This document shows, piece by piece, positions 1 through 42,861 of a stretch of 42,861 bases of DNA. The position numbers and the translations under genes are program-made. The DNA is taken from contig JALOTE010000007.1 of assembly GCA_025458045.1 (NCBI GenBank), forward strand, positions 1 to 42,861. The letters are read 5' to 3'. The first letter of the stretch is position 1; each line of letters begins with the position of its first letter. A model generated the notes under the pieces. It was not told the origin of the DNA. It searched no databases and was given only the letters and a program-made list of their open reading frames with translations. The stretch comes from Rhizobiaceae bacterium. GTDB taxonomy: Bacteria; Pseudomonadota; Alphaproteobacteria; Rhizobiales; Rhizobiaceae.

Positions 1-339
1 GATGAACCGCGCGGCATTGGCGGGATATTCTACGACTATCTGCACTCAGGCAACGCAAAAGGCGAAGCATTGGCCGATGGCTCGGGCGGATGGGAAGCGG
101 ATTTCGCATTCACGCAGGATGTTGGGCGCAGCTTCGCCGACATCTACCCCAAGATCGTGCGCGCCAATTGGGCCAAACCCTATGACGATGCGACGCGGGA
201 CGAGCAATTGATCCGCCGCGGGCGCTATGTCGAATACAACCTGCTTTATGATCGCGGCACGATTTTCGGCCTGAAGACCGGCGGCAATGTCGCATCGATC
301 CTGTCATCCATGCCGCCCGTGGTGAAATGGCCGGGTTGA
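1..339 (+). CDS. hemF: Oxygen-dependent coproporphyrinogen III oxidase, C-terminal part
   Basis: The gene is cut by the left window edge; the last 112 codons are read from base 1. HemF oxidatively decarboxylates coproporphyrinogen III to protoporphyrinogen IX using O2, in the cytoplasm, on the way to heme and bacteriochlorophyll. The visible part holds the family's C-terminal signature: GGIFYDYL near the start, then [23 protein letters not shown], and the terminal block [14 protein letters not shown], which ends as the family normally does. About 190 N-terminal residues are missing if the protein has the usual length near 300. Its presence implies an aerobic or facultative lifestyle. Identity is seen in sequence; the link to the bch genes 20 kb away is only pathway knowledge. 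Confidence 0.96.
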
Positions 340-353
340 ACTGAACTGCCCAT

Positions 354-1607
354 TCAGACCCGGTCCAACAACTCCGCCTTCGTCAGCCGGAAGCCGCTTT
401 CCACCCAGCACAGTTCAAGTTCCTTCAGCCGCGCGCCTATCTCCGGGCCTTCGATCATGCCGAGGGCTTTCAAGTCACGGCCCGTGACTGGAAACACCGG
501 ACGGGTCCACGTATCTGCAAAACGCAGAAGCGTGAAGAACCGCGCGGCATCGCCCATGGCTTCGGTGTCACCCGCGGCAGCCTTTACACGCTTGGCAGCC
601 AGAGCAAGGCGCAGCCGGTCACGGATCGCCTGCACATCGCCAAAGTAGAGGAGCCGGGCCACCGCGGTTTCGGCCGTGTTGGGCGGGATCGCAGCAACCA
701 TTGCCTGCACCGTCAGCCGTGCGCCTTCGGCATTGGCCATCTTCAGCCGGGCGGCCATCGCTGCACGCCGTGCCGGATCATCCGGCGTGATGGCTGCAAG
801 CCGCAGCAGCGGGTCCGGCGCCCAGCCAAGCGCCTGTTCGGCGGCGATGATGCCGGGAATGGCGTCAATGCCCCAGTTGATCGTCTCGGGCAGCACCTCG
901 CCCAGCACACCGACCTGCCGCATCCAAAGCAGCGCGCGCGCCGGATCAGGCGCGGCGAGCAACTTCTTCATCTCGGACCAAACACGCTCCGCCGAAAGGC
1001 GGTTCACACCGGATTTGAGTTTTGCCGTCGCGCGGATGCCGTCGGCATCGGGCCGCCCCTGCCCGTGCCATGCAAAGAACCGGTAGAACCGCAGGGCACG
1101 CAGATGATCCTCGCGGATGCGTGTCTCCGCATCGCCGATGAAGCGGATCGTCCGGGTCTCGATATCGGCAAGGCCGCCATGGAAGTCATGCACATCGCCC
1201 TCTGAATCGCAGGCAAGGGCATTGATCGTGAAGTCGCGCCGCGCCGCATCCTCCGCCCAGTCGCGCCCGAAACGCACCGTCGCGTGGCGGCCGTCGGTTG
1301 CAATGTCGGCGCGCAAGGTGGTGATCTCGAAACCGCGACCGTCCCGGACAGCCGTAACCGTGCCATGTTCGATGCCTGTCGGCACCGCCTTGAAGCCCGC
1401 CATTTCGACACGCAGCATCGCCTGCTCTGGCAGGCAAGTCGTTGCAAAATCAATGTCGCCGGCGGCCTTGCCCATCAGCACATTGCGCACGGCGCCGCCG
1501 ACGATGCGCGTTTCCTCGCCATCGGCATTGAGGGCCTCAAAAAGAGCCCGCACCGCCGGATCAGCAAGAAACGGCGCGCGCGCGGCGTCCAATCGCACAC
1601 CGCTCAC
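354..1607 (-). CDS. cca: CCA tRNA nucleotidyltransferase (class II nucleotidyltransferase / poly(A) polymerase family)
   Basis: Adds or repairs the 3' CCA end of tRNAs. The 417-residue protein has the family head near residues 36-60: RIVGGAVRNVLMG followed by DIDFAT, the catalytic Asp-x-Asp of the nucleotidyltransferase fold. Then come RRDFTINALA, the HDFHGGLADI block and REDHLRALRFYRFFA, which bind tRNA and nucleotide. The start is a GTG at 1605-1607 that overlaps the stop of the upstream Nudix gene by 4 bp, so translation is probably coupled. It is the last gene of a three-gene left-facing operon (DUF1285, Nudix, cca), an arrangement common in Alphaproteobacteria. Family members can be A-adding, CC-adding or full CCA enzymes; a single gene favours the full CCA enzyme. 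Confidence 0.93.
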   Translation of the reverse strand: MSGVRLDAARAPFLADPAVRALFEALNADGEETRIVGGAVRNVLMGKAAGDIDFATTCLPEQAMLRVEMAGFKAVPTGIEHGTVTAVRDGRGFEITTLRADIATDGRHATVRFGRDWAEDAARRDFTINALACDSEGDVHDFHGGLADIETRTIRFIGDAETRIREDHLRALRFYRFFAWHGQGRPDADGIRATAKLKSGVNRLSAERVWSEMKKLLAAPDPARALLWMRQVGVLGEVLPETINWGIDAIPGIIAAEQALGWAPDPLLRLAAITPDDPARRAAMAARLKMANAEGARLTVQAMVAAIPPNTAETAVARLLYFGDVQAIRDRLRLALAAKRVKAAAGDTEAMGDAARFFTLLRFADTWTRPVFPVTGRDLKALGMIEGPEIGARLKELELCWVESGFRLTKAELLDRV

Positions 1608-2212
1608 TGGAACACCCGCTCGTAAAGCGCGCGGATGATCCCGGCGGTGACACCCCAGATCATGTGCGGACCATAGGGCATCTCGTAATAGAACCGTTCA
1701 TGGCCCTGCCATACGCGGCTGGCGCGCAGATGATTGGCCGGGTTGACCATAAAAGACAGCGGCACATGAAAGGCATCCTCCACCTCGTCAGGGTTGGGGC
1801 GCAGCGCAATTCCGCCAGGCACCAGCGCCACGACCGGCCGCACCCGATAGCCGCTGCCGGTGATGTAGTCAGGCAAAATGCCAAGCGGGCGGGGGACGGC
1901 GCGCGGCAAGCCGATTTCCTCCTCGGCCTCGCGCAGGGCGGCGGCGACCGGCCCGTCATCATCGGCATCGATGCCGCCGCCGGGAAAGGCGATCTGTCCC
2001 GTGTGCTTGCGCAAATTGGCGCTGCGCTTGGTAAGAATGACGCGCGGTTCGGTTGCATCATCCGTCACCGCGATCAACACGGCGGCATCGCGCAGGCCGG
2101 GCCGCACCAGCAGGTCGCGCGTTCCGGGGTTGAGACGGAAATCGCCATCCTCCAATGCCGGGTCGAAGGGGCGGGCGAAGCCCGAGCACAATGTTTCGAT
2201 CAGAGGGCTCAC
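1604..2212 (-). CDS. CoA-pyrophosphatase-like Nudix hydrolase
   Basis: Nudix hydrolase of about 202 residues, subgroup acting on CoA derivatives (NudL/YeaB-like), cleaving CoA to 3',5'-ADP and 4'-phosphopantetheine. The subgroup signature LTKRSANLRKHTGQIAFPGG lies directly before the Nudix helix, which carries ALREAEEEIGL with the metal-binding Glu residues. The GTG start at 2210-2212 overlaps the DUF1285 stop by 4 bp, and its stop overlaps the cca start by 4 bp, so all three genes are likely one transcript. No signal peptide or membrane segment is seen. The substrate is inferred from the motif, not shown; other nucleotide-diphosphate substrates remain possible. Confidence 0.88.
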   Translation of the reverse strand: MSPLIETLCSGFARPFDPALEDGDFRLNPGTRDLLVRPGLRDAAVLIAVTDDATEPRVILTKRSANLRKHTGQIAFPGGGIDADDDGPVAAALREAEEEIGLPRAVPRPLGILPDYITGSGYRVRPVVALVPGGIALRPNPDEVEDAFHVPLSFMVNPANHLRASRVWQGHERFYYEMPYGPHMIWGVTAGIIRALYERVFQ

Positions 2213-2817
2213 GCGGCCACCATGCGCGCAAGTTCATCGGCGGCCATGACGGGAAACACCGCGCCGCCGGAGCGGATGGCGAACATCATCCGCCCGTCCA
2301 GCGTGATCTCTTCGCCTGCGGCGATCAATGCATGCATCGCCGCGCGCGTGAACAGTCCTTCCAGCCGCCCGCGTACATGCAGATAGGGCTTCAACCCGCC
2401 ATGTTCCGGCTCGACATCGAAGCGCAGCGCATGCTCCGGCCCGACTGCCACGACATCGCCGACATTGGTGCGCGCCGTGATGACCTGGCTCCCGCCCGCG
2501 CCGCTGACATCGATGTCGACGATGGTGAAATGCGCGTCCTCAACCCGTATGCCGACCTTTTCCACCGGGGTGACGAGGTAGGTTTTGCCGTCCTCATCCT
2601 TGCGCAGGACGGAGGCGAACAATTCCACCATGGCCGGCCGGCCGATCGGCGTGCCGCAGTAAAACCATGTGCCGTCACGGCGGATTTCCATGTCGATGTC
2701 GCCGCAAAAAGGCGGGTTCCAGCGCTCGACAGGCGGGATGCGGCGCGGGCCACCCGCCGTCCCGCCATGCGCAAGGCTGATCATCGCGGCCAATCCGGTT
2801 GTGTCCGGTGCTGTCAT
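2209..2817 (-). CDS. DUF1285 family protein
   Basis: About 202 residues, matching the alphaproteobacterial DUF1285 family. Recognisable parts are PPVERWNPPFCGDIDMEI, the repeat-like beta segments DGTWFYCGTPIGRPAMVELF and LRKDEDGKTYLVTPVEKVGI, and a C-terminal half of similar beta-rich character. No catalytic motif is evident and no signal peptide is present; structural work on the family has suggested a ligand-binding role, but a function is not established. It is the first gene of the DUF1285-Nudix-cca operon. Its ATG at 2815-2817 faces away from the moxR operon across a 184-bp divergent promoter region (2818-3001) in which I see no clear operator. Confidence 0.85.
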   Translation of the reverse strand: MTAPDTTGLAAMISLAHGGTAGGPRRIPPVERWNPPFCGDIDMEIRRDGTWFYCGTPIGRPAMVELFASVLRKDEDGKTYLVTPVEKVGIRVEDAHFTIVDIDVSGAGGSQVITARTNVGDVVAVGPEHALRFDVEPEHGGLKPYLHVRGRLEGLFTRAAMHALIAAGEEITLDGRMMFAIRSGGAVFPVMAADELARMVAA

Positions 2818-3001
2818 CGCAAGAAACCCTGATCCGTCGTCGTCACGCGCAATTCATTGGTAGAACAGCTGGTCACGAAATAGTCACTCTTGGGTTGCTT
2901 GTCAGCGGGGTCATGTCCCCTACCCTTGAAAGGCGGGCGCATGATTCCGCCGCGCCGCAAATTTCGCATCATGCGGGGCGACCCGCCGTCAAGGAGCACC
3001 C

Positions 3002-4018
3002 ATGAGCGCCCACACCCGCACCGACAAGACAGACGAATCGAAGTTGGTCGCAGAGGCAGAGGCCGCACTCGACACGCTCAAGAGCGTCAAATCCGCCATC
3101 GGCACGGTGATCTTCGGGCAGGAAGAGGTGGTCGAGCGCACGCTCGCCGCGATTCTCGCAGGCGGCCATGTACTGCTCGTCGGCGTGCCAGGCCTCGCCA
3201 AGACGAAGCTTGTCGACACGCTGGGCACCGTGCTCGGGCTTGGTGCAAGCCGCATCCAGTTCACGCCCGACCTGATGCCGCCGGATATTCTCGGCTCAGA
3301 AGTGCTTGAACAGGCAGCGGACGGCAAGCGCTCGTTCCGCTTCATCAAGGGGCCGATCTTCACGCAATTGCTGATGGCCGACGAGATCAACCGCGCCTCG
3401 CCGCGCACGCAATCGGCGCTGTTGCAGGCGATGCAGGAGTACCACGTCACGGTTGCCGGCCAAAGCCATGACCTGCCGAAGCCGTTCCACGTGCTGGCCA
3501 CGCAAAACCCCCTGGAGCAGGAAGGCACCTACCCGCTGCCGGAAGCCCAGCTTGACCGCTTCCTGATGCAGATCGACGTGCGCTATCCGGCGCTCGACGC
3601 GGAACGCCGCGTGCTGCTCGACACGACGGGCTCGTCAGGGGCCAAGGCTGCCAAGGTGATCGATGCGGCCCGGCTTTCCGAAATCCAGTCGCTGGTGCGC
3701 CGGATGCCCGTCCCGGAAAGCGTCGTGGAATCGATCCTGACGCTGGTCCGCTCCGCCCGCCCCGGCCACGGCAATAGTGATGTCGACCGGCAGGTGGCGT
3801 GGGGTCCCGGCCCGCGCGCCGGCCAGGCGATGATGCTGTGCGTGCGCGGCCGCGCGCTGGCCGACGGGCGTCTGGCACCTTCGGTGGACGATGTGCGGGC
3901 GCTCGCCGAGCCTGTGTTGCAGCACCGCATGGCGCTGACATTTGCAGCGCGTGCCGAAGGCGTGAAGGTCGCCGATGTCATCGCGCGGCTTGTGGCTGGT
4001 CTGGACAAGCGCGCATGA
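3002..4018 (+). CDS. MoxR-family AAA+ ATPase
   Basis: MoxR ATPases act as chaperones that help assemble or activate von Willebrand (VWA) domain partners. The 338-residue protein carries the Walker A variant GVPGLAKTK near residues 59-67, Walker B LLMADEINRASP, the sensor 1 block VLATQNPLEQEGTYPLPEAQLDRF typical of MoxR, and a C-terminal lid domain. The ATG at 3002 follows AAGGAG at suitable spacing. Its stop overlaps the DUF58 start (ATGA at 4015-4018). It heads a four-gene operon of MoxR, DUF58, BatA/DUF4159 and VWA-like proteins, which is the classical MoxR-Bat-like arrangement. The process served (envelope integrity, stress tolerance or assembly of a complex) cannot be read from the sequence. 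Confidence 0.95.
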   Translation: MSAHTRTDKTDESKLVAEAEAALDTLKSVKSAIGTVIFGQEEVVERTLAAILAGGHVLLVGVPGLAKTKLVDTLGTVLGLGASRIQFTPDLMPPDILGSEVLEQAADGKRSFRFIKGPIFTQLLMADEINRASPRTQSALLQAMQEYHVTVAGQSHDLPKPFHVLATQNPLEQEGTYPLPEAQLDRFLMQIDVRYPALDAERRVLLDTTGSSGAKAAKVIDAARLSEIQSLVRRMPVPESVVESILTLVRSARPGHGNSDVDRQVAWGPGPRAGQAMMLCVRGRALADGRLAPSVDDVRALAEPVLQHRMALTFAARAEGVKVADVIARLVAGLDKRA

Positions 4019-4914
4019 CGGCGCTGGGCGCACGCGTCCAGCGGGGAGACCGCGCGACGGTTCTCGCCCGGTCGCGCGCGCGCGCCGCGTTGCTGCCTGA
4101 TCTTCTGGTTGAAGCGCGCCGCATCGCCAACATCATCACGCCGGGCTGGCATGGCCGAAGGCGGCGCGGCATCGGCGAGGAATTCTGGCAATACCGGCCT
4201 TATGCGCCAGGCGAAACCGTCGCCCGTATCGACTGGCGGCGCTCGGCGCGCGACGAGCACATCTATGTGCGCGACCTTGAATGGCAGGCGGCGCACACGG
4301 TCTGGCTTTGGGCCGATCCGTCACCGTCGATGCTGTTCCAGTCGCGGGGCGCGACCATCTCGAAGGAATCGCGCGCGCTCGTGATCGTGCTCGCCTTGGC
4401 CGAGTTGCTGTCCCGCTCCGGCGAGCGCATTGCCTATCCCGGCGCTTTTGCGCCGACCGCCTCGCGGCTTGGGGCAGAACGCCTTGCCGCCAGCCTCTAC
4501 GGTGAAACCGCGCTCGCCGATCAGCCGGACCTTAGCCATGTCGGCGGGGCGAGCGATCTGGTGATCGTCAGCGATTTTCTGGATGAGCCGGAAGCGATCG
4601 AGGCGCGTTTCGCGCCGCTCGCGGCACGCGGAACGCGTGTGCATTTCGTCGAAGTGGCCGATCCGGTCGAGGAAAGCTTTCCCTATGCCGGTCGGACCGA
4701 GTTTCTGGATCCGGAGACCGGCGAGAAGCTGACGGCAGGGCGCGCCGAGACGATCGCGGCGGAATATCGCGCGCTCTATCTGGCGCGCCGCGAGGCCCTG
4801 TCGCGCTTCGCGCAGACGCGCGGCTGGACGCACACCGTCACGCATACCGATGCGCTGGCGTCCGCCGCCCTGGTCCGGCTGTTCGGGCTTTTGTCAGGCG
4901 AGGGGTCGGCATGA
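4015..4914 (+). CDS. DUF58 domain protein (VWA-like)
   Basis: 299 residues when started at the ATG overlapping the moxR stop. The DUF58 core is clear: EEFWQYRPYAPGETVARIDW, followed by SARDEHIYVRDLEWQ and the VWA-type metal site DPSPSM (D-x-S-x-S pattern) at about residue 100. DUF58 proteins are the usual direct partners of MoxR ATPases. No signal peptide or membrane segment is seen, so it is probably cytoplasmic and meets the membrane-bound VWA/BatA proteins encoded downstream. It ends in another ATGA overlap with the next gene at 4911-4914, so coupled translation is expected. The partnership is inferred from family knowledge and gene order. Confidence 0.93.
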   Translation: MTALGARVQRGDRATVLARSRARAALLPDLLVEARRIANIITPGWHGRRRRGIGEEFWQYRPYAPGETVARIDWRRSARDEHIYVRDLEWQAAHTVWLWADPSPSMLFQSRGATISKESRALVIVLALAELLSRSGERIAYPGAFAPTASRLGAERLAASLYGETALADQPDLSHVGGASDLVIVSDFLDEPEAIEARFAPLAARGTRVHFVEVADPVEESFPYAGRTEFLDPETGEKLTAGRAETIAAEYRALYLARREALSRFAQTRGWTHTVTHTDALASAALVRLFGLLSGEGSA

Positions 4915-7736
4915 TCGGCTTTGGCGCGCCGTTGGTTCTGGCTGGTTTCATCGTCCTTCCGGCGATCTGGTGGCTGTTGCGTCTCACCCCGCCGCGCCCG
5001 GAAACAGAGACATTCCCGCCGCTGAAAATCCTCATGCGCATCATCCGCAAGGATGAAACACCGCACAAGAGCCCATGGTGGCTGACGCTTCTGCGCTTGG
5101 CGCTGGCCTCGCTGCTCATTCTTGCCCTGGCGCGGCCGATGCTGAACCCGCAGGCCGATCTGTCCACCGGAGACGGCCCGGTTGCGCTCCTCATCGACAA
5201 CAGCTGGATCAGCGGGCCGGACTGGGATGCCCGCCAGATCACGGCGCGCGGGCTGATCGAGGATGCGGGCGAGCGCGGGCAACCGGTGCTGATGGCGTTT
5301 TCCGCCATGGCGCCCAATGCCGAAATCGGTCCGTTCGAGACAGAAGCGGCGCTGGAGCGGCTGGAGGCGGCGCAGCCCGAACCCGTCTCGTCCGACCGCA
5401 ACCTTGCGCTTGCCCGGTTGACCGAGGGTGCCCGCGACCTCGCGGCAAGCGGCGGCGTCTCGCTCGCCCTCCTCTCGGATGGACTGGCGGCGGCGAACCC
5501 GTTGCCGACGCCCGACGCGACCGTGTTCTCATCCGTCACGCTGTTTTCTCCCGCGGAGCGCCGCGCATTGGCGCTGACCGGCACGGACAATGGCGCGGAC
5601 GCGATGGTTGTTGCAGCCGCACGCGATCCGTCCCAGATGGAGGCGGCGGTGATGAACGTGACGGCCTTCGACAGCCGCAGCCGGCCAATCGCCTCCGCAC
5701 CGCTGACATTTGCCGCCGGCGAAGATACGGGCGAGGCACGCATCGAACTGCCATTTGAGTTGCGCAACGCCATCGCCAGCATCGCCATTGATGCCACACC
5801 GCAGGCCGGTGCTGTGCGCCTGCTCGATTCAACGTCTGGCCGGCGGCGCGTCGCGCTTGTGGCCGCCGCAACGGCAGATGGCGCGCAGCCCTTGCTCGCG
5901 CCGCTCCACTATATCCGGCAGGCGCTTCTTCCCTTCGCCGACATTGTGGAGCCCGAAGGCGATGATCTGGAGGCGGTGATTGCACAGGCGCTCGATGACC
6001 GGCCGTCGGTTGTGGTGCTGGCCGATGTCGGCGTCATGCCGGAGGCGGCGCGGACGCGTCTCCAAGGCTGGGTCGAGGATGGCGGCATGCTGATCCGCTT
6101 CGCCGGTCCGCGGCTTGCAGCAACGGAAAGTGGCGATGACGCGCTCCTGCCGGTGCGCCTGCGCAGCGGCGAACGGGCTTTGGATGGCGCATTGTCGTGG
6201 AATGAGCCACAGCCCATCGCCGCCTTTCCGGCCGTTGGCCCGTTCGCAGGTTTGCCCGCCCCGCAGGATGTCAGCGTCAGGCGGCAGGTTCTGGCCGAGC
6301 CGGACATTTCGACGCCGGAACGCACCTGGGCGAGCCTGACCGACGGCACGCCGCTCGTGACCGGGCGCACGCTCGAACGCGGCACGGTTGCGTTGTTCCA
6401 TGTCGGGTCGGATGCCGTCTGGTCGAACCTGCCGATTTCGGGCAGCTTTGTTGACATGCTGCGCCGCCTCGTGCGCCTGTCATCGGCCGCGGGAAGCGGA
6501 GGCGATGCGGCGGGCGGAACACTGGCTCCGCTGCGCACGCTGGATGCGCAAGGCCGCCTTGGCCAGCCGCCCGCAACGGCCAAGCCCGCCGAAGCAGAAA
6601 CGCCTGTCTCATTTGAAAATCCCCCCGGCCTTTATGGCGTCGCCGATGGATTCCGTGCCATGAACCTGTTTGCCGCCGACACCCGCTTTGCACCGCTCGA
6701 ACCCGGTGCGGATTGGCCAACCTTGACGCGCGCGGCCTATGCCGACACGGCCGAAACCGATCTGCGGGGGCCGTTGTTCGCCGGGGGCCTGTTGCTCCTT
6801 CTGCTCGATGCGCTGGCGGTGCTGTGGATGTCGGGGGCATTGAGGGGCGCAGCGCGCGCGCCGCGCCGCGTGGCGGCGTCGGCGGCATTGGGCCTGTTTG
6901 TCGCGGGCGGCTCGGTCTCCGGGATTGACCATGCGCGCGCGCAAAGCACGGACAACGCTCCGGCTGCTCAGGTGACAGAAATCGATGAACTGGCGGCGAT
7001 CGAGGCGATCAGCCAGACGCGGATCGCCTATGTGCTGACGGGCAACGCGATCATTGACGAAACGACCGAAGCGGGCATTCGCGGGCTTTCGGATTACCTC
7101 GCAAGCCGCACCGCCCTGGAGCCGGGCGCGCCGATGGCCGTCAATCCGGAAACCGATGAACTGGCCTTCTATCCGCTGATCTACTGGCCCATCGATCCGG
7201 ACAGCCCGGCACCGTCCGCCGCAGCGCTGCAACGCATCGATGCCTATATGAAAAACGGCGGAACCGTGCTGTTCGACACGCGCGACCAGTTGACCTCCGG
7301 CCTTGACCCGAACGCATCGCCCGCAACGCGGCGGCTGCGCGACATGCTGGCGGGGATGAACATTCCGCCCTTGGAGCCCGTCCCGCAGGACCATGTGCTG
7401 ACCAAGTCCTTTTTCATCCTGACGGAGTTTCCCGGCCGCTACCGCGGATCGCCGCTTTGGGTGGAAGCCGCCAATGCGCCGGTCGGCGACCAGCCATCCC
7501 GCCCGGTGCGGACCCTCGACGGCATCACACCAATCATGATCACCGGCAATGATTTCGCCGGCGCATGGGCGGCAGACGCATTCGGCGAGCCTCTTTACGC
7601 CACAGTGCCGGACGATCCGTTGCAGCGGCTCTATGCCTACCGGGCGGGCGTCAACATCATGATGGTGATGCTGACAGGGAACTACAAATCCGATCAAGTG
7701 CATGTGCCGGCGCTGCTGGAGCGGCTCGGGCAATGA
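4911..7736 (+). CDS. BatA N-terminal / DUF4159 domain membrane protein
   Basis: A 941-residue membrane protein. Residues about 1-80 form the aerotolerance-regulator (BatA) N-terminal module with two membrane helices (near 6-24 and 57-77) around a short polar stretch starting PPRPETETFPPL. A degenerate VWA-like segment follows with LLIDNSW at about residue 93; the metal site D-x-S-x-S is incomplete, with Ile in place of the last Ser. Two further hydrophobic segments lie near 619-643 and 651-670. Residues about 700-941 match DUF4159, a glutamine-amidotransferase-like fold (RIAYVLTGN, YPLIYWPID, NGGTVLFDT). It starts in an ATGA overlap with the DUF58 gene and ends overlapping the next start. A periplasmic or membrane partner of the MoxR/DUF58 pair is likely; the biochemical role is unknown. 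Confidence 0.92.
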   Translation: MIGFGAPLVLAGFIVLPAIWWLLRLTPPRPETETFPPLKILMRIIRKDETPHKSPWWLTLLRLALASLLILALARPMLNPQADLSTGDGPVALLIDNSWISGPDWDARQITARGLIEDAGERGQPVLMAFSAMAPNAEIGPFETEAALERLEAAQPEPVSSDRNLALARLTEGARDLAASGGVSLALLSDGLAAANPLPTPDATVFSSVTLFSPAERRALALTGTDNGADAMVVAAARDPSQMEAAVMNVTAFDSRSRPIASAPLTFAAGEDTGEARIELPFELRNAIASIAIDATPQAGAVRLLDSTSGRRRVALVAAATADGAQPLLAPLHYIRQALLPFADIVEPEGDDLEAVIAQALDDRPSVVVLADVGVMPEAARTRLQGWVEDGGMLIRFAGPRLAATESGDDALLPVRLRSGERALDGALSWNEPQPIAAFPAVGPFAGLPAPQDVSVRRQVLAEPDISTPERTWASLTDGTPLVTGRTLERGTVALFHVGSDAVWSNLPISGSFVDMLRRLVRLSSAAGSGGDAAGGTLAPLRTLDAQGRLGQPPATAKPAEAETPVSFENPPGLYGVADGFRAMNLFAADTRFAPLEPGADWPTLTRAAYADTAETDLRGPLFAGGLLLLLLDALAVLWMSGALRGAARAPRRVAASAALGLFVAGGSVSGIDHARAQSTDNAPAAQVTEIDELAAIEAISQTRIAYVLTGNAIIDETTEAGIRGLSDYLASRTALEPGAPMAVNPETDELAFYPLIYWPIDPDSPAPSAAALQRIDAYMKNGGTVLFDTRDQLTSGLDPNASPATRRLRDMLAGMNIPPLEPVPQDHVLTKSFFILTEFPGRYRGSPLWVEAANAPVGDQPSRPVRTLDGITPIMITGNDFAGAWAADAFGEPLYATVPDDPLQRLYAYRAGVNIMMVMLTGNYKSDQVHVPALLERLGQ

Positions 7737-9799
7737 TGAACAGCTACAGCATCACCTTCGATCCGTTGATCGGCGAGACGTTGCTCATCCTGCTTGGCGT
7801 CGCCCTGCTGGCGCTGTCTGCGCTCGCGTTCCTGCGCCGTGTGCGCGGGCGCTGGTTCCGGCTTGGCGCAGGCGCGGCGTTGCTGCTGGCCGCCGCCAAC
7901 CCCGTCCTGCTGCGCGAGGAGCGCGAGCCGCTGCCAAGCACGGTCGCCATCGTGGTGGACCGCAGCCAGAGCCAGCGGTTTGACGGGCGCGATGCGCAGA
8001 CGGATGCGGCGCTTTCCGGCATTCTGGAACGCTTGCAGCGCATGCCGCAATTCGAGCCGCGCGTGGTGGACAGCGCAAATTCGGCAGCAAGCGGCGAAAC
8101 GCGCTTGTTTGAAGCCTTGGGCGAAGCGCTGCGCGATGTGCCGCCCTCCCGCCTCGCCGGTGCCGTCCTCATCACGGACGGGCAGGTGCATGATGCGCCG
8201 GCCAACGCCGCCGAACTTGGCTTTGACGCCCCTTTGCACACGCTTCTTACCGGCCGTGCCGATGAGCGTGACCGGCGCCTGTCCTTCACGGTCGCGCCGC
8301 GTTTCGGCCTTGTCGGCCAGCCGCTGGATTTCTCGTGGGCGTTTGAGGATGCAGGCGGCGATGGCGCGGCGGCCAATGTCACTATCCGTATCAATGGCGA
8401 GCCGGTTGCGGAAGTACAGGCGATGCCCGGCGCTGTGACGACAAGCGCCATCACGCCGCCGGTCGCGGGCCGCAATATCATCGAGATCGAGGTGGAAACC
8501 GCCGATGGCGAGATCACGCCTGCAAACAACCGCGCCATCGCCATCGTTGACGGCATCCGCGAAAATCTGCGTGTCTTGCTGGTGTCAGGCGAGCCGCATG
8601 CGGGCGAGCGGGCATGGCGCAACCTGTTGAAATCGGATGCCGACGTGGACCTCGTCCACTTCACCATCCTGCGTCCACCGGAAAAGCAGGATGGAACGCC
8701 AATCAACGAATTGTCGCTGATCGCCTTCCCGACGCGTGAATTGTTCGTCGAGAAGATCAATGATTTCGACCTCATCATCCTCGACCGCTATCAGGACAGG
8801 AACGTCCTGCCGCTGCTCTATTACGATTACATAGCCCGCTACGTTGAAGAGGGCGGAGCGCTTCTGGTCGCCGCCGGTCCGGAATATGCGGGCGAATTGT
8901 CATTGGCCTCGACGCCGCTTTATGCGGCGCTGCCTGCCATGCCGACAGGGGATGTGATCGAGCGTGGCTTCCGCCCGGAACTCACGGACCTTGGCCGCCG
9001 CCATCCTGTGACGCGCGGGCTCGACGGCGCTGATCAGACCCCGCCCGCCTGGAGCCGCTGGTTCCGGCAAATACCCGTCGGCGAAGTCACCGGTGTTCCC
9101 GTGATGAGCGGCGTCGATGGCGCGCCCCTGCTGGTGTTGAACCGTTTTGGCGAGGGACGTGTGGCGCTGCTGTTGTCAGATCATGGCTGGCTGTGGTCAC
9201 GCGGGTTCGAAGGCGGCGGGCCGCATGTGCAACTCTACAGGCGCACCGCGCACTGGCTGATGGGCCAGCCCGAACTGGAGGAGGAGCGCCTGACAGCCGA
9301 AGGGGAGGGCGAGGCGCTTGTCATCACGCGGCAGACGATGGCCGAGGACGCGGCACCTGCAACCGTGCTGACGCCATCGGGCGAGCAGATCACGGTGCCG
9401 TTGGTTGAAACGGCGGAGGGCCGCTTCAGCGGGCGGCTGGAGACGACGGAGACCGGCCTGTTCCAGATCGGCAACGAGGATCTCTCCACGCTCGCCCATG
9501 TCGGCGCGACCGATTCGCCCGAGTTCCAGGCCGTGACGTCGACGCCCGAAATTGTGCAGCCTTTGGCGGAGGCAACGGGTGGCGCGGTGATACGTCTGGC
9601 ATCATCTTCAGGCGTGCGGGTGCCCAACATCGTGCCCGTGCGCGGACGCACGGCGGCGGGCGATGATTGGATCGGTCTGCGCCCCACGCAAGACTCGTTG
9701 CTGACCGCAGTCAACCGCCAGCCTCTGTTCGCCGGTTTCCTTGGCCTTGGCGTGTTGCTTGTGGCGCTCGGCGCGGCTTGGTGGCGCGAAGGTCGCTGA
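7733..9799 (+). CDS. VWA-like membrane protein with glutamine-amidotransferase-like domain
   Basis: 688 residues from the ATG at 7733 (a second ATG follows at 7736). Two N-terminal membrane helices at about 10-30 and 42-62 lead into a VWA-type domain with an intact metal site VVDRSQS (D-x-S-x-S) near residue 75. A beta-rich central region follows, then a class I glutamine-amidotransferase-like domain around 280-530 (VLLVSGEPHAGERAWRNLL, YVEEGGALLVAAGPEY). A single C-terminal membrane helix at about 664-685 ends in a short basic tail. The last gene of the operon, it converges on the GNAT gene with only 34 bp between. The intact metal site contrasts with the broken one in the preceding protein, so the two may form an active/structural pair. 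Confidence 0.9.
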   Translation: MMNSYSITFDPLIGETLLILLGVALLALSALAFLRRVRGRWFRLGAGAALLLAAANPVLLREEREPLPSTVAIVVDRSQSQRFDGRDAQTDAALSGILERLQRMPQFEPRVVDSANSAASGETRLFEALGEALRDVPPSRLAGAVLITDGQVHDAPANAAELGFDAPLHTLLTGRADERDRRLSFTVAPRFGLVGQPLDFSWAFEDAGGDGAAANVTIRINGEPVAEVQAMPGAVTTSAITPPVAGRNIIEIEVETADGEITPANNRAIAIVDGIRENLRVLLVSGEPHAGERAWRNLLKSDADVDLVHFTILRPPEKQDGTPINELSLIAFPTRELFVEKINDFDLIILDRYQDRNVLPLLYYDYIARYVEEGGALLVAAGPEYAGELSLASTPLYAALPAMPTGDVIERGFRPELTDLGRRHPVTRGLDGADQTPPAWSRWFRQIPVGEVTGVPVMSGVDGAPLLVLNRFGEGRVALLLSDHGWLWSRGFEGGGPHVQLYRRTAHWLMGQPELEEERLTAEGEGEALVITRQTMAEDAAPATVLTPSGEQITVPLVETAEGRFSGRLETTETGLFQIGNEDLSTLAHVGATDSPEFQAVTSTPEIVQPLAEATGGAVIRLASSSGVRVPNIVPVRGRTAAGDDWIGLRPTQDSLLTAVNRQPLFAGFLGLGVLLVALGAAWWREGR

Positions 9800-9833
9800 C
9801 GGTTCCGGAGACCGGTCGCCGCACCATCCAGCC

Positions 9834-10337
9834 TCATGTCAAGCGCCGGTGGCGCACCATGCCGACAAGCGCGGCGCGTGCCGCATCGTCCAGTTTGGCG
9901 ACCAGCAAGCGGCGCGGGTCCACCGGTCCGGGCATGATCACCCGTTGCGGTGAAACCGGCAGAAATCCAAACGGGCCGTAATAGGGCGGGTCGCCGACCA
10001 GCAGCACCGGTTCGCCAACACTTGCCAGCGCATGTGCCAGCAGTGCCTTGCCCATGCCCTGCCCGGCAAAACCCGGCTGCACGGCAAGGGGGCCAAGCAG
10101 CCACGACGGTGTCTCTCCAATCCACAGCGGCGTCATCCGCACGGTCGCCCGCATGTAGCCGGAAACGCGGATGACGAAGGAATGCGCGGGGCTGTGCGGC
10201 CCCTGTTCGCGCAGCCGGAAGGCCGCGCGCGCATAGCGCCCCGGCCCGAATGCCTCGGCATGCAAGGTTTCGATCTGTGCGTGGTCATGCGCCGATTCGG
10301 GCACGATCACATGGGTGGCGGACATGGAAGCAGACAT
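9834..10337 (-). CDS. GNAT-family N-acetyltransferase
   Basis: 167 residues of the YhbS-like GNAT group. The acetyl-CoA binding loop is read as VQPGFAGQGMGKALLAHAL (motif A, Q/R-x-x-G-x-G/A), preceded by a beta strand with LLGPLAV and followed by VLLVGDPPYYGPFGF, a stretch typical of this subgroup. The substrate cannot be deduced. Start: ATG at 10335-10337, with another in-frame ATG at 10323-10325; neither has a good ribosome site, so the first four residues are uncertain. It stands alone, converging on the VWA operon. The 189 bp before it (10338-10526) hold no gene I can support. Confidence 0.85.
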   Translation of the reverse strand: MSASMSATHVIVPESAHDHAQIETLHAEAFGPGRYARAAFRLREQGPHSPAHSFVIRVSGYMRATVRMTPLWIGETPSWLLGPLAVQPGFAGQGMGKALLAHALASVGEPVLLVGDPPYYGPFGFLPVSPQRVIMPGPVDPRRLLVAKLDDAARAALVGMVRHRRLT

Positions 10338-10526
10338 GGGGGAACCATCAGGCGAAAGGATGCAACAAGGGCGCGATTCGGCAAGCAGGCCAGTCGCCTG
10401 CGCTCATCCGATCAATCGTCGCTCTCGCCGTGACATGGATTGTGGCTCCCCGATGAAGCCCACCTACCAGCCACTCCGCATCACTGCAAGGCAGGGCAGC
10501 AAGGCCGAGCGGCATGCGACAGCCGA

Positions 10527-10997
10527 TCACCAGAAGGGATCGCAAGGCGCATCGTCAAGCATTTCGGCCAGCCGGCGTCGCGTCGGCCCTGTCACATCAT
10601 CAGGCAACGCATGAGGATCAAAAAAGCCGCAGGCGATGATTTCGCGGCCATCGATGGCAAAGCCCTCAATCGCAACGCAAGCGTCGCATCGATACAGCAC
10701 CACATGGTCGCGCGGGCTGGCCTTGGTGTTCTTGTAAACCCCAAATAGCTGCAAGGGCCCGGCCGGAACATGACCGGCCTCTTCGGCGAGTTCGCGGATG
10801 GCGGCCGCCTCCACCGTTTCACCGGCATCAACACCGCCGCCCGGAAACTGCCAGCCCGCCACATAGCCGGTCTTGATCAGCAACACTTCGCCCTTGGCGT
10901 TGAACACAGCCACCTGCGCGCCCAATGTCATCGGCCGGATGATGAGGAACAGCGCGTGGAAAAGGACATGGCGCGCACGTGCAAACAGGCTTGGCAT
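10527..10997 (-). CDS. Nudix hydrolase (MutT-like)
   Basis: 156 residues from the ATG at 10995-10997. The full Nudix box is present: GGGVDAGETVEAAAIREL followed by AEEAGH, matching G-x5-E-x7-R-E-L-x-E-E-x-G, after the strand GWQFP. The N-terminal 25 residues are hydrophobic and basic (LFARARHVLFHALFLIIRP) and may associate with the membrane. The C-terminal half (VVLYRCDACVAIEGF, EIIACGFFDP) is like NDP-sugar or unspecific Nudix proteins. Nothing identifies the substrate. A longer upstream reading frame exists, but its extra residues are antisense to the metallophosphoesterase gene and are rejected. It is divergent from that gene across 66 bp. Confidence 0.9.
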   Translation of the reverse strand: MPSLFARARHVLFHALFLIIRPMTLGAQVAVFNAKGEVLLIKTGYVAGWQFPGGGVDAGETVEAAAIRELAEEAGHVPAGPLQLFGVYKNTKASPRDHVVLYRCDACVAIEGFAIDGREIIACGFFDPHALPDDVTGPTRRRLAEMLDDAPCDPFW

Positions 10998-11063
10998 CGG
11001 GTGGCGGTTCCAACCCCCAAGGACGGGGATGACGGGGCTTAGCGGACAGGTTACACATCGACA

Positions 11064-11996
11064 ATGTTCCGTCTTGCGCATCTTTCCGACATCCATCTTG
11101 GCCCGCTTCCGCGCTTCCGCAAGCGCGATCTGATGTCGAAGCGCATCACCGGCTATCTCAATTGGCGGCGCAACCGGGCGAAAGCCATGGGCAATTCCGC
11201 GCTCAACCTGATCCTCGATGACATTGAGGCCAGCGCGCCCGACCACATCGCCGTGACCGGCGATCTCGTGAACCTGTCGCTGGACGAGGAGATCAAGGCC
11301 GGCCGCCTTTGGCTCGACGGCCTTGGCGAACCGCACGACGTGACCTTCGTGCCAGGCAACCATGATGCCTATGTGCTTGGCGCCCTGAAGAAGACCGTGC
11401 GCGAATTGCGACCTTACATAACCGGCGATTCCGGTCCGGCCGGTTCAAGAATCTTCCCGGCTCTTCGCGTCCGGGACAAGGTCGCGATCATCGGCGTCAA
11501 TTCAGCGCGGGCGACGCCGGCGTTCATTGCCGCAGGACATTTCTCGGAACGGCAGGCCGCCGCACTGGAAGCACTGCTTGAAAGAACCGGCGAAGCCGGC
11601 CTGTGCCGGGTCATCCTCATCCACCACCCGCCGGTGCGCGGCGCGACAACGCCTTCCAAGCGGCTGTTCGGCATCACCCGGTTCCAGAATGTGATCCGGC
11701 GAGCGGGCGCGGAACTGGTCCTGCACGGCCACACGCATCTTGAAACGCTGAACTGGATCAAAGCACAGGCTGGCGACGTGCCCGTGCTGGGCGTCGCGGC
11801 TGCAGGCCAGATGCCGGGCGGGCCGCGCCCTGCGGCGAGCTGGAACGACATCACGATTGAACCACACCCGGCAGGCGGCTTTTCGATCAGCGCAGTCCGT
11901 CGCGGCCTGTCGCAGGATGCGCGCTCGGTTGAGGTGATCGGGCAGATGACCCTGAGCCGTCAGCCGCCTGTCAGAGCGCCTGAAACGGCAAGGTAG
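11064..11996 (+). CDS. Metallophosphoesterase (calcineurin-like)
   Basis: 310 residues with all five family metal and active-site blocks in order: HLSDIHLG, TGDLVNLS, VPGNHDAY, LIHHPPVRG and LHGHTHLE. This is the binuclear-metal phosphoesterase fold used by cyclic-nucleotide phosphodiesterases (CpdA/Icc-like) and by other phosphatases. There is no signal peptide, so it acts in the cytoplasm. Start: ATG at 11064; the only nearby alternative would remove the first metal motif. Its 3' end overlaps the converging membrane-protein gene by 37 bp. The substrate is not deducible; cAMP is one possibility. Confidence 0.92.
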   Translation: MFRLAHLSDIHLGPLPRFRKRDLMSKRITGYLNWRRNRAKAMGNSALNLILDDIEASAPDHIAVTGDLVNLSLDEEIKAGRLWLDGLGEPHDVTFVPGNHDAYVLGALKKTVRELRPYITGDSGPAGSRIFPALRVRDKVAIIGVNSARATPAFIAAGHFSERQAAALEALLERTGEAGLCRVILIHHPPVRGATTPSKRLFGITRFQNVIRRAGAELVLHGHTHLETLNWIKAQAGDVPVLGVAAAGQMPGGPRPAASWNDITIEPHPAGGFSISAVRRGLSQDARSVEVIGQMTLSRQPPVRAPETAR

Positions 11997-12535
11997 AGCC
12001 CGCCAGCCCCTGCGACGGCACCGATCAGGAACCAGACAAGCCCGAGCACGAAATCGCTGACGCCATCGTCTTGCGGTTTGGCAGGGCTGGCCGCCTCGCC
12101 GCGCAGCGACGTCACCTCGCCATCGACGGCACGACGTTTTTCGACAATCCGTTCGGCCACATAACGTGTCACCTTGTCAGCGACGGTTTTCAGGTCACGG
12201 CTTTCTTCCATGACGACGCGGCCCAGCCGCGTGTCACGCACGAAACGGTAGGTCATCCGGTCGCGCCCGAGCGCGACATGGGTCGTTGCATCAATGAACA
12301 GGCGCGGATTTTGACCAGAGGAAATGGCAAAATCAAACTGGTCGTCATCGGCGGGCACGGCACGGACGGTGGGGCCAAGCTCTTCGGCAAGCAGTTCGAT
12401 GCGCGCGCGCGCCGCATCGCGCAGATCAACCACCACGTCAGCCCGGTCAGCGGCGAAGCTGCGCGCCTCGCGGATCGCGTCATCCAGCGGGATGACGCTC
12501 GAAGCGGGCTTTGCGGTCTGGCTGGCATCGGCCAT
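11960..12535 (-). CDS. Hypothetical protein with C-terminal membrane anchor
   Basis: 191 residues from the ATG at 12533-12535, chosen because GGGGA lies 8 bases before it; an in-frame ATG at 12551-12553 would add six residues. I do not recognise the family. The N-terminal 110 residues look like a soluble alpha/beta domain (DDAIREARSFAADRADVVVDL, FAISSGQNPRLFID), followed by a charged helical stretch around RYVAERIVEKRR and a single membrane helix near the C-terminus (FVLGLVWFLIGAVAGAGGLY). This suggests a tail-anchored protein facing the cytoplasm. It sits downstream of the alpha/beta hydrolase gene with 82 bp between, and its 3' end overlaps the metallophosphoesterase gene by 37 bp. Confidence 0.75.
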   Translation of the reverse strand: MADASQTAKPASSVIPLDDAIREARSFAADRADVVVDLRDAARARIELLAEELGPTVRAVPADDDQFDFAISSGQNPRLFIDATTHVALGRDRMTYRFVRDTRLGRVVMEESRDLKTVADKVTRYVAERIVEKRRAVDGEVTSLRGEAASPAKPQDDGVSDFVLGLVWFLIGAVAGAGGLYLAVSGALTGG

Positions 12536-12617
12536 GGCCGTGATCCCCATCATGGTTAACAGGCCTTGAACATAAGGTGAAAGAGGCGGCGTTGCAAAGG
12601 GTTGGATGGGAGGCGGA

Positions 12618-13397
12618 TCACACACCGGCTTGCCGGGTGATCGCCTCAAACACCGCATCCGGCGCTTCCGCATGCAGCATGTGGCCGACGCCATCGAGCA
12701 GCACGCGGCGCGCCGCCGGAAACAGTTCGGCGTGATGGACCGGCAGAATGCGATCCGCCCTGCCCCAGACCAGCGTGACCGGCAGTTGCAACGCCGCGAG
12801 GCGGGCGAGCGGCAAGGTTCCTTGCGTGCCATCCGCTTTCAGGATGAGATCTGCCAATCTTGCCAACGCCGTGGATTGCCCGGGCCGCGCGCGCTCCGCC
12901 GCCATGGCCGCAAGAGCTTCGGGAGGCCATGAAAAGCCCGGCGCACAAAAGGTTCGGAGCGCACCCGCCAGCTCGCCATCACTGGTGGCCGCGCCGAATG
13001 CCCGAAGATCGGTTGCGGCGATTTCCGGTCCGAACCCGCCTGGCGAAAGCAGCGTCAGGCTCGCAACTTTCTCCGGCGCGTTGATTGCCATCAGCGCGGC
13101 AACCGCACCACCGAAGGAATGCCCTGCAAGGTGAAAGGGTTCCGCCGCGGCAAGCGCTTGCAGCACGGCCTCGGCGCAACGCCGTGCATCTTGCGCGCCT
13201 TGCGGCAGCGAAGCGCCGTGGCCGGGCAGATCAAACGCCGTGACGCTTGCTCCCGCTCCGGCCAGTTGCGTCATCAACGGCCGCCATTGCGTGGCTGACC
13301 CGCCGAAGCCGTGCAGCAGCACGATGTGTGGCCCGCCCTCTTCTCCGCCGCCAAGCCGTGCTTGAGGAAGCGTGATGCGGCCAAGCATTTCCGCCAC
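12618..13397 (-). CDS. Alpha/beta-fold hydrolase
   Basis: 259 residues with the fold's landmarks: oxyanion block LLHGFGGSATQWRPL, DLPGHGAS, the nucleophile elbow GHSFGG at about residue 94, and a C-terminal His in LDGVGHMLHAEAP. The catalytic acid is probably the Asp in WGRADRILPV. The family covers esterases, C-C hydrolases and acyltransferase-like proteins; the substrate is unknown. The GTG start at 13395-13397 is only 2 bp after the leuA stop; an in-frame ATG lies at 13386-13388. Close spacing suggests co-transcription with leuA and control by the leu attenuator, which is inferred. Confidence 0.9.
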   Translation of the reverse strand: MAEMLGRITLPQARLGGGEEGGPHIVLLHGFGGSATQWRPLMTQLAGAGASVTAFDLPGHGASLPQGAQDARRCAEAVLQALAAAEPFHLAGHSFGGAVAALMAINAPEKVASLTLLSPGGFGPEIAATDLRAFGAATSDGELAGALRTFCAPGFSWPPEALAAMAAERARPGQSTALARLADLILKADGTQGTLPLARLAALQLPVTLVWGRADRILPVHHAELFPAARRVLLDGVGHMLHAEAPDAVFEAITRQAGV

Positions 13398-13399
13398 GA

Positions 13400-15151
13400 T
13401 CAGCCGATCCGCACGCCCGGCATGCGGTTGACGGCAGACACGATCGCCTCCAGCGACGCCGTCACGATGTTGGTGTTGATCGCCGCGCCCAAAACCGTGG
13501 CGCCTGCCCCATGCTCCAGTTCCATGTAGCAGATCGCCGCCGCATTGGAGCCGTGCTGGAGCGAGTGCTCCGAGTAATCCGCGACCGAAAACGGCACGCC
13601 GACATGGGCCGACAGGGCATCGACGAACCCGTCGATCGGGCCGGTGCCGCGGCCCTTCATCGTCACGGCGCGCCCGCGATCCAACATATGCGCCTCGACA
13701 ATGCGCGCGCCGGGCCGCTCCGGGTCAGGCACCGAGTGATGGTCAATGAAGGTCAGGCGTGGCTGCGGCTGGTTGACATAGGTCTCGATGAACAGCTCAT
13801 GGATGCGTTTCGAGACAAGCTCGCGCCCTTCGGTGTCCGTCACCTGCTGCACGACCTTTGAGAAGGCGACCTGCCAGTTGCGCGGCAGGTTGATGCCGTA
13901 ATCCGCCTGAAGGATGTAGGCGATGCCTCCTTTGCCGGATTGCGAGTTGATGCGGATGATCGCCTCATAGGTGCGGCCGACATCTTCCGGGTCGATCGGC
14001 AGATAGGGCACTTCCCAATGCGGCGTGTTGGCCACCGCGCGCGCCTTCATGCCCTTGTTGATGGCATCCTGATGCGAACCGGAGAAGGCGGTGTAAACGA
14101 GTTCACCCACATAAGGGTGGCGCTCCGGCACTTTTAACTGGTTGCAATGCTCAAACACGTCGCGGATGCGCGGCAAGTCGGAGCAATCGAGCTTCGGGTC
14201 GATGCCCTGCGTGTACATGTTCAGCGCCAGCGTCACGATATCGACATTGCCCGTGCGCTCGCCATTTCCGAGGAGCGTGCCCTCGACACGGTCGGCACCG
14301 GCGAGCAAGCCCAGTTCGGTGGCGGCAATGCCGGTGCCGCGGTCATTGTGCGGATGCAGCGAGATCAGCACGCAATCGCGCTTGTCGAGGTTGCGGCTCA
14401 TCCACTCGATCTGGTCGGCATGGATGTTCGGCGTCGACATCTCCACCGTGGCGGGGAGGTTGAGGATCAGCCTGTTGTCGGGCGTCGGCTGGATGATCTC
14501 GGTTACGGCGTTGCAGATTTCGAGCGCGACTTCGAGTTCCGTCCCGGTGAAGCTCTCGGGCGAGTACTCGAAGCGGTATCCGCCGCCCGCTTTCGCCGCC
14601 ATGTCGGCGATCAGCTTGGCGGCATCCGTCGCGATCTGCTTGATGCCTTTCACATCGCGCTGGAACACCACACGGCGCTGCAATTCCGAGGTTGAATTGT
14701 AGAAATGCACGATGGGGTTCTTCGCGCCTTCCAACGCTTCGAAGGTGCGTGTGATGAGTTCGGGACGGCACTGGACAAGCACTTGCAGCGATACATCGTC
14801 CGGCACGCCGCCCTGCTCCACGCACCAGCGCGCGAAGTCGAAATCCGTCTGCGAGGCGGACGGAAAACCGATCTCGATCTCCTTGAAACCCATGTCCAGC
14901 AACAGGCGGAACATGCGCTCCTTGCGCTCCTGGCCCATCGGGTCGATCAGCGCCTGATTGCCGTCCCGCAGATCCACCGAACACCAGATCGGCGGCGCGG
15001 TGATGGTCTTTGACGGCCACGTCCGGTCAGGCAAGGAGACAGGCTTGTAGGGTTGATACTTTGCCGGGGCGTCAGGCATGCCGGCGGATGCGGCGGCGGG
15101 AATGCGATGGAGTGTCATCAGTGTGCTCGCTTGGCTGGCCGTCAGCGACAT
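13400..15151 (-). CDS. leuA: 2-isopropylmalate synthase
   Basis: First committed enzyme of leucine synthesis: condenses 2-ketoisovalerate with acetyl-CoA. Length 583 residues, the longer LeuA form with a C-terminal allosteric (leucine-binding) domain after the TIM barrel. Motifs: CSVDLRDGNQALIDPM (catalytic Arg-Asp), FKEIEIGFPSASQTDFDF, the metal-binding HPHNDRGTG and LLGNGERTGNVDI. ATG at 15149-15151 gives the longest form; an in-frame ATG at 15116-15118 has a better purine-rich site (AAGCGAG), so the first 11 residues are doubtful. It is preceded by a Leu-rich leader peptide and hairpin (15192-15354), which indicates transcription attenuation by leucyl-tRNA supply. Confidence 0.95.
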   Translation of the reverse strand: MSLTASQASTLMTLHRIPAAASAGMPDAPAKYQPYKPVSLPDRTWPSKTITAPPIWCSVDLRDGNQALIDPMGQERKERMFRLLLDMGFKEIEIGFPSASQTDFDFARWCVEQGGVPDDVSLQVLVQCRPELITRTFEALEGAKNPIVHFYNSTSELQRRVVFQRDVKGIKQIATDAAKLIADMAAKAGGGYRFEYSPESFTGTELEVALEICNAVTEIIQPTPDNRLILNLPATVEMSTPNIHADQIEWMSRNLDKRDCVLISLHPHNDRGTGIAATELGLLAGADRVEGTLLGNGERTGNVDIVTLALNMYTQGIDPKLDCSDLPRIRDVFEHCNQLKVPERHPYVGELVYTAFSGSHQDAINKGMKARAVANTPHWEVPYLPIDPEDVGRTYEAIIRINSQSGKGGIAYILQADYGINLPRNWQVAFSKVVQQVTDTEGRELVSKRIHELFIETYVNQPQPRLTFIDHHSVPDPERPGARIVEAHMLDRGRAVTMKGRGTGPIDGFVDALSAHVGVPFSVADYSEHSLQHGSNAAAICYMELEHGAGATVLGAAINTNIVTASLEAIVSAVNRMPGVRIG

Positions 15152-15191
15152 CCGGTCGCGCGGCTCATGCGGGGAATGATCGGGTTTGTAA

Positions 15192-15241
15192 AGAGAGCGG
15201 GCGAGCCGAGTTGCGGCCCCTCCGGCCGCCGGGCGCTCTCT
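15192..15241 (-). terminator. leu attenuator hairpin
   Basis: Between the leader stop and leuA the transcript can form an outer 8-bp stem (AGAGAGCG with CGCTCTCT) enclosing an inner 6-bp GC stem (GCGGCC/GGCCGC around CCTCC on the plus strand). The 3' side runs straight into CTCTCTTTACAAA, weakly U-rich. Position and shape fit the terminator of an attenuator. I did not find an equally clear antiterminator by eye, so the switching mechanism is inferred. Confidence 0.6.
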
Positions 15242-15246
15242 GAAGA

Positions 15247-15354
15247 TCAGACCCGGCGACCGCCCCTAAGCGCAAGCGCGAGCAGCGGCAGCAGGGCTGC
15301 GGCGGCGATGGGGGCGCGGGCGGAAAGCATGGACATGCACACGAGATTAGTCAT
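15247..15354 (-). CDS. leuL: leu operon leader peptide
   Basis: A 35-codon reading frame ending 95 bp before leuA. It starts MTNLVCMSML, is Ala-rich in the middle, then reads LLPLLALAL (codons CTG CTG CCG CTG CTC GCG CTT GCG CTT) shortly before the stop: six Leu in nine codons, just ahead of a large hairpin. This is the expected form of a leucine attenuator: ribosome stalling at Leu codons when charged tRNA-Leu is scarce would prevent the terminator. Attenuation of leuA has been predicted for rhizobial genomes by comparative work. Three in-frame ATGs (15352-15354, 15334-15336, 15328-15330) are possible; none has a strong ribosome site. Confidence 0.75.
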   Translation of the reverse strand: MTNLVCMSMLSARAPIAAAALLPLLALALRGGRRV

Positions 15355-15398
15355 GTGCGAGGAGCTTGGCAATCTCAAATGCATTTGAACTCATGTTT

Positions 15399-15677
15399 CC
15401 CTTCGTGCTTCGAGGCTCGCTTCCGCTCGCACCTCAGCACGAAGGGAAATCAGGTGCTCCCGTTCCCTTCGTGCTGAGGTGCGACCCCGGACTTGATCCG
15501 AGGAAGCCTCGAAGCACGAAGGGAAATCAGGTGCTCCCGTTCCCTTCGTGCTGAGGTGCGACCCCGGACTTGATCCGAGGAAGCCTCGAAGCATGAAGGG
15601 AAATCAGGTGCTCCCGTTCCCTTCATGCTGAGGTGCGACCCCGGACTTGATCCGGGGAAGCCTCGAAGCACGAAGGG
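15399..15677. repeat. Tandem array of four palindromic intergenic repeats
   Basis: Four elements lie at 15399-15446, 15465-15523, 15542-15600 and 15619-15677, each bounded by CCCTTCGTGC-type and GCACGAAGGG-type arms and separated by the same 18-bp spacer (AAATCAGGTGCTCCCGTT). The last three are 59 bp long with a constant 77-bp period; the first is shorter, with a different interior. Units 2-4 contain an inner palindrome, ACCCCGGACTTGATCCGGGG in unit 4. Related arms recur at 37926 and 42296, so this is a dispersed family of small palindromes of the kind known in Rhizobiales. It lies between trkH (3' end) and the leu leader. Apparent reading frames inside it are repeat artefacts. Confidence 0.93.
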
Positions 15678-15700
15678 AAATCACCTGCACAGCCGGACAG

Positions 15701-17140
15701 TCACCCCCGCCAGAAGGCGCGGGTGAAAATCAGCACCACCGCGATGATTTCGAGGCGGCCGAGCAGCATCAGGGCCGAGAGGATCCATTTTGCGAAATCA
15801 TTGAGCGGCACGAAATTGCCCGCCGGGCCGATGATCGGGCCGAGGCCGGGGCCGACATTGGCAAGCGCCGTGATCGATCCGCTGATGGCCGTGACGAGAT
15901 CGACGCCGGTCAGCGCCAGCAAGACTGCCCCGATGATGAAGCTCAGCAAATAGGCTGCAAGAAAGAACAAGGCGCCGCGGAACACTCCGGCATCGAGCCT
16001 CCGCGACCCATAGCGTGTCGCGATGACCGCATTGGGATAAAGCGCCTGCATCAATTCGGTCTTCAGCGAATGGGTTATGAGATAGATGCGGAAGAATTTC
16101 AGCCCGCCCGATGTCGAGCCTGAGCAACCGCCAAGAAATGTGATGAAGAAGATCATCACCAGCGCAGCGGAAGGCCAGATCAGGTAGTCTTCCGCGGCGA
16201 ATCCGGTCGTCGTGATGATGGAGATGACGTGGAAGAATGAGGTCGCAAGCAGCGAATAGTTCGAGGGCGTCTCCGTCAGCCGCAGCAGGATGGCGATGGC
16301 CATGCCGCTGACCAGGATGGTCACCAAAAAATACACGATCTGCCGGTCGAGTTCGCCGCGTTGGCGAGACAGCAATTTCAGCATGAACACGAATGGCAGG
16401 CCGCCCAGCAGCATGAAGAAACTGGCCGCCCACAGGATCGGCTCGCTCTGGAAATGGCCCATCGAGCCATCCGATGTCGAAAATCCGCCGGTCGAGATCG
16501 TCGCCATGGCGTGGTTGATGCCTTCGAACGGCGTCATGCCCAAGAGCATGTAGGTCAAGGCACATAGGAGCGAGAGGAACACATAGAGTTGCAGCAGCTT
16601 CGACGCGTAGTCGCGGAAGCGCGCGAACGGCTTGTCGGATTTGTCGGAAGACTCCAGCGCGAACAATTGCTGTCCGCCAACCGACAGGAACGGCAGGATG
16701 AAAATCGACAGCACGATGATGCCGATGCCGCCGATCCAGTGCAACATGGAGCGCCAAAGCAGGATCCCGGGCGGCATGGTGTCGAGGCCGCTGAATGTGG
16801 TTGCGCCGGTTGTTGTCAGGCCCGACATTGCCTCGAAATAGGCTTCGGCAAAGGTCAGCGGCAAGGCGGAGAAGTAGAACGGCAGGCCGCCGACCCCGGC
16901 CGCAACGACCCACACCAGCACGACAAACAGGATCGCCTGCCTGCGCGACAGCGTCACGCCATCGGTTTTGAACGCCAGCACTAGCGCGAGGCCGAACGTG
17001 CCCGTGGTGGCGGCGCTCGCCAGGAACACCTGCCAGTCCGCATGGTTGTCGGCGAAATCGACAAGGGCGGGCGGCAGCATCGCAACGGCGAGCGCCATCA
17101 TGATGAGGCCGATGGGCGCAAGAATTGTGCGGATGTCCAA
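15701..17140 (-). CDS. trkH: Trk-type potassium uptake membrane protein TrkH
   Basis: 479-residue inner-membrane protein with the repeated membrane-pore-membrane plan of TrkH/KtrB. Selectivity-filter-like stretches are visible: FEAMSGLTTTGATTF, MATISTGGFSTSDGS, VISIITTTGFAAEDY and ALANVGPGLGPIIG. It imports K+ with the regulatory subunit TrkA, whose gene is not in this window. The start is taken as TTG at 17138-17140, because an in-frame TGA lies just upstream and the first ATG (17099-17101) would cut into the first membrane helix. It is followed on the 3' side by the palindromic repeat array, and lies 37 bp after the cation-efflux gene in the same direction. Confidence 0.94.
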   Translation of the reverse strand: MDIRTILAPIGLIMMALAVAMLPPALVDFADNHADWQVFLASAATTGTFGLALVLAFKTDGVTLSRRQAILFVVLVWVVAAGVGGLPFYFSALPLTFAEAYFEAMSGLTTTGATTFSGLDTMPPGILLWRSMLHWIGGIGIIVLSIFILPFLSVGGQQLFALESSDKSDKPFARFRDYASKLLQLYVFLSLLCALTYMLLGMTPFEGINHAMATISTGGFSTSDGSMGHFQSEPILWAASFFMLLGGLPFVFMLKLLSRQRGELDRQIVYFLVTILVSGMAIAILLRLTETPSNYSLLATSFFHVISIITTTGFAAEDYLIWPSAALVMIFFITFLGGCSGSTSGGLKFFRIYLITHSLKTELMQALYPNAVIATRYGSRRLDAGVFRGALFFLAAYLLSFIIGAVLLALTGVDLVTAISGSITALANVGPGLGPIIGPAGNFVPLNDFAKWILSALMLLGRLEIIAVVLIFTRAFWRG

Positions 17141-17177
17141 GGCTCAAACCCCGCCGGCCGGTCGGTCTGCCACAGGG

Positions 17178-18095
17178 TTACTCCCGCGCGCCTGTCGGGG
17201 CAAGCGTCAGGGTGCGGCCATGCGGCTTTGCGCCGGCCGGTTCGACATGGATGGTGACGCGCGCCTTTGGCACGGCGGCGGCGAGCGCCGCTTCCAGCCT
17301 GTCGCAGATGGCATGGCTCGCCGCAACCGGCATCGCCCCATCCACCGTCAGATGGAACTCGATGAAGGTGGCGCGCCCGGCAACACGCGTCTTCAGATCA
17401 TGCGCGCCAAGTGCGCCCGCTCCCGCGGCGCTGATCGCGGCCTCGATGCTTGCCTGTGTCTCGGCGTCCACCGCGTGGTCCATCAGGCCATCGACTGAGG
17501 ATGAGATGAGCTTCCATCCTTGCCACAGGATGTTGAGGGCGACTAAACCGGCAAGTGCCGGATCAAGCCAAGCAAGCCCGGTGGCCGACGCAAGCACAAG
17601 GCCGGCCAGCACGGCGGCCGACGACAGGACATCGGCCCAGACATGCATGCCGTCTGCGACAAGCGCAGGCGAACGCGCCGCGCGCCCTTCACGAATCAGG
17701 ACGAACGCCAATGCGGCATTGATGGCACCACCGGCAATCACCACCCCATAGGCTGCCGCCGACAGGTCGGGGATCACTGGACCGGCAAGCAACGTCTTCC
17801 CAGCCGCGTGCATGATGAGCCCGGCCGCCAGCAGCACAAGCATCCCCTCGATGACGGCGGAGACATATTCAACCTTGTGATGCCCGAAGGGGTGCGTGTC
17901 GTCGGGCGGCTTTCGCGCATAGCGCACCGACCCGAAGGCAATGCCCGCAGCCAATACGTTGACGATCGACTCCAGCGCATCCGACAGCAGCGCCACCGAA
18001 CCCGTCATCTGCCAGGCCATGAATTTCAGGCCCATGACAAACAGTGCAGTGACCAGGGAGCCGAGGGCGAATGCTTCAAGGCGGCTGATCGCCAT
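17178..18095 (-). CDS. Cation diffusion facilitator (CDF) family transporter
   Basis: 305 residues with about six membrane helices followed by a cytoplasmic C-terminal ferredoxin-like domain. CDF metal-site features: SDALES in helix 2 (Asp retained, the usual His replaced by Glu), DTHPFGHHKVEY in the loop, and VADGMHVWADVLSS in helix 5 (the usual H-x-x-x-D pair). CDF proteins export divalent metals (Zn, Fe, Mn, Cd or Co) by proton exchange; Glu in the helix-2 site makes the metal hard to predict. Start: ATG at 18093-18095 with GTGAGG before it; a GTG at 18107 overlapping the trpE(G) stop is the alternative. It lies 8 bp after trpE(G), so it may share the trp attenuator. Confidence 0.9.
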   Translation of the reverse strand: MAISRLEAFALGSLVTALFVMGLKFMAWQMTGSVALLSDALESIVNVLAAGIAFGSVRYARKPPDDTHPFGHHKVEYVSAVIEGMLVLLAAGLIMHAAGKTLLAGPVIPDLSAAAYGVVIAGGAINAALAFVLIREGRAARSPALVADGMHVWADVLSSAAVLAGLVLASATGLAWLDPALAGLVALNILWQGWKLISSSVDGLMDHAVDAETQASIEAAISAAGAGALGAHDLKTRVAGRATFIEFHLTVDGAMPVAASHAICDRLEAALAAAVPKARVTIHVEPAGAKPHGRTLTLAPTGARE

Positions 18096-18103
18096 GACGG
18101 GCC

Positions 18104-20266
18104 TCACTTCAAATGCGTCATCACATTCTCGATGATGCGCATGCCCGCATCATGGCCGAGCGTCATGATCGATTCGGGGTGGAACTGCACCGCGGCGACC
18201 GGCTCGCTTGTGTGCTCGATCGCCATGATCACGCCGTCATCGGTTTCAGCCGTGATTTCGAAGCCGCGCGGAAGCCTGACCGCATCGGCGAAGATGGAAT
18301 GGTAGCGGCCGACCGCGATTTCATCCGGCAGGCCGGAAAACAGCATCGAATTGCGGGTGACACGGATGCGCGACGGTTTGCCATGGAACGGCACGGCCAG
18401 CCGCCGCAATTCACCGCCATAGGTTTCGGCCAACGCCTGCAAGCCGAGGCATACACCGAAAACCGGCAGATTATGCGCGCGCGACGCCTTGATGGTGGCG
18501 GCACAGTTGAAGTCGGTCGGCGATCCGGGCCCGGGCGACAACACCACCAGATCGGGCTTGTAGCGCGCGAATGCTTCATCCGGCACAGGTGAGCGCACCG
18601 TCACCACTTCGGCCCCCGTTTGCCGGAAGTAATTGGCGAGCGTGTGGACGAAACTGTCCTCATGATCGACGAGCAGGATGCGCCGCCCTTCGCCCACCCG
18701 CGCCGTTTCGCGGCCTCTGGTGGCGGCATTGGGTTTGGCCGCGTCGCGGATCGCCGCAAGCATGGCCGATGCCTTCAATTCGGTTTCGGCCTCCTCCTCC
18801 TCCGGCACGCTGTCGTAAAGCAATGTCGCCCCGGCGCGCACTTCCGCGACACCATTCTTGATGCGGACGGTGCGCAAGGTAAGGCCCGTGTTCATGTCGC
18901 CATTGAAGCCCACCATGCCGATGGCGCCGCCATACCAGGCACGCGGTGAGCGCTCATGCTCCTCGATGAAGCGCATCGCCCACAGCTTCGGCGCGCCGGT
19001 GACGGTGACCGCCCAGGCGTGGCTGAGGAAAGCGTCAAACGCATCCCGGTCCGGGCGCAAGCGGCCTTCAATGTGGTCAACCGTGTGGATGAGGCGCGAA
19101 TACATCTCGATCTGCCGCCGCCCGATAACGCGCACCGAACCCGGCTCGCAGACGCGGCTCTTGTCGTTGCGGTCAACATCCGAGCACATGGTCAGTTCGG
19201 CTTCGTCTTTTTTCGAGTTGAGCAGCTTCAGGATCTGCTCGCTGTCCTCGATCGCATCCTGTCCGCGCTTGATGGTTCCCGAAATCGGGCAGGTTTCCAC
19301 CCGGCGCCCGTTGACGCGGATGAACATCTCCGGCGATGCGCCAACGAGATACTCGGCCTCACCCAGATTGATGAAGAAGGAATAGGGCGAGGGGTTTGTC
19401 GCCTTCAGCCTGCGGCTGATTGCCGACGGGGCGGACATGCAGCGCTCATAGAAGGTCTGGCCTGGCACGACCTCGAACAGGTCGCCGCGTTTGAACTTCT
19501 CCTTGGCGATATCGACAAGCTTGGCATAGTCGCCGGGGTTGTGGTCGCCGCGCGGCGGCTGCGCCTCGGCCGCCTTGAACGGCGCCTCGACCTGCACCCG
19601 CTCAAGCCCGGCGGTGCTGTGGCCGCCAGACGCGAAATCATATCGCTCGACCCACGCCTTTGCTGCGTAATGGTCAACGACGAGAATTTCATCGGGGAGG
19701 AACAGAACCAGGTCGCGGTGATCGTCCGGGCGCGGCGTCTTGAAGCTGATCGGGTCGAACTGGAAGCAGAGGTCGTAGCCGAAGGCGCCGAACAAGCCGA
19801 GCGTCGCATCCCCCTGCGAGCGGAAAAACTCCACGATTTCGCGCAACACGCTGAACACCGACGGGGCGCGCGAGCGTTCCTCCTCCGTCACGATGCTAGA
19901 TGGTGGCGGCACGTTGACCGTTATCCTGTTCGGTTGCTCGTCCGTCAGAACGGCATCCTTGCTCTCCCAAAGTATGGGCGAGAGCATCGCAATCAGCACC
20001 GCACCCCGCGGGCCGAAGCCTTCGATCACCATGTCGCGGCCCTTGGCGGTGATCGCGAGCGGCGGATCGATGATCGCCGTGTCCCAGCGTGTGTAGCGGC
20101 CGGGATATTCATAGTTGGAGGAAAACACCGCGCCGCGCCGCGTGTCCAGCCCGTCCACCCAAGGCTCGATCGCGCCGTCATAAGCCACCGCATGGCGCGT
20201 GCGCGAAACCGTCACGCCGCCCTTGGTTTGGTGGGTTTCGAGTGCGCCGGTCTGTGTGCTGGGCAT
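18104..20266 (-). CDS. trpE(G): Anthranilate synthase, fused TrpE-TrpG
   Basis: 720-residue fusion of the aminase component TrpE (about 1-510) and the glutaminase TrpG (about 525-720). It makes anthranilate from chorismate and glutamine, the first step of tryptophan synthesis. TrpE part: [35 protein letters not shown], and [20 protein letters not shown] near its end. TrpG part: [26 protein letters not shown], the nucleophile in GVCLGLQAL and the His-Glu pair in QFHPES. Such fusions are typical of Rhizobiales and Azospirillum. Start: ATG at 20264-20266 with AAGGA nine bases upstream; a TTG-started extension to 20314 would run through the terminator hairpin and is rejected. Regulated by the trpL attenuator upstream. 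Confidence 0.97.
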
Positions 20267-20307
20267 GTGGTCCGTTCCTTGTTGTGCCGATTTCCGTTCA
20301 AGACCGG

Positions 20308-20341
20308 CAAACAAGAGCCGCCGGCTTCATCAGCGGCGGCC
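20308..20341 (-). terminator. trp attenuator terminator hairpin
   Basis: In the transcript, GCCGCCG (20334-20340) pairs perfectly with CGGCGGC (20317-20323) around a 10-base loop and is followed by TCTTGTTTG: a Rho-independent terminator placed 50 bp before trpE(G). The same 3'-proximal segment (20335-20341) can instead pair over 7 bp with 20378-20384 (GGCGGCC, just after the leader stop), giving a mutually exclusive antiterminator. This is the classical trp attenuator logic. Confidence 0.88.
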
Positions 20342-20385
20342 TGATCCGAATGTGGCGTCACGTCACGTGAAAGCGCCGGCCGCCA

Positions 20386-20433
20386 TCAAGGCTGCCGCCA
20401 CCACCACGGATTGGAAACGCGGTTGCATGTCAT
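20386..20433 (-). CDS. trpL: trp leader peptide
   Basis: A 15-codon reading frame, MTCNRVSNPWWWRQP, with three consecutive TGG codons near its end, lying 119 bp before trpE(G) and directly ahead of the antiterminator/terminator hairpins. Position, length and the Trp triplet match the trpL leaders of Sinorhizobium and relatives, where scarcity of charged tRNA-Trp stalls the ribosome on the Trp codons and permits read-through. There is no ribosome binding site; a promoter-like pair upstream would place the transcript start at or near the ATG, so it may be leaderless, as reported for S. meliloti. In that species the attenuated RNA and the peptide also have trans roles; whether they do here is unknown. 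Confidence 0.93.
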   Translation of the reverse strand: MTCNRVSNPWWWRQP

Positions 20434-20440
20434 CGCGGCA

Positions 20441-20470
20441 GTGCTAGCGCGGAAGCAGTCCGCGATGCAA
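20441..20470 (-). promoter_or_regulatory. Possible trpL promoter
   Basis: Reading leftward, TTGCAT (20465-20470) and TAGCAC (20441-20446) are 18 bp apart and would place the start about 8 bases further on, at the trpL ATG. The match to consensus is weak, but position agrees with leaderless trpL transcription known in rhizobia. It is inferred from spacing only. Confidence 0.4.
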
Positions 20471-20563
20471 GACCGCCCTTGGGTCAGGACCGCAGCTTCA
20501 GTCACGGTCTTGAACCTTGAGACACGTCGCTGGTTGGCAACTGTCCCCCGAATCCACCTGACA

Positions 20564-20589
20564 CTTCAAGCGGGCCGCCCGCTTTGAAG
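20564..20589 (-). terminator. Hairpin downstream of bchO
   Basis: An inverted repeat CTTCAAGCGGG / CCCGCTTTGAAG (one-base bulge, CCG loop) lies 28 bp beyond the bchO stop. No U-run follows in the leftward transcript, so it could end or stabilise the bchIDO message but is not a textbook terminator. Confidence 0.45.
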
Positions 20590-20617
20590 AACGGCAAGGC
20601 TCATGGCGCGGCGGAGG

Positions 20618-21529
20618 TTAGACGTCAGCCATCGGGCCATGCGCCACGCACTCGACAATCATAGCCGCGATCAGGTCCGGGTCGGTCTCATGGACGAGAT
20701 GGCCGCCAAGCGCGACCGGCGTGAAATGGCCGTTGGCCAGACGCTGAGCCGCCTCACGCGAGACGCGGGCCGGCACAAAGGAATCATCTTCGGCGGCGAT
20801 CAGCGTGACCGGCGCTGCAATCATCGGCATCGCATCCTGCAAGGGCTGCAAATCCCAATTGGCCATCATGGCCAGCGCGCCACGTACATGGGCCGGATCT
20901 TCCAGCAGTTTCTGGTAACGGGCCATTTGGGCTTCATCGAGCACGGAGCCCGTCGCCCGCATCAGGATGCGCGTCATGCCGCCGAAGCGTGCCCGCCAGG
21001 CAAACATTTGCGGTGTCAGCGGGTTGAGGAACAGCCCCTTGGCGAGTGGCGACAGAAAAGCGTGGCCGCGCATGGGTTCAAGCGCGGCATTCAACGTGAT
21101 GACACGGCTGAGCAGACCGGGTCGCGTCCGGGCGATGTCGAGCAGGATCGCTCCGCCCGCGGAATGGCCGATGCCGAGCGCGCCATCAAGGCCGAGCGCG
21201 TCGAATACGGCCGCCGCAACAGTTGCCATATTGGGCAAAGTCGGTTGAAACCCGGCCGGCGGTTCCGTGTAGCCATGGCCGGGCAAATCGATCAGCGTGA
21301 AGTGGAAGCGGCCCGGCTGAAGCCGTTCCAGCACGTCGCACAAGGCGGCAAATGAATGGGTGGACGCCGCAGTGCCATGGACCAGCACGACAGGTTCGCC
21401 GTCCGCCGCGCCAAAGCGCTGCACGTGCACGCGCATCCCGCCTGCCTCCACAAGCGTGCTGTGCGCGCTGTTTGGCCAATCGTCAGCCATCAGGCGCGAA
21501 TTCAGCCTTTGCATGTGCCAATCCGTCAT
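20618..21529 (-). CDS. bchO: Magnesium-chelatase accessory alpha/beta hydrolase BchO
   Basis: 303-residue alpha/beta hydrolase matching BchO, the protein encoded with bchI and bchD in purple bacteria. The family's N-terminal block DDWPNSAHSTLVEAGGMRVH is present, then LLVHGT-like VVLVHGTAASTHSF, DLPGHGYTEPP, the nucleophile elbow GHSAGG at residues 121-126 and a late His in ALGGHLVHE. Its reaction is not established; a supporting role in Mg insertion into protoporphyrin IX is assumed from gene linkage. The ATG at 21527-21529 overlaps the bchD stop by 4 bp, indicating coupled translation. It is the last gene of the bchIDO operon. It is clearly distinct from the generic hydrolase at 12618, which lacks the DDWPN block. 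Confidence 0.93.
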   Translation of the reverse strand: MTDWHMQRLNSRLMADDWPNSAHSTLVEAGGMRVHVQRFGAADGEPVVLVHGTAASTHSFAALCDVLERLQPGRFHFTLIDLPGHGYTEPPAGFQPTLPNMATVAAAVFDALGLDGALGIGHSAGGAILLDIARTRPGLLSRVITLNAALEPMRGHAFLSPLAKGLFLNPLTPQMFAWRARFGGMTRILMRATGSVLDEAQMARYQKLLEDPAHVRGALAMMANWDLQPLQDAMPMIAAPVTLIAAEDDSFVPARVSREAAQRLANGHFTPVALGGHLVHETDPDLIAAMIVECVAHGPMADV

Positions 21530-23331
21530 CGCCGTTCGCGCCCGGATGTGAGCGCCGTCACCCGTGTCTTCACCAGCGACGACATCGAGCGCGCGGACGC
21601 GTGAGGCAGGGTCACGTAGTCGGCGCGAAGGGCATCGGCAATGGATTGCCCGCGCGTCTGGCCGCGGCGGCCAATGTCGATGAACAGGGATTTGAGTGAC
21701 AGGCTGGCCGCCACGCGCGCCGAAGCCACCGCATCCTCGGTTGCCTTGGCGCGTCCGGGCGCACCATCAAGAGCGATGTTGCCCGAACCGTCCGACAGGA
21801 ACACCATCAGCGGCGTCTGGCCTTTGGCGCGTGCTGCGGCGGCCAGTTCGGTTGCGCGGCGCAGCCCAGCCGCAAGCGGCGTGCCGCCACCGCCGGGCAG
21901 CGCTTCAAGGCAGCGCTTCGCCCTGACCAATGAACGGGTCGGTTGCAGGAGCGTGTCCGCCCCCGGGCCGCGAAAGGAGACGAGGCCCACATGATGGCGC
22001 TCGGCATAGCAATCGGCCAGCAGCAGTTCGATTGCACCCTTGGCTTCGCCCAACCGGTCAAAGGCGGTGGAGCCCGATGCATCGACGGCAAAGATGATCG
22101 CGGTTTCGCGCTTGTCCTGATAATGGCGGTAGCGGAAGTCCGACGTCTTGAGGATGATGCGCCCGGTTTCCGGCAAGCCGTCACGGGCGCGCTGCGCGCG
22201 GCGGATCGCCTGCCAAGGCACGGCTGCGCGCAAGGTCGCGGCGATGTCGGGCCGTGCTTCGGCAAAAGGCGGGCGCTCGAACACGCCGGTCACCCGGCCG
22301 CGCCGGGCGTTCTTGCGTTTTTCGCCGGAGCGCCCATGCGCGCCCGGCAGGCGTGCCGCGGTGGACCCTGCGCGCGCATCCAGCGTGATGCCTGCAATGT
22401 CGGCGGCGGCAACGGCGACATCCATCAGATCCGGCGGCTGGACATCGCGCGGCTCACTCTCATCGCGTTGTCCCGCATCGTCGGCGGAGGGCGGTGGCGG
22501 TGGCGGCGGGGTTTCTCCCGATTGCTCGTCTGCCGGGTGCCGGTCCTGTTCGGTTGCCTCCAGCCCGGCGAGGCGCAGCGCGGTCAGCACGTCGCGCAGG
22601 GTGGCCGACGGGCGACGCTCCAATGCGGCAATCGCCTTGGCCAGTGACACGGTCAGCGTCAGACGGCGCGGCGATTCCTCGCCAACCGCCTTGATCAGGG
22701 TCAGGACCAATGAATCACTGATCGTGACGGCAGCGCAATCGAGCGGGGGTTCCGGCACGATCGCGCTGGTTTCAAGACGGATCGCCGACCATGCGATGTC
22801 ATCGAGACGCAGCGCCATGGCGAGACGTCCGCCAAGGGCCGCGCCGAGACCGATTTCGTCCTCGGCTGCTTCGTCAAGCGCAATGCAGGCGACTTGCGTT
22901 CGCGTGGAATGGCCGGATGCCGTGCTTTCGACAACGCCCGTGTCGAGCGCCTTGCAGAGCGCCGCCGACGCGGTCGCATCGAGCCGTTCGGCTCCCATCA
23001 CCAGCACCGTGCCGCCATCGGCGCGCACGAGAAGTCCACGATCCTCGACCACTTGCCCGCAAGCCAAGGTCGCTTGGAGGTCAATGCCGCCGCACAGCCT
23101 GTCGGATGCAATGTTGGCGGGCATATGGACGACAGGCCGTCCGCCGGACAGGGATTGGAACGCATCCAGCCACAGATCGCGCACCGGGCCGCAACCGCCT
23201 TTCAGGTGGATGCCGCCAAGGCGCGGACCGCAGGCCGCGATCAACCTTGCGGCCAGCAGCGCATCCTGCCAGCGGGCGCGCGGGTCAGGCGCAGCCTGCC
23301 GCCGAGAAGGGGCCTCAGGCGCGGCCGGCAT
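21526..23331 (-). CDS. bchD: Magnesium chelatase subunit D
   Basis: Subunit D forms the AAA+ double-ring platform with BchI that drives Mg2+ insertion into protoporphyrin IX by BchH, the first committed step of bacteriochlorophyll synthesis. The 601-residue protein has a degenerate AAA+ domain (about 1-260, no Walker A), a Pro-rich acidic linker with seven consecutive Pro at 275-281, and a C-terminal integrin-I/VWA domain whose metal site DASGSTA is at 417-423. SDFRYRHYQDKRETAIIFAV leads into that domain, as in the family, and GGGGTPLAAGLRRA follows. Its start overlaps the bchI 3' end by 17 bp and its stop overlaps bchO by 4 bp. It is slightly longer than the roughly 560 residues of Rhodobacter BchD. 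Confidence 0.97.
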   Translation of the reverse strand: MPAAPEAPSRRQAAPDPRARWQDALLAARLIAACGPRLGGIHLKGGCGPVRDLWLDAFQSLSGGRPVVHMPANIASDRLCGGIDLQATLACGQVVEDRGLLVRADGGTVLVMGAERLDATASAALCKALDTGVVESTASGHSTRTQVACIALDEAAEDEIGLGAALGGRLAMALRLDDIAWSAIRLETSAIVPEPPLDCAAVTISDSLVLTLIKAVGEESPRRLTLTVSLAKAIAALERRPSATLRDVLTALRLAGLEATEQDRHPADEQSGETPPPPPPPSADDAGQRDESEPRDVQPPDLMDVAVAAADIAGITLDARAGSTAARLPGAHGRSGEKRKNARRGRVTGVFERPPFAEARPDIAATLRAAVPWQAIRRAQRARDGLPETGRIILKTSDFRYRHYQDKRETAIIFAVDASGSTAFDRLGEAKGAIELLLADCYAERHHVGLVSFRGPGADTLLQPTRSLVRAKRCLEALPGGGGTPLAAGLRRATELAAAARAKGQTPLMVFLSDGSGNIALDGAPGRAKATEDAVASARVAASLSLKSLFIDIGRRGQTRGQSIADALRADYVTLPHASARSMSSLVKTRVTALTSGRERR

Positions 23332-24361
23332 GGCCGTCCGGCGTCGAGGTCACGTCCACCAGCGCGCGCTCCACGCGCGTGGTTGAACCGGTTTCATCCA
23401 GCGGATCTCGCCGCAGGCGGTGGCGCAGCACCATCGGGGCAACCGCGATCACGTCGGCGCGCGTGACATGGGCGCGGCCCTCGAGCGCGGCCTTGGCGCG
23501 CGATGCACGCATCAAGGTCAGTTCGCCGCGCATGCCATCCACGCCCAGCCGCATGCAGAGAACGGCACAGAGTTCGAGCACGTCATCGGGCGTCTCCATG
23601 CCGTCGAGCATGGTGGAGGCTTTCTTCAACCGACGGCGGATCGCATTGGCTTCCTTCTCATAGGCAGCGCAAAAGCCCTGCGGATCGCGCTCGAAGGCTT
23701 CGCGGCGGCGCACCACTTCCATGCGCTCCTTGATGTTGCGCGACGCCGATATATCCACGGCAAGGCCGAACCGGTCGAGGAGTTGCGGTCGCAACTCCCC
23801 CTCCTCCGGGTTGCCGGACCCCACCAGCACAAAGCGCGACGGGTGACGCACGCTCAGACCCTCACGCTCGACGACATTGGTGCCCGACGCCGCCACATCC
23901 AGCAGCAAGTCCACCAGATGGTCTTCCAGCAGGTTGACCTCGTCGATGTAAAGAAAGCCGCGATGCGCACGCGCAAACAGGCCGGGCTCGAACGCCTTCT
24001 CGCCCTTGGTCAGCGCGCGCTCAATGTCGAGCGCGCCGCAGACACGGTCCTCGCTGGCGTTTAGCGGCAAGTCGACAACGGGTGTCGGCATCGGCACGAT
24101 CCTGCCCGGCCTTGCACCCTTGCGCGGCGCCTCGGGCCCGGCTTCGCCCGGCCGGTCCGGATCAAGGTTGAAACGGTCGCCCTCGCGCACACGGATCGGC
24201 GGCAGCAATGCCGCAAGCCCGCGCACCGCAGTTGATTTGCCGGTGCCGCGATCCCCGAAGATAAGGACGCCACCTATCTTCTGGTCCAGCGCGGTCATCA
24301 GCAGCGCCAGTTTCATGTCGTCCTGGCCGACAATCGCCGTGAAGGGAAATGCGAATGCCAT
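23315..24361 (-). CDS. bchI: Magnesium chelatase ATPase subunit I
   Basis: The ATPase motor of Mg-chelatase: 348 residues, AAA+ fold. The start region FPFTAIVGQDDMKLALLM is typical, followed by Walker A GDRGTGKST (36-44), the insert with VVDLPLNASEDRVCG, Walker B GFLYIDEVN (about 135-143), and LVGSGNPEEGELRPQLLDRFG with the sensor and arginine-finger region. First gene of the bchIDO operon, divergent from dxs across a 384-bp region that carries three PpsR-type palindromes. In many purple bacteria bchI is preceded by crtA; here dxs takes the divergent position and crtA is absent. The catalytic subunit gene bchH is outside the window. Confidence 0.98.
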   Translation of the reverse strand: MAFAFPFTAIVGQDDMKLALLMTALDQKIGGVLIFGDRGTGKSTAVRGLAALLPPIRVREGDRFNLDPDRPGEAGPEAPRKGARPGRIVPMPTPVVDLPLNASEDRVCGALDIERALTKGEKAFEPGLFARAHRGFLYIDEVNLLEDHLVDLLLDVAASGTNVVEREGLSVRHPSRFVLVGSGNPEEGELRPQLLDRFGLAVDISASRNIKERMEVVRRREAFERDPQGFCAAYEKEANAIRRRLKKASTMLDGMETPDDVLELCAVLCMRLGVDGMRGELTLMRASRAKAALEGRAHVTRADVIAVAPMVLRHRLRRDPLDETGSTTRVERALVDVTSTPDGHAGRA

Positions 24362-24484
24362 GTCTCAGCCCCGTTGCATCCGCCCCTGTTCCAGCCGGTT
24401 GGCCCGGCGATTGTGAACAGCGACGTCTGGATCCTCTCACCCGAAGTGCGCTCCAGCCGCGGACGCACGGATCGGACATGAATG

Positions 24485-24502
24485 TGTCAATCATTCCAGA
24501 CA
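24485..24502. promoter_or_regulatory. PpsR/CrtJ binding site 1
   Basis: Exact TGT-N12-ACA, and also the extended consensus TGTC-N10-GACA. It lies 124 bp before bchI and 8 bp from site 2. PpsR/CrtJ represses bch, crt and puc genes under oxygen and light by binding such palindromes, often as close pairs. No ppsR gene is in the window. Confidence 0.85.
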
Positions 24503-24510
24503 CCTAATCA

Positions 24511-24528
24511 TGTCATTGTGAACCTACA
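24511..24528. promoter_or_regulatory. PpsR/CrtJ binding site 2
   Basis: Exact TGT-N12-ACA (TGTC...TACA), 8 bp from site 1. The short, fixed spacing of the two palindromes fits cooperative binding by two PpsR/CrtJ dimers, as described at bchC in Rhodobacter. Confidence 0.8.
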
Positions 24529-24669
24529 AGCGCATGATTGCAATGCGAAACTCTAAGGGGTTGCACGGAGCAGCAACTCAACTTTTCTCCCAAGGCATTG
24601 AAAGAATGAAGGAAAAAATTGCGATGAACGCGCCTACGACTATTTTTGCAGTGGGCGACGGCGCTTTGA

Positions 24670-24687
24670 TGTAAAAAAACATTTACA
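24670..24687. promoter_or_regulatory. PpsR/CrtJ binding site 3, before dxs
   Basis: Exact TGT-N12-ACA with symmetric arms TGTAAA...TTTACA, ending 58 bp before the dxs start and abutting a possible -35 box. It would place dxs under the same repressor as bchIDO. The surroundings are AT-rich, so a chance match is somewhat more likely here than for sites 1 and 2. Confidence 0.7.
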
Positions 24688-24688
24688 T

Positions 24689-24717
24689 TTGTAGCTGTCA
24701 TAGCAAAATGGCATAAT
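24689..24717 (+). promoter_or_regulatory. Possible dxs promoter
   Basis: TTGTAG (24689-24694) and CATAAT (24712-24717) are 17 bp apart. The -10 matches consensus at five of six positions, the -35 at three. PpsR site 3 ends one base before the -35, a position suited to repression. Predicted by eye only. Confidence 0.4.
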
Positions 24718-24745
24718 CGGGAAATCCCGCAGGCGGAGGCGTTTC

Positions 24746-26617
24746 ATGATCGGGTCGAAAGCGTCCGGGCGCGATGGCGGCAAACGAGCCGGCGATGGAA
24801 TGGCCGATGAGGACCTGTCGGGCGCAACCCCCCTGCTCGATGGCGTCCATAGCCCTGCCGATTTGCGCCGCATGCCGGATGGCGATTTGGTGCGGCTGGC
24901 CGACGAGCTGCGCCACGAGACGATCCGCGTGGTATCGCAAACCGGCGGGCATCTCGGCTCCAGCCTCGGCGTCGTCGAACTCACCGTCGCCGTGCATGCC
25001 GTGTTTGAAACGCCGGTGGACCGTTTCATCTTCGATGTCGGACACCAGTGCTATCCGCACAAGATCCTGACCGGGCGGCGTGCCCGGATGGGGACGCTTC
25101 GTCAGGAGGGCGGGCTGTCCGGCTTCACCAAGCGCGCGGAAAGCGCCTACGACCCGTTTGGCGCGGCGCATTCCTCAACCTCGATTTCAGCCGGGCTCGG
25201 TTTTGCCGCCGCACGAGACCTCGGCCAGCCGGAAGGCGATGTGATCTGCCTGATCGGCGACAGCGCGCTGTCCTCCGGCATGGCGTTTGAAGCGTTGAAC
25301 AATCTTGGCGCGTTGAGAAAGCGCCTGTTTGTCATCGTCAACGACAATGGAATGTCGATTGCGCCCGCCGTTGGCGCGCTTGAGGCGCATCTGCGCGGGT
25401 TGGCGCGCGGCGACGCCCGGGGCAACCTGTTTGAATCGCTGGGTGCCGCCTATCACGGGCCGGTCGATGGTCATGATCTGCCGGGCCTGCTTGCATTGAT
25501 GCGCCGCCTGCGCACGGAGGCGGACGGTCCAGTCGTGATCCATGCCCTGACAACCAAGGGAAAGGGCTATGGCCCGGCCGAAGCGTCATCCTGCCGCTAT
25601 CACGGCGTCACCCCGTTTGATGCCGGCACGGGTGTGCAGCAAAAGGGATCGGCCAAGGCGCTGACGGCGGTATTTGCCGAAGCTCTGATCGCGGAAGCCA
25701 AGGCGGACCATCGCATCATAGCCGTCACGGCCGGAATGCCAACCGGCACGGGCGTTGACAAATTCGCAGCCGCGTTCCCGGATCGCGCCTTTGACACAGG
25801 GATCGCCGAACAGCATGCCGTGACATTCGCGGCCGGCGCGGCCGCGGGCGGATTGAAGCCATTTTGCGCCATCTATTCGACATTTCTCCAGCGCGGCTAC
25901 GACCAGATCGTGCATGACGTGGCGCTGCAGGGCCTGCCCGTCCGTTTCGCGATCGACCGCGCGGGCCTTGTCGGTGCCGACGGGCCGACCCATGCGGGAA
26001 CGTTCGACATCGGCTTTCTGACAGCCTTGCCGGGTTTCACCGTGATGGCGGCGGCAGATGCCACAGAACTCGCCCATATGGTCGCGACAGCGGCGGCCCA
26101 TGATGGCGGACCGATCGCCTTTCGCTATCCGCGCGCCAGTGCTGGCGGCGAAGCCGTGCCGCAGCGCGGCACTCCGCTTGAAATCGGCAAGGGCCGGATC
26201 GTCCGCACCGGCCACACCCTCGCCTTCCTGTCGCTCGGCGCGCGGCTCGGCGCGGTCACCGAAGCGGCATCCATGCTGGCGCGCCACGGAATCAACCCGA
26301 CGATAGCCGATGCCCGCTTTGCCAAGCCGCTCGACCTCGATTTGATCGAGAAGCTGGCCAACACGCATCAGGTGCTGATCACGGTCGAGGAAGGGGCGGC
26401 CGGCGGCTTCGGTGCGGCGGTCCTCAGCCACCTTGCGCTCGCCGGCTATCTGGACGGGCGGTGCGCGGTGCGCCCGCTCACGCTCCCGGACAGCTTCATT
26501 CACCAAGCCGACATGGAGATCATGTACCGCCATGCGGGCGTTTCGACGGACAGGCTGGTGCGCATGTCGATTGACGCATTGCAGAAAATGACGCGGCCCA
26601 AATTGGTCCGCATGTAA
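24746..26617 (+). CDS. dxs: 1-deoxy-D-xylulose-5-phosphate synthase
   Basis: First enzyme of the MEP isoprenoid pathway: joins pyruvate and glyceraldehyde-3-phosphate with thiamine diphosphate (ThDP), feeding carotenoids and the bacteriochlorophyll tail. At 623 residues it is of normal length. Motifs: [31 protein letters not shown], the cofactor site [16 protein letters not shown] (171-186), [10 protein letters not shown], and [15 protein letters not shown] with the catalytic Glu. The cofactor site reads GDS where ThDP enzymes usually have GDG. The ATG at 24746 follows GGCGGAGG at good spacing. Divergent from bchI with PpsR-type sites between, so probably a photosynthesis-linked copy; a second housekeeping dxs elsewhere is likely but not visible. 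Confidence 0.95.
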
Positions 26618-26733
26618 GGCCTCGTAGTCGTAGTTTGATCCATGTCATTCAATTTGCTCGCATTTCCTATACGACTAATTTCAGCCGATCCGGACCGGCC
26701 CAACTCTCGCTTTTGCACAGGGAAGGGCGTAGC

Positions 26734-27606
26734 ATGTATCACGAACGACAGACTTGGACGTCGTATGCGCCATCCGGTGCAGCGATGAACCGCCAGAACA
26801 CGCTGGACTTGGGACAGAGCCAACTCGATCAGCGACGTCGGTTTCGGGCACACTTGGCACTCGTCTTGGAGCATCATGTGCCAACGCAGCTGGAACAGAC
26901 CTATCGGGATCTCGGACGTCATCGCCTTCTGAGCGAAACGCCCGGCCGGCGGCCGCTGACGGCTGCGGAAATCGACGAACTGACGGATGCGTTTCTGGTT
27001 TCCGAACCCGGAGCCTTCATCGACGTCTTGGAGCGTCAGGGCCTGTCACGGCTGACATTCGCCGAGTTTTACCGCTGGATCATCCAGCCCGTGTCGCGGG
27101 CTCTGGGCGAAATGTGGTGCGATGACCGCACGGGCTTCCTCGCCGTGTCGATTGCAACCGAACGGCTGCGTCTGGCCGTCGACACGCTGTATCCGGATCT
27201 CGATGTTGTCACCCGCCATGCCACACGCAAGGCGCTGATCACCTGCCACGATGATTCAATGCATAATTTCGGTGCATTCCTGCTCACCAAGGCCTTCCTG
27301 TTTGCCGATTGGCTGGTCGAGACGCGCGATTGGAACGACGCTTCAGGTTCGCCGGTCGGGCTTGTCGCTCGCGCATCCTATGATTTTGTCGGCCTCTCGG
27401 TTGGTGGTTCTGGCACGGCAAAATCGGTCGAGAAAACAATCGCGGCGCTGCGCGCGCGCAGCATCAACCGGAAGCTGGTGATCGGCATCGGCGGGCCCGG
27501 TCCCTCGCTTGACCGTCAGAGCTTCGCCCGATGCGGCGCAGACTTCATTTCGATTGATGCCGTCGATGCGGTCGTGCAGGCCGAAGCGGCCATTCACCAG
27601 GCTTGA
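26734..27606 (+). CDS. B12-binding-domain protein of the AerR/PpaA type
   Basis: 290 residues from the ATG at 26734, which follows GGGAAGGG. Residues 70-160 form a helical cap-like domain with LGEMWCDDRTGFLAVSIATE, resembling the W-rich helix that contacts cobalamin or heme in AerR/PpaA/SCHIC proteins. Residues about 165-290 resemble a Rossmann B12-binding domain: ITCHDDSMHNFGAFLL with His177 as the likely ligand (D-x-x-H-x-x-G, one residue longer than D-x-H-x-x-G), FVGLSVGG, and LVIGIGGPG. AerR and PpaA modulate PpsR/CrtJ. Lying 116 bp after dxs beside PpsR-type sites, it is a candidate light- or redox-responsive partner of PpsR; that role is inferred. Followed by a strong terminator. Confidence 0.8.
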   Translation: MYHERQTWTSYAPSGAAMNRQNTLDLGQSQLDQRRRFRAHLALVLEHHVPTQLEQTYRDLGRHRLLSETPGRRPLTAAEIDELTDAFLVSEPGAFIDVLERQGLSRLTFAEFYRWIIQPVSRALGEMWCDDRTGFLAVSIATERLRLAVDTLYPDLDVVTRHATRKALITCHDDSMHNFGAFLLTKAFLFADWLVETRDWNDASGSPVGLVARASYDFVGLSVGGSGTAKSVEKTIAALRARSINRKLVIGIGGPGPSLDRQSFARCGADFISIDAVDAVVQAEAAIHQA

Positions 27607-27631
27607 TTGACGGCAACCCGGCCATCGCATG

Positions 27632-27663
27632 ACGCGTGAGGCGATGGTCTCGCGCGTTTTTTT
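27632..27663 (+). terminator. Rho-independent terminator after the B12-domain gene
   Basis: A 9-bp stem (ACGCGTGAG / CTCGCGCGT, one G-U pair, 8-base loop) is followed by a run of seven T. It closes the rightward dxs-B12-domain transcription unit. Confidence 0.9.
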
Positions 27664-27888
27664 GTCGTGCGTGGGTTTCAGATCCGATCTCTCCTGGATG
27701 GATACGGGATCGCTTTGCATCCTGATGGAATCATCGAAATGATGAAAAGCCCCCGGATCCAAGCCACCACAACGACGACAAGCATCGCTCGCCGGAGCCT
27801 TTTGTCTTTGCTTTGGCCGCTGCGGCGCGAGCAATGTCTGGGTCCGTCGGCTGCTGACCCCGGTCGCAATGGCGGGTGGGGGGGGGGG
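27664..27888. other. Intergenic region with a Val/Ile-rich leader-like reading frame
   Basis: No conserved gene is recognised in these 225 bases. On the minus strand, 27678-27785 encodes a 35-codon frame beginning MLVVVVVAWIRGLFII, with five consecutive Val codons and several Ile and Leu codons: the composition of a branched-chain leader peptide. It would be transcribed in the tRNA direction, but no ilv or leu gene lies downstream on that strand and no terminator with a T-run follows. It could be a relic, a trans-acting leader RNA or chance. An 11-G run (27878-27888) abuts the tRNA 3' end. Confidence 0.35.
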
Positions 27889-27965
27889 TGGTAGCAGGAG
27901 GCGGAATTGAACCGCCGACCTCGGGGTTATGAATCCCGCGCTCTCACCAACTGAGCTACCCTGCC
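27889..27965 (-). tRNA. tRNA-Met (CAT), elongator type
   Basis: Reading the minus strand, a full cloverleaf folds: acceptor GGCAGGG with TCCTGCT (G-U pairs at both ends), TA, D-arm GCTC...GAGC, anticodon loop TTCATAA with anticodon CAT, T-arm GGCGG-TTCAATT-CCGCC, discriminator A, and encoded CCA (27889-27891). The paired first base G1-U72 argues against initiator tRNA, which has an unpaired first position. tRNA-Ile2 with modified CAT is the alternative, but its body usually differs. The anticodon stem has an A-C mismatch at 31-39. Confidence 0.95.
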
Positions 27966-28199
27966 GCCGCGATCCGGACGCATCCGGACAGGCGGCGCTA
28001 TAGGGTGGCGGCTCTTTGCCTGTCAAGCCAAAGGCTCTTTGGACCGGGTCCCGTCATGAAATCGGCAAGTCCGACATCCCGCACGGGGCAAGCTCCGGCG
28101 TCCCATCTTGCATGCTATCTCTATGCGAACCAGAACCGGGGCGCGCGCCGTGGGGGAGGCAGGGCAATTGTGGCAGCATGGTGAATTGTCGGGGATCAT
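27966..28199. other. Intergenic region between tRNA-Met and sciP, no gene seen
   Basis: I find no supported reading frame, RNA gene or repeat here. It must hold the tRNA promoter (leftward) and part of the sciP upstream region; no clear boxes were identified by eye. Confidence 0.5.
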
Positions 28200-28214
28200 T
28201 TAGGCGTTTGTTAA
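28200..28214. promoter_or_regulatory. CtrA-like site before sciP
   Basis: TTAG-GCGTTTG-TTAA fits the CtrA consensus TTAA-N7-TTAA with one mismatch and lies 52 bp before the sciP start. CtrA controls sciP in Caulobacter; the same loop is inferred here. Confidence 0.6.
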
Positions 28215-28266
28215 ACGCTCGCGGCTAGTGTGAGCACCAGTGGTCTTTGAGTGAGTTGAGCGTACA

Positions 28267-28542
28267 ATGACCGATATGGTTCGCCCGCGGGTGAAATATG
28301 TGATCGGGCCGGATGGCAGCCCGTTGACGATTGCCGATCTGCCGCCGTCCAACACCCGCCGCTGGGTGATCCGCCGGAAAGCCGAAGTGGTGGCCGCGGT
28401 GCGCGGCGGACTGCTCAGCCTCGAGGAAGCCTGCACGCGATACGCGCTGACGGTTGAGGAATTCCTGTCCTGGCAGGCGTCGATCGACGACCATGGCCTT
28501 GCCGGCCTGCGCACAACGCGCATCCAGCACTACCGGCACTAA
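28267..28542 (+). CDS. sciP: SciP, CtrA inhibitory protein (DUF1153)
   Basis: 91-residue DUF1153 protein. Family core: PRVKYVIGPDGSPLTIADLP, then TRRWVIRRKAEVVAAVRGG, LLSLEEACTRYALTVEEFLSW and the end IDDHGLAGLRTTRIQHYR, a helix-turn-helix-like fold. In Caulobacter SciP binds CtrA at its promoters and blocks polymerase recruitment, separating S-phase and G1 gene programmes. It lies 2.3 kb from ctrA, with a CtrA-like site 52 bp before its start. The ribosome site is weak (GAGTTGAG). Nothing in the sequence looks degraded. Confidence 0.93.
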   Translation: MTDMVRPRVKYVIGPDGSPLTIADLPPSNTRRWVIRRKAEVVAAVRGGLLSLEEACTRYALTVEEFLSWQASIDDHGLAGLRTTRIQHYRH

Positions 28543-28552
28543 CCGGCAATCG

Positions 28553-28600
28553 ATGTTTTGGTGGACGGGCAGCTTGAGCGCCCTGTCCCTGTTAAAACAT
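28553..28600. terminator. Inverted repeat between converging sciP and DUF4406 genes
   Basis: Outer arms ATGTTTT (28553-28559) and AAAACAT (28594-28600) enclose a second pairing, GGACGGGC with GCCCTGTCC (one bulge). Its place between two converging genes suggests a bidirectional terminator; U-tracts are short. Confidence 0.45.
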
Positions 28601-28606
28601 GCTCAG

Positions 28607-28978
28607 TCATGCTCGAGGGATGTCATCCACCGCGAAGTAAACGGGAATTCCACGTTCCCGTGCGATCCTCACATCGTTGTCCGCCCCGGTCGACGCGCCC
28701 TCAAGTCGCAACACGCCGTCGCAATGCTGAAGCAGGCGATGAGCCGTCGGGTGCATGATCCGCTCATACGCTTCATCACCGACATGTGTCCCGCCCGCCT
28801 GACGCCAGATGGGCAATGCTGCCCATTCCCCGATCATGGGAACATGGCCCCTCTCGAAGATCGGAAGGCTCGCGCGTTCCAGGATCGCCAGATTGGCGGC
28901 CATTTTTTCCGGGTCGTCCCCGGTTCCCGAACGGTAAGGTCCTGCGATAAGGATCATCATGGGCTTGGACGTGGTCAT
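28607..28978 (-). CDS. DUF4406 domain protein (nucleoside deoxyribosyltransferase-like)
   Basis: 123 residues. The start MMILIAGPYRSGTGDDPEKM resembles the nucleotide-binding first strand and loop of the DUF4406 / nucleoside 2-deoxyribosyltransferase-like fold, and the end EGASTGADNDVRIARERGIPVYF carries the Gly-Ala-rich S-x-G-A-D-x-D block of that family. The function is not established; base exchange on nucleosides or nucleotide hydrolysis is possible. It is divergent from a DeoR-type regulator across 63 bp that hold a short palindrome, which suggests direct control by that regulator. There is no signal peptide. Confidence 0.82.
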   Translation of the reverse strand: MTTSKPMMILIAGPYRSGTGDDPEKMAANLAILERASLPIFERGHVPMIGEWAALPIWRQAGGTHVGDEAYERIMHPTAHRLLQHCDGVLRLEGASTGADNDVRIARERGIPVYFAVDDIPRA

Positions 28979-29007
28979 TGGAGCATTTTCCCGTGCTCAT
29001 TTTTTCG

Positions 29008-29021
29008 TGCATATTCATGCA
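29008..29021. promoter_or_regulatory. Possible operator between DUF4406 and DeoR genes
   Basis: TGCAT-N4-ATGCA is a palindrome, and CATGCAAT recurs about 20 bp later (29036-29043), overlapping the deoR-type start. Position between divergent genes suits binding by the DeoR-family protein. It is inferred from symmetry only. Confidence 0.45.
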
Positions 29022-29041
29022 ATATCGCGTATAAACATGCA

Positions 29042-29785
29042 ATGCTGACCGAACAGCGAAAATCGTTGCTGCTTGACCGGCTTCGCGCCGATGGAAGGCT
29101 CGTGGCGAAGGATTTGAGCCTTGAGCTCGCCGTTTCGGAGGACACGATCCGGCGCGACCTGAGGGAACTGGCCGCGGACGGCCTGCTCAAAAGGGTGCAT
29201 GGCGGGGCGTTGCCCTTGGCACCCGAACATGGCCCGCTTGTCAGGCGCGTGGGCTTGAAAACCGACGAGAAAGCACAGCTTGCCCGGTTGGCCGCCCCGC
29301 TCGTCACATCGGGATCGGTTTGCTTCGTCGATGGCGGGAGCACTCATGCCGCTCTGCTGAACGCATTGCCCGCTGAACTGGACGCGACGATCATCACGCA
29401 TAGCCCAACCATTGCCGCGGCCACAGAGCGCTTGCCCCGCGTCACCTGCATTCTCATTGGCGGAACCATATACAAGCAGTCCATGGTCGCGCTCGGAGCA
29501 AAAGCCCATGGCGCGCTTGGCGATCTCGCATTCGATGTCGCGTTCATCGGCGGCACGGCATTTGCGCCGGACCGCGGGCTGATGACTGTGGACCGCGAGG
29601 AAGCCTTGTTCAAGGCTGCGGCGGCCGAACGCGCCGCGTCGGTTGCCGTGATGCTGACGGCGGAGAAAATCGGCGCGTCAGCCCCGTTCAAGATCATGGA
29701 TGCCGCCGCGATCACCACAATGATTGTGCCGGATGTGCCTTTGCCCGACACGCTTACCGCGAGCACGGATGTCCTTCTTTCATGA
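29042..29785 (+). CDS. DeoR/GlpR-family transcriptional regulator
   Basis: 247 residues. The N-terminal helix-turn-helix, MLTEQRKSLLLDRLRADGRL then LELAVSEDTIRRDLRELAADG, is the DeoR signature, followed by GLLKRVHGGALPL. The C-terminal sugar-phosphate-sensing domain has CFVDGGSTHAALLNALP, ILIGGTIYK, DVAFIGGTAF and GLMTVDREEALFKAA. Such proteins usually repress genes for sugar-phosphate or nucleoside use and are released by the phosphorylated intermediate. The divergent DUF4406 gene is the obvious target. Start: ATG at 29042, preceded by a palindrome that may mediate autoregulation. It ends in a strong palindromic terminator. Confidence 0.93.
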   Translation: MLTEQRKSLLLDRLRADGRLVAKDLSLELAVSEDTIRRDLRELAADGLLKRVHGGALPLAPEHGPLVRRVGLKTDEKAQLARLAAPLVTSGSVCFVDGGSTHAALLNALPAELDATIITHSPTIAAATERLPRVTCILIGGTIYKQSMVALGAKAHGALGDLAFDVAFIGGTAFAPDRGLMTVDREEALFKAAAAERAASVAVMLTAEKIGASAPFKIMDAAAITTMIVPDVPLPDTLTASTDVLLS

Positions 29786-29811
29786 AAACGGGGCCGCGCG
29801 GCCCCGTTTTC
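29784..29811. terminator. Terminator after the DeoR-family gene
   Basis: A perfect 28-base palindrome built of GAAAACGGGGCCGC and its complement, overlapping the stop codon. The A-rich and T-rich ends make it usable in both directions, serving the regulator gene and the converging fliJ. Confidence 0.88.
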
Positions 29812-29832
29812 GATCAAAACAGGTCTGGCGTG

Positions 29833-30216
29833 TCAGCCGATCATCGCCGACGGGTCGGTGCGCACGGGCTCTGGTGTGGCCACGCGGCCTTCGCGCTGGT
29901 CGAGCGCTTCGGCACGGGCCAGATCACCCTCGGCCTCGGCCACTTCTTCCACCGCCACGGCGCGCTTGTCAGCCAGGTCCTGACGTGAGGCCAGCACATT
30001 GTCTCGGCGCACGCGGGCTGCCTTGGCAAAAGTGGGGTAAGCGAAATGGGCCGGGTCGGTGATCCCCGCCTTGCGCTCTTCCGATTCGATCTGGACCGTC
30101 AGGTCATCGGCCATACGGTTGAATTCTGCGATCATCAGATCAAGCTGCGCCAGACGGCGGCGCTTCTCGCGCACCGCAAATTCCTTCACGCGCACTGCGT
30201 TCTCACGCGACTTCAT
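29833..30216 (-). CDS. fliJ: Flagellar export protein FliJ-like
   Basis: 127 residues, almost entirely charged helix: MKSRENAVRVKEFAVREKRR, LAQLDLMIAEFNRMADDL, then DPAHFAYPTFAKAARVRRDN, a pattern of alphaproteobacterial FliJ proteins. FliJ is the coiled-coil stalk that couples the FliI ATPase to the flagellar export gate. Start: ATG at 30214-30216 with GGGGAG seven bases upstream; two codons further a TTG is less likely. It is divergent from ctrA, with which it shares a regulatory region containing CtrA-like sites; flagellar control by CtrA is well known. No other flagellar gene is in the window. Confidence 0.85.
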   Translation of the reverse strand: MKSRENAVRVKEFAVREKRRRLAQLDLMIAEFNRMADDLTVQIESEERKAGITDPAHFAYPTFAKAARVRRDNVLASRQDLADKRAVAVEEVAEAEGDLARAEALDQREGRVATPEPVRTDPSAMIG

Positions 30217-30608
30217 ACGCAAACTCCCCGGGGCACTTCCCCGTTACTCAACGCACCCGCCGCTTGGGGATACGCCTGACAGGGCGCACCGTTAACACTT
30301 CCTTCACGACCGACCACCACCTTATCCCTGTCAGCTTAAGCTGCGGTAAACGCCGTGGCCCGGTGTCTTCCGGCCTTGAAACACTGAGTCAAAGGAATCT
30401 GTTGGGCCGGTTTGTTAACCTGGTTTGTTAGCTTGAGTGAATTTATTTTCACCAATTGATTCAATGGGATAATTAAATTTTCTCGCCACGGCTTTTACAC
30501 CTTGATCGCCAGAATCAGATTTTGTTAACCATTGGCTGGCAAGGATTGTGACGAGACCACATCAAGCGTCGCGATCCGGCATCGGCCTGCGACGGCAAGG
30601 GGACGTAA
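30217..30608. promoter_or_regulatory. ctrA-fliJ divergent control region
   Basis: 392 bases without a gene, AT-rich near ctrA. CtrA-like pairs: TTAA-N7-TTCA at 30292-30306 and TTAA-N7-TAAA at 30336-30350; TTAACCTG at 30415 with TTAG at 30428 (off-spacing); and the half-site TTAACCAT at 30525-30532. Four GANTC (CcrM methylation) sites lie at 30386-30390, 30395-30399, 30458-30462 and 30512-30516. CtrA autoregulation and methylation-dependent timing of ctrA transcription are known in Caulobacter; their operation here is inferred. A direct repeat GTTTGTTA occurs twice (30410-30417, 30423-30430). Confidence 0.65.
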
Positions 30609-31307
30609 ATGCGGGTACTTCTGATTGAAGACGATAGCGCAACCGCACAATCGATTGAGCTCATGCTCAAATCCGAGAGCTTCAACGTCTACACGACCGA
30701 TCTCGGCGAGGAGGGCGTCGATCTCGGAAAGCTCTACGATTATGATATCATCCTGCTCGACCTGAACCTGCCTGACATGTCGGGTTACGAGGTTCTGCGC
30801 TCCCTCAGGCTCGCCAAGATCAAGACGCCGATCCTCATCCTCTCCGGCATGGCGGGCATCGAGGACAAGGTGCGCGGCCTCGGCTTCGGCGCGGATGACT
30901 ACATGACCAAGCCGTTCCACAAGGACGAACTTGTCGCACGCATCCACGCCATTGTGCGCCGTTCCAAGGGGCATGCACAGTCCGTCATCCAGTGCGGCGA
31001 ACTGGTGGTGAACCTTGACGCCAAAACCGTTGAGATCGGTGGCCAGCGCGTGCATCTGACCGGCAAGGAATACCAGATGCTGGAGCTGCTCGCACTGCGC
31101 AAAGGCACTACGCTGACCAAGGAAATGTTCCTCAACCACCTCTATGGCGGGATGGACGAGCCGGAACTGAAGATCATCGACGTCTTCATCTGCAAGCTGC
31201 GCAAAAAACTCGACCTCGCGTCCGGCGGTGACAATTACATCGAAACCGTCTGGGGCCGCGGCTACGTGCTGCGCGATCCGGATCCGGCCAGCAACCGCGC
31301 CGCCTGA
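30609..31307 (+). CDS. ctrA: Cell-cycle response regulator CtrA
   Basis: 232-residue OmpR-type regulator, the master cell-cycle transcription factor of Alphaproteobacteria. The receiver domain carries the acid pair IEDD, phospho-acceptor Asp51 in [12 protein letters not shown] and Lys in [14 protein letters not shown]. The DNA-binding domain includes [40 protein letters not shown] and RKKLD...[12 protein letters not shown]. It ends in Ala-Ala, the C-terminal feature needed for ClpXP degradation in Caulobacter. The ATG at 30609 follows AAGGGGA. Neighbours sciP, chpT and eipA are all parts of the CtrA circuit. A hairpin terminator follows at 31326. Confidence 0.98.
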
Positions 31308-31325
31308 GATTTGATCAGACCATGC

Positions 31326-31353
31326 AAAAAGCCGCCTCACAGGCGGCTTTTTT
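31326..31353. terminator. Terminator between ctrA and the pseudo-receiver gene
   Basis: A 12-bp stem (AAAAAGCCGCCT / AGGCGGCTTTTT) with a CAC loop followed by T. The A-run on the other side makes it bidirectional for the two converging genes. Confidence 0.95.
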
Positions 31354-31417
31354 GTTGATTGGCAACTCCCGCTCACGGGTCCGCACAGACGGCAGGCCGC
31401 CACCTGTGTTGACCGCT

Positions 31418-31825
31418 TTATGCGGCGGTGTGGACAGCCTGCTTGTCCGGCGCGCCCTGTTCCTGCGGCGAGACCTGACGGATCGCGTCAAACAGGATCT
31501 GCCGTGTGAACGGCTTCATCATGTAGCCGTCGGCGCCGGCGCGCTTCACCTTCATGATGCGCCCGACATTGAGCTCGATGGTCAGCAAGATGATTTTGGG
31601 TTTGCGTCCATCAGGCAGGTTGCGCAAGGCGGCGACCGCATCCTGCGGTTCCATGTCGGGAAGGCTCGCCGTCATGATGATGCAGTCAGGCATCTCATAG
31701 GAACACATTTCCAGCATGTGATCGCCGGCCTCCGCCTCGTAGACGACTGCGCCCTCCTCCATCAGGATGCGTTTGGCGATCTTGCGGACGACACTGGATG
31801 TGTCGACAATCATGAAGCGTTTCAT
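31418..31825 (-). CDS. Stand-alone receiver-domain protein lacking the phospho-acceptor Asp
   Basis: 135 residues, a single CheY-like receiver domain. It opens MKRFMIVDTSSVVRKIAKRI, where the usual acidic pair DD is D-T, and the phosphorylation strand reads CIIMTASLPDME, with Thr where the acceptor Asp is expected. The later Thr (LLTIE) and Lys (MMKPFT) are kept. Phosphorylation in the normal way is therefore unlikely; it may act as a constitutive protein-binding module. Start: ATG at 31823-31825; an in-frame ATG at 31874-31876 adds 17 residues that do not look like a receiver. It lies 100 bp after chpT in the same direction, so a role beside the ChpT-CtrA phosphorelay is plausible but inferred. 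Confidence 0.85.
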   Translation of the reverse strand: MKRFMIVDTSSVVRKIAKRILMEEGAVVYEAEAGDHMLEMCSYEMPDCIIMTASLPDMEPQDAVAALRNLPDGRKPKIILLTIELNVGRIMKVKRAGADGYMMKPFTRQILFDAIRQVSPQEQGAPDKQAVHTAA

Positions 31826-31925
31826 CGGCCTGTTCCGCTGCTGGTGCCCAAGCCCCGAGGGCCAGGACGCAACCATGAACGAGCGGGCTTAATTTCCGGC
31901 AAACGCCCGTGGTTAAAGGTGTTTT

Positions 31926-32561
31926 TCAGACAGGCTTGGCCGTCATCAACACGCGTTCCGCGTTCACATTCACCGTAAGCGCCATCTTGGCCTCCTTGGC
32001 GAGCAGAAGCGTGTAGTAATATTGCACGGCGTGCGCGTCGATCGCCTCATCGAGCGGCTGGTTGTTGTGCAACTGGATGAACTTGTCCGAGACACGGATC
32101 ATCGGGCCGGCTGCTTTCACGATCACCGACTGGTCATTGTCGGACGACGGCAGTTCGACATCGAGCGTGCCGCCGCGTGGCACCGAGCCATTGGCGATCA
32201 GGATCATGTTGAGGATCAGCTTCACGACCGCCTTCGGCAGATAGGCGCGCGGTCCCTTCCAGACGAGACTGGACTTCTCATTGGCCATGAAGGCGGACGC
32301 CACCTGTTCGGCGTCGCCCGTGTCGATCTGCGAGCCGGCAGAACCGGCGGCGCCGAAAGCGATGCGGGCAAATTGGAGCCGCGCCGATGCATTGCGGGCC
32401 GACACCTTGATGAGCGCGAGCGCGTCGGCTTCCGCGCCCGGCTCGTCCAGCAGTTCAAGCCCGTTGTTGAGCGCGCCGACGGGGGAGATCACATCGTGGC
32501 AGATGCGGCTGCACAATAGCGAAGCGAGTTCGCCCGGGCTCAGCGTGAAGATGTCGGCCAT
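31926..32561 (-). CDS. chpT: Histidine phosphotransferase ChpT
   Basis: 211 residues. ChpT relays phosphate from the hybrid kinase CckA to CtrA and CpdR. The helical dimerisation domain carries the phosphorylated His22 in SRICHDVISPVGALNNGLELL, the alphaproteobacterial ChpT signature; the C-terminal half is the degenerate ATPase-like fold (KAVVKLILNMILIANGSVP, YYYTLLLAKEA). The start at 32559-32561 gives MADIFTLSPGELASLLCSR, matching the family; upstream extension is not supported. It lies 1.3 kb from ctrA and is divergent from eipA, with a CtrA-like site between. cckA and cpdR are not in the window. Confidence 0.93.
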   Translation of the reverse strand: MADIFTLSPGELASLLCSRICHDVISPVGALNNGLELLDEPGAEADALALIKVSARNASARLQFARIAFGAAGSAGSQIDTGDAEQVASAFMANEKSSLVWKGPRAYLPKAVVKLILNMILIANGSVPRGGTLDVELPSSDNDQSVIVKAAGPMIRVSDKFIQLHNNQPLDEAIDAHAVQYYYTLLLAKEAKMALTVNVNAERVLMTAKPV

Positions 32562-32637
32562 TGTGGCTCTCCGGCAAAAGGACAAGGAATCGCCGCGCGC
32601 GGACGCGGCCTCAAGGCGCGATAAGACTGCGACATGG

Positions 32638-32652
32638 TTAATGAGTTCTAAA
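32638..32652. promoter_or_regulatory. CtrA-like site between chpT and eipA
   Basis: TTAA-TGAGTTC-TAAA matches TTAA-N7-TTAA at all but one position. It lies 77 bp before chpT and 113 bp before eipA. eipA of Brucella is a direct CtrA target, which supports the reading. Confidence 0.6.
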
Positions 32653-32764
32653 GGATTGCGCTCCAAATTCCATGGCGTGCGGGCGCATTTCCGCCGTTGT
32701 CGCGTGGTTGGGTCATGCGTGGCGGGCAGTGCCCGATCATGGTTGAGATGAGCGGAGACGGGAC

Positions 32765-33376
32765 ATGCAGCCAGACGCACCCCTTCTGACACGCCGGTCG
32801 CTGATCACCGGTGCGGCGAGCCTGACGGCGGGCCTTTCGATCGGCCTTGCGGCCAATGCCGTCCTGCCAGCGGCAGCGCAGGCGCAAGCTGGCGGCGGCT
32901 ATTCAGGCGCTGAAATCGTCGATGCCGGCCACCAGTTTTTCGGCACGACATCCGGCGCGCTTGCCCAACTGGTCGAGCGGGCATTTGCCAACCAGGGGCA
33001 GCCGAACGGCTACATTCTCGGACAGGAAGGCGGCGGGGCCATCGTCGCCGGGCTGACCTTCGGCGAAGGGATGCTTTACACCAAGAACGCCGGTGACCAT
33101 CAGGTGTTCTGGCAAGGGCCGTCTCTCGGCTTCGATTTCGGTGCGGAAGGCGCGCGCACCATGATGCTGGTCTATAACCTTGCATCAATTGATGCGCTTT
33201 ATCAGCGCTTCGCAGGCGTTTCCGGTTCGGCCTATGCGATTGGCGGTCTCGGCATGACGGCGCTTGAAGCGCGCGGCATGATTCTCGTGCCCATCCGCAC
33301 CGGGGTGGGCGCGCGGCTTGGCGTCAATGTCGGCTATCTCAAGCTGACGCCGCAGCCGACATGGAACCCGTTCTGA
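32765..33376 (+). CDS. eipA: Envelope integrity protein EipA (DUF1134)
   Basis: 203-residue DUF1134 protein. The N-terminus is a twin-arginine-like signal (LLTRRSLITGAAS, then a hydrophobic stretch ending AAAQAQA), so it is probably periplasmic. The mature part has the DUF1134 core: GGGAIVAGLTFGEGMLYTK, HQVFWQGPSLGFDFGAEG, MMLVYNLASIDALYQRF and a late EARGMILVPIRTGVGARLG. In Brucella, EipA is a conserved beta-barrel-like periplasmic protein needed for envelope integrity and controlled by CtrA. Divergent from chpT; a CtrA-like site lies 113 bp upstream. Start: ATG at 32765, preceded by GGAGACG. Confidence 0.93.
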   Translation: MQPDAPLLTRRSLITGAASLTAGLSIGLAANAVLPAAAQAQAGGGYSGAEIVDAGHQFFGTTSGALAQLVERAFANQGQPNGYILGQEGGGAIVAGLTFGEGMLYTKNAGDHQVFWQGPSLGFDFGAEGARTMMLVYNLASIDALYQRFAGVSGSAYAIGGLGMTALEARGMILVPIRTGVGARLGVNVGYLKLTPQPTWNPF

Positions 33377-33469
33377 GGCTTCCGGCCAAACACAAAGGCA
33401 AAGACAAGCCCGCAGGATTGGGCTAAGCGCAGGCTCGGCCTTCATCTGCAAGCCTGATCCGGAAGAACC

Positions 33470-34594
33470 GTGCTGACCACAATTCTCGCCATGGCGCTTG
33501 GCTTCTCCGCCGCGCTGTTCCTTGTGTTGCTGGTGGCACCGGCCGTGGCCGGCCGCGTCTCGGACCTGACCTGGCGGCAGGCAGAGCGCGTGTTGCCGCA
33601 ATCCATGGAAGAAATCGCCGCCGAGCGTGACAGGATGCGCGGCGAATTCGCGGTTGCGACGCGCAAGCTGGAGATGCAACTGGAAGATGTCACGCTGCGC
33701 CACAATGCCGACAGGGTGCAGCTCGTGCGCAAGGACGACCGCATTGCCGTGTTGGATGCGGATGTTGCGCAGCTGAAATCCGATCTCGCCGGCCGTGACG
33801 CTTCCATCGACGCGCTTCGCGCGACGCTGCGGGAGGCCGAGGAAAACCAGCTCGCGCTGCGCACGCAGATTGCCGACCTTTCCGTCCGGCTGTCATCCGA
33901 AGAGGCGGCGGTCGAGAGCCTGACGGCGCAGAAAGCGGCATTGGAGGCCGAACGCGCGCGGCTCGGTGCCGAACTGGCCGCGTTGGACGCCAAGTCCAAA
34001 CGGACGCTGGATGCCAACGGGGCCCTGCGCGAGAAGCTCGACACCACAGATCGTCTTTACCGCGCCACGCGCGCGGACCTGAAATTGGCGGAAACACAAA
34101 ACAAGCAGTTCCTGCGCAAGCTGGACGGACTGGAAGCCAAGCTCAACAAGGCGATGGCCGATCAGGCGGACGCCGAAGTGCGGGCGCAGCGCATCAAGCA
34201 GGGCGACCGAAAGCCCGCCGAAGCAAGGCTTCTTGCCGCCGCAAATGAAAGCCAGCCCGACAAAGCCGCGCCACGCCCACGCGCCACGCCACCGGACGAA
34301 GCCATTCCGGCGGACCCGGCGCGGGTCGATGGCGCCGTCCAGCTCCGGCGACAGGCGAAGGCGTTCCGAGCGGCATTGCCGCAGGTGACGCAGGATGAGG
34401 CTGCCGCCCGCCGCCTTGCCGGACCATTGACCGAAATCGCGGCAGCGGCCGTCAGGCAGGCGGTGCGGCAAGCGGCGCCGGACAGCAAGCTGGCCAAACT
34501 CGCATCCGCGCCCGGTCTGAACGATACGCCGCTTGGACGTGCGATCACGCAGCGCACCGGTCCGGCGCGCAAAGCCCAACCCTCGGGTCAGTGA
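33470..34594 (+). CDS. Membrane-anchored coiled-coil protein, function unknown
   Basis: 374 residues from the GTG at 33470, with GGAAG just before it; an ATG eight codons in would shorten the membrane helix. One N-terminal membrane helix (TILAMALGFSAALFLVLLVA) is followed by a long heptad-rich coiled coil (about 40-250; ERDRMRGEFAVATRKLEMQL, LREKLDTTDRLYRATRADLK) and a Pro/Ala-rich, poorly ordered C-terminal third. I do not recognise a named family; similar proteins occur near eipA-type genes in Rhizobiales only as far as I can recall. A structural or division-linked envelope role is possible. The 3' end overlaps the converging methyltransferase gene by 7 bp. Confidence 0.8.
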   Translation: MLTTILAMALGFSAALFLVLLVAPAVAGRVSDLTWRQAERVLPQSMEEIAAERDRMRGEFAVATRKLEMQLEDVTLRHNADRVQLVRKDDRIAVLDADVAQLKSDLAGRDASIDALRATLREAEENQLALRTQIADLSVRLSSEEAAVESLTAQKAALEAERARLGAELAALDAKSKRTLDANGALREKLDTTDRLYRATRADLKLAETQNKQFLRKLDGLEAKLNKAMADQADAEVRAQRIKQGDRKPAEARLLAAANESQPDKAAPRPRATPPDEAIPADPARVDGAVQLRRQAKAFRAALPQVTQDEAAARRLAGPLTEIAAAAVRQAVRQAAPDSKLAKLASAPGLNDTPLGRAITQRTGPARKAQPSGQ

Positions 34595-35397
34595 TCGGCC
34601 CGTTGCGCCCGCATGGCGTGAAAGACGATGGCGCTGGTTGCCGCCACATTCAGACTGTCCACGTCGCGCGCCATGGGAATGGCAAGCGGGAGAGTGGCAT
34701 CCAGCGCACCGGCGCTCAAGCCATGGGCTTCCTCGCCGAACAGGACGGCTGATTTATCGGCAAAGCGGACGGCATCTATGACGGTCCCGCCTGAGGGTGT
34801 CAGGCCGTAGAGTGCAAAGCCCGCACGTTTCGTTTCCGCCAGCGCCACACCCGGATCTTCGACGCGCAGCCAGGGCAGCGTGAACACGGTGCCCATGGAC
34901 ACACGGATGGCACGGCGTGACAATGGGTGGATGGAGCGTGCGTCCACGATCAAGCCGTCCATGCCGAGGCCCGCCGCATTGCGGATGATCGCGCCGAGAT
35001 TTTCGCCATTGGCGACGCCTGAAACGATGGCGATGTGGTTCGTATTGTCCAGAAATCCGCACAAATCGGCTGATCCCAGCGCCAAATCGCCCGTTTCGGC
35101 GCAGGCGAGAACGCCGCGATGGACATCATGACCGGCAATCGCGTTCATGATGGTTTGGTCGGCGACATACACCTCAAAGTCCGGCCGGGCTATTGCGAGG
35201 ATGGGCCGCAGCGGCTCCAGCCGGTCCGGCGTGATCAGCGCTGACACCGGCCTGAAACGCTTTTGACGCAGGAGCCTTTCGAGGATGAACTTGCCTTCGC
35301 AGACAAAGCGCCCGGATTTCAGGACCTCGCGCTCGCGCAGCCCGGTGTAGGGAGCAAGGCGCGGGTCTGCCACGTCGGTGGCCGACACCAGCCTCAT
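34588..35397 (-). CDS. SpoU/TrmH-family RNA 2'-O-methyltransferase
   Basis: 269 residues. The SPOUT knot motifs are readable: motif 1 NGENLGAIIRNAAGLGMDGL, motif 2 VLFGEEAHGLS, and motif 3 IPMARDVDSLNVAATSAIVF. The N-terminal part (YTGLREREVLKSGRFVCEGKFILER) is the substrate-binding extension seen in rRNA and tRNA methyltransferases such as TrmH, RlmB and related proteins. It uses S-adenosylmethionine to methylate a ribose; the target position is not deducible. The ATG overlaps the PNPOx stop by 4 bp, making it the fifth gene of the choXWV unit, probably by read-through rather than shared function. Confidence 0.9.
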   Translation of the reverse strand: MRLVSATDVADPRLAPYTGLREREVLKSGRFVCEGKFILERLLRQKRFRPVSALITPDRLEPLRPILAIARPDFEVYVADQTIMNAIAGHDVHRGVLACAETGDLALGSADLCGFLDNTNHIAIVSGVANGENLGAIIRNAAGLGMDGLIVDARSIHPLSRRAIRVSMGTVFTLPWLRVEDPGVALAETKRAGFALYGLTPSGGTVIDAVRFADKSAVLFGEEAHGLSAGALDATLPLAIPMARDVDSLNVAATSAIVFHAMRAQRADH

Positions 35398-35885
35398 GCT
35401 TGCGCGAGATCGGCCGGTTCCAGCCGGTATGCCTTGCCGAAGCCGCCATTGAGATCGACCCGGACGATGTCAAAACGCCAGAAGGAAAAATCGGTGAAGC
35501 CGAAATAGAGCCTCGTCTTTGGATGCAGCGCGAGAAACCGGCCCGCAAATTCCTCATCCGCCTTGGCATCCGGCGGCAGGCGCACGGCATTGGCGATCAC
35601 GGTCATGCGGGGATGGGCGAGCGGATCACCCTTGCCCGCCTCGCCGATCAAGAGCGAGCAGCGGGGGTCCTTGTCGAGCGCCTTGGTGTGGAGGGACAGG
35701 TCCGAAATCATCGTCACCACCCGTCCAGCGCCGTAATGGGCGACAACGATGCGGCTGACAGCCGGGCCCTGAGTGTCCGGGTCTACCGTGCCGAGGCTGG
35801 CGACGCGTGCCTCCCGCAACAAGGCGGCGGCAATGGCGCGCGCATCATTATCGGTCGGTCGGATCGGGTTGATCTTGTCATTCAT
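35394..35885 (-). CDS. Pyridoxamine-5'-phosphate-oxidase-like flavin-binding protein
   Basis: 163 residues, split-barrel FMN-binding fold. Recognisable segments: LLREARVASLGTVDPDTQGPAVSRI, the strand MISDLSLHTKALDKDPRCSLLIGE and LHPKTRLYFGFTDFSFWRF. The pattern is closest to HugZ-like and general-stress PNPOx proteins rather than true PdxH; the short length and missing PdxH C-terminal motif agree. Its reaction is unknown; heme degradation or flavin/F420-type reduction are family possibilities. It overlaps choV upstream and the methyltransferase gene downstream by 4 bp each, so it is translated from the same operon. Confidence 0.87.
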   Translation of the reverse strand: MNDKINPIRPTDNDARAIAAALLREARVASLGTVDPDTQGPAVSRIVVAHYGAGRVVTMISDLSLHTKALDKDPRCSLLIGEAGKGDPLAHPRMTVIANAVRLPPDAKADEEFAGRFLALHPKTRLYFGFTDFSFWRFDIVRVDLNGGFGKAYRLEPADLAQA

Positions 35886-36982
35886 TGCGGATCGTCTCGC
35901 GAGGCTTGATCTTTGTCCGCCGCCCGGCCGGTGAACCGCGCGATGGCCCGCAGCACATCGGTTGCGGTGATGGCCCCGGTGATGCGGCCGTTTTCCATCA
36001 GGCCGACGGCCCCGTCACGTGCTGCAAGCGCGTTGATGATGGCGCTGACGGGCGTATCCGGTTTGGCGGTGGCTGACAGCCGCACGGCGCGGTCTATCGT
36101 TTCGGGCGGCACCGCGACATCCAGTCCGCGCAGCACGGTGAGCGGATTGATATGGGCGACGAAGCGGGCGACATAATCATTGGCTGGGCTGAAGATGATC
36201 TCGTGCGGCGTGCCGAACTGCACCACGCGCCCGCCCTCCATGATGGCGATGCGGTTGCCGATTTTCAGCGCTTCATCGAGATCATGGCTGACAAACAGGA
36301 TGGTCTTTTTCAGGGTCGCCTGCAGCTTCAGCAACTCATCCTGCAACTTTGTGCGGATCAGCGGGTCAAGCGCGGAAAACGGCTCATCCATCAGCAGGAT
36401 CGGCGCGCCTGTGGCAAAGGCGCGGGCAAGGCCCACACGCTGCTGCATGCCCCCCGACAATTCGCCGACCTTGCGGTTCGCCCAGTCGGAGAGGTGCACG
36501 AGGCTCAACTGCTCGGTGACACGCGCCGCACGCTCGGCATCCGCCACGCCGGCGATTTCCAGCCCGAAGCCGACATTCTCGGCCACCGTGCGCCAGGGCA
36601 GCAGGCCGAATTGCTGGAACACCATGCCGACGCATTCGCGCCTCAGGCGCAACAGATCCTTGTCCGAACAGCCTGAAACTTCGGTAGACCACTCCTTGTC
36701 GCGGATGGTCACCGTGCCGCGCACCACCGGGTTGAGCCGGTTGACGCCGCGCAGCAATGTCGATTTGCCTGAGCCCGACAGGCCCATCAACACGACGATC
36801 TCGCCTTCCTGCACGTCGAGCGTGGCGTTGTGAACGCCAAGCACCGCCCCGGTCTCGCGCTGGATCGTGGCGCGGTCGGCGCCCTCGTCTGCCATGGCGA
36901 GCGCGCGCGCGGTGTCCTTGCCGAAGACGATGCATGTCTTGTCGAACAGGATGGCCGGTTGCCGGTCCGAGGTGGCGCTCAT
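35882..36982 (-). CDS. choV: Choline ABC transporter, ATP-binding protein
   Basis: 366-residue ATPase of the ProV/OpuAA/ChoV class. N-terminal class-specific stretch with IVFGKDTARALAM and the extended Q-rich loop before VLGVHNATLDV, then Walker A GLSGSGKST, Q-loop VFQQFGLLPWRTV, signature LSGGMQQRVGLARA and Walker B ILLMDEPFSALDP. A C-terminal CBS-like regulatory region follows (SAIINALAARDGAVGLMENGRITGAIT as separate strands). It powers choline uptake with ChoW and ChoX. The ATG overlaps the choW stop by 4 bp. Identity as choline rather than proline/betaine transporter rests mainly on the ChoX partner. Confidence 0.92.
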   Translation of the reverse strand: MSATSDRQPAILFDKTCIVFGKDTARALAMADEGADRATIQRETGAVLGVHNATLDVQEGEIVVLMGLSGSGKSTLLRGVNRLNPVVRGTVTIRDKEWSTEVSGCSDKDLLRLRRECVGMVFQQFGLLPWRTVAENVGFGLEIAGVADAERAARVTEQLSLVHLSDWANRKVGELSGGMQQRVGLARAFATGAPILLMDEPFSALDPLIRTKLQDELLKLQATLKKTILFVSHDLDEALKIGNRIAIMEGGRVVQFGTPHEIIFSPANDYVARFVAHINPLTVLRGLDVAVPPETIDRAVRLSATAKPDTPVSAIINALAARDGAVGLMENGRITGAITATDVLRAIARFTGRAADKDQASRDDPQ

Positions 36983-37836
36983 CCGCGTTTCCCCGTGACG
37001 CGGAAAATGCGGTCGAGCATGATCGCGACGACGACGATCACCATGCCCGCCTCAAAGCCGAGCGCGGTGTTGACCGAATTGAGCGCGCGCACGACCGGGA
37101 CGCCGAGCCCATCGGCCCCGACAAGCGCGGCGATCACCACCATGGAGAGCGACAGCATGATGGTCTGTGTCAGCCCGGCCATGATCTGCGGCAGGGCGTA
37201 GGGCAGTTCCACCTTCCACAGGATTTGTCGCTTGGTTGCGCCAAAGGCCTGCGCCGCCTCGATGAGGGGTTGCGGCGTCGTCGAAATGCCAAGATGCGTC
37301 AGCCGGATCGGTGCGGGCAGCACGAAAATCGCGGTGGCAAGCAGGCCCGGCACCATGCCGATGCCGAAGAACACGATGGCCGGGATGAGATAGACGAATG
37401 TCGGCAGCGTCTGCATCAGGTCGAGGATTGGCTGCAATGCCGCGTAGAGCTTTGGCCGGTGCGCGGCCGCGATGCCGATGGGAACACCCAAAGCCATGCA
37501 GATGACGCAGGCGGACAGCACAAGAGTCAGCGTCTCGACCGTCTCGTCGAAATAGCCCTGATTGATGATGAAGAGGAAGCCCAGCACTGTGAGGGCGACG
37601 ACAGACCAAGAGCGCCGGAGCCACCATGCAAGACCTGCGAAGGCGGCAACCACCACCAACGGGTGCGGCGTCTCCAGGATGAACAGCAAGCCATCGACCA
37701 GCCCTTGCATGACAAGGGCCAAACCGTCGAAGAACCAAGCGAGATTGGCTGTCAGCCAGTCCACTGCGGCACGCGCCGCCTGCCCCACCGGGATTTTGTA
37801 GGCGGTCAGCCAATCCACGCCATTTGTCTCCGACAC
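36979..37836 (-). CDS. choW: Choline ABC transporter, permease
   Basis: 285-residue membrane permease of the ProW/OpuAB/ChoW group with about six or seven helices. It begins with an amphipathic GVDWLTAYKIPVGQAARAAVDW stretch, typical of the group, and carries the ABC permease EAA loop read as EAAQAFGATKRQILWKVELP. The start is GTG at 37834-37836; no in-frame ATG is near. It is separated from choX by 252 bp that contain a palindromic repeat, while it overlaps choV by 4 bp. It transports quaternary amines across the inner membrane. Confidence 0.93.
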   Translation of the reverse strand: MSETNGVDWLTAYKIPVGQAARAAVDWLTANLAWFFDGLALVMQGLVDGLLFILETPHPLVVVAAFAGLAWWLRRSWSVVALTVLGFLFIINQGYFDETVETLTLVLSACVICMALGVPIGIAAAHRPKLYAALQPILDLMQTLPTFVYLIPAIVFFGIGMVPGLLATAIFVLPAPIRLTHLGISTTPQPLIEAAQAFGATKRQILWKVELPYALPQIMAGLTQTIMLSLSMVVIAALVGADGLGVPVVRALNSVNTALGFEAGMVIVVVAIMLDRIFRVTGKRG

Positions 37837-37925
37837 ATGCCCGCCACATCATCCAGTGACGTCAACAACCTTGGCGGTTTCCGCCGAAAGAGGTTTGAGA
37901 AACCGCCTTCATTTCGTGATTCCCT

Positions 37926-38019
37926 TTCCTTCGTGCTTCGAGGCTTTTTGCCTTCATGGTGAGGTGCGAGTGAAACGAGCCTCGAACCAGAAGGCAAAAA
38001 GCACCTCAGCATGAAGGAA
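37926..38019. repeat. Palindromic repeat in the choX-choW gap
   Basis: A nested inverted repeat of the same family as the array at 15399: TTCCTTCGTGCTTCGAGGCT on one side and AGCACCTCAGCATGAAGGAA on the other, with inner complementary segments TTTTTGCCTTC / GAAGGCAAAAA and GAGGTGC / CGAGCCTCG. It lies inside the cho operon between the binding-protein gene and the permease gene, where it could form a stable RNA hairpin. Confidence 0.88.
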
Positions 38020-38088
38020 ACGCTGAAGCCTGCCGCGGAGGATGCGCGGGGAAACATCGGCCTCTTGACACGATGTTTGCAAGCGCGA

Positions 38089-39024
38089 TCACAGACCCAG
38101 CGCGCCCTTGACGGCGGCCATCGCGTCACCGCCGTCCTTGGTCGTCACGCCGACAAGCCATGTATCGAGGATCGCGGGATTGGCTTTCAGCCAGGCGGTC
38201 GCGGCCTTGGCCGGCTCCTCGCCGCCATCGAGGATCGCGCCCATGATCTGGTTTTCCATGTCGAGCGTGAATTCAAGGTTGGTCAGCAGCTTGCCGACGT
38301 TCGGGCACTCGGCGATGTAACCGGCGCGGACATTGGTGAACACGTCGGCGCCGCCGAAGTTCGGGCCGAAAAACTCGTCGCCACCCGAAAGATAGGTCAA
38401 CTCGAAATTCGAGTTCATCGGGTGCGGCGCCCAGCCGAGGAACACGATCGGCTTGCCATCCTTGGTGTTCTTGGCCACCTGCGCCAGCATGCCCTGCTCT
38501 GAGGATTCCGCAACTTCGAAGCCGGAAAGGCCAAACGCGTCCTTCGCAATCATGTCGAGGATCAGGCGGTTGCCGTCATTGCCGGGTTCGATGCCGAAGA
38601 TCTTGCCTTCCAGCGCATCCTTGTTCTTCGCGATATCGGCGAAATCCTTGATGCCGAGGGTTGCGCCATGGGCGTTGGTGGCGAGCGTGTATTTCGCGCC
38701 CGTCAGGTTGGCGCGCACGCTTTCGACCGTCTTGTTGTCAAGGTAAGGCTGGAGATCGGCCGCCATGGACGGCATCCAGTTGCCGAGGAATACGTCAATG
38801 TCCTTGTTGCCGAGCGAGGCGTACGTCACCGGCACGGAGAGAACCTTGATTTCCGTTTGGTAGCCCAGCGCTTTGAGCACTTCGGTCGTGGCGGCGGTTG
38901 TGGCGGTGATATCGGTCCAGCCGACATCCGAGAACCGGACCGTGCCGCAGCTTTCCGGTTCGGCGGCGATTGCAGCCCCCGTCATGATGAATGTGGCTGC
39001 GAGTGCAAATCGGATCGAGCGCAT
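38089..39024 (-). CDS. choX: Choline-binding periplasmic protein
   Basis: 311-residue substrate-binding protein with a classical signal peptide (MRSIRFALAATFIMTGAAIA, cleavage after about residue 21). The four aromatic residues that cage choline in S. meliloti ChoX (W43, W90, Y119, W205) correspond here to W36 (DVGWTDI), W83 (LGNWMP), Y112 (AKYTLAT) and W198 (FLGWAPH), all with the same offset of seven, which is strong support. First gene of the cho operon; the ATG at 39022-39024 follows GGAGG at good spacing. Choline import supports osmoprotection by betaine or carbon and nitrogen use. Divergent from thymidine kinase across 186 bp. Confidence 0.97.
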   Translation of the reverse strand: MRSIRFALAATFIMTGAAIAAEPESCGTVRFSDVGWTDITATTAATTEVLKALGYQTEIKVLSVPVTYASLGNKDIDVFLGNWMPSMAADLQPYLDNKTVESVRANLTGAKYTLATNAHGATLGIKDFADIAKNKDALEGKIFGIEPGNDGNRLILDMIAKDAFGLSGFEVAESSEQGMLAQVAKNTKDGKPIVFLGWAPHPMNSNFELTYLSGGDEFFGPNFGGADVFTNVRAGYIAECPNVGKLLTNLEFTLDMENQIMGAILDGGEEPAKAATAWLKANPAILDTWLVGVTTKDGGDAMAAVKGALGL

Positions 39025-39210
39025 GAAATCCTCCGTGTCCTGCGCGGGCCGCCGCCTCTGCGGGCGTTCGGGCCTGATTTATGGTGTCCCAATCAAACAG
39101 CTTGGCTTGCGGCTGGCAAGGATGGAATCCGACAGAAAACGGTGGGTTCAGCGACGGATCGCCCGCAAACCGACTCCAAATCAGGGCACGACAATGGTTT
39201 AACGCCTGCC

Positions 39211-39846
39211 ATGGCCAAGCTCTATTTCCACTACGCGACGATGAATGCCGGCAAATCGACCATGCTGTTGCAGGCCGCGCACAACTACCGCGAGCGCGGC
39301 ATGCATGTGTTGCTGTTCACCGCCGCGTTCGATGACAGGGCGGGACAGGGCCGCATCGCCTCCCGTCTTGGACTGGCCGAACAAGCAGAAACCTTCAACG
39401 GCCACAGCCAATTGTTTGAGCGCATTGAAAGCCACATGGATCGTCACCCGCTGCAATGCGTCTTTGTCGACGAGGCGCAGTTCCTGACCGAGGATCAGGT
39501 GTGGCAGCTGGCGCGCGTTGCCGACCGGCTGAACGTTCCGGTGATGACGTATGGGTTGCGGGTGGATTTCCGCGGCAAGCTGTTTCCGGGCTCGGAGGCG
39601 CTGCTCGCCATCGCCGATCATTTGCGTGAGGTGCGCACGATCTGCTGGTGCGGCCGCAAGGCCACCATGGTTGTGCGGCTCGGACCCGACGGCAAGGTGG
39701 CGCGGCAGGGCGCGCAGGTGGAGATCGGCGGCAATGACAAATATGTCTCGCTCTGCCGGATCCATTGGGAGGAGGAAATGGGCCGCGTGCCGCGCAGCGA
39801 CCTGATCGGCGAGGCGGTGATCGACCCAGGCGACGAAGACAACTGA
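39211..39846 (+). CDS. tdk: Thymidine kinase (type II)
   Basis: 211 residues. Phosphorylates thymidine with ATP in the salvage pathway. P-loop YATMNAGKST at residues 8-17 (the family's x-M-N-A-G-K-S/T), Walker B-like VFVDEAQFL, the lid and thymidine-binding stretch VMTYGLRVDFRGKLFPGS, and zinc ligands in ICWCGRKATM and CRIHWEEE. The start was chosen at the ATG 39211, because MAKLYFHYATMN matches the family; longer upstream reading is antisense to choX. It is a single gene between choX (divergent) and the coiled-coil gene (156 bp downstream). Confidence 0.95.
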   Translation: MAKLYFHYATMNAGKSTMLLQAAHNYRERGMHVLLFTAAFDDRAGQGRIASRLGLAEQAETFNGHSQLFERIESHMDRHPLQCVFVDEAQFLTEDQVWQLARVADRLNVPVMTYGLRVDFRGKLFPGSEALLAIADHLREVRTICWCGRKATMVVRLGPDGKVARQGAQVEIGGNDKYVSLCRIHWEEEMGRVPRSDLIGEAVIDPGDEDN

Positions 39847-40001
39847 CCGGCGCGACGGCATGCGCGAGGGCAGGTGCGAGGGCCAACAGGGATGCGAAAG
39901 AAGGTGTCTGCAAATTCGTCATCGGCAGCGCCTTTTCAAACGCCTGTCACCATTCTTATATCCGGTGCATATGTGCCGCAGTGCGCGAGGGGAGCAACAT
40001 C

Positions 40002-41090
40002 ATGGCCAGCCTGCAAAACTTTGATGCGGAAATCGCCAAGGCCAAGGACACGGTCAGCGAGATGGCCAAGCGCATCGAGCAATCGGGCGCGGTTCTCGAC
40101 ACGCTGGCAAAGGCCGACAAGGCGGTCGGCTCGGCGGATTTCAACATCGAGACCGCCCGCATCGAGGATGTGCTGCGCCAGCAGAAGGTGATGGAAACCA
40201 ACATCGCCGACCTCATCATCGGGCTGGAGGACGCGACCAATGTGTTCGGCTCCGAATTCGAATCGATGAAGGGCTTCACCGCGTGGGAAAACTTCATCGG
40301 CATCTTCTCGAAGGCACGTGCCCAACGGATGCGGTCGGACCGCGTGCGCAACATGTCGCTTGCAGGCAACCTTCAGGAATTGCTGTCGAAATCCAACACG
40401 ATCACCGGTATCCTGAAAGACCAGAAAGCCATTTTGGAGGCCCGTTACAAGACCTCGGAAGAAAGCCTGCGCCGTGTCATCGAGCGCCGCAAGGATGCGA
40501 TGGCGCGCCTTGAGGCGACCCAGAAGACCATCAACGACCTCAATCCGGCTTTGCTCGACATCGAAAACAAGATCGCCGCTTCGACGAACCAGAAGGAGCG
40601 CGCCGACCTCGAAGCGACGCGCACCCAGATGGCGACGCAATACAACGAGGCGCAGGCCAAAGAGCAGGAACTGCTCGCCGAAAGCCAGACACTGGAACGC
40701 TACACCTCCATGTTCCAGACCTTCGTCGATTCGCTCAACAACCAGTTGGCCGCCCAGCAAACACTGATCAACAAGCTGACCATCGACACCGAGCAGCGCA
40801 TCGTTCTCTACAAGGCGCTGGAGGATTCGTTGAAAACCGCAGCCCAGCAGGATGTCGCCCACAAGATCAACACGCTCGGCGACAAGGTGGACACCGCCGC
40901 CGAGGAGACCATGGCCGGCATCGGTGCCGCCGCGCAAAAGCACATCGGCGACCTTTTGGAACTGCACGAAAAGGGCATGGTCGCTTCCGCCGAGATCCAG
41001 CGCCGCAAGAAACTGGCCGATGATGCCTTCGCCCGCCGCTTCGGCGAGGTGCTCGCCAAGCACAACAGCGCCAATTATGTGAAGTCGTGA
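40002..41090 (+). CDS. Coiled-coil protein, function unknown
   Basis: 362 residues from the ATG at 40002 (GAGGGGAG seven bases before). Nearly all helical with long heptad stretches: ASLQNFDAEIAKAKDTVSEM at the start, DVLRQQKVMETNIADLIIGL, KARAQRMRSDRVRNMSLAGN, LARRYKT-like central segment EARYKTSEESLRRVIERRKD, and KTAAQQDVAHKINTLGDKVD near the end. No membrane helix or signal peptide. It resembles TelA-type toxic-anion-resistance proteins in overall design, but I do not see that family's signature, so I leave it unnamed. It is followed after 44 bp by an unknown gene in the same direction, suggesting a shared operon. Confidence 0.82.
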   Translation: MASLQNFDAEIAKAKDTVSEMAKRIEQSGAVLDTLAKADKAVGSADFNIETARIEDVLRQQKVMETNIADLIIGLEDATNVFGSEFESMKGFTAWENFIGIFSKARAQRMRSDRVRNMSLAGNLQELLSKSNTITGILKDQKAILEARYKTSEESLRRVIERRKDAMARLEATQKTINDLNPALLDIENKIAASTNQKERADLEATRTQMATQYNEAQAKEQELLAESQTLERYTSMFQTFVDSLNNQLAAQQTLINKLTIDTEQRIVLYKALEDSLKTAAQQDVAHKINTLGDKVDTAAEETMAGIGAAAQKHIGDLLELHEKGMVASAEIQRRKKLADDAFARRFGEVLAKHNSANYVKS

Positions 41091-41134
41091 AGGCGGCGCG
41101 CGGCATTGGCGCAGGCCCGTCATGAGTTTCGGCG

Positions 41135-42283
41135 ATGAGTGACCCGACGCAGACGGCCGCGCGCTATCTCAAGGCGCTGCGCTCGGCCCTCTCCGGCACG
41201 GCGGTGTTCTTTTCGACACCGCAGCCGAGGCTGGAGGGCCATGATCTCAACGCTGAAGCGGTGACGCCCCTTCTGACACGGCTCGGCAATGCGCTCGCCG
41301 CGTTTGAAAACAGGCTCGCCTTTTCGGCAAGCTTCCGGGTGGCACAGGCTGACTCCGGCTTTCCGGCCTTCCAGCACATTCTCGAATTGCAAAACGATCG
41401 CGCTCGGGCCGCCGGCAGGCTTGGCCAATTGCCGGACGCACAGGCGCTGCGCGCCGAGATGGCCAACCACATCCTGACACGAAAGACATTTCCAACCGAA
41501 CTGAAGGCTGATCTAGCCGAGAGGCTCTACCTCGAAGGCATCAAGGATGGTGCATTTCCCTCCGGCCTTGACCTGCCGGACACCATCCGGCTTGGCGTCA
41601 ACGCGGACACCATGCGCCCGCGCGTGATCGTCCGCTGGAGCGCCTATGACGGGGTTGCCAATCTGCCGATGGCCTATCTGGCGACAATCGAGGATTCCAC
41701 TGACAATGTGATGCGCGACCTTGTGCGCAAGGATGGCACGCTGAACCCGAAGGCCGGCGTGAAGTTGCCGGTCGCGGGCCTGCTCAACCCGGACTTGGCG
41801 CGCAGCTTCGATGCGTTTGCGGAAAAGAACGCGTCCTATTCGCTGTCGCCAGTCACGATCGCCACCAATCTTGACCGGGATTTCGCGACATTGCACCCGA
41901 AGCTGGTGCGCCGCATCGTGCTCGGCCCATTCTGGACGGTGGGTGTCACGCGCAACAATGCCACCGTCTCCGACATCCTGTCGCGCATCCGCAAGCCGGA
42001 AAACGCCTGGCTGATGACGTGGACCGTGCAGGACATCGCCTCGAAGCGTGAAATCCCCGAGGTGAAGGGGTTCTTTTCCAGCGAGCCCGCCAAACAGGAA
42101 TTCCACATCGAGACCGCAGATCTCGAAGCCGCGCAGATGGGCGTTTCAGCCTATGAGAAACACGCGCTGGTGCCGCATGAGGCCTATCAGGCGCTGTGGG
42201 CCTCAGGCGAGGCGCGCAAGGTGTTTGACGGCTACAAGGTGCACATCATCGCGGCCAACGGCACGGTGACGAGCGATGCGTGA
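41135..42283 (+). CDS. Hypothetical protein, 382 residues
   Basis: I do not recognise the family. The N-terminal 130 residues look helical (AARYLKALRSALSGTAVFFS, TRLGNALAAFENRLAFSASF); the rest is alpha/beta with aromatic-rich strands (RPRVIVRWSAYDGVANLPMA, RIVLGPFWTVGVTRNNATV, AWLMTWTVQDIASKREIPEV). No signal peptide or membrane helix is obvious. Start: ATG at 41135; a six-codon frame at 41122-41142 overlaps it and is probably meaningless. It lies 44 bp after the coiled-coil gene and is followed by a palindrome with 18-bp arms. Codon composition is like its neighbours. A cytoplasmic partner of the coiled-coil protein is a guess from position only. Confidence 0.8.
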   Translation: MSDPTQTAARYLKALRSALSGTAVFFSTPQPRLEGHDLNAEAVTPLLTRLGNALAAFENRLAFSASFRVAQADSGFPAFQHILELQNDRARAAGRLGQLPDAQALRAEMANHILTRKTFPTELKADLAERLYLEGIKDGAFPSGLDLPDTIRLGVNADTMRPRVIVRWSAYDGVANLPMAYLATIEDSTDNVMRDLVRKDGTLNPKAGVKLPVAGLLNPDLARSFDAFAEKNASYSLSPVTIATNLDRDFATLHPKLVRRIVLGPFWTVGVTRNNATVSDILSRIRKPENAWLMTWTVQDIASKREIPEVKGFFSSEPAKQEFHIETADLEAAQMGVSAYEKHALVPHEAYQALWASGEARKVFDGYKVHIIAANGTVTSDA

Positions 42284-42295
42284 GGTTGTCTCAAT

Positions 42296-42350
42296 CCTTC
42301 GTCCTTCGAGGCTCGCCGCGCCGGCGCGAGCCAGCCTCGAAGGACGAAGG
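42296..42350. repeat. Palindromic repeat with perfect 18-bp arms
   Basis: CCTTCGTCCTTCGAGGCT (42296-42313) is the exact reverse complement of 42333-42350, around a GC-rich 19-base centre (with CGCGCCGGCGCG). It belongs to the same family as the repeats at 15399 and 37926. It starts 13 bp after the stop of the 382-residue gene and can form a hairpin in the transcript. Confidence 0.95.
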
Positions 42351-42420
42351 AACACCGTGCGCGACGGACGACGTTGAGAACAGCACTTCGATCAACAGAA
42401 GCAAGCCCGGGACGGCGGCC

Positions 42421-42861
42421 ATGACCGACACAAGCCTGATCCGAATCGACGAGGCCGCCATCGCCAAGCATCAGGCGAGCGCGCAGGCGCTGGTGACGAA
42501 GTTCAGCGTCATGGATGCCGATACCGGACAATCGGCGACCGAGATCGCCGGAACAGGGCGGCGTTTCGTCAATCCGGTATCGGCTGGCGGATTGCGCCGC
42601 GCGCGCGAGGTGGAACTGGCCAAGACAGTCGCGGCCGTCACACCGGGCGAAGGCATGCTGACGCCGCGCCAGCACGGGCTGCTTTACGCAGTGCGCCGGG
42701 CTGCAGGGATCGGCCTTGCGACAGCCGACAACTTTGCGGCGGCAAGCGGGCTGGATGCGCTTTTGGCATCCAACGCCCGGGCCGCGCTTTCCGGCGCGGA
42801 TGCCGACCGGTTGCGCAGCCTGAATGCCGCGGCCGCGCAAGCCGCGATGTTTTCGGCGGCC
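42421..42861 (+). CDS. Hypothetical protein, 5' part, cut by window end
   Basis: An open frame of 147 codons runs from the ATG at 42421 to the window edge without a stop. The start reads MTDTSLIRIDEAAIAKHQAS, and the sequence is mostly helical and Ala-rich (GLRRAREVELAKTVAAVTPG, RQHGLLYAVRRAAGIGLATA). I recognise no family. GC-rich third positions and lack of stops support a real gene. It is likely the third member of the rightward set with the coiled-coil and 382-residue proteins, although a palindrome separates it from the latter by 137 bp from stop to start. A leftward frame over the same bases (to 42232) is its shadow. Confidence 0.7.
   Translation, partial: MTDTSLIRIDEAAIAKHQASAQALVTKFSVMDADTGQSATEIAGTGRRFVNPVSAGGLRRAREVELAKTVAAVTPGEGMLTPRQHGLLYAVRRAAGIGLATADNFAAASGLDALLASNARAALSGADADRLRSLNAAAAQAAMFSAA

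Follow-up and report, generated by a model that had tools for sequence, protein, structure and literature searches.

The gap between bchI and dxs in the 42,861-nt window (the whole stretch of DNA analysed here, contig C163 of a 3.02-Mb assembly of 179 contigs that is 93.8% complete) is probably a PpsR-type divergent switch, with control over bchIDO on one side and over dxs and an aerR-like gene on the other. Palindromes of the PpsR type cluster in this gap, two of them at the distance typical of such operators, and sites of the same kind recur at bchI and at photosynthesis-type dxs genes in relatives. The dxs of the window is the second copy in this genome, and the gene that follows it is antirepressor-like by its sequence and probably belongs to the dxs unit.

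Palindromes and promoter-like elements between bchI and dxs

Positions 24362–24745 are the exact gap between bchI on the minus strand and dxs on the plus strand. Both genes, as well as bchD and bchO, were named via NCBIfam models (Table 1). A first-pass annotation of this DNA had described three exact TGT-N12-ACA palindromes in the gap, the first two of them 8 bp apart, and all three were found where it had placed them. The spacing of sites 1 and 2 fits the PpsR/CrtJ operator criterion of about 8–9 bp between neighbouring palindromes. A degenerate fourth palindrome follows site 3, and the pairs 1–2 and 3–4 are separated by 141 bp. Distant CrtJ sites reportedly cooperate, and looping between the two pairs may, by analogy, occur here. 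Single TGT-N12-ACA sites number five in the window compared with 4.0 expected. The clustering of sites in the gap is above chance, with at least three sites reached in 2 of 50,000 composition-preserving dinucleotide shuffles of the 384-bp region and an 8-bp-spaced pair in 1 of 50,000.

The right half of site 3 is also the −35-like TTTACA of the promoter-like match for dxs, and the −10-like CAAAAT falls within the degenerate site 4. This layout parallels the D. shibae bchF promoter, in which the −10 and −35 regions are each overlaid by one motif according to the available part of the source (PMC10890935). However, the bchF promoter was tested with reporter fusions and mutated sites, whereas the arrangement at dxs is predicted and its −10 site is degenerate. 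On the bchI side, a speculative promoter-like match runs across sites 2 and 1, and a stricter promoter scan did not report this TTCACA-18-TGGAAT element. In Rubrivivax, PpsR binding is redox-dependent at a spacing of 9 bp and not at 8 bp, as stated in the accessible text of PMC4452267, so that oxygen control at this locus does not follow from the spacing by itself. A terminator-like hairpin on the plus strand (24558–24579; 1 found compared with 0.7 expected) is located between both site pairs.

Table 1 Features of the bchI–dxs region and its flanking genes (window coordinates).
Feature	Position	Strand	Sequence or motif	Remarks
bchO, alpha/beta hydrolase	20618–21529	−		TIGR03056, 246.4 bits (cut-off 172.55)
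bchD, Mg-chelatase subunit D	21526–23331	−		NCBIfam, 485.5 bits, below curated cut-off of 571
bchI, Mg-chelatase ATPase subunit I	23315–24361	−		TIGR02030, 496.3 bits (cut-off 466.95)
PpsR-type palindrome 1	24485–24502		TGTCAATCATTCCAGACA	TGTC-N10-GACA; exact motif match
Weak promoter-like element for bchI	24493–24522	−	TTCACA-18-TGGAAT	Across sites 2 and 1; speculative
PpsR-type palindrome 2	24511–24528		TGTCATTGTGAACCTACA	8 bp from site 1; exact motif match
PpsR-type palindrome 3	24670–24687		TGTAAAAAAACATTTACA	TGTAAA-N6-TTTACA; exact motif match
Promoter-like element for dxs	24682–24709	+	TTTACA-16-CAAAAT	Consensus match only; 1 found, 0.3 expected
Degenerate palindrome 4	24696–24713		TGT-N12-GCA	8 bp after site 3
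dxs, second DXP synthase, photosynthesis clade	24746–26617	+		NCBIfam model
AerR/PpaA-like B12-binding protein, candidate PpsR antirepressor	26734–27606	+		116 bp after dxs
Terminator-like hairpin with T run	27631–27658	+		24 bp after aerR-like gene; consensus match only

The second dxs and the B12-binding gene behind it

The genome contains two full dxs genes, a copy on contig C51 that scores 781 bits and the window copy at 675 bits. The former rules out the window dxs as the sole isoprenoid entry of this genome. In a DXS tree of 73 rows, calculated by a quick method, the window copy falls on a long branch (0.89) within a 27-row group with an SH-aLRT value of 100. The same group comprises the puf-linked DXS of R. 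litoralis, Sulfitobacter and Tateyamaria and the cluster-linked DXS of relatives, together with one DXS labelled housekeeping (L211). The C51 copy groups with the housekeeping DXS, and the DXS of Sinorhizobium meliloti and Shinella nest among the housekeeping DXS of the family, on which basis the family was tentatively taken to be Rhizobiaceae. The tree took in five of 11 Comamonadaceae-type loci that are described below, and the R. sphaeroides DXS protein is not among its rows. The window DXS keeps the columns of the catalytic His, Glu, Arg and Asp residues. Its GDG motif reads GDS, at a third position that is Gly in 60 of the 60 compared rows; some thiamine enzymes carry GDS. The window DXS is likely, but not certain, to be active.

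The first-pass annotation had predicted that the first isoprenoid step is repressed by oxygen or light along with Mg-chelatase, which would match precursor supply to pigment demand. The sites at dxs stand; however, this dxs is a second copy, and no exact site lies within 350 bp of the housekeeping dxs on C51. What survives is a narrower claim, in which the supply under PpsR would be an additional one dedicated to pigment and not the essential one.

The gap between dxs and the aerR-like gene is without a plus-strand promoter-like match or a terminator-like match, and the two genes would form a single transcript. Hairpins of the kind that follows the aerR-like gene are not above chance in number (1 found compared with 1.9 expected in the scanned stretch). 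A genome search with the cobalamin-dependent protein that adjoins ppsR in R. litoralis yielded one match, which is this gene. The protein scores just over the cut-off of the Pfam B12-binding family (34.1 bits; cut-off 32.1), its best match among solved sequences is AerR 7te2 (E 1.1e-5), and its identity to R. litoralis AerR is 24%. The motifs around G125, W128, D131 and H177 are common to this protein and AerR/PpaA, and the conserved H177 aligns with a histidine in AerR. Comparison of the structure model (mean pLDDT of 80) using Foldseek ranked AerR 7te2 first, with an E value of 1e-8 and a TM score of 0.75 by target, and the AppA–PpsR2 complex was also among the matches. A second structure comparison gave a Z score of 20.7 for the best photocobilin and 19.0 for AerR (rmsd of 3.4, 203 aligned), with AppA close behind. 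The protein thus resembles R. capsulatus AerR (7te2) and D. shibae PpaA in its B12-binding domain, motifs and predicted fold.

With a family profile, an aerR-like gene was located immediately after dxs in eight relatives as well as here. The linkage occurs in nine of the ten genomes of the DXS subclade, and the contig of the tenth ends within dxs. In the same eight relatives, an AerR-like gene is additionally found no more than 600 bp from ppsR, an arrangement present in 40 of the 43 phototrophic genomes of the family when AerR-like matches from 71 bits up are counted and rows under 50 bits are left out. The three exceptions are this genome, in which the ppsR–bchF gap is too short for aerR; G257, which yielded no AerR-like match and in which ppsR starts 303 bases from the contig start; and G307, in which the ppsR and AerR-like matches are on different contigs. 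The available part of PMC10890935 describes aerR/ppaA as always upstream of ppsR and transcriptionally linked to it. The gene studied here departs from that published context, and we refer to it as AerR/PpaA-like because it lies behind dxs rather than upstream of ppsR. No other AerR-like gene was found in this genome, although the 93.8% completeness of the assembly leaves slight room for a second aerR elsewhere.

Could the gene behind dxs encode some other light sensor of the cobalamin or photocobilin type, with a target of its own? The identity to AerR is low, photocobilins and CarH share the fold and the best photocobilin obtains the higher Z score. Moreover, eight relatives possess a ppsR-adjoining AerR-like gene, and the dxs-linked copy could have diverged in function. 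Nonetheless, we regard such a sensor as unlikely, as AerR is both the best match among solved chains and the first-ranked Foldseek match, the AppA–PpsR2 complex is among the matches, and the gene is linked to a photosynthesis-clade dxs in nine genomes and is the only AerR-like gene found in this one. The preferred assignment is a candidate PpsR antirepressor.

Further downstream, near a G run, a tRNA-Met(CAT) gene follows on the minus strand (27889–27965), and a DUF1153 protein is encoded at 28267–28542 (141.5 bits), a family that we take to include the CtrA inhibitor SciP.

Palindrome pairs, ppsR and conservation in the family

A motif scan of the whole genome, proposed in the first-pass annotation as a check, favoured regulation where pairs are concerned and not where single sites are. 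The TGT-N12-ACA motif occurs at 407 places compared with 372 for the reversed pattern, such that single sites are hardly enriched. By contrast, pairs spaced by 8 bp with at most one mismatch occur at five places genome-wide and at one for the reversed pattern, and sites 1–2 are the sole exact 8-bp pair in the 3.02-Mb genome. Four of the five precede photosynthesis genes, namely sites 1–2, sites 3–4 and the pairs at bchC and bchE. The fifth, with one mismatch, is located between a thiolase gene and phaR (G000:C17:26461-26504) and is possibly due to chance. Three pairs are spaced by 7 bp (at most one mismatch; none in the reversed control), of which one is exact and precedes crtD, another exact one falls within an open frame of C135, and the third is on C72. 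The contig that carries puf and bchC (C128) has three exact sites across its 15.7 kb. Two of them constitute the crtD pair; the remaining one, in the bchC promoter, shares its TGTAAA left half with site 3. On the same contig, matches to idi, crtA (265.8 bits, under the cut-off of 300) and 5-aminolevulinate synthase occur after puf at 13009–15597, and no dxs match was found on this contig.

The absence of ppsR had been named as an observation that would speak against PpsR control; the gene was found on contig C110, adjoining bchG and bchF (TIGR02040, 308.5 bits; cut-off 275.4). The encoded PpsR is 30% identical overall to Roseobacter litoralis PpsR and matches it closely in the C-terminal helix-turn-helix, where SRQSLY and KLR are common to both. 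Given the pairs found at these genes and the PpsR encoded in the genome, the same operator type marks bchC, bchE, crtD, bchI and dxs.

A sample of 394 genomes of the same family comprises 43, including this one, that have bchI. All 43 have a PpsR match, 42 of them over the cut-off. Of the 42 family relatives, 34 have one or more exact sites no further than 350 bp from bchI, and the other eight have none. Over 82 bchI loci, the density is 0.86 sites/kb in the 300 bp upstream compared with 0.19 from bchI onward. A divergent dxs is found upstream of bchI in 19 of the 42 relatives, with the bchI regions of three of the 42 (L140, L175 and L179) ending too near bchI to show dxs. The bchI–dxs gap of six relatives resembles that of the window, being 130–396 bp long with no frame above 88 aa. 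It extends to 744–1398 bp in 11 of the 17 measured relatives, where it may hold another gene, and to 1.9–2.2 kb in two relatives. Used as a DNA query, the 501-bp region matched two of 40 relatives, in each case only over the first bases of bchI, and a conserved DNA block spanning the region is thereby ruled out. Conservation was therefore sought site by site.

An exact site is present within 200 bp upstream of 19 of the 21 photosynthesis-type dxs copies in the family and of one of the 33 housekeeping copies (19 of 22 and one of 32 if L211, counted here as housekeeping, is moved to the photosynthesis group); the rows are related and the counts are not independent trials. L208 (broken frame) and L213 (same gene as L169) were left out of the housekeeping set and L222 (no upstream DNA) was left out of the site counts, while the three puf-linked dxs of the Roseobacter clade stand outside the 21 photosynthesis-type copies. 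The upstream regions of the 19 hold 24 sites, compared with three in the reversed control and a shuffle mean of 0.57. When the distance is extended to 350 bp, sites are found at 19 of the 21 photosynthesis-type and eight of the 33 housekeeping copies, seven of the latter eight being GC-rich and more than 250 bp away. The three housekeeping-clade dxs that lie near bchI all have an exact site within 200 bp. The sole exception among the 33 comes from genus g115, which has a single dxs per genome. Four of the five single-copy dxs of this genus (L209 and L237–L240) have an exact site, and only L209 is in the set of 33. Such single-dxs genomes carry a second AerR-like gene, located ~1 kb upstream of bchI (L143, L148, L150, L151 and L160). 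Ten plasmid records have bchI at E ≤ 1e-90. The surroundings of dxs were read in three of them, from R. litoralis, Sulfitobacter S190 and Tateyamaria, and in each dxs lies behind puf. An exact site occurs within 350 bp of dxs in two of the three, and both of these sites are GC-rich and unconvincing. The PpsR regulation of bchI and dxs proposed in the first-pass annotation is thus partly supported, by the presence of ppsR, by the pairs before bchC, bchE and crtD and by the sites before the photosynthesis-type dxs of relatives.

The TGTAAA-N6-TTTACA form of site 3 is exact in all ten members of the DXS subclade of the window, the window counted. This form raises the alternative that PpsR controls bchIDO alone through sites 1–2 and that the palindrome at dxs is the operator of another regulator. 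The inner sequence of site 3 is indeed distinct, and at the dxs loci L215–L218 it is exactly conserved by itself, with no partner (at most one mismatch) at a distance of 5–10 bp. However, site 3 fits TGT-N12-ACA, its left half recurs in the bchC site of this genome, and in six relatives (G154, G318, G065, G322, G314 and G223) the TGTAAA-type site lies 6–8 bp from a second exact site; the partner is upstream in these relatives, whereas site 4 is downstream of site 3 here. We therefore consider a separate regulator at dxs improbable and retain PpsR for both sides of the gap. That the palindromes are chance or leftover sequence, with bchI and dxs expressed independently of PpsR, is very improbable even for a motif so short and so common genome-wide, since chance clustering is rejected by the shuffles and the genome-wide pair searches and since the photosynthesis-type dxs of relatives contrast with the housekeeping copies.

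Proposed circuit and relation to known systems

In the proposed divergent switch, the pair of sites 1–2 would serve bchIDO, and site 3 together with the degenerate site 4 covers both promoter-like boxes of dxs (−35-like and −10-like). Cooperative binding of PpsR to each pair would deny RNA polymerase access in both directions. Relief from PpsR would turn on Mg-chelatase and a pigment-dedicated DXP synthase together, and more pyruvate and glyceraldehyde 3-phosphate would flow towards the isoprenoids of carotenoids and the pigment tail; the housekeeping dxs would meanwhile run elsewhere. The gene for the probable antirepressor would itself be under PpsR repression, giving a double-negative and thus positive-feedback loop in which the AerR-like protein, presumably with B12, would relieve PpsR and more AerR-like protein would be made. 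We suggest more tentatively, as a possibility that we hold at somewhat less than even, that the only AerR-type antirepressor of this genome left the ppsR operon for a PpsR-repressed operon, which would create a self-reinforcing, possibly bistable switch gated by B12 and light that decides jointly on pigment synthesis and isoprenoid supply. An antirepressor-like gene uncoupled from the repressor would change the logic of the circuit. With sites of one repressor between Mg-chelatase and a dedicated DXS, the coupling of isoprenoid supply to pigment demand is directly testable.

The R. capsulatus CrtJ operators and the sites described here are both TGT-N12-ACA palindromes. The bchC gene of R. capsulatus reportedly has neighbouring CrtJ palindromes, as in sites 1–2, and these are 8 bp apart. 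According to the available part of PMC6199135, AerR is the partner of CrtJ, and crtA-bchIDO of R. capsulatus is transcribed divergently from crtIB, an isoprenoid-pathway unit. The divergent partner here differs, being dxs followed by the aerR-like gene and facing bchI itself. Genes for DXPS in photosynthesis clusters are described downstream of puf in the Roseobacter clade (PMC3176799, PMC6052148) and dxsA of R. sphaeroides is described as a PrrA target (PMC4263372), in each case in the accessible portion of the paper. A cluster-linked DXS is common to the Roseobacter clade and this genome, and three Roseobacter-clade DXS belong to the same tree group as the window copy. However, the Roseobacter-clade dxs is behind puf, whereas the dxs of the window is divergent from bchI, has PpsR-type sites of its own and is followed by the aerR-like gene. 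Cluster-linked DXS is therefore already known, while the PpsR-type sites between bchI and dxs and the dxs–aerR linkage appear to be new; neither PpsR at a bchI–dxs region nor this linkage was found among the open-access titles and abstract starts listed.

Divergent dxs–bchI pairs occur also in Comamonadaceae/Burkholderiales-type MAGs, at 11 of 80 loci in which BchI was found (L026, L027, L028, L034, L036, L039, L040, L050, L051, L066 and L076, one of which is labelled Singulisphaera). At these loci bchI and dxs are 133–135 bp apart, by the start codons chosen here, with TGTCAA...TTGACA-like elements and an exact site in three of the 11. The five Comamonadaceae-type DXS placed in the tree form a separate branch, and for this reason the pairing of dxs and bchI probably arose more than once. 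Within the family, a second PpsR-like gene lies 2–5 kb from the bchI-linked dxs in G146, G353, G282, G336 and G181, and one below the family cut-off lies at the same distance in G250, G303, G192 and G116. In view of these second genes near dxs, the regulator partner of the bchI–dxs locus seems to vary among lineages.
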